IMG/VR virus record: IMGVR_UViG_3300033143_003178
Coordinates: 1 to 35,062 of that record
Direction: 5' to 3' (one strand)
Length of the DNA: 35,062 nucleotides
DNA from: a virus
In this document: positions 1-35,062 of the stretch, one piece after another
Numbering within the stretch: position 1 is the first letter of the stretch
Layout of the letters: the number at the start of each line of letters is the position of its first letter
Notes under the pieces: generated by a model
What the model was told of the DNA's origin: nothing
What the model saw: only the letters and a program-made list of their open reading frames with translations
Database searches by the model: none
Translations under genes and position numbers: made by a program

Positions 1-114
1 AATTAACAGAATACAATCGCCAAGATATAAAAAAACTCACAAAGACAGCAAAGCAAGTAATTCAAGAGTATGCAAGACTAAGAGATATTGACGAGCCTTG
101 CATATCGTGCAGAA
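1..114. repeat. Terminal direct repeat, left copy (circular join)
   Basis: These 114 bases are identical to 34949-35062. An open reading frame (ninG) is intact only if the two copies are merged, so they represent the same stretch of a circular map. It is either assembly overlap of a circularly permuted genome or, less likely, a physical short terminal repeat. Confidence 0.95.
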
Positions 115-407
115 AGCCAACAGCTAAACAATGGGATGGCGGTCACTTTATGAACGCAGAGTTTTATTCAGCAGTTAGATACAACACATTAAATATCAAT
201 AAACAGTGTAGCCACTGTAACGATTTTTCAGCATCAAACGCACTTAATTACAGAGTGCATCTAATAAAAAAAATAGGGCTAGAAAAAGTTGAATGGCTAG
301 AAAATCAAAAAAGCGTGGTTAAATATGATGCGGAATATTTAAACAAGCTAATAAAAACATTTCGTAAGAAGATTCGCAAAATAAAAAAAAGATACAATAA
401 TCAATAA
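1..407 (+). CDS. ninG: NinG/Rap-like recombination nuclease, C-terminal part (gene continues from 34795 across the circular join)
   Basis: The open frame enters from base 3. Its first codons are the same as those at the far end of the window, so this is the last 134 codons of a 186-residue protein starting at 34795. Visible here are CISC, then WDGGHF, then NINKQCSHCN, the zinc-binding HNH-like core of the lambda NinG (Rap) family, followed by a very basic tail rich in Lys and Arg. Lambda NinG (204 aa) promotes RecA-independent recombination. The whole protein is close to that length, so it looks intact. The first in-window ATG (150) would cut off the CISC motif and is not the real start. Confidence 0.9.
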   Translation, partial: LTEYNRQDIKKLTKTAKQVIQEYARLRDIDEPCISCRKPTAKQWDGGHFMNAEFYSAVRYNTLNINKQCSHCNDFSASNALNYRVHLIKKIGLEKVEWLENQKSVVKYDAEYLNKLIKTFRKKIRKIKKRYNNQ

Positions 408-455
408 TATAATGAAATACTCATTAAACTAAGGATTGATTAAGCTTTATTATCA

Positions 456-461
456 TATAAT
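456..461 (+). promoter_or_regulatory. Possible promoter before the small-gene run
   Basis: A TATAAT hexamer lies in an 85-base AT-rich gap after ninG, about 30 bases before the next start codon. There is no TGn extension and no well-spaced -35, so this is a weak call. Confidence 0.3.
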
Positions 462-492
462 TTTTTATATAAAGAATTGAAAGGCTTTAAAG

Positions 493-717
493 ATGGATTA
501 CGACTCATATTTAGATAGACAACTAGAAAAACACAACAACGAGCAAGAAATGGCAATTGAAGTTTCAAATTGTTGTGGTGAACAAATGATTGATGATTCA
601 GACATTTGTACTCATTGCGGTGAACATTGCGAAAGTTTACCACTTGGAGAGCATTTGTATAATGAAAAAGAAAATGCTGAATGTGATAAGGCGGATGAGT
701 TAAGGGGTGAATTATGA
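493..717 (+). CDS. Small acidic zinc-ribbon protein
   Basis: This 74-residue protein carries NCCGEQ at about residues 27-32 and CTHCGEHC at about 39-46, a pattern of paired cysteines expected to bind one zinc. The rest is acidic with no membrane segment. It starts the run of small overlapping genes after ninG, and its end overlaps the next start (ATG at 714). Function unknown; zinc ribbons of this size in phages are often DNA- or protein-binding adaptors. Confidence 0.65.
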   Translation: MDYDSYLDRQLEKHNNEQEMAIEVSNCCGEQMIDDSDICTHCGEHCESLPLGEHLYNEKENAECDKADELRGEL

Positions 718-884
718 GCAAAACTTACAATAACGCATTAGCTCATATTTTAAGAGCAAAAAAAGATGTTGAGACAAGACAATATAATCATCAAAGAAGA
801 TGTCATATAGGCGCGATTATGTGCCAAATAAGTATAGCAGCTGAGTTTTTAGACGATGCTTTAACTAGAATGGAGAACAGATGA
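714..884 (+). CDS. Hypothetical 56-residue protein
   Basis: The ATG overlaps the preceding stop and has AGGGGTG as ribosome-binding site. The product is a mostly helical, basic-to-neutral protein with two cysteines and no known motif. Its stop overlaps the ATG of the next gene (ATGA at 881), the tight packing typical of translated phage early genes. Confidence 0.55.
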   Translation: MSKTYNNALAHILRAKKDVETRQYNHQRRCHIGAIMCQISIAAEFLDDALTRMENR

Positions 885-1000
885 CAACCAAAGAACAGCT
901 AATAACTGTTTATAAATTAATGTCTGGGTGTATAATTTTACCTTGCTTTGAATACGAAAGTGAAAAAACTATCTTAAAAATGATTAAGGGGTTAAAATGA
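881..1000 (+). CDS. Hypothetical 39-residue protein
   Basis: A short frame joined to both neighbours by ATGA overlaps (881 and 997), so it is probably translationally coupled. The middle is moderately hydrophobic with two cysteines (MSGCIILPC). Function unknown. Confidence 0.45.
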   Translation: MTTKEQLITVYKLMSGCIILPCFEYESEKTILKMIKGLK

Positions 1001-1689
1001 TAACTAAAGATATGAAACATATCCCATCATTGTGTAAAGTTGTAAATACGAAGAAACAAGATTTTAACAATGGCTATATAGTTGCATCGGAAGAAGCTTA
1101 TGATTTGTTGATAGCTGATGGGTATAAACCATTTAGTTTTAACACTAAATATGGAAAAGATTATTTTGAAGTTGGTGGAGAAGCTCTACTAGATGTTAAA
1201 TTTCAAAGAGTGGTATTTACTAGTTTAGATAAACAATTCTACATAAACAATGGTAAACTTAGTTGGGATGAGCCAATTCAAATAAATTCAATGGAAGATT
1301 TAAACGGACTTCCGACAGAAGGAGAAGTTTTTTTATCTGAACCATCAAGAGAAATCAAACAAGATGATTATGTAACAAGTTATATACCTACAACAACGAA
1401 AACACTAACCATTACAGATAAAGATGGAAAAGTTTGCGGCGATTGTAGATTCAAGAATGATAAAAGAAAATGTCCAATGGCAGATCCAGAAGCTATGGCA
1501 GATAATAATTATTGTTATAACTGGTATGCAATAAAACCAAAATGGTATGAAGATGAAACAGCTAAAGATTTGCTTCAAAATATTAGAAAATATACAACAA
1601 AACCTATAGAGTATATTGATGATACCGAAGATGCTGAAAAGATATCAGACATTATAGAGATTTTAGACAGCTTATATTGTGAGAACTAA
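997..1689 (+). CDS. Hypothetical protein with a C-terminal four-cysteine motif
   Basis: This 230-residue protein starts in an ATGA overlap after AAGGGG. The N-terminal two thirds look like mixed alpha/beta. Near residues 146-172 the sequence has CGDCRF, then KCPM, then YCYNWY, a likely zinc site of the kind seen in many phage proteins that report themselves as hypothetical. No catalytic motif is visible. It is the largest gene in the small-gene run. Confidence 0.6.
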   Translation: MITKDMKHIPSLCKVVNTKKQDFNNGYIVASEEAYDLLIADGYKPFSFNTKYGKDYFEVGGEALLDVKFQRVVFTSLDKQFYINNGKLSWDEPIQINSMEDLNGLPTEGEVFLSEPSREIKQDDYVTSYIPTTTKTLTITDKDGKVCGDCRFKNDKRKCPMADPEAMADNNYCYNWYAIKPKWYEDETAKDLLQNIRKYTTKPIEYIDDTEDAEKISDIIEILDSLYCEN

Positions 1690-1690
1690 A

Positions 1691-2191
1691 ATGAGAATAT
1701 CAAAAAACGCTCATAAAGATATGATGATACTTGCATTTGTTCACGCACTACTAGAAGTATCAAAAGGTGGTCCACTTGAAGATGGATTGATACCAAGAGA
1801 TAATAAAAGTTTTAGAACCAATAAACGAATTGATAGCAGATTAGACACACTACAAATCAAGCTTAAAAATTCAATAGACGATATGTATAAACTAGGCGGT
1901 GATAACACTATCAAATGGATGAAAAATAATCTAAAAGATAGAGTAGGGAACACTTTGACTAAACTACAAGAAGAAACAGTTAACCTGGAACTTCTAGCAT
2001 TAAATGTATTGTATATCAACTTTTGCGATTATAGAGGCAACTTAAAACTAATGGCCTCTATGAAGTGGATAATTGACGATACAAAGTATATTTTAGACAC
2101 TATGGATCTGTTTGCAAAAACTGCTGCATCTAAAATAGAGGGTGAAATGTATAATGCTTCAATTGATTGTATACAAAGGATTAAAAGATGA
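1691..2191 (+). CDS. Hypothetical helical protein
   Basis: The chosen ATG directly follows the preceding stop. An in-frame GTG 12 bases upstream is possible. The 166-residue product is predominantly helical, with repeated heptad-like stretches in the middle, and has no recognised domain. Its end overlaps the ATG of a small membrane protein at 2188. Confidence 0.55.
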   Translation: MRISKNAHKDMMILAFVHALLEVSKGGPLEDGLIPRDNKSFRTNKRIDSRLDTLQIKLKNSIDDMYKLGGDNTIKWMKNNLKDRVGNTLTKLQEETVNLELLALNVLYINFCDYRGNLKLMASMKWIIDDTKYILDTMDLFAKTAASKIEGEMYNASIDCIQRIKR

Positions 2192-2307
2192 AAGATTATA
2201 AGAAAAGTAATATAATTGGCGATTGTTTATTTTTAGTTTTTGCAATAGTAGCAATAGGAAGTTTTATGGTTTTTGCATTTAATTTAATAGGTGATTTAAT
2301 TGCTTAA
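2188..2307 (+). CDS. Small membrane protein, 39 residues
   Basis: The frame reads MKDYKKSNIIGDCLF followed by about 22 hydrophobic residues, so it is a single-span protein with a charged N terminus. It starts after AAAGGATTAAAAG in an ATGA overlap with the gene before it, and its 3' end overlaps the next gene. Function unknown. Confidence 0.5.
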   Translation: MKDYKKSNIIGDCLFLVFAIVAIGSFMVFAFNLIGDLIA

Positions 2308-2539
2308 ATGGATCAAGAATAAAATCTGGTGGTATATGTACAGAAAATATTTAAAAACAGAGGCTTGGCAGATAATAAGAAATAAGGCTTTAGTTCGTGA
2401 TTTATGTTTATGTCAAGAGTGTGGAAGCAAAAAGCGGTTAGAAGTTCACCATTTAACTTATAAAAGAGTTGGAAAAGAATTACTTTCAGATCTGAAAACA
2501 TTATGCCGAAAATGTCACTTAAAACAGCATAATAAATAA
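2300..2539 (+). CDS. Small HNH endonuclease
   Basis: The 79-residue product matches the compact phage HNH nucleases: YLKTEAWQIIRNKAL, a CQEC zinc knuckle, LEVHHLTYKRVG (catalytic His pair), then LCRKCHLKQH. Proteins of this type (HK97 gp74 family) assist terminase during cos or headful packaging. Here the gene is about 3.2 kb upstream of the terminase genes but in the same direction, so a packaging role is plausible and not proven. The start is TTG at 2300 with AGGTG upstream; the in-frame ATG at 2336 is an alternative that would still keep the HNH core. Confidence 0.85.
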   Translation: MLKWIKNKIWWYMYRKYLKTEAWQIIRNKALVRDLCLCQECGSKKRLEVHHLTYKRVGKELLSDLKTLCRKCHLKQHNK

Positions 2540-2555
2540 TATTTCATTAAAATTA

Positions 2556-2564
2556 TGATATAAT
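2556..2564 (+). promoter_or_regulatory. Extended -10 promoter TGATATAAT
   Basis: TG-A-TATAAT within AAAATTATGATATAATAC, followed 19 bases later by an ATG. It is nearly identical to the elements at 7368, 11925, 18053 and 18953. There is no -35 consensus, as is usual for sigma-70 promoters of Campylobacterota. Confidence 0.75.
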
Positions 2565-2582
2565 ACAATAAAAAGAGATTAA

Positions 2583-2891
2583 ATGAACACAAAAATATCA
2601 AAAGAGGGAATTGCGAAAACTTTCGGTTATGGTAATTACACAAGCTTTAATGCGTGGAAGAAAACACCGGAACTTATTGCAAGATTCGATTGGTTAAAAA
2701 CAAGTGCGATTTTAATCAAGAATGGGTTTAATTATTTTGAAGTACTTGGTTTAGCTGATAAAAATAAAGATCTTTCAGATGAAAACCAAGTTTTAAAAGA
2801 CGAAATAATAGAGCTTACAGATGCGATCAACAAACACGCTGATAAAATGGAAGCACTTCAAGATATTCAAAACGGAATAAGAGCCTCGTAA
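2583..2891 (+). CDS. Possible DNA-binding protein with C-terminal coiled coil
   Basis: The first gene behind the promoter at 2556, 102 residues. The N-terminal half (ISKEGIAKTFGYGNYTSF) looks like a small helix-turn-helix of a type found in Campylobacterota phage and prophage proteins, and residues about 62-98 form a charged heptad helix. It could be a transcription regulator of the small-gene run, but I recognise no specific family. Confidence 0.5.
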   Translation: MNTKISKEGIAKTFGYGNYTSFNAWKKTPELIARFDWLKTSAILIKNGFNYFEVLGLADKNKDLSDENQVLKDEIIELTDAINKHADKMEALQDIQNGIRAS

Positions 2892-3052
2892 TGAAAAAGC
2901 AAAAGTGGAAAGAATTGGCTTTAAGGTTAGCAGGAGAAAACAACATGCTAAAAAATCAAAATAAAATGATGAAAGATAAAGCAGCAATGAGCCACGAAAT
3001 AGGTGCTTTTATTTATGAAGAAATCGCGAAAGTGATCGCAACAAAACAATAG
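2891..3052 (+). CDS. Hypothetical helical protein, 53 residues
   Basis: It begins in a TAATG overlap with the preceding gene. It is a Lys- and Met-rich amphipathic helix with no cysteine and no membrane segment. Coupling suggests it partners with the preceding coiled-coil protein. Function unknown. Confidence 0.5.
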   Translation: MKKQKWKELALRLAGENNMLKNQNKMMKDKAAMSHEIGAFIYEEIAKVIATKQ

Positions 3053-3104
3053 GTCCAGGTGGAAGCCAAATCCGAAACAGCAAATTATGCAAAGGAGCAA
3101 ATAA

Positions 3105-3332
3105 ATGTTTGATGGAGAAAATGAAGAAAATGAAACAACAGAAGAAGAAGTTGTAACGTTAGCACCATTCACACTAGATGATGCAGAAGAAGAGCTGAAA
3201 GCGTGTTCTTTATGTGAACACAAACCAAATTGTGCAATCATAGCTTTTGTAAACAAACTATCATTAAAACGTGACGGTAAAGTTGCAAATGACGAATTTA
3301 ATTGCAATATCTTTAAAGAGTTACAAGATTAG
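3105..3332 (+). CDS. Acidic protein with cysteine cluster
   Basis: A 75-residue protein after AAAGGAGC. The first third is very acidic (runs of Glu), then ACSLCEHKPNC and a later NC form a possible zinc site. Its stop codon is the first base triplet of the duplicated hairpin element at 3330. Function unknown. Confidence 0.55.
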   Translation: MFDGENEENETTEEEVVTLAPFTLDDAEEELKACSLCEHKPNCAIIAFVNKLSLKRDGKVANDEFNCNIFKELQD

Positions 3333-3374
3333 ATTTATAGAGCATCTATGGGGTGCTTTATTAAGTCTAATAAA
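3330..3374 (+). repeat. Intergenic hairpin element, copy 1
   Basis: Stem AGCATC (3341-3346) pairs with GGTGCT (3352-3357), extended by outer pairs to about 9 bp with two G-U wobbles, and is followed by TTTATTAAGTCTAATA. The segment aligns over about 43 bases (roughly 37 identical) with 14050-14093. Both copies sit between a stop codon and the next ATG, so they may be weak terminators or mRNA-processing hairpins. Confidence 0.7.
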
Positions 3375-3388
3375 AAAGGAATTTAAAA

Positions 3389-3613
3389 ATGGATTATATA
3401 GCTTCAAGTGATATAAAAGATAAAAACGGAACATTCGTAAATCAAGGCGATATAATAAACTTTTCGTTCAATGGCGTTTCAGCAGTTGGAATTGTAAGAT
3501 ATACAGAGGGAAGTTTTTTTGTAGACACTCCAAACAATAGCCCATTAAGTTGCTTTTTATCACAACTAAAAGAACTGGCCGGTGATTTTGAAGTAACCGG
3601 AAACATTTACTAA
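3389..3613 (+). CDS. Hypothetical small beta-rich protein
   Basis: 74 residues starting 15 bases after the hairpin element, with AAGGAAT as ribosome-binding site. Alternating hydrophobic and polar residues around DIINFSFNGVSAVGIVRY suggest a small beta barrel. No family recognised. Confidence 0.55.
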   Translation: MDYIASSDIKDKNGTFVNQGDIINFSFNGVSAVGIVRYTEGSFFVDTPNNSPLSCFLSQLKELAGDFEVTGNIY

Positions 3614-3623
3614 AAGGGAAGTT

Positions 3624-4106
3624 ATGAAAACATTATTAATTTTAATTCTAGCTTTTTTTATCATAGGCTGTGAAGAACCAACTAAAAATGAAATAGAGTT
3701 CGACATTTGGGAATATTATTCACCGAACAAAACAACTGACACAACTTACGATATGTTCACTTATTCAAACGGAACACTATCGGGAAGCTATTATAATTAT
3801 ATAAACATACATAGTGAGTATACAGACACAAAAAGCATAGTATCGACAGAATACGCAGTTATAAGTGTTTATGAAAAAAAAGATGATGAAGTCTTAATAA
3901 ATAATGTACCTTACGCAAGGTATGTAAAAAAAGGCGATTCAACAAGAGACAATTGTATTGTGCAAGAAAATTCAACAGTTGAGGTTTTAAAAATTTCTTG
4001 TGAAGATACATCAATAATAATTCACTATGAAAGATTTAACGGACTTTTAGAAAAAACCACAGAAACAGAATTTGAAACAATAGTTATAAAGAGATATGAT
4101 GATTGA
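3624..4106 (+). CDS. Phage-encoded lipoprotein
   Basis: A 160-residue protein with MKTLLILILAFFIIGC at the N terminus: a positively charged start, a hydrophobic run and a lipobox with the acceptor Cys at residue 16. The residue after it is Glu, so outer-membrane sorting is possible. The mature part is acidic, beta-rich and has two further cysteines (about residues 112 and 125) that could pair. Ribosome-binding site AAGGGAAG. Phage lipoproteins outside the lysis module often act in superinfection exclusion or host-surface conversion. That role is inference; no specific family is recognised. Confidence 0.7.
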   Translation: MKTLLILILAFFIIGCEEPTKNEIEFDIWEYYSPNKTTDTTYDMFTYSNGTLSGSYYNYINIHSEYTDTKSIVSTEYAVISVYEKKDDEVLINNVPYARYVKKGDSTRDNCIVQENSTVEVLKISCEDTSIIIHYERFNGLLEKTTETEFETIVIKRYDD

Positions 4107-4272
4107 TCTATTTTTTATCTACATTCTAACTAAGCCACAACTAAACAACTACACTTGCACACCAAAGCAATTAAAAGCAGCAAGTGAAGTATTTATGCCA
4201 TGTAGAGGTGAAAAGCATTTTAGCGAGTGTTATGAAGCGAGCATTAGAGATTATTGTGAGGTGCGAAGATGA
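4096..4272 (+). CDS. Hypothetical cysteine-containing small protein
   Basis: A 58-residue frame overlapping the lipoprotein gene end and ending in an ATGA overlap with the next gene. It has a short hydrophobic N terminus (MMIDLFFIYIL) and four cysteines (C21, C36, C45, C54), so it may be exported and disulfide-bonded. The second ATG (4099) may be the true start. Function unknown. Confidence 0.5.
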   Translation: MMIDLFFIYILTKPQLNNYTCTPKQLKAASEVFMPCRGEKHFSECYEASIRDYCEVRR

Positions 4273-4481
4273 ATTGGTTTGAATTATTATATAGAAAATA
4301 CGAAGTTAAATTTTTAGGAAAAAAATATTGTTCAATGACTTCACGAAATGGACACGATTTTGAATTTACGCACGGAAATAATAAACACGGACTAGAAAGA
4401 TTAGTATTCTTTAAATGTACAGTTTGCGGGCAAAAAGCTTATGCAGACGCAACAGGTATGTTGATGAAAGCAGATTTGTGA
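4269..4481 (+). CDS. Hypothetical protein with a CxxC motif
   Basis: A 70-residue protein overlapping both neighbours (ATGA at 4269, TGATG at 4479). A single CTVCG knuckle after a His-rich stretch (GHDFEFTHGNNKHG) resembles half of a zinc ribbon. Function unknown. Confidence 0.55.
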   Translation: MNWFELLYRKYEVKFLGKKYCSMTSRNGHDFEFTHGNNKHGLERLVFFKCTVCGQKAYADATGMLMKADL

Positions 4482-4753
4482 TGACACAACTATACAAAGC
4501 AACTCTAATAAAACCATTCATAGGAACATCTGCCGACATAGGGCGAAAGATAAATTGCCACTACAATAGCATTATAAACAAACTAAGTAGAGGCGAAAAC
4601 GAAATCAACGGGTTTAAAATAGTAGAACTAAGCGACAATCACACAGTAACAGAAACAATCGACATTAGTAATCTATCTTTGAATCAATTAGAGATATTAA
4701 AAGATAATGTTTATCAAGCGATTAGAAACTTTGAAAGGGTTAAAGATGAATAG
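4481..4753 (+). CDS. Possible small DNA-binding regulator
   Basis: The start at 4481 is in a TGATG overlap, which is preferred over an earlier in-frame ATG that would run through the previous gene. The 90-residue product has FIGTSADIGRKINCHYNSIINKL, which reads like a helix-turn-helix, then a short linker and a C-terminal helix. A DNA-binding role is inference. Confidence 0.5.
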   Translation: MTQLYKATLIKPFIGTSADIGRKINCHYNSIINKLSRGENEINGFKIVELSDNHTVTETIDISNLSLNQLEILKDNVYQAIRNFERVKDE

Positions 4754-5147
4754 AGAAATAAGAAATAGGATACTAAAAAAGTTTAAATATAATAAAAAGG
4801 TAAAAGTGAAATCAAAAAAGAGTATAGAGTTTATAGGTAACTACAAATGCCACTTAAATAGCTTATCTTATGCAATGAAATACACAGGTAAAGTAAAGTG
4901 TATAGTTGGAGGGGTGCAAGTATTTACAGACTGTGTAGTTGCTCATTTTGTAGTAAAATTGAAAGATGGAACATTTGTAGACCCCACTTATGGGAATATG
5001 TCGGAAATGTATGAAAGTTTTATAGTAGTTAAAAAATACAAGATAAAAGATTTCGAGCCGCTTGACGCACTTATGAATATGAAAAGAACTATATATAATC
5101 AACTGACAAAAAAGCAACAAGAAGAAGAAACAATCAATGAGTTTTAA
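4746..5147 (+). CDS. Possible papain-like or transglutaminase-like cysteine protein
   Basis: The ATG overlaps the end of the preceding gene. The 133-residue protein has a basic N terminus, then YKCHLNSLSYA, a beta region, AHFVVKLKDG and FVDPTYG. Cys, His and Asp in this order and context are what a minimal papain-like fold presents as its catalytic triad. Phages carry small proteins of this layout with unknown targets. I see the residues directly; the enzymatic role is inference. It could equally be an inactive scaffold. Confidence 0.5.
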   Translation: MNREIRNRILKKFKYNKKVKVKSKKSIEFIGNYKCHLNSLSYAMKYTGKVKCIVGGVQVFTDCVVAHFVVKLKDGTFVDPTYGNMSEMYESFIVVKKYKIKDFEPLDALMNMKRTIYNQLTKKQQEEETINEF

Positions 5148-5156
5148 GGATAATAA

Positions 5157-5312
5157 ATAAAACAAGCACTAATAACACTAGCAACAACACTACTTGCAAT
5201 TTTTATCACTTGGATAACTTACACAACATACGATAATGCAATAAATGTAAAAGTAAACGAAACTAACATAAATCATATTTATCCAGTGTTGCAAGAACAT
5301 TCAGAGAGGTAG
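5157..5312 (+). CDS. Possible small membrane protein with an ATA start
   Basis: An open frame of 51 codons has no ATG, GTG or TTG near its beginning. It starts with ATA AAA CAA GCA, six bases after a good AAGGAT ribosome-binding site. The N-terminal 20 residues (KQALITLATTLLAIFITWI) form a membrane segment, and the frame ends four bases before the next gene. Either ATA is used as a start, or this is a gene that lost its ATG. Confidence 0.35.
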   Translation: MKQALITLATTLLAIFITWITYTTYDNAINVKVNETNINHIYPVLQEHSER

Positions 5313-5316
5313 CAAG

Positions 5317-5529
5317 ATGGCTAAAAGTACATTTGAAATAAAAATAACTCCCAAAATGCTTCAAGATGCTATGAAAAGCGCAGTAAAGATTTGGAGCAAA
5401 TCAAACAAAGAAAAAATAAATGATAGTAGATATTTGTTAAACGCTTATGTGTTCGCTGATACACAGATGGCACAAGATATTGCAGTTGAAATGATGAAAT
5501 ACAATAAAGGGCTTTCATTTAATGGCTAA
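5317..5529 (+). CDS. Hypothetical 70-residue protein before terminase
   Basis: A helical, Lys-rich protein starting after GAGAGG. Its end overlaps the small-terminase ATG (5522), so it probably belongs to the packaging operon. No motif recognised. Confidence 0.6.
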   Translation: MAKSTFEIKITPKMLQDAMKSAVKIWSKSNKEKINDSRYLLNAYVFADTQMAQDIAVEMMKYNKGLSFNG

Positions 5530-6049
5530 ACTAACTGATAAGCAAAAAGAGTTAATAATTGCCGATTACCATACTAACAATTTTAGTCAAAGAGAATTAG
5601 CAAAAAAATATAATGTATCAGTTGGAACAGTCAGTAAGCTAACAAAAGAAGTCAACCCAAAAAATGAACACTTAGTGAACGCTCAAATGTCTATTTTATC
5701 GGCTCAAAGTGAGCTTTCAAATGAACAGATGAACGCAATAATGAACACTGCACAAGATAAGCTAAGGCGAGAAAACTTAATTTATGGGAACGCTGAATTG
5801 ATGGCAAGTAAAGTTCCCGATATTATAAACTCTTTCATTATAGAAAATGAAGATACAGAAACAGGCGAAGTAACAAAAAAATTTATAATGGGTGCTAAAG
5901 CGTTGAGAGAACTTGCAGAAGCGAATGATAAGTTATCAATCACTTTAAAAGTAGCAGATAGACACGCTCCAAAAACAGAGATAACCAACACTAATGCACA
6001 GCAAAACAACGAAACAACCGAAATACAAGTGACACGAATTGGTAGCTAA
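5522..6049 (+). CDS. terS: Terminase small subunit
   Basis: A 175-residue protein with an N-terminal helix-turn-helix (QRELAKKYNVSVGTVSKLTKE, about residues 23-43), a long helical middle for oligomerisation and a polar Asn/Gln-rich tail. This is the usual TerS plan: the ring binds the packaging start site through the HTH and hands DNA to the large subunit. It directly overlaps the large-terminase gene and the upstream gene, so all three are likely co-translated. Confidence 0.85.
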   Translation: MAKLTDKQKELIIADYHTNNFSQRELAKKYNVSVGTVSKLTKEVNPKNEHLVNAQMSILSAQSELSNEQMNAIMNTAQDKLRRENLIYGNAELMASKVPDIINSFIIENEDTETGEVTKKFIMGAKALRELAEANDKLSITLKVADRHAPKTEITNTNAQQNNETTEIQVTRIGS

Positions 6050-7301
6050 TATTGATTTGCTCCCATCGCAAGATGACTTTGTATTCAGTCCGTACCCATT
6101 CCCACTTATAAAAGGCGGCTTAGGAAGCGGAAAAACAAGAGCAGGAACCTTTAGAACAGTTATCCAGTCGCTACAAGACATGGAGGCAAATTTAGCGTAC
6201 TATATGCCAAGTTATGACTTATTAGAACTAAGAGCAAAACCGGGAATAATGGAAGATTTAGAATTATGTAATATCCCATACAAAGAATTGAAATCTAGAA
6301 ACATTATAAAAGTTGAGGGCAGAGGGGACATAATATTTAGAAGCTACGACAGACCAGAGCGAATTGTCGCCTATGAGGTGGCTCATTCGGTTGTCGATGA
6401 ATTAGACACAATACCTTTTGAAAAAGCCTCTTATGTATGGCGAAAGATAACGGAACGAAATAGACAAGAAACTGCATATATGAGAGCTAATAATATAAGA
6501 AACTCTTTAGGATGTGTAACCACTCCCGACAACGGTGTAAATGGTTTTGTTTATGACAAATGGGTAAAAAAGAAGCAAAAAGGTTATGAGATTTATACGG
6601 CTTCAACATACGACAACCCATTTTTACCAGATGATTACATTCAAAACATTTTAAACAACTATGATCCAATAATGGCAGATTTATACCTAAAGGGCGAATT
6701 TGTTTCACTTAACACAAATAAAATATATCACTTTTTTAGTAGAAAAAAACACCACACAAATAGAGTATTAACTCCAAACGATAAGTTTATATACATAGGT
6801 CAAGATTTCAACATCGGGGGCTGTACTTCAAGCGTATGGATCATTGAAAAGAATATACCAATAATGGTCGATGAATTAATTTCGCACGATACCTATGACT
6901 TGATAAACAATTTAAAAAACAGATATTATGGAAAAACAATTGAAATATGCCCAGATGCAAGTGGTAATCAAGGCTCAACAAATGCAACTCAATCAGATAT
7001 TGCACTTTTGAGAGCAGCGGGCTTCTCTATAAATGCACCACTAAGTAATCCCGCGGTGAGAGATAGAATAAACAGTGTTAATGGCTTACAAGCTCACGAT
7101 ATGTTTCTAATTAACACCGACAAATGCCCTGAACACACACACGCTTTAGAGAATCAAGGCTATGATATTAAAGGACAACCCGAAAAATGGAATGAACATC
7201 CTGCAATTGATGATTTTAATGATGATATGGGTTACTTTATTAATCGCAAATTTGGACTAACTAAACCGGTTGTATCAAGTTATAACGAAAGAATGGTATA
7301 A
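6039..7301 (+). CDS. terL: Terminase large subunit
   Basis: A 420-residue packaging ATPase and nuclease. Walker A is GGLGSGKT (residues 26-33) and Walker B is HSVVDELD with D120 and E121. The RNase H-like nuclease half has its acidic residues in IGQDFN (D256), CPDASGN (D306) and the IDDFNDD cluster (D391-D396). The start is TTG at 6039, overlapping terS; a second TTG 15 bases on is possible, and no ATG lies before Walker A. Length and motif order are complete. Confidence 0.93.
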   Translation: MVANIDLLPSQDDFVFSPYPFPLIKGGLGSGKTRAGTFRTVIQSLQDMEANLAYYMPSYDLLELRAKPGIMEDLELCNIPYKELKSRNIIKVEGRGDIIFRSYDRPERIVAYEVAHSVVDELDTIPFEKASYVWRKITERNRQETAYMRANNIRNSLGCVTTPDNGVNGFVYDKWVKKKQKGYEIYTASTYDNPFLPDDYIQNILNNYDPIMADLYLKGEFVSLNTNKIYHFFSRKKHHTNRVLTPNDKFIYIGQDFNIGGCTSSVWIIEKNIPIMVDELISHDTYDLINNLKNRYYGKTIEICPDASGNQGSTNATQSDIALLRAAGFSINAPLSNPAVRDRINSVNGLQAHDMFLINTDKCPEHTHALENQGYDIKGQPEKWNEHPAIDDFNDDMGYFINRKFGLTKPVVSSYNERMV

Positions 7302-7367
7302 AATTAAACCTCGTAAAATAGGGCACAAAATGGACTTTGATACCATAGTGGAATAAACTTTTAATTA

Positions 7368-7376
7368 TGATATAAT
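7368..7376 (+). promoter_or_regulatory. Extended -10 promoter TGATATAAT
   Basis: Lies in the 101-base gap after the large terminase, 26 bases before the next ATG, in TTAATTATGATATAATTAC. It starts a transcript for the virion protein, portal and head genes. Confidence 0.75.
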
Positions 7377-7402
7377 TACACAACAATAAAGAAAGAGGTC
7401 AC

Positions 7403-8236
7403 ATGAGTTGGAATAAAGTCCTTATAGATACTTATAATTATTTAAGAAATCAAGGTCTTTTACTTGGTACAAGCGCAAGACCTTTAAAATCAACAGCTGA
7501 ATATGTTGCAATAGGTAAAATAGAGGGAAGTGCGCCTTTTGGAGCTTTCGGCAAAATAGATGCTGCAAGTGCCCTGACTAATCAAGTTTTATGGGCTGAT
7601 GGAGAATGGGAAGCACCACCATCAGAGGGATGTTCAATATCAATAGTTAGCACATCAGCAGAGGATGGAGTAGGTGGAACAGGTATTAGAGAGTTACATA
7701 TTCATTATTTAGATGCGGATTTAGAGCCTCAAATAGAAATAACTGAAACAGATGGAACAACTGATGCAGTGATGATAGCGGCAAATGTAAGATTTTTACA
7801 ATGCGCTCATCTAACAGAAACGGGATTTGGTTCTACAAAAGCAGCGGTTGGAATAATCACATTTAGAAACACATCAACAGGAGCAGTTTATAATCAAATA
7901 GACCCTAATGAAAATAGATGTACTTCAAGTGCAAGGATGGTACCTAAAGGAAAAAGAGCTATTATAACGGGAATGGTTGGATCTTCAATTAGTGGCGCTG
8001 CTTCTACTGCATCTTCCATATCAATCGCCTCTACTTACTTTTATGATATAGATTATACAGCAGATAGTATTCTTATACCTTTTGGCAGTGTTGGCCTACA
8101 AGATGGAAGTGAGGCTTTCAATTTGCCCATACCTGCTGTATTTCCAGAGGGAAGTGTAATAGCTATGATATGCACAACCGATAAAGCCGCTATAATCACC
8201 GGTGATTGGTTTGGATATACAGAAGATGATATTTAA
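7403..8236 (+). CDS. Virion structural protein (function unassigned)
   Basis: A 277-residue protein rich in Gly, Ala, Ser and Thr and predicted mostly beta. The segment LHIHYLDADLEPQIEI and a C-terminal FPEGSVIAMICTT belong to a type of phage structural protein that I know only from head-gene clusters, where it sits beside the portal. It has its own promoter and ribosome-binding site AAAGAGG. Candidate roles are head decoration or a fibre-like surface protein. It is unusual to find it between terminase and portal. Confidence 0.6.
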   Translation: MSWNKVLIDTYNYLRNQGLLLGTSARPLKSTAEYVAIGKIEGSAPFGAFGKIDAASALTNQVLWADGEWEAPPSEGCSISIVSTSAEDGVGGTGIRELHIHYLDADLEPQIEITETDGTTDAVMIAANVRFLQCAHLTETGFGSTKAAVGIITFRNTSTGAVYNQIDPNENRCTSSARMVPKGKRAIITGMVGSSISGAASTASSISIASTYFYDIDYTADSILIPFGSVGLQDGSEAFNLPIPAVFPEGSVIAMICTTDKAAIITGDWFGYTEDDI

Positions 8237-8250
8237 AACAAGGAAATCAA

Positions 8251-9564
8251 ATGAGCGATTCACCAACATTTACATCAAAAGATTATAATAAACACGAAAA
8301 CCAAATAATTAAAGTTCGTGCGCTTTATGATGGATCAGATTCAGCAGTAAAATTTTTAAGACAGTTTCCAAAAGAGGAAAACGATGTTTATGCTGAAAGA
8401 CAAGAAGATTCAGCATTAGATAGTTTTGTATATTCAACAGCTAATACAATTAAAAATATTATCTTTAGAAAGCCGATTGATCTAACAGGTGTTCAAAACT
8501 CACAAGTTCAAGAATGGCTTAAAAAAGTTGATTTTGTAAACTCAATTAATAAGTTTAGTAAAAATATGATGGTTAATCGCATCTTAGACGGAAAAACATA
8601 TCTTTTAGTAGATAGAATGACTTTCAATCCAGAAGAAACACAAAATGGATCACAACAAAGCGATTTTGACAAACAACCTTATTTTGTAAACATTTTAAGA
8701 AACAATGTGTTTAATAAAGAATACGATATATTTAACACCTTAACAAAAGTTTCAATTCGTGAATTTTACACAGAAAAAATTGGTGAATTTGGAAGTGAAG
8801 AAAAAGAACAAGTAAAAGTTTGGTATAACGATGGTAAAATCGAAGTATGGCGCGATGATAAAGTATATAGTTCTTTGCAAACAAAACTAAAAGTTATCCC
8901 ATTAATCGAAATTGGAAATGATGAAAATCCGCCTTTATACAATCAAGCAAAACTTAATGTTCAACACTTCAACAGAAACAGCGAATGTTCAAATTATGTT
9001 CGCACAGGAGCTTCACCGTTCCTTGCAGTATTTGGAAACATTGATGGTGGAGATAAGCCAAAAACACTTGGAATAAATAGCGGGTTAAAATTCAGCGATG
9101 TTCAGCAAAGTGATGTAAAATGGGTTGAAATGACCGGTAAAAATTACGAGATTATTAATAAAGAGATTACAAAGCTTGAAGATCAAATGCTTAGAATCGC
9201 AATTAATTTCGTATCAGATCAGCAAAACAAAACAGCAACACAAGTTGAAAAAGAATCAATGGAAGCTGAATCTAAATTAACTGATTACGCAAAAGAAATT
9301 GAAGAGGGCATAAGCGACGGTTTAGCATTAATGCAACTTTATTCAGATGCACCACTTGGTGAAAATACTATTGAAATGAATAAGGACTATTCAAACAACA
9401 TACTTACACCAGAACAAGCGAACTCGTATCGCTTAGACTATACGCAAGGGATTATATCATTAGATCGTTTATGGCAGTTATACGCAAAAGGTGAATATAT
9501 TCCATTGTTAGATGAAAAAAAACAAGAAGCCGAAAAAGCACTTTTAAAAGATAGCGGGATCTAA
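8251..9564 (+). CDS. Portal protein (DUF4055-like)
   Basis: A 437-residue protein starting after AAGGAAATCAA. The N terminus (IKVRALYDGSDSAVKFLRQF, then DVYAERQEDSALDSF and IFRKPIDL) fits the DUF4055 group of portal proteins, which form the dodecameric ring at the packaging vertex. The C-terminal part is helical and acidic. Position between terminase and the gp7-like gene supports the call. Confidence 0.82.
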   Translation: MSDSPTFTSKDYNKHENQIIKVRALYDGSDSAVKFLRQFPKEENDVYAERQEDSALDSFVYSTANTIKNIIFRKPIDLTGVQNSQVQEWLKKVDFVNSINKFSKNMMVNRILDGKTYLLVDRMTFNPEETQNGSQQSDFDKQPYFVNILRNNVFNKEYDIFNTLTKVSIREFYTEKIGEFGSEEKEQVKVWYNDGKIEVWRDDKVYSSLQTKLKVIPLIEIGNDENPPLYNQAKLNVQHFNRNSECSNYVRTGASPFLAVFGNIDGGDKPKTLGINSGLKFSDVQQSDVKWVEMTGKNYEIINKEITKLEDQMLRIAINFVSDQQNKTATQVEKESMEAESKLTDYAKEIEEGISDGLALMQLYSDAPLGENTIEMNKDYSNNILTPEQANSYRLDYTQGIISLDRLWQLYAKGEYIPLLDEKKQEAEKALLKDSGI

Positions 9565-9567
9565 AAA

Positions 9568-10515
9568 ATGGATTATTTAGATTTAATGTATATGGAAAGC
9601 TCACTATTTGAGAACTATGTACCAAAAAGCTATGATGATTTATTGTTAGCTTTAAAAGTAGCAGATGAAAAAATAATGAGCCGGATCGCTGCAACAAGTG
9701 GCGAATGGACTAAATCAGAATTAACAAAAATGAAAGCATTGATTGATTATGAAATTAACAATACTTACGGTGGTATATTCGAGGGGATGCAAGAAGAAAG
9801 TGTTGATGCTGCAAAAGTTGTAATGAGCGCAACACTTGGAGCAACAGCAGATCTTCCACTTCATACAATAAAAGATCTATTAAACTCAAAGCGCAACATT
9901 CAAGGCTATACATTCGTAGAACTCTTTAAACTTCCAGAAGCTAACCACGCAAGACAATTACGGGTATTGTTAGCAAGTGGAGTTGCACAAGGTATGACAG
10001 CGCAACAAATAGCACGAGAGTATGGAATAAAGTCCGATCAGTTGTCAAAAGGGCAGATAAAAACAAATATCTATACAACAATTTCAGATGCAAGAGATCA
10101 AGGCAGATATGAAGCATTTAAGATATTAGAAAATCAAGGCGTATCAAAAGGTTACATTTACGATGCAACTTTAGACAGCGGAACGACCGTATATTGTAGA
10201 GATATGGATCAGAAAAGATTTCATAAAAAAATTGAAGATATTCAGCATTTAATAAACACTCACTTTAATGAGCGTTCAAGATTCAGACCAATTCCATTAG
10301 TTGATACTTTAACAGGTGGAACAAGACCATCTAAAGCTGGAGAAGTTCCAGAACAGAGTTATGAATCCTGGTACTTGCAACAATCTAAATCGTTTCAAAA
10401 ATCAACTCTTTCAAATCGTAAATATAATGCCTTTCTAAAAGATAAATATAAAGTGAAATCTATTGTTGATATTGATAAAGTAGTAGAAGCTGAAACTGTT
10501 AAGAAATACTTATAG
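9568..10515 (+). CDS. Mu F/SPP1 gp7-like head morphogenesis protein
   Basis: A 315-residue protein immediately after the portal gene. The middle is helical with QLRVLLASGVAQGMTAQQIA and NIYTTISDARDQGRYEAF, and the C-terminal part has DATLDSGTTVYCRDMDQKRF followed by a RFRPIPL strand. This is the SPP1 gp7/Mu F fold, a minor head protein that binds the portal. In many members a cysteine pair (HPNCRC) sits before the last motif. Here that site reads HFNERSRFRP, so the second metal or disulfide ligand is missing. Its stop is one base from the stop of the convergent gene at 10517. Confidence 0.8.
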   Translation: MDYLDLMYMESSLFENYVPKSYDDLLLALKVADEKIMSRIAATSGEWTKSELTKMKALIDYEINNTYGGIFEGMQEESVDAAKVVMSATLGATADLPLHTIKDLLNSKRNIQGYTFVELFKLPEANHARQLRVLLASGVAQGMTAQQIAREYGIKSDQLSKGQIKTNIYTTISDARDQGRYEAFKILENQGVSKGYIYDATLDSGTTVYCRDMDQKRFHKKIEDIQHLINTHFNERSRFRPIPLVDTLTGGTRPSKAGEVPEQSYESWYLQQSKSFQKSTLSNRKYNAFLKDKYKVKSIVDIDKVVEAETVKKYL

Positions 10516-10516
10516 T

Positions 10517-10897
10517 TTAGTTATTATCTAATATCCATTGACAAGCTTTGAAGATTGCTTCTGTTTCCGAGTTATCAGAAAACACCTCTTTATCATATAT
10601 AGAGCCTTTATTTGTGACACTAAAAGTGCTTAACTCTGCGAAGTATATCACAGTGGATAAGTCAGGCTTATACGCTTTTACAGATACGGTAACTATTACC
10701 CCTCTAGTTAACGCCCACTCTTTACACTTATGAGCTAATTCGTGGATGTTGATATAGTTCCATGTCGTATAAACTCTATACGCTATGTCAAATACAGATA
10801 GTCCCCTTTTTAGGTTAGACTCTATTACTCCACTATCAGTCACAACTTGTAAAATATCTTCATCTAGTACTCCGCTCATCAATTCTTTACTTATCAT
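10517..10897 (-). CDS. Conserved hypothetical protein, last gene of the leftward operon
   Basis: A 126-residue protein with a good GAGGA site seven bases before its ATG. The motifs INIHELAHKCKEWAL and ETEAIFKACQWILDNN are familiar to me from uncharacterised phage and prophage proteins of Campylobacterota. Function unknown. It is the third of three leftward genes driven from the promoter at 11688-11716. Confidence 0.65.
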   Translation of the reverse strand: MISKELMSGVLDEDILQVVTDSGVIESNLKRGLSVFDIAYRVYTTWNYINIHELAHKCKEWALTRGVIVTVSVKAYKPDLSTVIYFAELSTFSVTNKGSIYDKEVFSDNSETEAIFKACQWILDNN

Positions 10898-10899
10898 CT

Positions 10900-11289
10900 T
10901 TAAATCCTCGTAACCTTAACACCACTAATACTAAAATCAATACAAGTGGTACACAACTCTCTACTATCAAACTTTATCATCATTAATGTTCTATCTAATG
11001 AAAAGCTTTTGATAACACCTCGACCATATCCGACACTATCACAGTAAACAAAATCATTTACTTTTGGATTAACTAACTTATCTCTTTTGTATAAGTGATT
11101 ATACTTCTCTTGTAGGAGTATGTCGTATAGAAACCAAAGCTGTTTTGAATCCAGCTTATATATTTTTTCTACTTGTTCAGACTTTAATTTGCTTATTTGA
11201 ACATCGTATTTTATCTCACGCCACTCTGTTTTTGTAATACCGTAACTTTCAGCGCTTAGGGAGTATTTATTTATTAAAGCCGTAAGCAT
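10900..11289 (-). CDS. Hypothetical protein, middle gene of the leftward operon
   Basis: About 129 residues. I place the start at the ATG at 11289, overlapping the preceding gene by 23 bases; a TTG at 11304 is an alternative. The N-terminal half is helical and Lys-rich. The C-terminal half (PKVNDFVYCDSVGYGRGVI onward) looks like a small beta barrel with three cysteines. No family recognised. Confidence 0.6.
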   Translation of the reverse strand: MLTALINKYSLSAESYGITKTEWREIKYDVQISKLKSEQVEKIYKLDSKQLWFLYDILLQEKYNHLYKRDKLVNPKVNDFVYCDSVGYGRGVIKSFSLDRTLMMIKFDSRELCTTCIDFSISGVKVTRI

Positions 11290-11644
11290 CCCAGTTTCTA
11301 GCAATTAGAAAAACTTCCGTATTCATTTTATCATTAATTTGTTTTTCAAAGTGTTCGAGCATCTCCTTTGGTCGGCACTTGTTGCCGTTGGTGTCAATAG
11401 GGTTATAGTCAGCGGTCCTTGCTCCTATTTTATTGTTGTTAATATCGTAAATATATACGGCTATGTTCCTATTGAAATAAACAATAGTGATGTTGAGTTT
11501 CGCCTCGTCAAAGCTTGGCTCATATCTAATAAGCATTTTATAATTTGCATTAAAGCTTTTAGTGAGAGTGTTGTGAATCTCATCGCAAATATCACTTATC
11601 TTTACTTGGTGCTTCTTTAATGCTTCTAATTGTTTCTCTAACAT
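11267..11644 (-). CDS. Hypothetical protein, first gene of the leftward operon
   Basis: The ATG at 11644 has GGGGAGATGATAGG upstream and lies about 45 bases downstream of a consensus promoter. A longer frame beginning at 11725 would start upstream of the promoter's -35 and is rejected. The 125-residue product has an N-terminal helix (MLEKQLEALKKHQVKI) and a beta-rich core (LNITIVYFNRNIAVYIYD). It resembles no family I know. The DnaA-box array starts just upstream of its promoter, so host DnaA could affect it. Confidence 0.65.
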   Translation of the reverse strand: MLEKQLEALKKHQVKISDICDEIHNTLTKSFNANYKMLIRYEPSFDEAKLNITIVYFNRNIAVYIYDINNNKIGARTADYNPIDTNGNKCRPKEMLEHFEKQINDKMNTEVFLIARNWDAYGFNK

Positions 11645-11687
11645 CCTATCATCTCCCCAGTGTTGTTTTTTCTTTTCAGATACCCAT

Positions 11688-11716
11688 ATAATAACCAAGA
11701 GATAAAAAGTTGTCAA
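11688..11716 (-). promoter_or_regulatory. Consensus sigma-70 promoter of the leftward operon
   Basis: Read leftward: TTGACA (11716-11711), a 17-base spacer, then TATTAT (11693-11688). It is one of only two promoters in the window with a perfect -35. A DnaA-like box (11717-11725) abuts the -35, so occupancy of that box would be expected to influence transcription. Confidence 0.8.
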
Positions 11717-11924
11717 TGTGAACAACTACCATAAAAAGAGCTATTCACATACTATTCACATAAAGCAAAATCTAATGTGAATAACAAAAGTAAGCAATAC
11801 GGTAACTTTAAGGATACAGTGTGAATAAGTAGCTTAAAAATCAATGTGAATAAGATGTGAATATCTAAAATGTGAATAACTGCAATTCTTTAATATAATT
11901 AATATATCATTGTTTTAATTTTTA
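11717..11924. other. Candidate replication origin: array of eight DnaA-like boxes plus AT-rich stretch
   Basis: Boxes with core TTCAC/GTGAA lie at 11717-11725, 11741-11749, 11752-11760, 11776-11784, 11820-11828, 11845-11853, 11856-11864 and 11871-11879. Four are exactly TGTGAATAA (reverse TTATTCACA); the others differ at one or two outer bases. Spacings of 11 bases occur twice. An almost pure A/T stretch follows (11884-11940), suitable as an unwinding element. The core matches the published Campylobacterota DnaA box, which differs from TTATCCACA by T at position 5. The array fills most of a 316-base gap between divergent operons. An operator array for an unknown repressor is the alternative. 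Confidence 0.65.
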
Positions 11925-11933
11925 TGATATAAT
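11925..11933 (+). promoter_or_regulatory. Extended -10 promoter TGATATAAT
   Basis: At the right edge of the AT-rich stretch, preceded by T-rich sequence, 27 bases before the scaffold ATG. It drives the scaffold and coat genes rightward, so the DnaA-box region is flanked by divergent promoters. Confidence 0.75.
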
Positions 11934-11960
11934 TAGTACAATTTTAATTCGGAGAATAAA

Positions 11961-12683
11961 ATGTTTGAAAAGTTACAAGGATTTATCGGAGATAATCCCG
12001 AAGCGTTACAGGAAATGAAATCAATTGAAGCAACAGCGAAAGCGAATGTTGATATGATTAATACTTTGGAACGAAAAGTTGGTGATATTACAACAACTCG
12101 TGATAAGTTTAAAGATGGAAATTCTTTAGTCAAGAGCATACTTGGAATAGATGCTGTAAATGAAGAAACTCTTAAAAATGTGTTTAAAAATAAAGATCAA
12201 GGTGATGAAGCTTTAACCGCTGAAATAACAAACCTAAAAACTTTATTGGAAAATGCGAATACTGAAAAATCTGACTTAGAGAGCGGATTTAATTCAAAAA
12301 TTCAAACAATGGCACTTGATAATGCAATCGCAAGTTCAAACATTGGTGTGAATGTTGCTAATCCAGAGATGTACAAAATCGTTACAGAATTAGCAAAAAA
12401 CGGTGCAGTTTTTGAAGATGGAAAGATAGTTTATAAAAAAAGTGATGGAACAACTCAATATAACGGAAGCGCTCCAATGACTCTTGATGATAAAATATCA
12501 AACATTCAATCTGATAAAAACTATTCTGGTTTATTTAAGCCAGATTCAAACGGTGGAAGCGGAACACCTCCGAATAATAAAAGCGGTGGTAGTCTTAAAT
12601 CAATGACACGATCTCAATTTACTCAAACTTCACCAGAAGCACAGAGTAAATTTATGGCAGATGGTGGAAGTCTTACAGACTAA
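11961..12683 (+). CDS. Capsid scaffolding protein
   Basis: A 240-residue protein directly before the coat gene, mainly helical with coiled-coil stretches (about residues 22-55 and 85-110), low in aromatic residues, and ending in a polar Gly/Ser-rich tail with MTRSQFTQTSPEAQSKF. Length, position and composition fit a scaffold that guides procapsid assembly and leaves before DNA entry. There is no protease motif. Confidence 0.75.
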   Translation: MFEKLQGFIGDNPEALQEMKSIEATAKANVDMINTLERKVGDITTTRDKFKDGNSLVKSILGIDAVNEETLKNVFKNKDQGDEALTAEITNLKTLLENANTEKSDLESGFNSKIQTMALDNAIASSNIGVNVANPEMYKIVTELAKNGAVFEDGKIVYKKSDGTTQYNGSAPMTLDDKISNIQSDKNYSGLFKPDSNGGSGTPPNNKSGGSLKSMTRSQFTQTSPEAQSKFMADGGSLTD

Positions 12684-12698
12684 TAATAAGGAAAGAAA

Positions 12699-13853
12699 AT
12701 GGCAAACAATACATTAACAGCGTTAAGCCCAAATCTATTTGCGGCATTAAACACAATTTCAAGAGAATTAACAGGGATGATTCCTGCAGTTGCACTTAAT
12801 GCAACTGGTGCAGAAAGAGTTGCAGTTGGAGATTCAGTAAAAATTCCTGTTGTAGGTGCAGCAAACATCGGTGATACAACTCCGGCAATGGGTGTTCCAG
12901 ATCCAACGGGTCAAACTCCAACAACTGTCGAGATAGAGATCTCAAAATCAAGAAATGCAGAATTCGGCTTTGTTGGTGAGGGTCAATTATCATTAAACAA
13001 TGGTGTTGGTTATGGTACAGTTCAAACAGATATGATCGCAGAAGCAATGAGAGGTCTTGTTAATGAAGTTGAAACTGATTTAGTTGCAAACTATATTCAT
13101 ACTTCAAGAGCTTATGGAACTATTTCAACTATTCCTTTCACTTCTGGTTTAGCTGAATTAGCACAAATGCACAAAATTTTGGTTGACAATGGATCACCAA
13201 TAACTGATAAACAAATGGTTCTAAATACAGTTGATGGTGCTTCATTAAGAAGCAACACAGGTCTTACAAATGTAAATAACGCTGGAAGTTCTGAAACTCT
13301 AAGAGAGGGAATTTTTGGAAGATTACAAGGTTTCGCAGTTCGTGAATCTGGACAATTTGTTGATCATACTCCGGGGACAGGTTCAAGTGCAACTTCAGAT
13401 ACAACCGGTTATGCAATCGGTGAAACTTCAATCACACTAGCAGATGCCGGTACGGGTACAATTCTAGCAGGTGATGTTATTACTTTTGCAGGCGATACAA
13501 ACAAGTATGTTGTTAAAACAGGTGCAGGTGCAGTTGCAACAGCAACTATTGTTATTCAAGCTCCGGGACTAAGAAAAGCACTTTCAACAACTCCGGCCGC
13601 TCTAACAGTTGTAGCTTCATATTCTGTAAGTATGGCATTCAATAGAAATGCAATACACTTATTAACTCGTGCACCGGCACTTCCGGAAGAGGGTGATTTA
13701 GCAATTGATAGAATGACAATCACAGATCCAATTAGTGGTTTATCTTTTGAAATTTCAATTTATCCTGGTTACCGTAAAGTTCGCTATGAAATCGCTCTTG
13801 CTTGGGGTTTCAAAGTGGTTAAAACTGAACACACAGCACTGCTTATTGGGTAG
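12699..13853 (+). CDS. Major capsid protein, P22 coat-like
   Basis: A 384-residue protein after AAGGAAAGAAA. The start MANNTLTALSPNLFAALNTI, the motif EFGFVGEGQLSLNNG and the C-terminal YPGYRKVRYEIALAWGFKVV are typical of the P22 gp5 coat family, which has the HK97 fold. Residues about 220-290 form a beta-rich insertion (repeated Gly, Thr, Asp), the place of the I-domain in P22. Most siphoviruses use a different coat group, so pairing with long-tail genes is a mosaic feature. Confidence 0.88.
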   Translation: MANNTLTALSPNLFAALNTISRELTGMIPAVALNATGAERVAVGDSVKIPVVGAANIGDTTPAMGVPDPTGQTPTTVEIEISKSRNAEFGFVGEGQLSLNNGVGYGTVQTDMIAEAMRGLVNEVETDLVANYIHTSRAYGTISTIPFTSGLAELAQMHKILVDNGSPITDKQMVLNTVDGASLRSNTGLTNVNNAGSSETLREGIFGRLQGFAVRESGQFVDHTPGTGSSATSDTTGYAIGETSITLADAGTGTILAGDVITFAGDTNKYVVKTGAGAVATATIVIQAPGLRKALSTTPAALTVVASYSVSMAFNRNAIHLLTRAPALPEEGDLAIDRMTITDPISGLSFEISIYPGYRKVRYEIALAWGFKVVKTEHTALLIG

Positions 13854-13860
13854 GTGTTAG

Positions 13861-14049
13861 ATGGAAACTGTTTATGTTATAGACAGTAGCCACCCTAGCG
13901 GTGGTTACATCGCAAACAAAGCCGATGTACCGAAAGGTATAAAAACTTTGACTATGAAGCAGTTTGAAAAAAATGGAAATAAGCCTCCAAAACAAACTGA
14001 ATCAAAAAAAGAAACTGAAACAAAAAAAAATTCAGCTTCAGAAGCTTAA
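13861..14049 (+). CDS. Small head-associated hypothetical protein
   Basis: 62 residues, starting within eight bases of the coat stop. The N-terminal half is ordered (VYVIDSSHPSGGYIANKADVP), the rest is a disordered Lys/Glu/Thr/Ser tail. Such small proteins after the coat gene are often head-joining or decoration factors. No specific family. Confidence 0.6.
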   Translation: METVYVIDSSHPSGGYIANKADVPKGIKTLTMKQFEKNGNKPPKQTESKKETETKKNSASEA

Positions 14050-14094
14050 TAGGTTTGTAAAGCATCTATCGAGATGCTTTATCAAGTTTAATAT
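14050..14094 (+). repeat. Intergenic hairpin element, copy 2
   Basis: Perfect 9-bp stem AAAGCATCT (14059-14067) / AGATGCTTT (14072-14080) with loop ATCG, followed by ATCAAGTTTAATA. It aligns with 3330-3374, including flanking bases after the stem. It lies between the small head gene and the connector gene and may be a weak terminator or processing site. Confidence 0.75.
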
Positions 14095-14107
14095 AAGGAA
14101 TAAATAA

Positions 14108-14533
14108 ATGGCTTTAGTTATCTTCCCGACAACAGACTATGATGCTTTTGTAACAGTTGTAAATTGTGATTCACTTTTAGAAGTTAATGTAATAGGTACT
14201 CAAAGAGCAGCTTATGACGCTTTAAGTGATGGCGATAAAGAAATATACATAAGACAAGCCACAACTTTAATCAAACACAATGCAGAGCTTCCAACAACCC
14301 TTGAAGATGATCTACAACTTGCAACAGCTTATTTAGTCAATCATTCAGTTGGAATTGATATGCTAAACAGCGACAACACATCAAATGTAAAAGTAAAAGA
14401 CATTGACGGAGTTGTTAAAACTGAATATTTTTCACAAAATAGTGATTCAAATTCGTTTCCGGATATTGTTCAATCATTATTAGAGCAATATGATGGCGCG
14501 GTCGATGGTTCGTTTACATTTTCCCGTGCATAG
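14108..14533 (+). CDS. Head-tail connector (adaptor) protein
   Basis: A 141-residue protein. The N-terminal helices carry AYDALSDGDKEIYIRQATTLI and LQLATAYLVNHSVG, the arrangement found in head completion or adaptor proteins (and in proteins labelled DnaT-like ssDNA-binding). It is the first gene after the coat cluster, where the adaptor normally lies. Its stop is one base from the stop of the convergent HNH gene. Confidence 0.7.
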   Translation: MALVIFPTTDYDAFVTVVNCDSLLEVNVIGTQRAAYDALSDGDKEIYIRQATTLIKHNAELPTTLEDDLQLATAYLVNHSVGIDMLNSDNTSNVKVKDIDGVVKTEYFSQNSDSNSFPDIVQSLLEQYDGAVDGSFTFSRA

Positions 14534-14534
14534 G

Positions 14535-15254
14535 CTACAAAAGCTTCCCTAGACTTTGTGCAAATTCTAGGGGGTCTTTAGCATTTTTTGAACAATTACA
14601 ATGAGGGCAAGAAACAACGATATTCTCAAGAGAATGTTTTCCGCCTTTTGATAATGGAATATAGTGGTCGATATGCTTATTTTTAAGTTTATTATTACAC
14701 CAGTAGCAATTAATCGCATTTTCAAGTATTTCTTTTATTTGGGTCGATGTTAAATCTCCGCCCGAAAAAGACTTTTTCCTTTTATTGTGTGAGTTTTTTC
14801 TAACTGCTTTCCCCATTGGGGATATTCTATATTTCCGTTCTTTCTCTCTCACTATGTCGATATTTTCAGCCCTATATCTCCTAGAACTATCTTTTAATTT
14901 TTCCCTATTTTTAGCATAATATTCTTTTTGCCTGGCTTTTGCTTTTTCTTTGTTGTCTTTTAGATATTGCTTTGATTTTTTTATAATATCTTCTTGGTGT
15001 AATAAATAGTATTCTCTTTGTTTAGTTTTGATTTTTTCACTATTGTTTTCTCTATATATCTTGTCGATTTTCGCTTTATTTACTCTATTTTTAAACCTAG
15101 CTTTTCTAGCTGTTTTCATTATAGAATCTCTATTTTTTATCCTATAGTTTTTTACACAATCTTTACAATGGCTACATAGTCCATCTTTAAAATTTTTATT
15201 TTTATGATATTCTGATAATTTTTTTGTGATTTTACATTTTGTGCAAGTTTTCAT
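14535..15254 (-). CDS. Free-standing HNH endonuclease with N-terminal zinc ribbon
   Basis: A 239-residue protein on the strand opposite all surrounding structural genes. The N terminus has CTKC (C4, C7) and CSHCKDC (C27-C33), the middle is about 110 residues of extremely basic helix with repeated KQREYY/KARQKEYY units, and the C terminus is a clear HNH: CYWCNNKL, HIDHYIPLSKGG, LENIVVSCPHCN. This is the build of a homing-type nuclease that inserts between virion genes. It has its own promoter and a structured leader shared with the gene at 17473. Confidence 0.88.
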   Translation of the reverse strand: MKTCTKCKITKKLSEYHKNKNFKDGLCSHCKDCVKNYRIKNRDSIMKTARKARFKNRVNKAKIDKIYRENNSEKIKTKQREYYLLHQEDIIKKSKQYLKDNKEKAKARQKEYYAKNREKLKDSSRRYRAENIDIVREKERKYRISPMGKAVRKNSHNKRKKSFSGGDLTSTQIKEILENAINCYWCNNKLKNKHIDHYIPLSKGGKHSLENIVVSCPHCNCSKNAKDPLEFAQSLGKLL

Positions 15255-15317
15255 TTTGAAGTCCTTTAGTCGCTTCTTTAGCTAATGAACCGAGAGGAGC
15301 AACCCTCTCAACTAAAG
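15255..15317 (-). promoter_or_regulatory. Structured leader RNA A, two competing helices over the ribosome-binding site
   Basis: In the leftward RNA, the 5' segment CTTTAGT (15317-15311) can pair with ACTAAAG (15270-15264), which overlaps the AAAGGA ribosome-binding site, or with CTAAAG (15281-15276) just upstream of it. A GAGAGG/CCTCTC hairpin (15309-15304 with 15297-15292) lies between. The same layout with different stem bases occurs at 17968-18031. Confidence 0.65.
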
Positions 15318-15323
15318 ATTAAC

Positions 15324-15347
15324 ATTATACCTAAAATATGCTATAAT
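15324..15347. promoter_or_regulatory. Divergent promoter pair A
   Basis: Leftward TATAAT lies at 15329-15324, whose start site would fall at the first base of leader A. Rightward TGCTATAAT lies at 15339-15347, 22 bases before the next head-tail gene. The same pair with identical spacing is at 18038-18061. Confidence 0.7.
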
Positions 15348-15369
15348 TACAATTAATAAAGGGGTAACA

Positions 15370-15747
15370 ATGGCAGATAATCAAGAAGCATTAGACGCGA
15401 TACAAGACTTCAAAGATGCTCTTGTTACAGATGGTAGTGCGGTAACAATTAGAACGATTACAGCAGGGGAATGGGACAGTTACGGGAATGTTATTGTTGT
15501 TGAAACAGTTTCAGACGAAATTACAAAATGTTTCCCATCAAGTGAAGCTTCATCAAGAGTTCAAGCAGTTATAAATGCTGATACTAATATAAGTAGCTAT
15601 GAATTATCTTTAAAACTATATACAGAAACAGAAGTAACAAAAGCCGATAGAATAGTTTTCGATAGTGATGTTTATGAGATTCTTTATGTTTCAAAAAAGA
15701 TCTATCAAGATATAGTTGTGTTTTACGAATTGTTGGTTAAAAAATAA
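15370..15747 (+). CDS. Head closure / head-tail joining protein
   Basis: A 125-residue beta-rich protein after AAAGGGGTAAC. The pattern of an N-terminal helix followed by strands ending in ADRIVFDSDVYEILYVSKKI fits head-closure proteins that cap the connector before tail attachment. Gene order (adaptor, closure, neck, tail completion, tube) supports it. Its stop overlaps the next ATG (TAATGA). Confidence 0.68.
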   Translation: MADNQEALDAIQDFKDALVTDGSAVTIRTITAGEWDSYGNVIVVETVSDEITKCFPSSEASSRVQAVINADTNISSYELSLKLYTETEVTKADRIVFDSDVYEILYVSKKIYQDIVVFYELLVKK

Positions 15748-16067
15748 TGACTCCCGTTGAAGCCTTAAAAAGTTTAGAGGCTCAATCAGATCTAGCAGTT
15801 GCGGTTGTAGCAAGTGATTTATTTAGCGAATTAATAAAAGTTTCACCGGTTGATGTTGGTACTCTAAAAGGTGCGTGGAGTTTAGAAAAAACCAAAGACG
15901 GTTGGAGAATTTCAAACAATATGGGATATTCTTCAATAATTTTCGATGGTAGAAGAAAAGTAGGCGGTCAATGGTATGGATCAGAACAACTCCCAAAAGG
16001 AATCGATCCAATACTTTCAAAATACAACAGAGTTTTAGAAAATTTACTTGATAGAATAAAGGTTTAA
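15747..16067 (+). CDS. HK97 gp10-like neck protein
   Basis: A 106-residue protein with an N-terminal helix, then the signature SPVDVGTLKGAW (about residues 34-45) and the beta segment IFDGRRKVGGQWYG. The SPVDTGxLRxSW-type motif is typical of HK97 gp10 family proteins at the head-tail interface. Translation is coupled to the preceding gene. Confidence 0.8.
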   Translation: MTPVEALKSLEAQSDLAVAVVASDLFSELIKVSPVDVGTLKGAWSLEKTKDGWRISNNMGYSSIIFDGRRKVGGQWYGSEQLPKGIDPILSKYNRVLENLLDRIKV

Positions 16068-16069
16068 AA

Positions 16070-16459
16070 ATGGGATTATTAGAATTAGCAGCAGAGCCAG
16101 AGATTTATTTCACTACAAATTGGACTGATACAGATATTGAACTACCAGACACAGAGTTTGATTACGATGGACTTGATACTTATATTTCAATAGACTTCGC
16201 GCCAACTGTAAATGATTACACAGGTATGGATGGAACTTCAACAGGGCGAATCGCAAGTTATGGATTATATTCAGTATATTGCTACCATAAGAAATTAAAA
16301 CTTGCTTTAGATTTAGCAGACGATATAAAAACTTTTTTTAATGGTATAGAGTTGCCGAAAGATATTCATGTAGGAATCGGTCAAGATAAACCCGCGATTG
16401 ATTTAGAAAATGGGTTCTTTGAATCTAAAGTAAATTTTGAATTAAAGCAATATTCGTGA
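16070..16459 (+). CDS. Tail completion / tail terminator protein
   Basis: A 129-residue protein starting two bases after the neck gene. It has an N-terminal acidic region, a central strand block (RIASYGLYSVYCYHKKLK), a helix (ALDLADDIKTFFNG) and a final strand. This fits tail terminators, whose ring ends tube growth. It is the gene directly before the tail tube, as expected. Confidence 0.68.
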   Translation: MGLLELAAEPEIYFTTNWTDTDIELPDTEFDYDGLDTYISIDFAPTVNDYTGMDGTSTGRIASYGLYSVYCYHKKLKLALDLADDIKTFFNGIELPKDIHVGIGQDKPAIDLENGFFESKVNFELKQYS

Positions 16460-16462
16460 TTA

Positions 16463-16492
16463 TGCTATAATACATTAGTATTTTTCGCGAAA
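16463..16492 (+). promoter_or_regulatory. Promoter TGCTATAAT with a palindrome at the start site
   Basis: Extended -10 at 16463-16471. A perfect 10-base palindrome TTTCGCGAAA (16483-16492) lies at about +5 to +14 of the predicted transcript, where an operator would block initiation. The tail-tube ATG follows at 16518. Confidence 0.7.
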
Positions 16493-16517
16493 TATATCTT
16501 AAAACAAAGGCTATAAA

Positions 16518-17480
16518 ATGGCAAAGGTCAATACAAAAAAGACAAGTTTATTTTTAAAATCTGGCGCAGTTCTACCGGTTGCACCGGCTAACTTCTTAGA
16601 AGTTGAAGAAGAATTACTTATTTCACCAGACATCCCGGTTGAAGAGTTTAAGCGAATCAATGGCTTGTTGGGTTCAAATGATAGTTATGCAAATGTTGAT
16701 TTCATTAAGTTCGCACAAACAATCACAACTAAAATCAGATTTCAAAATAGCGCAGCAGATGCACTTGACACAGTTCCCGAATACGGTGAACTTTTAAAGC
16801 TTGGTGGTTTTGATGAAACTATTGATACGGGTACAGCAACAGAAGAAACTGTAATTTACACTAATACTCAAACGCCGGTTGTTGGAAGTACAGTTGCGTA
16901 CATTGATGGTAAAAAGCATCAATCAGCAGGAAGTGTCGCAGCAGATCTAACTTTTAATTTCCCTATTGGAAAAGCAGCAACAATTTCAGCAGCACTTAGT
17001 GGATATTTAGATAATGCAGGGGTTGCAGCAACAGAAGCGAATCCAACAGTTACACTTAACACTGAATCTTGCTTATTGGTTGGTAAAGCTGATATAATGA
17101 CAGCAGGAGGAACAGCAGTTGTTCCAGACAATATTACTATTGCAATGGGTGCAGATATTCAAGAATTCCAAGGGATGGGAAGAGCTGAATTTGAAATGAA
17201 AGATTATATGATCAAAGTTACAGCAGATTTTTATCCAGAAAATGCTGATTATAATGATGCGGTTACTCTTTTAGGTGCAGATACAGTTGAAGCTTTAGTT
17301 ATTAAGCTAGGAACAGCAGATGGTGTTCTTGTGAATGGTAAATCTATTCAGATTGATTGTGGTTTCGGTAAAGCATCGGCATATAGTGATTCTGGCGCAA
17401 ATGGCGCAGTTAAGAGAACTTTTACTTGGTTATTACAATCAGAAAACCAAATATCTATAAAGCACGGGTTTTTCATTTAG
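16518..17480 (+). CDS. Major tail protein (tail tube)
   Basis: A 320-residue Ala/Gly/Thr-rich protein, mainly beta strands with few aromatic residues. DNITIAMGADIQEFQGMGRAEF and IKVTADFYPENADYN look like the tube-domain strands, and the C-terminal part has IQIDCGFGKASAYSD. It sits between the tail terminator and the frameshifting tail chaperones, exactly as lambda V sits before G. It has its own promoter, as expected for the most abundant tail protein. Its last eight bases overlap the convergent HNH gene. Confidence 0.82.
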   Translation: MAKVNTKKTSLFLKSGAVLPVAPANFLEVEEELLISPDIPVEEFKRINGLLGSNDSYANVDFIKFAQTITTKIRFQNSAADALDTVPEYGELLKLGGFDETIDTGTATEETVIYTNTQTPVVGSTVAYIDGKKHQSAGSVAADLTFNFPIGKAATISAALSGYLDNAGVAATEANPTVTLNTESCLLVGKADIMTAGGTAVVPDNITIAMGADIQEFQGMGRAEFEMKDYMIKVTADFYPENADYNDAVTLLGADTVEALVIKLGTADGVLVNGKSIQIDCGFGKASAYSDSGANGAVKRTFTWLLQSENQISIKHGFFI

Positions 17481-17967
17481 AGCCGTGATTTTTATGGAAG
17501 CCATGTTTTACATTGGCTTCCTTTCTTGCATTAATAGCCTCGTTTTTATTCTCATAATAACCTAAATTAATCTGTTTATCATTTATCATAATGTAAGCTC
17601 TCCACCGCTTAGAAGATTTAACAAAAGACACCCCACAAAAACCACTTGTATTGCTTTTGTGTAACTTCATATTTCTTTGATTTTCTCTTGAAGTGACTTC
17701 TCTTAAATTTACAAGTCTATTATCAGAGCCAATGTGATTTATATGGTCAATCATTTTAGGAGCATATCCATACAAGAGCATCCATATAATTCTATGAGCT
17801 AAGTATCTTTTCTGTTTATATCCAATAAACCTATGACCAGTCTTTAATATATACCCAGCTTCGCTTCCAACTCCATTGTTCCCAACAATATTGATTTTCC
17901 AAATTAGAGAGCCAGTTTTTTTGTTGTATCTAAATATTGATTTTAATTCTTTTTGAGTAAGATCCAT
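17473..17967 (-). CDS. HNH endonuclease with C-terminal AP2 DNA-binding domain
   Basis: A 164-residue leftward gene inserted between the tail tube and tail chaperone. The N-terminal half has AHRIIWMLLYG and MIDHINHIGSDNRLVNLREVT, the HNH_3 motif. Residues about 107-155 (SGFCGVSFVKSSKRWRAYI, then NLGYYENKNEAINARKEAN) form an AP2 domain, which recognises DNA. This domain pair is common in homing endonucleases. Its stop overlaps the tail-tube stop region, so insertion was precise and non-disruptive. Its leader and promoter resemble those of the gene at 14535 although the proteins differ. Confidence 0.9.
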   Translation of the reverse strand: MDLTQKELKSIFRYNKKTGSLIWKINIVGNNGVGSEAGYILKTGHRFIGYKQKRYLAHRIIWMLLYGYAPKMIDHINHIGSDNRLVNLREVTSRENQRNMKLHKSNTSGFCGVSFVKSSKRWRAYIMINDKQINLGYYENKNEAINARKEANVKHGFHKNHGSK

Positions 17968-18031
17968 TTTGAAGTTCCTAGTTTAATTTCTAGTTTTAAT
18001 GAAGCGAGGGGTAATTAATCCCTCAAACTAG
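17968..18031 (-). promoter_or_regulatory. Structured leader RNA B, two competing helices over the ribosome-binding site
   Basis: In the leftward RNA, CTAGTTT (18031-18025) can pair with AAACTAG (17984-17978), overlapping the AGGA ribosome-binding site, or with a second AAACTAG (17996-17990). A GAGGG/CCCTC hairpin (18024-18020 with 18010-18006) lies between. Compared with leader A the stem bases changed on both sides while pairing and order stayed the same. Confidence 0.65.
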
Positions 18032-18037
18032 ATTAAT

Positions 18038-18061
18038 ATTATAACCAATTTATGATATAAT
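18038..18061. promoter_or_regulatory. Divergent promoter pair B
   Basis: Leftward TATAAT at 18043-18038 serves the HNH-AP2 gene. Rightward TGATATAAT at 18053-18061 serves the tail chaperones. The distance between the two elements equals that in pair A, so the whole leader-plus-promoter block (about 96 bp) is homologous between the two sites. Confidence 0.72.
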
Positions 18062-18062
18062 C

Positions 18063-18162
18063 ACAACATTATTCGCTTCCTTATACTTTTTGATGTTTAG
18101 TATAAGGGAATAATGACATATTCATTAATTAAAGCTACATCTTATAAATAATGTTGTATAAT
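18063..18162 (+). promoter_or_regulatory. Structured leader before the tail chaperone gene
   Basis: CCTTATACT (18079-18087) pairs with AGTATAAGG (18099-18107), and ATTATTC (18068-18074) with GAATAAT (18108-18114), giving 16 bp with a four-base bulge on one side. ACAACATTAT (18063-18072) can instead pair with ATAATGTTGT (18148-18157), which excludes the outer helix. A second TATAAT (18157-18162) lies at the end. The 130-base gap before the gene at 18192 holds nothing else. Confidence 0.55.
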
Positions 18163-18191
18163 TTTTCATATTAACTACCAAAGGTAACAAA

Positions 18192-18644
18192 ATGAAATTA
18201 TTAATACAACAAAAATTCTCGCTAGAGATTCCGCACGAAAACAAAGATGATGAAATAATCATAGGTTTACTTACTCCAATTAGCAAAAAACAAAAACGAG
18301 AAAACAAACAAGCTTTCAAAGAAGATGAAACAAAAGCAAAAAAACTGCAAAAAGATTCTTTAAAACTTAATCGTTTAGCAATAAAAGTTGACAAAGCTTC
18401 AAAATCTGATATGTCAGAAGCTGAACTTGAAAAGCTTTATAATGAAGTTGACGAATTATCAGAAAGAGTTGAAACTAAAAATGAAGAATTGCAAAACGAA
18501 GATATTTATGAAAAAGTAGCAAAAAAACAATTTAACCAAAGTGTTAAAAGTGAACAACTTGATAGACTTATAGAGATTTGTGAACTAATGGGATATAGAC
18601 AAGTTTTAGACGTTATCCATAGAGATATTCAAGAGGGAAAGTAA
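18192..18644 (+). CDS. Tail assembly chaperone, short form (lambda gpG-like)
   Basis: A 150-residue helical, highly charged protein between tail tube and tape measure, the position of lambda G. The start follows AAAGGTAAC. It ends in GGGAAAG-TAA, where the heptamer is in the slippage phase (G GGA AAG), so a fraction of ribosomes should continue into the downstream frame. The product would coat the tape measure protein and recruit tube subunits. Confidence 0.82.
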   Translation: MKLLIQQKFSLEIPHENKDDEIIIGLLTPISKKQKRENKQAFKEDETKAKKLQKDSLKLNRLAIKVDKASKSDMSEAELEKLYNEVDELSERVETKNEELQNEDIYEKVAKKQFNQSVKSEQLDRLIEICELMGYRQVLDVIHRDIQEGK

Positions 18645-18955
18645 AAAGGTTTAGCAATCTAATCAAATGGGCAGGACAAAAAGCTGATAATACAGACGAA
18701 AGCCAATTTGATGAACGCGATACCGAAATACATTCACAGGAATCTAAAATTGTTACTTTTGAAAATGATGATATTGAAGCAAATATTGTAAAAAGTTTAT
18801 TCGCAAGTTTAGATTTTGAGTTTAACGAAAAAGGTCGAATAAACGGCTTTAAATATTTAGCTTGTAAAGATTCTATTAAATGGATCAAACTAAAACCAAA
18901 AGATTATTTACCCTTGCTTAGATCTATGTTTAGAGAGTACACTAATAAATTATGA
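18192..18955 (+). CDS. Tail assembly chaperone, -1 frameshift fusion (lambda gpGT-like)
   Basis: Slipping back one base on GGGAAAG (18635-18641) bypasses the TAA and opens 104 further codons to a TGA at 18953-18955. The extension begins VKRFSNLIKWAGQK, is acidic in the middle and ends LRSMFREYTNKL. The total is 254 residues. It has no start codon of its own in a sensible place, fills the whole gap before the tape measure, and uses the very heptamer used by lambda. All this is the expected picture for a GT fusion. Mass spectrometry would settle the frameshift rate. Confidence 0.82.
18635..18641 (+). other. Programmed -1 frameshift site GGGAAAG
   Basis: X XXY YYZ heptamer in the right phase, immediately before the stop codon of the short form. 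Both tRNAs can re-pair at GGG and AAA. Confidence 0.85.
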
Positions 18956-18961
18956 TATAAT
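18953..18961 (+). promoter_or_regulatory. Extended -10 promoter TGATATAAT overlapping a stop codon
   Basis: The TGA that ends the frameshift extension is itself the TGA of TGATATAAT. The element is 30 bases before the tape measure ATG and drives the tail genes. Confidence 0.72.
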
Positions 18962-18991
18962 TACTAAGAATATTTTTGTAAAGGTGATCTA

Positions 18992-21838
18992 ATGGCTGAA
19001 CTACTGATTGATGTAAAAACAACAGGTGTTAATAAAATAGATCAACTAAACTCTAAAGTTAAAAATTTAGAGGGTACAAACACTAGAACAGCAAAAAGTT
19101 TTAATATATTACAGGTTGCAGCAACAGCAGCAGTAACAGCAGGAATGGTTAAAAAAATAATTAACTATTCAGATTCTTGGAAAAATGTCGAGGGTAGGCT
19201 TAGACTCGTAACTGAATCAACTTCTGATTTAGTAAAAACACAAAAAGAACTTTTCACACTCGCACAAAATTCAAGACAATCTTTTGAAGCAACAGCAAAC
19301 TTATATACAAGAATGGCAAAAGCTTCAAAAAGTCTTGGAACATCACAAGAGGATTTACTAAAAGCTACAGATGCAATAAACAAATCAATGGTTGTTAGTG
19401 GTGCTAGTTCTCAAGAAGCACAAAGTGCAGTAACCCAATTAAGTCAAGGGTTAGCAAGTGGTGTTTTAAGGGGTGAAGAATTTAACACTATTATGGAAAG
19501 CGGCTCACGAGTTGCACAAGCACTTTCAGATAGTCTTGGTGTAACAAGTGGCGAATTGAGAGCTATGGCACAAGAGGGCAAACTTACGAGTGATGTTGTG
19601 ATGAAAGCCTTAGTTGAACAAGGCGAAAAGATAAACGCTGAATTTGAGCGTATGCCACTTACTATCAGTCAAGCAATGCAAAGTTTTGACAACAGTATGG
19701 GGAAAATCGTTGCTCGTGCTGAATCTGGTACAGGCGCAATGTCAAATCTTGCAACAAGTATTCAATGGGTAGGTGAAGCTTTTGAAGAAGCGGATCAATT
19801 CTGGTTTGGTGATGCAAAAGTAGACTCTCAAACAAGATGGATTGAAGAGAACGAAAAATTTATACAGCAATTAAAAGAAGAACAAGGGTTGATTCCAGAT
19901 GTTGCAAAACTAGAAAACAATCTAATAGACATAAGATTTAAAGCCGCTGAAGCTCTTGGTGTTACTTTTGAAAGCTTATCATCACTCACACAGGCAGAAC
20001 TTGAAAACGCAAGGGCCGTTGCAGAAGAAACAGCAGTTTTAGATATCTTAGAGCAACAATCAAGAGAAAATGAAGCTGCCGATTTAGCATACTATGACGC
20101 ACAAATAAAACTTCTTGATGTTTCACAAGCTATAACGGAAGCAAATACAAGTGAAGTTGATTCAATAATACAAAAAACAGAAGCGGTTCAAGCATTAGCA
20201 CAAGCAACAATCGAAGCAACAACAGGACTTGGATATTTTGACGAGGGTTACACTTATACAGTTTCATCACCAACAGAAAACAACTTTTGGAGCATTTGGA
20301 GTGAATCAGTAGATGAATCGACAACAATTGTTGATAGTTTTAATACAACCATAAATACAACAGATGATGCTTTAAAAGATTTTGAAAGCACTTTAAGTTC
20401 AATCGATAGTGCTTTAAGTGGTGGAATGAGTTCTTTATCAGCAGTATTTGGACAAACTGCGCAAACTTATGGCGGATCATATCAAGCTGCACTTTCAGCA
20501 AGAAGTGCTTTGATTTCAGATCCTTTAAGTCCAGAAGCTTCAGAAAGTTTTGCAACTGCATATTCGCAATTTCAAACAGCATCAAGCGCATATACGGGTG
20601 ATGCTTCAAGATTCAAATCAGCGGAACAACAAAGATTCGCACAAGCAACAGCAGGACAACAAAGTCTTTTACTTCAAGATACAGCACTTTTAACTTATGA
20701 TGTTCAAGAAGAAACTAAAAATTTAATGGCTTCAATAGATGCTGCAATCGCTGATGGTATATTAACAGATGAAGAAAAAGCAACAATTGCAAATGTTGCA
20801 AGTGATGTAAATGATTCAAATAATTTGCTTTTAGGTAGTAGTGGGATCGTAGCTGACAGATTAGATGTTATGAATACTTCTGTAAATGGCCAAACTTATT
20901 ATGACAATACCGGTCTTGCAACTGATACAAATATGGACTTACAAGATTATTATAACAACACAGGCTTGGCGACAGGTACAGATATTGAAAACCAAACATA
21001 TTATGATAATACAGGTTTAGCTTTAAATACTTCTTTAATTGGAACAGATGGAGTAATATCAGAGATTCAAGCACAAGAGTATTATAATAATTTAGGACTT
21101 GCAACAAATGCAAATATGGATCTTCAAACTTATTATGACAATTCTCTTTTGGCATTAGATTCATCATTAACAGGTGAAACAAATAGTGTTACTGATGCTT
21201 TAAGTAGTTTAAATTTAGAGTCAGGCGATGTAACTATTGATATGGAAAGCGTTGCAACAGCAGTTGATGGATTTTCAACAGCGGTTGGAAACGAGGGTTT
21301 AGCAGGCGAAGTTTCAAATGTTTATAGTGCACTAGGCGGTACTTCCTCTAGTGGTACAGGTCTTGATGACATAAAAATTAAAACAATGACAACCACAAAC
21401 CAAAACACTTATGCAGAAGTTCCAGCAGGTTGGAATGTAATAACAGGCACATACGATGCTGCTTATACAGACTATGGAACAATCACGGGCTCAACATCAA
21501 CAATAAACTATGGTTACAAGCAAGGTGGATTCACAAATAAAGGTGAATCAAACACACAAGCAGGAGTTGTTCACGCAGGCGAATGGGTTGCACCAAAATG
21601 GATGGTTGATAGTAATTCAGAACTTTTCAGAAACCTAGATAATGCAAGACAAAGCAACGGATTTCAAAGAGGTGGAAGCACAACAACTGCTTCAAGTGGA
21701 TCTAAATCTGTAAACAAAGAACAGATCAAAATGAATCAATATTTATTTGTATTAACTGATGAAATGAAAAAACTTCATAGTCTATTAAGACGAGTAACAG
21801 AGGGCGGTGATAGAATGAGAACGGAGCTTGTCGCATGA
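18992..21838 (+). CDS. Tape measure protein
   Basis: The longest gene in the window, 948 residues. The N-terminal 260 residues match the tape-measure domain: LRLVTESTSDLVKTQKELF, ANLYTRMAKASKSLG, GVLRGEEFNTIMESGSRVAQ and ELRAMAQEGKLTSDVVMKAL. The centre is Ala/Ser-rich and helical. Residues about 636-725 contain five 17-residue repeats. The C-terminal part has a Gly/Ser stretch and a last helix (EQIKMNQYLFVLTDEMKKL). By the usual 0.15 nm per residue a tail near 140 nm is expected, less if the repeat region is not helical. The next gene overlaps its stop. Confidence 0.92.
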   Translation: MAELLIDVKTTGVNKIDQLNSKVKNLEGTNTRTAKSFNILQVAATAAVTAGMVKKIINYSDSWKNVEGRLRLVTESTSDLVKTQKELFTLAQNSRQSFEATANLYTRMAKASKSLGTSQEDLLKATDAINKSMVVSGASSQEAQSAVTQLSQGLASGVLRGEEFNTIMESGSRVAQALSDSLGVTSGELRAMAQEGKLTSDVVMKALVEQGEKINAEFERMPLTISQAMQSFDNSMGKIVARAESGTGAMSNLATSIQWVGEAFEEADQFWFGDAKVDSQTRWIEENEKFIQQLKEEQGLIPDVAKLENNLIDIRFKAAEALGVTFESLSSLTQAELENARAVAEETAVLDILEQQSRENEAADLAYYDAQIKLLDVSQAITEANTSEVDSIIQKTEAVQALAQATIEATTGLGYFDEGYTYTVSSPTENNFWSIWSESVDESTTIVDSFNTTINTTDDALKDFESTLSSIDSALSGGMSSLSAVFGQTAQTYGGSYQAALSARSALISDPLSPEASESFATAYSQFQTASSAYTGDASRFKSAEQQRFAQATAGQQSLLLQDTALLTYDVQEETKNLMASIDAAIADGILTDEEKATIANVASDVNDSNNLLLGSSGIVADRLDVMNTSVNGQTYYDNTGLATDTNMDLQDYYNNTGLATGTDIENQTYYDNTGLALNTSLIGTDGVISEIQAQEYYNNLGLATNANMDLQTYYDNSLLALDSSLTGETNSVTDALSSLNLESGDVTIDMESVATAVDGFSTAVGNEGLAGEVSNVYSALGGTSSSGTGLDDIKIKTMTTTNQNTYAEVPAGWNVITGTYDAAYTDYGTITGSTSTINYGYKQGGFTNKGESNTQAGVVHAGEWVAPKWMVDSNSELFRNLDNARQSNGFQRGGSTTTASSGSKSVNKEQIKMNQYLFVLTDEMKKLHSLLRRVTEGGDRMRTELVA
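20897..21170 (+). repeat. Tandem peptide repeat inside the tape measure gene
   Basis: Five units of the form YYDNTGLATxTNMDLQ, the third lengthened by about ten residues and the last two more diverged. The DNA units differ at many silent positions, so the repeat is old and selected at the protein level. Confidence 0.75.
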
Positions 21839-22740
21839 GGGTAGTAAAAAACATAACAACAGATTATCTATCATCAAACTTTTCAGAAACCGAAACCTTA
21901 TGGTTAATCGGATCAGTATTTAATTATGCCGATGAAATAAGATTTGGCCATTATATCTATCAATATGCAGGTTTAGATGAAACAAACACAACAGACAATC
22001 CAGAAGTAAATTCTCTAACAGTCACACCATCATGGGTTTTAGTTCGACCTACAAATTATTATGCAATGCTTGATGGTAAAACTTCAACGCAAACTGAAAA
22101 TGTAAACACTATTGTAATTGAAATTGAGTGCGACAATATGGACGCTTTTTCACTTCTTGGGATAGATGCAACAGAAGTGACGCTTGAATTAATAGACAAT
22201 GATACAAGCACAATTGTTCAAACAATAGTTTTTGATCTTCAAGATGAAAGTGAAGTAATAGATTTTTACTCTTATTGTTTTTCTGATTTCGTTCTAACTC
22301 CATCAGTTTATACACAAGAATTATTTTTACTGTCAAACGGAACTTTAAAGATAACAATTGATAATACAGGCGGAATTGCTAAATGTGGTCGGCTCGTTCT
22401 TGGAAGATCTTTCTATGTTGGAGATACGGGCTACGGAGCAAATCTTTCACTTGAATCTTACAGTAGCAAATCAACAGATGAATTTGGAAATGTATCTTTA
22501 ATTCATAGAGGCAGTATAAACTTAGATAGCTACGAAGTTCAAGTGCCATCAACAAAGCTTCCTGCATTAAAAAGAAAAGCACAACAACTTGATGCAGTTG
22601 CAATCTTGTTCGTTATGGACGAAAGCACAACAAGCACACTTGAAAACTTATTAAACTTTGGATATTGGGATAATTTTTCAATGATACTTCCAGATCCGAC
22701 AAAAAGCACAATCTCGCTCACAATAAAAGGAATATTATAA
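21835..22740 (+). CDS. Distal tail / tail tip protein
   Basis: A 301-residue protein in an ATGA overlap with the tape measure. The N-terminal part has YQYAGLDETNTTDNPEV and WVLVRPTNYYAMLDGKTS, a block I know from tail-tip or baseplate proteins that bind carbohydrate-like ligands. The C-terminal part (INLDSYEVQVP, LKRKAQQLDAVAILFV) is typical of distal tail proteins. Next comes the fibre gene. The lambda M/L/K set is absent, so this gene probably makes the hub. Confidence 0.68.
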   Translation: MRVVKNITTDYLSSNFSETETLWLIGSVFNYADEIRFGHYIYQYAGLDETNTTDNPEVNSLTVTPSWVLVRPTNYYAMLDGKTSTQTENVNTIVIEIECDNMDAFSLLGIDATEVTLELIDNDTSTIVQTIVFDLQDESEVIDFYSYCFSDFVLTPSVYTQELFLLSNGTLKITIDNTGGIAKCGRLVLGRSFYVGDTGYGANLSLESYSSKSTDEFGNVSLIHRGSINLDSYEVQVPSTKLPALKRKAQQLDAVAILFVMDESTTSTLENLLNFGYWDNFSMILPDPTKSTISLTIKGIL

Positions 22741-23831
22741 TGGCAATAAGTACAACAATTACACCATTTACAAAGTCACCAAGTAGGCAAGTTCCAGCAA
22801 CTTTTAGTGAAGATATGGACAGTAGACTATCAGAAGAAAATAGTCGCATCACTCAAATGAATGCAGTTAGTAGCGAAATGAACAGCACAGCAACAACTAT
22901 CAACGCACAGCAAATTGCAGCAAGTACCGCCAATTATAAAGGTGCGTATAGTGCAGGAACAATTTATGGTGTTAGTGAAACTGTAAGCAGCGGGGGGAAC
23001 TTTTTTGTTTCTCAACAGTCGGGTAATACAGGTAATGATTTAACAGATTTAGATTACTGGCGCATGGGGCTTATTACTCTAAACACAGGCTTTAAAAACT
23101 ATATTATTAATGGAAGATTTGATGTATGGCAAAGAGGCACATTTTTTGAGGATGTTACCGCTGGTGGATACACTGCTGATCGATGGTATCACAGACGTTC
23201 TTCATCCACACCAAACGGGAGCATTTTTAATACTTCTACTGGAAAAAATGAAAATAATTACAGAATACGAAGAGACCCAGCAAGTACTGAAACAGATACT
23301 ATGTGGATGTGTCAAATAATTGAGGAAATAGGGATAAAAGCATTAAGAGGTAAAGAAATTACATTATCTATGCTTTTAGCAAAAGGCGGGGATTATTCAC
23401 CAGCATCTACTTCAATTTATATTCAATCTTCCACCGATGATTCTAGTACTATTGGTTTTTCTGGTACAGTTGGGAATGTGTCAAATAATACTACTTTTGC
23501 TACTGAATCTGTACAAGATGGAGAAGTTAGCGTAACAGGAACAGTACCAAGCGATGCTGTTTCATTGGCGGTTTTTGTGAGAACAGCTGATTTTGTAGGA
23601 ACTGCTGGAACAAATGACTATATTGTTATATCAGATGTGGCACTAGAAAAAGGAACAGCAAAAACGGAGTCAGAACCAAGATTAACAGCATTAGAGTTTA
23701 TTATGTGTCTAAGATATTTTAGAAAAAGTGATGTTGGCACAAGAGTGGCAGAGTATACACATGAAATGAGAATAGCGCCATCGGTTACTGGTGCTTCTGA
23801 TCCTTATTTTTACGATGCTGAAATTTATTAA
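22740..23831 (+). CDS. Tail fibre / receptor-binding protein
   Basis: A 363-residue protein starting at the stop of the tip gene (TAATGG). Residues 1-60 form a helical attachment part. About residues 64-105 (YKGAYSAGTIYGVSETVSSG) look like a carbohydrate-binding module. From about 119 the sequence NYIINGRFDVWQRGT opens a jelly-roll domain and ends with VALEKGTA and EFIMCLRYFRKSD, the usual closing motifs of such fibres. Host range is expected to depend on it. Confidence 0.8.
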   Translation: MAISTTITPFTKSPSRQVPATFSEDMDSRLSEENSRITQMNAVSSEMNSTATTINAQQIAASTANYKGAYSAGTIYGVSETVSSGGNFFVSQQSGNTGNDLTDLDYWRMGLITLNTGFKNYIINGRFDVWQRGTFFEDVTAGGYTADRWYHRRSSSTPNGSIFNTSTGKNENNYRIRRDPASTETDTMWMCQIIEEIGIKALRGKEITLSMLLAKGGDYSPASTSIYIQSSTDDSSTIGFSGTVGNVSNNTTFATESVQDGEVSVTGTVPSDAVSLAVFVRTADFVGTAGTNDYIVISDVALEKGTAKTESEPRLTALEFIMCLRYFRKSDVGTRVAEYTHEMRIAPSVTGASDPYFYDAEIY

Positions 23832-23842
23832 AGGTAAAACAA

Positions 23843-24298
23843 ATGGAAATAGAAAAAGCAAAATATACAAATGAAAATCAAGATGGAGTTGTTTTAACTT
23901 TTAAAGATGGTACGATTTTTTCTATACCTAGTTTAGAAATTAGATACCAATATACAGATCTATTTAATGAGTGGGTCGAAAATGGTGGTATAGTAGAGGC
24001 ATTTTTGACGCAAACTGAATTGTTTGCTAATGCAACCGAGGATTTTACAAACAAAACAAATCTATTTATCTATGCAAAAATAAATGAATACAATGTTGCA
24101 AATGGAACTGCTTTTGATAATATTCATAATTGCGAAAGCTATTCAAGACTTGACGGGTACACACATCAAGTGTGGTGCTTGCAGGCTTGGACTTGGAGCG
24201 CAAGAGTATGGGAAGCAGTAAGAAATTATCAAACTTCTATCACAAGCATTCCGACAGATGAAGAATTTCAAACAGTTTTAAATGATGTTGGTTTTTAA
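23843..24298 (+). CDS. Possible tail fibre assembly or fibre-associated protein
   Basis: A 151-residue protein 11 bases after the fibre gene, ribosome-binding site AAAGG. The N terminus (YTNENQDGVVLTFKDG) and the aromatic C-terminal stretch (YTHQVWCLQAWTWSARVWEA) are common in small proteins after fibre genes that act as fibre chaperones. Specific function not proven. Confidence 0.55.
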   Translation: MEIEKAKYTNENQDGVVLTFKDGTIFSIPSLEIRYQYTDLFNEWVENGGIVEAFLTQTELFANATEDFTNKTNLFIYAKINEYNVANGTAFDNIHNCESYSRLDGYTHQVWCLQAWTWSARVWEAVRNYQTSITSIPTDEEFQTVLNDVGF

Positions 24299-24307
24299 AG
24301 GAAACAA

Positions 24308-24697
24308 ATGAGTTATTTTAAAGAAAACAACATAAAATTACAAGTTCCGCAAGCCGGAGAGGTTAGAGTTTTACTAGAAGATTTTACTTATAATTCTGAC
24401 AAAGATGGTGGCATAGTTATCAAAGCAGGACTTGACACAGATTTAGGAAGCATACCAAAAGTATTAAGAGGAATATTTCCGAACGATGGAAAAGCAATGT
24501 TTGGTTATATCTTGCACGACTTTCTATATCGTGATGGTAGATTTTCAAGAAACAAATCTGATGATATTTTAGAAGAAGCTATGAAAACTCTTGGTGTTTC
24601 GTGGTGGAGAAGAAAATCCGTTCGATGGGGTTTGAAAATCGGTGGCGGAAGTGCTTGGAAACGACACAGGGGAAACGATGCGAAAAAAGATGCGTAA
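24308..24697 (+). CDS. DUF1353 family protein (lysis region)
   Basis: A 129-residue protein with the DUF1353 signature: ITDLGSIPK-type segment (here DTDLGSIPKVLRGIF), YILHDFLYRDGRFSR and a C-terminal WGLKIGGGSAWKR. These proteins occur beside phage lysis genes; biochemical function is unknown, but a conserved HD pair suggests peptidoglycan or metal binding. Confidence 0.8.
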   Translation: MSYFKENNIKLQVPQAGEVRVLLEDFTYNSDKDGGIVIKAGLDTDLGSIPKVLRGIFPNDGKAMFGYILHDFLYRDGRFSRNKSDDILEEAMKTLGVSWWRRKSVRWGLKIGGGSAWKRHRGNDAKKDA

Positions 24698-24848
24698 TGG
24701 TATTGCTGAAACGGTTTTAATCGCTCTAATCGCTTTAACTTCAACAGCACTTACGATCGTTTTTGAAAAAGAAACAAACAATAAGATAACAAAAATATTT
24801 TATGATTCAAACAATACCGAATGTATAAAGCAAATTGAAATAAAATAA
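24678..24848 (+). CDS. Small single-span membrane protein, lysis-associated
   Basis: It overlaps the DUF1353 gene end in another frame, with GGGGAAACG before the ATG. The 56-residue product has a basic N terminus, a membrane helix (AETVLIALIALTSTALTIVF) and a polar C-terminal tail with one Cys. It could be a holin, antiholin or spanin-like component. Another in-frame ATG lies 12 bases later. Confidence 0.5.
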   Translation: MRKKMRNGIAETVLIALIALTSTALTIVFEKETNNKITKIFYDSNNTECIKQIEIK

Positions 24849-24857
24849 TGTTATAAT
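24849..24857 (+). promoter_or_regulatory. Extended -10 promoter TGTTATAAT
   Basis: Begins immediately after the preceding stop codon and sits 20 bases before the TTG start of the putative holin. The short leader contains only AAAAAGGAAC, a strong ribosome-binding site. Confidence 0.7.
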
Positions 24858-24876
24858 AAAACAAAAAGGAACTATT

Positions 24877-25287
24877 TTGACACCAGCACAACAAGCATTA
24901 AATGCTGAAATAAAAGAAACTGATGTTATCAAAGAAATTCACGATGAAGTTGGAAGCCTAAAAGACGGGCAATCTGAAATTAAAAGAATGATTGATAAAA
25001 ATGAAAAAGAAGCAATTGAACAGTTTGAAAAAGGATCAGCTATGTTTAAAAAATTAAATGGCGAGATCGAGAACATAAAAGGTCAAATAAAGGATGGGTT
25101 TAAACAGCAATCAAGTGAGCTAAACGGTTTTATAGCTGAAATGAAAGATGATAGAATCGAAAAGCTTTCAAAACAGATTGACAGACGAAAAGAGTTTTGG
25201 AGTGGTGTTGCTAAAACTGTTCTGGCAGCAGTTCTTATAACAGTAGCGGTTTATGTTTTAGCAAAGTTCGGTATAACTACAAAGTAA
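24877..25287 (+). CDS. Coiled-coil protein with C-terminal membrane anchor (XhlA-like or holin candidate)
   Basis: Start TTG after AAAAAGGAAC. The 136-residue product has a long charged coiled coil (about residues 14-108) with DGQSEIKRMIDKNEKEAIEQ, and then a hydrophobic segment (VLAAVLITVAVYVLAKF) near the end. This resembles hemolysin XhlA-type and similar membrane-associated lysis proteins. The low-efficiency TTG start would suit a dose-sensitive lysis protein. Confidence 0.6.
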   Translation: MTPAQQALNAEIKETDVIKEIHDEVGSLKDGQSEIKRMIDKNEKEAIEQFEKGSAMFKKLNGEIENIKGQIKDGFKQQSSELNGFIAEMKDDRIEKLSKQIDRRKEFWSGVAKTVLAAVLITVAVYVLAKFGITTK

Positions 25288-25291
25288 GAAA

Positions 25292-25525
25292 ATGGACTCA
25301 TACAAGGGTATTAGTAAACAGAAACATAATTCGTGGACAGGGTGGCAATATATAAACACCTATCACGATTTATCAAAAGCTAATTATAAAATATCTTTAG
25401 AAGCAGACAAACCTCTTCAAGACCTCGTAAAAAAACACTACTACTATAAAAAATTCAATATCGTATTTTTCAACATTTCCATTTATGTAATATTTTATAT
25501 AATCGGATCTTTATTAACAAACTAA
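25292..25525 (+). CDS. Small membrane protein in the lysis cassette
   Basis: A 77-residue protein starting four bases after the coiled-coil gene. The N-terminal 50 residues are polar, and the final 20 (IVFFNISIYVIFYIIGSLL) make a membrane span with its C terminus at the surface. No family recognised; lysis role inferred from position. Confidence 0.55.
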   Translation: MDSYKGISKQKHNSWTGWQYINTYHDLSKANYKISLEADKPLQDLVKKHYYYKKFNIVFFNISIYVIFYIIGSLLTN

Positions 25526-25538
25526 AAGGATCAAGCAA

Positions 25539-25928
25539 ATGGCACTAATAGACAACATAAAAGAATCAGAGGGATTTAGAGGCGAAAGTTATTTAGACAG
25601 CTTAGATATACCCACGATTGGCTTTGGCACTAAGCTTCCACTTGATGAAGATGAAGCGGAACTTATTTTAAAACATAGATTGCAAAAAAAAGTGAATCAC
25701 TTATTGAGAGTTAAACCAATAGTTATTAGGCTACCACTTGAAAAACAAGAAGCATTGTTCGAAATGGCTTATCAGCTTGGAGTAAATGGCTTATTAAAGT
25801 TTAAAATGATGTGGTTAGCATTAGAGCAATTTAATTATAAAGAAGCTGGTGTAGAAGCTCGTGATAGTAGATGGTATAAACAAACCACAAACAGAGCCGA
25901 AAAGATTGCCAGAATCCTAGAAAGCTAA
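25539..25928 (+). CDS. Endolysin, T4-type lysozyme (GH24)
   Basis: A 129-residue muramidase. The catalytic triad of T4 lysozyme is visible at the same numbering: Glu11 (IKESEGFRG), Asp20 (SYLDSLD) and Thr26 (IPTIGFGT). The C-terminal half keeps EALFEMAYQLGVNGLLKFK and WYKQTTNRAEKIARIL, the conserved helices. It is shorter than T4 lysozyme (164 aa) but complete in the core. It has no signal peptide, so it needs a holin. The next small membrane gene overlaps its stop (TAATG). Confidence 0.93.
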   Translation: MALIDNIKESEGFRGESYLDSLDIPTIGFGTKLPLDEDEAELILKHRLQKKVNHLLRVKPIVIRLPLEKQEALFEMAYQLGVNGLLKFKMMWLALEQFNYKEAGVEARDSRWYKQTTNRAEKIARILES

Positions 25929-26032
25929 TGTTCAATAAAAAAGAACTTATCATAATAGCAACACTAAGCGCAACAGCCGTTGGTGTTATGATCCTTGCAG
26001 TAGCGATAATAAACTGCACAAAAGCCCCTTAA
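25928..26032 (+). CDS. 34-residue membrane peptide after the endolysin
   Basis: Starts in a TAATG overlap with the endolysin, so it is translationally coupled. One membrane helix (LIIIATLSATAVGVMILAVAII) is followed by NCTKAP. A cysteine right after the helix resembles a lipoprotein site, although Asn at -1 is unusual. It may be a small spanin or holin partner. Its stop is directly followed by the parS-like site. Confidence 0.5.
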   Translation: MFNKKELIIIATLSATAVGVMILAVAIINCTKAP

Positions 26033-26048
26033 TGTTTCACGTGTAACA
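26033..26048. other. parS-like centromere site
   Basis: TGTTTCACGTGTAACA matches the near-universal bacterial parS palindrome TGTTTCACGTGAAACA at 15 of 16 positions, with both outer TGTT/AACA arms and the CACGTG core intact. It is GC-rich in an AT-rich gap. The phage has no parA or parB, so the reader would be the host ParB. Confidence 0.65.
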
Positions 26049-26098
26049 TTGACTATTTCATTAAATCCGTTCAAATTTCATTATTTTTAAGAGTATTC

Positions 26099-26120
26099 AA
26101 AGTATTTAAAGGTATACTTT
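26099..26120 (+). promoter_or_regulatory. Promoter and inverted repeat before the ribbon-helix-helix gene
   Basis: AAAGTAT (26099-26105) and ATACTTT (26114-26120) form a 7+7 inverted repeat with an eight-base spacer. The right arm covers a likely -10 (TATACT, 26113-26118). A regulator bound here would block the promoter; the RHH protein encoded just downstream is the natural candidate for autoregulation. Confidence 0.5.
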
Positions 26121-26147
26121 TACATATCAATTGAAAAGGAAGTAAAG

Positions 26148-26294
26148 ATGAAAGAAAAACAAAAGATGTTAAAGGTCGATGAAACTACTCACACGATGCT
26201 CAAATCACAAGCAGCAACAGCAGGAAGAAGTATGAAAGAATATTTAAAACTCTGTTTAATATCTTGCAAAAGTCAAGCAGGCACAAAATGTTAG
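26148..26294 (+). CDS. Ribbon-helix-helix DNA-binding regulator
   Basis: A 48-residue protein after AAAAGGAAGTAAAG. The layout KMLKVDETTHTMLKSQA (strand and first helix) and GRSMKEYLKLCL (second helix) is that of Arc/CopG/ParG-type RHH proteins, which dimerise and read DNA with a paired strand. It is the first gene after the lysis block and heads the recombination operon. It lies 100 bases after the parS-like site, so a link with partition or with promoter control is possible. Confidence 0.68.
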   Translation: MKEKQKMLKVDETTHTMLKSQAATAGRSMKEYLKLCLISCKSQAGTKC

Positions 26295-26386
26295 CAATTG
26301 CTATAGTTTTATTGTTATCAGGAATCACAATATTAATGATTGAAGATTATTTAGAGAGCAATCGCAAGTGGGGTGAAAACAGATGA
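26288..26386 (+). CDS. 32-residue membrane peptide
   Basis: Overlaps the RHH gene end and the next gene start (ATGA). It has one hydrophobic helix at the N terminus (MLAIAIVLLLSGITILMI) and a charged tail. Function unknown. Confidence 0.45.
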   Translation: MLAIAIVLLLSGITILMIEDYLESNRKWGENR

Positions 26387-26535
26387 ATGATTTAGAAGAA
26401 TTTGTTAAATCAATGTTAAAGTCACTAAGTGAATCAAATACCGACAAAGACAGATATTTGAACGGGTATTGTGACGGTTTAGAAATGGTATTAAAACGAA
26501 TTAAAGATGAAAAGGATTTAAAAGATGGAAAATAA
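26383..26535 (+). CDS. Hypothetical acidic-helical protein, 50 residues
   Basis: Starts in an ATGA overlap and overlaps the start of the annealase gene by 11 bases. It is a charged helix with one Cys. Function unknown; coupling suggests it belongs to the recombination operon. Confidence 0.5.
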   Translation: MNDLEEFVKSMLKSLSESNTDKDRYLNGYCDGLEMVLKRIKDEKDLKDGK

Positions 26536-27121
26536 CATAGGGATCTATAAAAAAATAAATGAGATAATGAAAAAAGTTTCACAAGTTTCAAAAGATGGAA
26601 AATTAGGCTTTGGAAATAATCAATTTTCAATAGTCACACATGATAAAGTTTTATCAGTAGTTAGACAACATTTTGTTGATGCAGGTGTTATCGTAGTTCC
26701 GTATCAAGTTGAAAAAGGTGTATCGGTTGCAGGTAAAACAGCAAAAGGTGGCGATAAAATAAGAATGGAAGCACTTTATGATGTTTCTTTTATCGATGTT
26801 AATGATGGATCAAAAATAGTGATAAGATCAGAAGCTCATGCAGAAGATTTTTCAGACAAAGGTGCAAATAAATGTTTGACTTATGCAGTAAAAAATGCAC
26901 TTTTAAAAATATTAATGCTTCAAACGGGTGATGATATAAATCAAGAAGTTGCAAACAAAGTAAATGACAAACAGCGTGTGATACTTCAAAACTTAGTGGA
27001 CAGCACGAAAACTAATATGGATGAATTTTTAACATATTATGGCGCAACAACCTATGCAGATTTCCCACAATCATATTTTCAAGGTGCAGTGGATAAGCTT
27101 CAAAAAAAGGCTAAAAAATGA
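26525..27121 (+). CDS. erf: Erf-family single-strand annealing protein
   Basis: A 198-residue protein of the P22 Erf type. The conserved core is visible: IYKKINEIMKKVSQVSKDGK at the start, then VRQHFVDAGVIVVP, IEA-type strands (MEALYDVSFIDVNDGS) and the block DFSDKGANKCLTYAVKNALLKIL, typical of Erf. It anneals single strands in recombination and in circularisation of a permuted genome. SSB, NinG and Gp157 in the same genome are its usual partners. The C-terminal 60 residues are helical. Confidence 0.9.
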   Translation: MENNIGIYKKINEIMKKVSQVSKDGKLGFGNNQFSIVTHDKVLSVVRQHFVDAGVIVVPYQVEKGVSVAGKTAKGGDKIRMEALYDVSFIDVNDGSKIVIRSEAHAEDFSDKGANKCLTYAVKNALLKILMLQTGDDINQEVANKVNDKQRVILQNLVDSTKTNMDEFLTYYGATTYADFPQSYFQGAVDKLQKKAKK

Positions 27122-27390
27122 ATGTAAGCTTTGATGGATTAAGAACAAATGCAACTAGAAGTATGAATAGATTATATGATACAGTTAAAGATATTGTAGA
27201 GTGTGGAGAATATCACACTTTATCAACAGATGAAAAACAAGAGTTGATTGAAAAATTTAATGAAGCCGCTCAATATGTAGATATTTTTAATTGTTTATAT
27301 GATGATAAGGTTGAAGATGATTTTAACAATATGGAAAATTTAAGTATTGATAGGCTTGATGAACTAAATGAGGAAGATGAAGATGAATAA
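27118..27390 (+). CDS. Hypothetical acidic protein
   Basis: A 90-residue protein in an ATGA overlap with erf. Strongly acidic, mostly helical, with a Glu/Asp-rich end. Its 3' end overlaps the Gp157 gene by eight bases. It could be a partner of the recombination proteins. No family recognised. Confidence 0.55.
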   Translation: MNVSFDGLRTNATRSMNRLYDTVKDIVECGEYHTLSTDEKQELIEKFNEAAQYVDIFNCLYDDKVEDDFNNMENLSIDRLDELNEEDEDE

Positions 27391-27892
27391 AAATATAACT
27401 GAAAGGTTTGAAACAAAACTTGAAACAGCAGAGCAAAACAATATAGTTGCGATTTTAGACGCTAAGCTAGAAGCTACAAGCCCAGAACGAGTTGTGGATT
27501 ATGTTTCGTTTGGGATTGATAATTTAACTTCAAGAATCGCACGAATGAAAGAAGCAAAAAAAGAGCTTGACGAATTAATTAAATTAGATGAAGCGCAAGT
27601 TGATACAATTAAACATGGTGCTTCTGAATGGTTGAGCGAAACAGGAATCGATAGCTTAAAAGGTGACAGAGTTTCTTCAATGAAGATAACCACACCAAAA
27701 GCAAAAGAAGATTTAGTTGTAACCGATGAACTTGCTTTAATCAACAAGGGATATTTCAAAACAGTTCTTGACAAAACAGCAGTTAAAAAAGCTATTCAAG
27801 ATGGTATTGAAGTTGATGGTGCAAATATTGAAGTCACACATCAAAGTGAAACATTGACAGTTTATAAGAAGCGAAATGTTATTAAATCTTAA
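27383..27892 (+). CDS. Gp157-family protein
   Basis: The ATG at 27383 follows GAGGAAGATGAAG and is preferred over an in-frame ATA/AGG-rich upstream extension. The 169-residue product matches the siphovirus Gp157 family: an N-terminal helix, EAKKELDELIKL, ASEWLSETGIDSLKGDRVSSMKI and the strand block TVLDKTAVKKAIQDGIEVDGANI. It usually neighbours Erf or Sak proteins. Phages with this family were linked to host resistance to infection; molecular role unclear. Confidence 0.85.
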   Translation: MNKNITERFETKLETAEQNNIVAILDAKLEATSPERVVDYVSFGIDNLTSRIARMKEAKKELDELIKLDEAQVDTIKHGASEWLSETGIDSLKGDRVSSMKITTPKAKEDLVVTDELALINKGYFKTVLDKTAVKKAIQDGIEVDGANIEVTHQSETLTVYKKRNVIKS

Positions 27893-28277
27893 AAAAACTC
27901 CACAAGGTTTTATCCCTTGTGATGAAGCAACAACAAAGGCATTTAATAAAGTAAAAGATGGTTATGATATTTTCGCAGAATACAAACCAAGAAGAAATAT
28001 GAAGTTTCATAAAAAATATTTCGCACTTTTAAATGCAGTTGTTATCCACCAAGATCATTATAAAACGGTTGATAATTTACATGAGGCGATTAAATTTAAA
28101 GCAGGGTATTATGAAACAATAATCCCACTTGAAAGAGAGGCATTTTTAAAAACAAAATCAATTTCTTTCCACTCTATGAATAACCAGGAGTTTGAAGAAT
28201 TTTATAGCGTTGCACTTGACGAGTGTATAAAGTTAGTTTCGGAAGAATCTGTAAACGAGATAATTAAATTTTTGTAA
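27876..28277 (+). CDS. DUF1367 family protein
   Basis: A 133-residue protein overlapping the Gp157 gene by 17 bases. FAEYKPRRNMKFHKKYFALLNAV, then FKAGYYETI and ISFHSMNNQEFEEFYSVAL are hallmark segments of DUF1367, found in replication and Nin regions of many phages and plausibly nucleic-acid binding. Function unknown. Confidence 0.85.
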   Translation: MLLNLKKTPQGFIPCDEATTKAFNKVKDGYDIFAEYKPRRNMKFHKKYFALLNAVVIHQDHYKTVDNLHEAIKFKAGYYETIIPLEREAFLKTKSISFHSMNNQEFEEFYSVALDECIKLVSEESVNEIIKFL

Positions 28278-28321
28278 AATAGCTACTATGGCCACAAAAG
28301 CAACAAAACGGTAACATAACC

Positions 28322-28350
28322 TTGACATTGGGAAATATAACAGTTATAAT
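28322..28350 (+). promoter_or_regulatory. Consensus sigma-70 promoter of the NUMOD4-HNH gene
   Basis: TTGACA (28322-28327), 17-base spacer, TATAAT (28345-28350): a perfect consensus promoter, 20 bases before the ATG. It gives the endonuclease gene its own transcription inside the recombination operon. Confidence 0.85.
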
Positions 28351-28369
28351 TTTAATGAAAGGGGATTTT

Positions 28370-28960
28370 ATGACAGATATTCCAAATTATGAGAGCCTTT
28401 ATGCAGTTACTAAAGATGGCCAGATATGGAGTTATCCAAAAACTAATAAATATGTAAAGCATCTAAAAGGTGCTTGGCTAAAAAAAACAGTTGACAATGG
28501 TTATGAATATGTAGGCTTATATAAAAGTAAGAGGCCTAAAAAAACATCAGTCCATAGAATAGTAGCCATTACTTTTTTACCAAATCCATATAAGTTACCA
28601 GAGGTAAATCATATTGATGGTAATAAGCTAAATAATAATGTTGAAAATTTAGAGTGGTGCACAAGTAAATATAATTCAGAACACGCTCAAAAATTAGGAC
28701 TAAACAATATAAGCGATAAAAACAAAGAGGCCACAAGAGAAAGAATTAAGAAGTATAACAACTCCGTAGAAGGAAGAAAAAATGCTTCAAAATTAGGAAA
28801 ATCTAAAAGAAAATTAACAGAAAAGCAAGTGCACGATATATTACACAGGTGTAATGTTATTGGCCTAAGTGCATATTCAATATGTAAAGAATATGGAGTA
28901 AGTAAACCTACAATATTAAAAATATTAAAAGGTGAAACATATAAGGAATTTCAATTATGA
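28370..28960 (+). CDS. Homing-type HNH endonuclease with NUMOD4 and C-terminal helix-turn-helix
   Basis: The ATG at 28370 follows GAAAGGGG; an upstream in-frame TTG at 28322 is the -35 box and is rejected. The 196-residue product begins IPNYESLYAVTKDGQIWS (NUMOD4), then VHRIVAITFLPNP and VNHIDGNKLNNNVENLEWCT (HNH_3; H62, H81, N89/N93), and closes with a helix-turn-helix (SAYSICKEYGVSKPTILKIL). All parts of an active nuclease are present. It sits in a gap between DUF1367 and ssb, again without damaging a gene. Confidence 0.92.
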   Translation: MTDIPNYESLYAVTKDGQIWSYPKTNKYVKHLKGAWLKKTVDNGYEYVGLYKSKRPKKTSVHRIVAITFLPNPYKLPEVNHIDGNKLNNNVENLEWCTSKYNSEHAQKLGLNNISDKNKEATRERIKKYNNSVEGRKNASKLGKSKRKLTEKQVHDILHRCNVIGLSAYSICKEYGVSKPTILKILKGETYKEFQL

Positions 28961-29451
28961 GCTACAATAAAATTATTTTAGTTGGCCACCTCACTCGTGA
29001 TATACAATTAAATTATTCAGCAGGTGGAACAGCAATCGCAAATACAGCAATTGCAACAAGTCGCAAATTCACTTCAAACGGTGAAAAAAAAGAGGAAGTT
29101 TGTTTTGTTGATATAACTTCATTTGGTAGGGGTGGTGAGATCTTGAATCAATATTGTAAAAAAGGATCAAAGGTTTTAATCGAGGGGAGATTAAATTTCG
29201 ATCAATGGGTCGATAAAGACGGAAACAAAAGATCTAAACATTCGGTAATAGTTGAAACAATGCAAATGCTTGATAGTAAAGGCGATAATCAGAACACAAA
29301 CAATTCGCAGCCACTACAACAGCAGCAACAAAGCTATGCTCAACAGCAACAAGCGACAGCATACAGAGCGCCAGAAGTTGTTCAAGAAAACATACCAAAA
29401 GATGAAAACAAAACTCCACAGCTTGAAGATCAAGATGGAATACCATTTTAG
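28957..29451 (+). CDS. ssb: Single-stranded DNA-binding protein
   Basis: A 164-residue OB-fold protein: YNKIILVGHLTRDIQLNYS, IATSRKFT and EEVCFVDITSFGRGGEILNQY are the usual SSB core, then a Gln/Asn-rich linker. The tail ends EDQDGIPF, where most bacterial SSBs have DDIPF, so the partner-binding tip is kept with one Gly change. It protects single strands for Erf annealing and replication. The start overlaps the HNH stop. Confidence 0.93.
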   Translation: MSYNKIILVGHLTRDIQLNYSAGGTAIANTAIATSRKFTSNGEKKEEVCFVDITSFGRGGEILNQYCKKGSKVLIEGRLNFDQWVDKDGNKRSKHSVIVETMQMLDSKGDNQNTNNSQPLQQQQQSYAQQQQATAYRAPEVVQENIPKDENKTPQLEDQDGIPF

Positions 29452-29566
29452 GTGTGTAAAATGTAACATTACATATATGCCAAATGTAAAAGTTTGTCAT
29501 ATATGTAATAAAAAGTTAATTAAAACATATAAAATTAAGTGGTTGAGGGATAGCACCGAAAGATGA
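29435..29566 (+). CDS. Small zinc-ribbon protein overlapping ssb
   Basis: 43 residues starting inside the ssb end in another frame (no clear ribosome-binding site, probable coupling). CVKC (about residues 7-10) and CHIC (about 21-24) form a classic four-cysteine zinc ribbon followed by a basic tail. Function unknown. A hairpin ATAGCAC/GTGCTAT (29550-29556 with 29573-29579) spans its stop codon. Confidence 0.55.
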   Translation: MEYHFRCVKCNITYMPNVKVCHICNKKLIKTYKIKWLRDSTER

Positions 29567-29665
29567 AAGACAGTGCTATTTAAAACTAAACCGAAAGGGA
29601 TTTCGTAGATACCTTGTGATATGAGCCAAAAGGACAGGATAATTATATCATTTTAATATTAATTC

Positions 29666-29674
29666 TGGTATAAT
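29666..29674 (+). promoter_or_regulatory. Extended -10 promoter TGGTATAAT
   Basis: In the 195-base gap after the zinc-ribbon gene. The start site would be near 29681, giving a leader of about 80 bases with two hairpins. Confidence 0.7.
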
Positions 29675-29680
29675 TGTTTC

Positions 29681-29754
29681 AATAAGACCTTTAGCAGGCA
29701 CAGCATAACGGATAGTGAAATTATCTATCCAACCTGTATATCTAAATACAGGAG
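29681..29754 (+). promoter_or_regulatory. Structured leader with the ribosome-binding site in a hairpin
   Basis: Hairpin 1: GGATAG (29710-29715)/CTATCC (29725-29730). Hairpin 2: CCTGTAT (29733-29739)/ATACAGG (29746-29752) with a six-base loop; its right arm contains the AGG of the AGGAG ribosome-binding site (29750-29754), seven bases before the ATG. Translation should be low unless the hairpin opens. Confidence 0.6.
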
Positions 29755-29761
29755 AAATCTA

Positions 29762-30166
29762 ATGAAATTTTGTAAAAGTTGCGAAACTGAAAAAAACGAA
29801 GAATTGTTTTATGTAAGCAATAAGCTTAAAGACAAAAGGGCATTTTACTGCAAAGAGTGTTATGAGAGTAGTAGAAAAAAAAGACATCAAACAAAAAATG
29901 GCTTAATTTCTAAAATATACACCAACCAAAAATGTAGTTCTAGAAAAAGAGGACACAAAGAGCCTTTATATACTAAAGCTGAATTAGAACTATGGTTATT
30001 AGCAAAACCTTTGTTTCACAAACTGTTTAATGAATGGGTCAATAGTGGGTACGATAGAATGTTGTCGCCTAGTGTTGATAGAAAAAAGGATGACCAGGGA
30101 TATTCTTTCGGAAAAATAAAACAAGCAAAAGGTTTTATTTGGGAGTTTGCAGATGCCGTACAATAA
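29762..30166 (+). CDS. Zinc-ribbon endonuclease-like protein, copy 1
   Basis: A 134-residue protein with CKSC and CKEC near the N terminus, a basic middle (KTKNGLISKIYTNQKCSSRK), and then the block SGYDRMLSPSVDRKKDDQGYSFGKIK. The Ser-x-Asp-Arg ... Gly-Tyr-Ser-x-x-x-Ile motif occurs in many orphan phage genes thought to be homing endonucleases of an HNH-related kind. It is paralogous to the gene at 32669. It has its own promoter and a leader that buries its ribosome-binding site, as seen for homing nucleases in T4. Confidence 0.65.
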   Translation: MKFCKSCETEKNEELFYVSNKLKDKRAFYCKECYESSRKKRHQTKNGLISKIYTNQKCSSRKRGHKEPLYTKAELELWLLAKPLFHKLFNEWVNSGYDRMLSPSVDRKKDDQGYSFGKIKQAKGFIWEFADAVQ

Positions 30167-30263
30167 CAAAAATAAAGCTTTAATTGAAAAAGAGCTGAAA
30201 AAGAATCCAGAATTGACAAGTGGAGAACTTGCGCAAATTATAAAAAAGGTTAAAAATGTTTAA
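30153..30263 (+). CDS. 36-residue hypothetical peptide
   Basis: Overlaps the preceding gene and the dUTPase ATG. The sequence ends ELTSGELAQIIKKVKNV, which could be one helix-turn-helix unit. Low confidence because of its size; it may only couple translation into the dUTPase. Confidence 0.35.
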   Translation: MPYNNKNKALIEKELKKNPELTSGELAQIIKKVKNV

Positions 30264-30801
30264 AATATTAACAGATGGTTGTGAGCCAACCAGAGGAAGC
30301 AAATATAGTGCTTGTATAGATTTATATGCAAGTGAAGATGTAACAATAGGAGCAGGAGAGACTAAACTTGTAGGGCTTGGAGTTGCGATAAATAGTGCCG
30401 AATTAGCACACATAGCAAGATATCATTCTATTGATAATGCCCCTACTAATATAATAGATTACGAACAATATTTAAAAAATCATATAGAATTTTTCTATAA
30501 AACTCACTATCTCCAACTAATGCTAAGAAGTTCACTTGGTAAAAAAGGTCTTACTCTTCCTAATGGTGTCGGGGTGATTGACCTAGACTATAAAGATGAA
30601 ATCAAAATGATTATCCATTATCCTCTTGAAGTTTTAAGAAAAAAAGGTGTAGCAATAGCAGTTCCGGCTTCTAGTCGTAGGTTTACGATTGAAAAAGGGG
30701 ATAAGATAGGTCAAATAACTCTACTAGAACATAAGTCATATTTATTCGGTATAGATACAGAAGAAAAAAGAAATGGTGGTTTTGGATCAAGTGGAAGTTA
30801 A
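30256..30801 (+). CDS. dut: dUTPase, trimeric type, with internal insertion
   Basis: Converts dUTP to dUMP, protecting phage DNA from uracil. All five motifs are present: SACIDLYA, RSSLGKKGL, NGVGVIDLDYKDEI, EKGDKIGQI and GGFGSSG. The length is 181 residues, above the usual 140-150, because about 35 extra residues (roughly 48-84, acidic and Tyr-rich) lie between motifs 1 and 2. In some phage dUTPases an extra segment of this sort mediates non-enzymatic signalling; whether that holds here is open. Confidence 0.9.
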   Translation: MFKILTDGCEPTRGSKYSACIDLYASEDVTIGAGETKLVGLGVAINSAELAHIARYHSIDNAPTNIIDYEQYLKNHIEFFYKTHYLQLMLRSSLGKKGLTLPNGVGVIDLDYKDEIKMIIHYPLEVLRKKGVAIAVPASSRRFTIEKGDKIGQITLLEHKSYLFGIDTEEKRNGGFGSSGS

Positions 30802-30817
30802 ACTAAACAAAGATACA

Positions 30818-30870
30818 ATACTTTGTCGTGTTATTAGTCTAACATTGCAAAGTATGTGTGCCCGAAAGGG
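30818..30870 (+). other. Hairpins in the 3' UTR after dut
   Basis: ATACTTTG (30818-30825) pairs with CAAAGTAT (30848-30855), with an inner GTTA/TAAC helix. It is followed by CCC-GAAA-GGG (30861-30870), a GNRA-capped mini-hairpin. No frame of useful length covers it. It precedes the terminator at 30891, so it is either mRNA 3' structure or part of a small RNA. Confidence 0.5.
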
Positions 30871-30890
30871 TTAAAACAAAATTTACTCTT

Positions 30891-30929
30891 AGAGATAAAC
30901 ATTTTAATGCTTTGTTTATCTCTTTTTTT
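30891..30929 (+). terminator. Rho-independent terminator
   Basis: AGAGATAAAC (30891-30900) pairs perfectly with GTTTATCTCT (30914-30923), 10 bp, loop 13, followed by seven T. It is the clearest terminator in the window and ends the recombination operon after dut. Confidence 0.88.
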
Positions 30930-30933
30930 ACGG

Positions 30934-30939
30934 TACAAT
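30934..30939 (+). promoter_or_regulatory. Probable promoter after the terminator
   Basis: TACAAT, one mismatch to TATAAT, five bases after the T tract. The start site would be at about 30945, exactly the first base of the pseudoknot helix. A -35 is not convincing (TTGTTT, 16-base spacer). Confidence 0.5.
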
Positions 30940-30944
30940 ACAGA

Positions 30945-31017
30945 CAAGCACTTAGTAAGTAGTACTCCTCTTTGGTCGGACGGTGCTACCTACTAAGTGC
31001 TTGAGGGAAGTCCGACC
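30945..31017 (+). ncRNA. 5'-terminal pseudoknot RNA
   Basis: CAAGCACTTAGTA (30945-30957) pairs perfectly with TACTAAGTGCTTG (30991-31003); after one mismatch an inner helix of 8 bp (30959-30966 with 30982-30989, two G-U pairs) continues it. The 15-base loop contains GGTCGGAC (30974-30981), perfectly complementary to GTCCGACC (31010-31017) six bases after the stem. Together this is an H-type pseudoknot of 21 plus 8 pairs in a stretch with no gene. Confidence 0.65.
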
Positions 31018-31082
31018 GCAACTCCCCATATAGAACTATCATTCACTTAAAATCAAATAGCGGTAACTTAAAAGGTTACATA

Positions 31083-31295
31083 ATGCAAGAAAGATTAAAA
31101 AAAAGTACAAAATGCCCTAATTGTGAGTACGAACTAGATGATGATGATGGATCGTTTTTCAATACATTTTCAGACACTAAAAAATGCCCAGAATGTGAAA
31201 CATCAATACAATTTATAATGCAACAAAAGAGAGATATAGGAAATCCGTATTGTGATTATGTTTGGCATAAGACATATATGCGCTGGGGAATATAG
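31083..31295 (+). CDS. Zinc-ribbon protein, first gene of the replication operon
   Basis: A 70-residue protein with CPNCEYEL and CPECETS, a standard zinc ribbon, and a C-terminal aromatic tail. Its ribosome-binding site AAAGG lies in the loop and stem of a small hairpin (GTAAC/GTTAC, 31063-31079). It stands between the pseudoknot leader and the replication gene, so it may be a regulator or a replication accessory. Function unknown. Confidence 0.6.
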   Translation: MQERLKKSTKCPNCEYELDDDDGSFFNTFSDTKKCPECETSIQFIMQQKRDIGNPYCDYVWHKTYMRWGI

Positions 31296-31296
31296 A

Positions 31297-31947
31297 ATGA
31301 AAATAGATAAAAAAGCAATTAATTACTATTATTCATTTTTTGAAGTGTCAAAAGAACTCAGCCAAAAACAATTTTATGAGTTCAATATGGCAATTTATAA
31401 AGTTATGTTTTTTGAAGTTCATATTGATAGTATAGAATTTACAGACACAATGCTTACTATTTTATGGAAGTCCGTAAAACATAGCATACAAGCAAGTGTT
31501 AAAGGGTATTGCGATAAGAAATCAATCCCTTATGATGAGGTTTTTACACCCCTTGGTAACCCCCTTGCTAACAATATAAAGGACAAGAACAATGAACAAG
31601 TACAAGAGAAAGGACAAGTACAAGTAGTGACCCCTTTAGAATCATTAAGAGATAAAGTTGTTTTAAAATTAGAAGATTATCCGACTATAAACAAAGAGGC
31701 TTTTAAAGAATGGTGGAGTTATAAAAAATACAAAACTATTGCACCAATTACAAAAACATTAAATTTTCTTAGTAATTATGATTTTAATATTCAGCAAGAA
31801 ATTGTAGATAAAAGCATAATGAATAACTACGCAGGTTTATTTGAGCCTAAAAGACAAAAAGCAAATAGAACCGACAACAATGTTGATGTAGCTAAACAAT
31901 GGTTATATGAGAATGATACGCAAGATTTAGAAGTGATAGGGAGTTAA
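31297..31947 (+). CDS. Replisome-organiser-like replication initiation protein
   Basis: The ATG at 31297 is preferred over one at 31252 that lies inside the previous gene. The 216-residue product has an N-terminal domain like DUF6291 (FFEVSKELSQKQFYEFNMAI, then ILWKSVKHSIQASVKGYCDKK), a Gln/Val-rich linker, and a C-terminal block (FKEWWSYKKYKTIAPITKTL, then VDKSIMNNYAGLFEP). The SIxNxxxGLFEP ending is typical of phage replication initiators and DnaD-like organisers that bind origin DNA and recruit the loader. The next gene but one fits a loader. Confidence 0.68.
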   Translation: MKIDKKAINYYYSFFEVSKELSQKQFYEFNMAIYKVMFFEVHIDSIEFTDTMLTILWKSVKHSIQASVKGYCDKKSIPYDEVFTPLGNPLANNIKDKNNEQVQEKGQVQVVTPLESLRDKVVLKLEDYPTINKEAFKEWWSYKKYKTIAPITKTLNFLSNYDFNIQQEIVDKSIMNNYAGLFEPKRQKANRTDNNVDVAKQWLYENDTQDLEVIGS

Positions 31948-31948
31948 G

Positions 31949-32134
31949 ATGCACCAATTTAACGAAATGTTTGATAGGTTAGAGGGTAAAAATAAAATAA
32001 AATGTAGTAATAAGTGCAAATATTATCAAGAAGCTTTTGAGCATAGAGAAAGAGCTTGTGTTTTGTCTGATGTGTTTTCAGTAAAAATTGGAGAACCTTG
32101 CTCAACTTTTGAAGAAAAACAAAATGTTAAATAA
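31949..32134 (+). CDS. Small cysteine-containing protein
   Basis: 61 residues, starting one base after the replication gene. CSNKC, AC and PC provide four to five cysteines, probably a zinc site. It overlaps the loader gene by 11 bases. Function unknown. Confidence 0.55.
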   Translation: MHQFNEMFDRLEGKNKIKCSNKCKYYQEAFEHRERACVLSDVFSVKIGEPCSTFEEKQNVK

Positions 32135-32672
32135 GACAGTATTTGCACAAAATATCACTGTATTAGCAGAGATATACGATAAAACACTCACAAACACACT
32201 ACAAAGCGTTTACTATGCAGTCCTACAAGATATGCAAGACGAAGATTTTAAACAAGCAGTAAAAAGACTTTTACAAGAGAGAGTTTTTGCAACATTTCCA
32301 AAACCTGCTGAAATATTGTCTTTGTCAAATGTGAAAAAGGAAGTTATTTTAGAGGTGGACCAAAATGAACTAAAAGCTAAAGAGTTAATCGAATTAGTAA
32401 AAGGGATGAACGAGTCAGTATATCAACAGCACATAAAAACAGGTATAAGGTTTAATGACTTAATGAACAAAGTAATGTTTCCGACAATAGAAGAAGAAAC
32501 AATAGCGATTTTAAATCAAGTGAAGCCATATTGTAGTTATAAATTACTTGTATCAAACATAAACGCATATCAAACAAGTATCGAGCAATTACAGGCTTTT
32601 AAAAACGCTTTGAAGTTTAAAGAAACTTTAGCAGTAGTAAATGTTACTGAACAACTGAGGATTAAGAAATGA
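32124..32672 (+). CDS. Possible helicase loader
   Basis: The start at 32124 is in the overlap with the previous gene. The 182-residue product has an N-terminal helical domain with LAEIYDKTLTNTLQSVYYAVL, DFKQAVKRLLQERVFATFPK and PAEIL. This succession is that of phage helicase loader/inhibitor N-terminal domains (G39P type). It lies directly behind the replisome-organiser-like gene, as a loader would. It has no ATPase motif, so it is not DnaC-like. Confidence 0.55.
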   Translation: MLNKTVFAQNITVLAEIYDKTLTNTLQSVYYAVLQDMQDEDFKQAVKRLLQERVFATFPKPAEILSLSNVKKEVILEVDQNELKAKELIELVKGMNESVYQQHIKTGIRFNDLMNKVMFPTIEEETIAILNQVKPYCSYKLLVSNINAYQTSIEQLQAFKNALKFKETLAVVNVTEQLRIKK

Positions 32673-33163
32673 AAAAATGTAGCAAATGCAGTAAAAATAA
32701 AAAACTAGACGAATATAATAAATCCAAAAAAGGTTTGTATGGACTGAAAAGTTTTTGTAAAATCTGTGACAAAAAGATAGCGTTAGTTTACAGTAGAACA
32801 AAACTAGGAATTATATCACGCTTATATTCTAGTCAAAAATTTAATTCCAAACAAAGAAATCATAATGCACCATCATATACCAACAAAGAGTTTAAAGAGT
32901 ATTTATTGGACAGCGATAAGTTTAACAAACTTTATAAAAAATGGTGTGAGTCTGGCTATGATGCAAAACTAAAACCATCTTGCGACAGGCTTGATGATTA
33001 CAAAGGGTATAGTTTCGCCAACATAAAAATAACCACATGGAGTAAAAACAACAAAAAAGGGAGTAATGATAGGTTTAATGGCTTAAACAATAAAGTAAAT
33101 AAAACTGTCATTCAAAAAACGATGGATGGTACTATAGTTAAAAAAACACTATTCATTGTCTAG
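32669..33163 (+). CDS. Zinc-ribbon endonuclease-like protein, copy 2
   Basis: A 164-residue protein in an ATGA overlap with the loader gene. CSKC and CKIC ribbon, basic middle (RTKLGIISRLYSSQKFNSKQ), then the block SGYDAKLKPSCDRLDDYKGYSFANIK and an extra C-terminal tail. It is clearly paralogous to the gene at 29762, with the same domain order, yet has neither its own promoter nor a hairpin leader. Likely a homing-type nuclease; active-site assignment is not certain. Confidence 0.65.
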   Translation: MKKCSKCSKNKKLDEYNKSKKGLYGLKSFCKICDKKIALVYSRTKLGIISRLYSSQKFNSKQRNHNAPSYTNKEFKEYLLDSDKFNKLYKKWCESGYDAKLKPSCDRLDDYKGYSFANIKITTWSKNNKKGSNDRFNGLNNKVNKTVIQKTMDGTIVKKTLFIV

Positions 33164-33275
33164 TGCGTCTAGGGAGCTAAATATATTACACCAAAACATA
33201 TCAATGTGCTGTAACAATATTAGGAAATCTACAGGCGGATTCAAATGGGAATTCAAAATAATTAAGGAGTAGGGG

Positions 33276-33677
33276 ATGAAAAGAAAGACATTTACTAAAA
33301 AACAAAGAAAAGAAATATCAACAAAAACGAATAATAAATGTTGCTATTGTGGAGAGTATTTAAATGAGGTGTTTCATGTGGCTCACATTATTCCGTTTAT
33401 TCAATTAAAAGCTAGAAATATAATAGACAATGATTTCAATAATTATATGGCTAGTTGTCCTCAATGTAATAGATTTGAGCGTGGAGGTGGCTTAGAGTTC
33501 TTTAGAGGAGAACTAATGGAACAAACTAAAACAGCATTAAGAGATAGTGTGAATTATAGATTTGCATTGAAGTATAATCAAATAGTAGAAACTCCAACAC
33601 CTATTGTTTTTTATTTTGAAACATTAGATAATAACTTAAAAAAGCCTTTTATTAGCAGCTTTGAAATAGAGGCATAA
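33276..33677 (+). CDS. HNH endonuclease
   Basis: A 133-residue protein after AAGGAGTAGGGG. CCYCGEYL, then HVAHIIPFIQLKA (catalytic His) and NNYMASCPQCNRFE give a complete HNH with zinc knuckle. The C-terminal 50 residues are unlike other HNH tails. The 112-base leader holds a 5+5 bp hairpin (33180-33190 with 33210-33221). It belongs to the same class of inserted nuclease genes as the others, and is in the direction of the replication operon. Confidence 0.85.
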   Translation: MKRKTFTKKQRKEISTKTNNKCCYCGEYLNEVFHVAHIIPFIQLKARNIIDNDFNNYMASCPQCNRFERGGGLEFFRGELMEQTKTALRDSVNYRFALKYNQIVETPTPIVFYFETLDNNLKKPFISSFEIEA

Positions 33678-33678
33678 A

Positions 33679-33792
33679 ATGACACAAAAGCTAAGTAAAC
33701 AACGCTACACCAAACGCAAAAAGTTCGACCATAAAAAAACAGATGAAGTGAAACTAAAATTTGAAGATTATTTTAAAAGGATTAAAAGATGA
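33679..33792 (+). CDS. Very basic 37-residue peptide
   Basis: Begins two bases after the HNH stop and ends in an ATGA overlap. Almost half the residues are Lys or Arg, so nucleic-acid binding is likely. Function unknown. Confidence 0.45.
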   Translation: MTQKLSKQRYTKRKKFDHKKTDEVKLKFEDYFKRIKR

Positions 33793-33992
33793 AAACGAAA
33801 ATACACTTAAAAGACAATGGACATATTGAGATAGACACAGAAACCCCAATAAAATCATTTACTTCTGGAATGGATAACAGAGGTGTTTATTTTGAAACAG
33901 AATTTTATGATGGATCAATAGTTAAAGCTTATTATGATCCTGAAAAAATGAATGAAGAAACTTTTAGAAAAATTCAAGGATTTATACAATGA
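33789..33992 (+). CDS. Hypothetical 67-residue protein
   Basis: Beta-strand-rich, no cysteine, ribosome-binding site AAAAGGATT. Ends in an ATGA overlap with the next gene. No family recognised. Confidence 0.55.
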   Translation: MKTKIHLKDNGHIEIDTETPIKSFTSGMDNRGVYFETEFYDGSIVKAYYDPEKMNEETFRKIQGFIQ

Positions 33993-34252
33993 AACCAGAA
34001 ACTAAAGAAAACGAAAATCAAGCAACACTTCCAGAGTGCGAAGATTTCGCAATAGCAAAACACCAAGTAACAATTAAAGAAGTTGTTACTAAACGAAACA
34101 AAGCAAAAGAAGATATTGAAAAGATAATAACTGATTTTATTGAAGAAACAGGTGTTATTCCAGAGATTAAAACAGAAATCGATGTTATGGAAGCAGTTGG
34201 CGGAACACAACAGTTAACGAGCTTTAGAATTGAGATAGGGATTAAGTTATGA
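33989..34252 (+). CDS. Hypothetical 87-residue protein
   Basis: A charged N-terminal part, a helix (RNKAKEDIEKIITDFIEETG) and a final beta pair with QLTSFRIEIGIKL. It overlaps both neighbours by ATGA. No family recognised. Confidence 0.55.
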   Translation: MKPETKENENQATLPECEDFAIAKHQVTIKEVVTKRNKAKEDIEKIITDFIEETGVIPEIKTEIDVMEAVGGTQQLTSFRIEIGIKL

Positions 34253-34383
34253 ATCCAATTAAAGAGCCTTGCAAAAGAGAAGAAGAAGAAAATAATAAAC
34301 TGAATATCATATCTTTAAAAAAAGCAAGTAAAGAAATACCAAAGATGATAAAGCAAAGTAAAAAGGTAAAAAATGAGCAATAA
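34249..34383 (+). CDS. Hypothetical 44-residue protein
   Basis: A Lys- and Glu-rich helical peptide overlapping both neighbours. Function unknown. Confidence 0.45.
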   Translation: MNPIKEPCKREEEENNKLNIISLKKASKEIPKMIKQSKKVKNEQ

Positions 34384-34615
34384 AATAAACAAACAGCAAA
34401 AAGATATTATCACAAGCCATTTTGTAAAGATCTCAAAAATGGATATTGCAGATTTGATTGAGTTTGAGAAAAAGTGGTATCTTGCAAAAGTTGATTTAGA
34501 TCCAAAAGTTTTTAAATGGGTTTTGTCTGGAATCGAAAGAGCGAGAAAACAAGTTAATGAAACAATGGAACAATCAGCAATGGCAGTATGTTGTGATGTT
34601 GTGACGGTGGATTAA
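34373..34615 (+). CDS. Hypothetical helical protein, 80 residues
   Basis: A helical protein (MDIADLIEFEKKWYLAKVDL, then FKWVLSGIERARKQ) with two adjacent cysteines near its end. It starts after AAAAAGG and one base separates it from the next gene. Function unknown. Confidence 0.55.
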   Translation: MSNKINKQQKDIITSHFVKISKMDIADLIEFEKKWYLAKVDLDPKVFKWVLSGIERARKQVNETMEQSAMAVCCDVVTVD

Positions 34616-34616
34616 G

Positions 34617-34817
34617 ATGTTTACATATAAATGGAATTTAAAAGACTTAGAAAATGTGCCAAAAAATGGTTTTACAGTTTTTAGTTGTTTTGCAGGTGGC
34701 GGATGGGATTACGATATAGAGTATTGCAGCAATAGAGAATGTGATTATGAGATTGTTTATGATACTTCAACTGATATAGATGAGGATGATCCAAATGCAA
34801 AAAAAGAAAAAATGTAA
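34617..34817 (+). CDS. Small protein with an N terminus like DNA cytosine methyltransferase
   Basis: A 66-residue protein. Its first 29 residues (YKWNLKDLENVPKNGFTVF, then SCFAGGG) read like the start of phage C5-cytosine methyltransferases, where the FAGGGG-type loop binds S-adenosylmethionine. After residue 29 it turns into an acidic, Cys-containing sequence with no other methyltransferase motif and stops at 66. It is either a fragment joined to foreign sequence or an independent small protein. It overlaps ninG by 23 bases. Confidence 0.5.
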   Translation: MFTYKWNLKDLENVPKNGFTVFSCFAGGGWDYDIEYCSNRECDYEIVYDTSTDIDEDDPNAKKEKM

Positions 34818-35062
34818 AATTTGCAAAGAATATTTCACACCATCAAGACAACTTCAACCAACTTGTATAAAATATGAATGTATGGTTGAATACGCAAACA
34901 AACACCTAAGCAAAAAAGTTAAAGAAAAAAAGACACAAGCCAGACGGGAATTAACAGAATACAATCGCCAAGATATAAAAAAACTCACAAAGACAGCAAA
35001 GCAAGTAATTCAAGAGTATGCAAGACTAAGAGATATTGACGAGCCTTGCATATCGTGCAGAA
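34795..35062 (+). CDS. ninG: NinG/Rap-like recombination nuclease, N-terminal part (continues at 1)
   Basis: Starts with ATG at 34795 inside the preceding gene. Visible here are CKICKEYF and a second pair (CIKYEC), a short zinc-ribbon-like start, then a helical basic segment, running into the terminal repeat at 34949. Joined to bases 3-407 it gives 186 residues with the HNH-like core. The reading frame is continuous across the join, which proves both the gene and the circular map. Confidence 0.9.
   Translation, partial: MQKKKKCKICKEYFTPSRQLQPTCIKYECMVEYANKHLSKKVKEKKTQARRELTEYNRQDIKKLTKTAKQVIQEYARLRDIDEPCISCR
34949..35062. repeat. Terminal direct repeat, right copy (circular join)
   Basis: Identical to bases 1-114. 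Removing one copy gives a 34,948-bp circle. Confidence 0.95.

Follow-up and report, generated by a model that had tools for sequence, protein, structure and literature searches.

A leader with duplicate pairing partners is shared by unrelated HNH nuclease genes of phages and probably restrains them

Introduction

Free-standing homing nucleases can invade essential operons of a phage without harm to their host phage, a situation known mainly from relatives of T4. The window analyzed here, a phage contig of 35,062 bp with a GC content of 33% and ends that are identical over 114 bp, raises the question of how such genes might be kept in check. Its plus strand carries the genes for terminase, portal, capsid, tail tube and tape measure, and two leftward genes in the connector/tail region (A and B; Table 1) break this gene order. 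Weak matches of the tail tube to Nitratiruptor phages, the sole basis for a host assignment, hint at a host from the Campylobacterota. The two leftward genes encode HNH nucleases and are preceded by the same leader. From its sequence and from modeled folds, we consider it quite likely that this leader is a cis-acting element for the control of translation, which travels with, or has been captured by, homing-type HNH genes that lie antisense within connector and tail operons of phages.

Results

Two Unrelated Nuclease Genes Inserted Behind One Leader

The products of genes A and B belong to different nuclease types (HNH_5/endonuclease VII-like versus HNH_3 with a weak AP2 match), and a BLASTP comparison of the two proteins revealed no similarity. 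Gene A lies between the genes for the head-tail adaptor and head closure, and gene B is located right after the tail tube gene. In a relative of the window phage (L005/L006), whose tail tube is 77% identical, the flanking genes directly abut at both syntenic sites, and neither HNH genes nor leaders are present there; hence, the cassettes A and B are insertions. In each case, an intact HNH gene occupies a site that is empty in relatives, the hallmark of a homing endonuclease cassette; homing itself is predicted.

On the minus strand, the two leaders can be aligned along ~95 bp that extend from the divergent promoters as far as the ATG start codon. The sequence ATTATA-N12-TATAAT is found at positions 15324 and 18038 and nowhere else in the window, and the four divergent promoters of A and B all rank within the top five promoter-like matches of the region. 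The rightward promoter at A possesses a −35-like sequence (TTAACA, 15319-15324) that lies within leader A. We infer that the leftward transcript starts at about the element termed X, which would form the very 5' end (~+1) of this RNA since it is positioned 6 nt past the leftward −10 region. X can pair with either of two downstream copies of its complement, Y1 and Y2, which are spaced by 12 nt in both A and B; Y2 overlaps the AGGA of the Shine-Dalgarno (SD) sequence and Y1 precedes it. The stem sequence is CTTTAGT in A and CTAGTTT in B, and all three elements have changed together. A preliminary description of this DNA had claimed leaders aligning end to end in front of unrelated nucleases, equally spaced divergent promoters, two rival partners with one of them on the ribosome-binding site, and a concerted change of the stem; each of these points held up, including the map positions.

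Table 1. Features of the two HNH cassettes, in coordinates of the window.
Feature	Position	Strand	Remarks
HNH nuclease A	14535..15254	-	HNH_5/endonuclease VII-like, N-terminal zinc ribbon; 239 aa; HNH residues intact
Start codon ATG of gene A	15254	-	
Leader A with overlapping divergent promoters	15255..15347	-	
Y2 of A, GACTAAAG	15264..15271	-	overlaps SD AGGA 15265-15262; predicted pairing with X covers SD
Y1 of A, AGCTAAAG	15276..15283	-	predicted pairing with X keeps SD free
Conserved hairpin of A, GAGAGGGTTGCTCCTCTC	15292..15309	-	
X of A, CTTTAGTT	15310..15317	-	CTTTAGT(T)
Leftward (HNH) promoter A, −10 TATAAT	15324..15329	-	6 nt ahead of X
Rightward promoter at A, extended −10 TGcTATAAT	15342..15347	+	ahead of head-closure gene 15370-15747
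HNH nuclease B	17473..17967	-	HNH_3 plus weak AP2 match (under Pfam cut-off); 164 aa
Start codon ATG of gene B	17967	-	
Leader B with overlapping divergent promoters	17968..18061	-	
Y2 of B, AAACTAG	17978..17984	-	overlaps SD AGGA 17979-17976
Y1 of B, AAACTAG	17990..17996	-	
Hairpin of B, GAGGG-loop-CCCTC	18006..18024	-	loop differs from that of A
X of B, CTAGTTT	18025..18031	-	
Leftward (HNH) promoter B, −10 TATAAT	18038..18043	-	
Rightward promoter at B, extended −10	18056..18061	+	ahead of gene 18192-18644

Related Leaders Are Present in Other Viruses

A DNA pattern derived from the hairpin of leader A returned 16 stretches from public viral contigs; inspection identified three of them as true leaders (L101, L110, and L112) and one as a diverged case (L025/L100), the rest being chance matches. 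Leaders L101 and L110 are positioned upstream of zinc-ribbon HNH genes; the L112 sequence stops a few codons past the start. With X elements reading CTAATCATT in L101, CTTAGTT in L110 and CTAAGTT in L112, no two of the five leaders have the same stem sequence, and each carries two Y copies that match its own X; the spacing between Y1 and Y2 varies from 11 to 14. The 12-nt spacing of the inverted −10 boxes is kept in four of the five (the exception is L112). An 18-nt hairpin is identical to the letter in A, L101, L110, and L112, and B has kept its stem with another loop. By sequence comparison, no other part of the cassette is as well conserved as the leader: the leaders of A and L110 are 89% identical over 99 nt at the DNA level (73% for B and L110), and the corresponding nucleases of A and L110 share 36% protein identity. 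In all five cases, the HNH gene lies on the strand opposite to that of the neighboring phage genes and resides in a head-tail connector or tail operon; L101 stems from a contractile-tailed phage (tail sheath), and the other leaders are found in tape-measure relatives of the window phage. In the diverged case L025, the 5' 16 nt of the conserved hairpin precede an AP2-domain phage gene, and this gene and its leader are contained within a stretch of ~1,050 bp where the relative L022 has ~260 bp.

A search for protein relatives of the zinc-ribbon nucleases uncovered an additional gene (L136); its leader shows no sequence relationship to the others and does not contain the hairpin. It contains CCTATCG followed by two copies of CGATAGG, the second of which is fused to the SD sequence AGGAGG, an arrangement recovered in 6 of 5000 shuffles. 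Since a fold other than the X-Y pairing has the lowest energy in this leader, we regard L136 as suggestive of an independent echo of the duplicate-partner design. When a descriptor of the L136 type was applied to 3.2 Mb, in which ~1,770 SD-plus-ORF sites were available, few non-HNH genes matched.

Other searches were negative or nearly so. The upstream regions of eight HNH genes from named phages contained no such element, and the pattern TATAATNTTAATCT..TTCATTA yielded 13 chance matches within coding DNA and no leader among viral contigs. A looser hairpin pattern recovered L110, L112, and a single chance match from viral contigs, and five stretches from genome contigs, none of which was a leader by inspection. 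Comparison of the leader DNA with phage records gave short chance matches only. No Rfam 15 family reached its gathering score in the window, and permissive scans of leaders A and B produced chance-level matches only.

The Pairing Elements Covary

When each X was combined with its own Y copies, the X-Y pairing amounted to 30/30, and it dropped to ~20.5 on average in mismatched combinations (permutation means of 20.6 and 20.4); out of 120 permutations, the true assignment alone ranked first, both for Y1 and, taken separately, for Y2. A double partner as long as the real one arose in none of 5000 dinucleotide shuffles of A, L101, and L112, in one of 5000 for B, and in three of 5000 for L110. For the X:Y2 helix together with the hairpin, 98% of the cells in the alignment were paired, four pairs showed two-sided changes, and covariation was 0.40, whereas shuffled alignments gave 0.17 and slid structures never exceeded 0.17, values that derive from five clear family members (with A, L110, and L112 being closely alike) and from a stem alignment that was partly guided by hand. 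A covariance model trained without B recognized B with a score of 45.3 bits (E 9.4e-8), the only other match in the window being A, whereas a sequence-only model, built from an identical training set stripped of its base pairs, did not report B. Across ~1.5 Mb of fetched sequence, the covariance model scored the five leaders at 70-87 bits, and the next match reached 21. The compensatory stem changes that the preliminary description had proposed from A and B thus recur in three further leaders, each with its own X and matching Y1 and Y2, and the covariance-model search envisaged there, carried out here on the window and the fetched sequence, retrieves B even when this leader is left out of the training set.

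Predicted Folding of the Leaders

Constrained folding of the X:Y1 and X:Y2 forms gave energies (in kcal/mol) of −17.4 and −17.7 for A, −15.7 and −15.6 for L110, and −16.4 and −16.4 for L112, so that the two forms differ by at most 0.3 kcal/mol in these leaders; Y1 is favored by 1.4 kcal/mol in L101 (−20.1 and −18.7) and by 4.3 kcal/mol in B (−15.5 and −11.2). In each of the five leaders, the X:Y2 helix is predicted to cover the AGGA sequence. The strong calculated preference of B for Y1 applies to the fuller sequence context, where the SD sequence of the X:Y1 form pairs with the beginning of the coding sequence. L112 has a third, competing fold family, which joins the conserved TTCATT to the region around the start codon. 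Hence, the two-state switch that had been claimed finds partial backing: the leader is shared and two mutually exclusive helices are possible, close to 1:1 in A, L110, and L112, but L101 and B lean toward the helix that leaves the SD sequence free. The balance between the folds should be largely independent of the stem sequence because the same X serves both helices. The modeled equilibria would be just as compatible with a throttle, or with a timer set by the order of folding, as with a switch that responds to a signal.

Two other functions were considered and rejected. With regard to an RNA thermometer, the calculated paired fraction of the SD sequence in A stays at 0.46-0.50 across 10 to 45°C, that of L110 shifts, and a common trend is absent; with regard to a terminator, the hairpin has no following U-run and no terminator was called in leader A or B.

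Discussion

Since this leader is also present ahead of homing-type nucleases of other viruses, where its pairing segments have changed in concert, it probably acts as a portable element that restrains these genes. We judge it to be conserved, transferable and two-state, akin to the RBS-occluding hairpins of the T4 and Aeh1 homing endonucleases; its function and timing are what we infer from these features. In the course of transcription, the strong hairpin would form, followed by the X:Y1 helix because Y1 emerges before Y2, and the SD sequence would at this stage be exposed. Y2 and the SD sequence would emerge ~12 nt after Y1. X can exchange between its partners since Y1 and Y2 are near-identical; it might thus move back and forth by branch migration, and a fraction of the RNAs would adopt the X:Y2 form in which the SD sequence is covered. 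As a result, synthesis of the nuclease would be throttled and possibly be limited to an early burst or confined to a short time. With X common to the two competing helices, their balance could persist as the stem drifts. The divergent promoter would restore transcription of the phage genes past the insertion, and some factor may bind the conserved hairpin.

How much of this control is responsive can be weighed against simpler schemes. It is well conceivable, although we do not favor it, that the leader is a constitutive throttle in which only the X:Y2 helix or the average accessibility of the SD sequence counts, with a steady low level of nuclease and Y1 tuning the occluded fraction in the absence of responsive switching. 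The intermediate and barely temperature-dependent occlusion calculated for A would suit it, as would the low and tightly limited expression that is a known theme of T4 homing nucleases (PMC2988022); a single partner would suffice for such a throttle, however, whereas each of the five leaders has a second copy that follows X through all of its changes, and a hairpin kept to the letter in four of them suggests more than tuning. That the hairpin (GAGAGGGUUGCUCCUCUCG) is bound by a protein of the phage or the host, or by some other ligand, which would shift X from one Y copy to the other strikes us as rather unlikely. Its identity in A, L101, L110, and L112 while the X/Y stems and the proteins diverge, and the presence of its 5' portion ahead of the AP2-domain gene of L025, speak for such a switch, but the loop differs in B, we know of no candidate ligand or protein, and recent transfer could explain the identity. 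More ambitious is a mobile RNA switch module, which we entertain as a tentative possibility: a promoter-plus-leader cassette acquired by different phage nucleases, in which a hairpin-reading factor or the speed of transcription shifts X between identical partners by branch migration and so times the nuclease, while the divergent promoter rescues the tail operon. More generally, a portable leader with covarying duplicate partners, if shared as proposed, would mean that control itself is modular and is swapped among unrelated nucleases.

The remaining alternatives dispense with RNA pairing as the functional principle. The elements adjoin a promoter, and I-TevI is an established autorepressor (PMC2988022); the nucleases might likewise bind X, Y1, and Y2 as DNA operators and repress their own promoter, with the stems following the binding specificity. 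We hold this to be very improbable. Read on the HNH strand, the non-Watson-Crick positions of the X-Y stems comprise seven U.G, one U.U, and no A.C, so that the wobbles are all U.G on one strand; the variable spacing of Y1 and Y2 argues against fixed helical phasing, Y2 is always fused to the SD sequence, and the hairpin that separates X from Y has been preserved as a unit capable of pairing. The U.G wobbles, the variable spacing and the Y2-SD fusion favor the HNH transcript, an RNA, as the molecule concerned, rather than operator sites in the DNA. The leaders are plainly homologous across copies, but it is hardly credible that a promoter-leader cassette was simply inherited or exchanged without function, with the pairing a by-product of its repeats: descent alone would not make three separate elements change together, and the permutation, shuffle, slide and leave-one-out analyses all favor constrained pairing. 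The duplicate-partner design that we prefer is simple and testable, and it would explain how a two-state balance survives sequence drift.

Comparison with Known Systems

A full-text search of open-licence papers retrieved no description of a leader with duplicate partners that unrelated HNH genes have in common. Homing endonuclease genes of T-even phages (I-TevI/II/III, SegB, and mobE of Aeh1) possess RBS-occluding RNA structures, which are present only on transcripts from upstream promoters, and the proximal late promoter omits the 5' half (PMC2988022). As in these systems, the SD sequence of a phage homing-type gene can be buried in a helix just before the start codon, in our case by prediction. 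Unlike in the T-even phages, the proximal promoter studied here precedes X, and with TATAAT located 6 nt before X, all three elements are expected in the proximal transcript; furthermore, X can choose between two partners, both of which covary from copy to copy, and one leader is common to unrelated nucleases.

As summarized in a later paper, the lambda cIII mRNA exists in two conformations in equilibrium, one of which sequesters the SD sequence (Altuvia et al., 1989, via PMC10226581). To the extent of that summary, both are phage leaders in which two rival folds open or close the SD sequence, here by calculation; in contrast to cIII, the folds described here employ duplicate copies of one partner, the genes are unrelated, and we know of no relation in sequence. 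The HEARO/OMEGA RNA of IscB is likewise a structured RNA adjoining an HNH gene, but the proteins encoded here are not IscB and the leaders have no Rfam match. The leader of the MS2 maturation gene and the hok mRNA serve as co-transcriptional timers, in which a transient early pairing delays the covering of the SD sequence. What sets the leaders of the HNH genes apart from these timers is that their transient and final partners are near-identical and that, by calculation, the two end states have nearly the same stability in three of the five leaders.

Elements flanking the two cassettes

The hairpin at the 3' end of HNH gene A (Table) folds on both strands and received no terminator call. It could limit read-through of the tail operon, and the divergent promoter, which runs rightward and overlaps each leader, would then have a purpose. 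Cassette B seems to have been inserted between the stop codon of the tail tube gene and the long hairpin. In L005, a relative of the window phage devoid of both HNH cassettes, another hairpin takes the place of this one, immediately following the tail tube gene. Just before that gene, L005 carries a leftward YopX-like gene (5471-5935, minus strand; assigned by eye rather than by profile); this is another cassette in a neighbouring position, and it lacks the family leader. For the three further leftward ORFs of the window we found no convincing family match, no leader copy and no clear defence-protein match; they are possibly another inserted cassette.

Features of the cassettes and of related or similar leaders
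Feature	Position	Strand	Location or remark
Strong hairpin CCCTAGA..TCTAGGG	window 14544-14580		3' end of HNH gene A
Long hairpin	window 18067-18115		after the B cassette in window coordinates
Conserved TTCATT	window 15289-15284 (A), 18003-17998 (B)		hairpin-Y1 interval
Three leftward ORFs	window 10517-11725	minus	between head morphogenesis and scaffold genes
AP2-domain phage gene and leader	L025:14435-15170	minus	also in L100
Two-copy element	L136:1200-1265		zinc-ribbon HNH gene upstream of terminase-like gene

Pairing elements within and outside the leader family

The conserved TTCATT is complementary to the start-codon region (AATGAA/AATGGA), and its counterpart in the family leader L101, CTATTT, to AAATGG. 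Each case lies only weakly above shuffled sequences (5-17%). Pairing around the start codon might provide a third state or a pseudoknot.

The L025 gene has an AP2-domain match but no HNH profile match in Pfam. It is preceded by TATAAT and GAGAGGGTTGCTCCTC, the same 16 nt as in the hairpin of leader A, and by a rearranged two-copy element (TTCACTA / TAGTGAA / TAGTGAGG-SD), in which X, the 5' pairing segment in the family, sits 3' of the hairpin. The covariance model gave this diverged leader only 20.7 bits (E 0.1). In the L136 leader, otherwise without relation to the family, two copies of CGATAGG accompany CCTATCG, and the second of them lies within the SD; this layout is possibly convergent.
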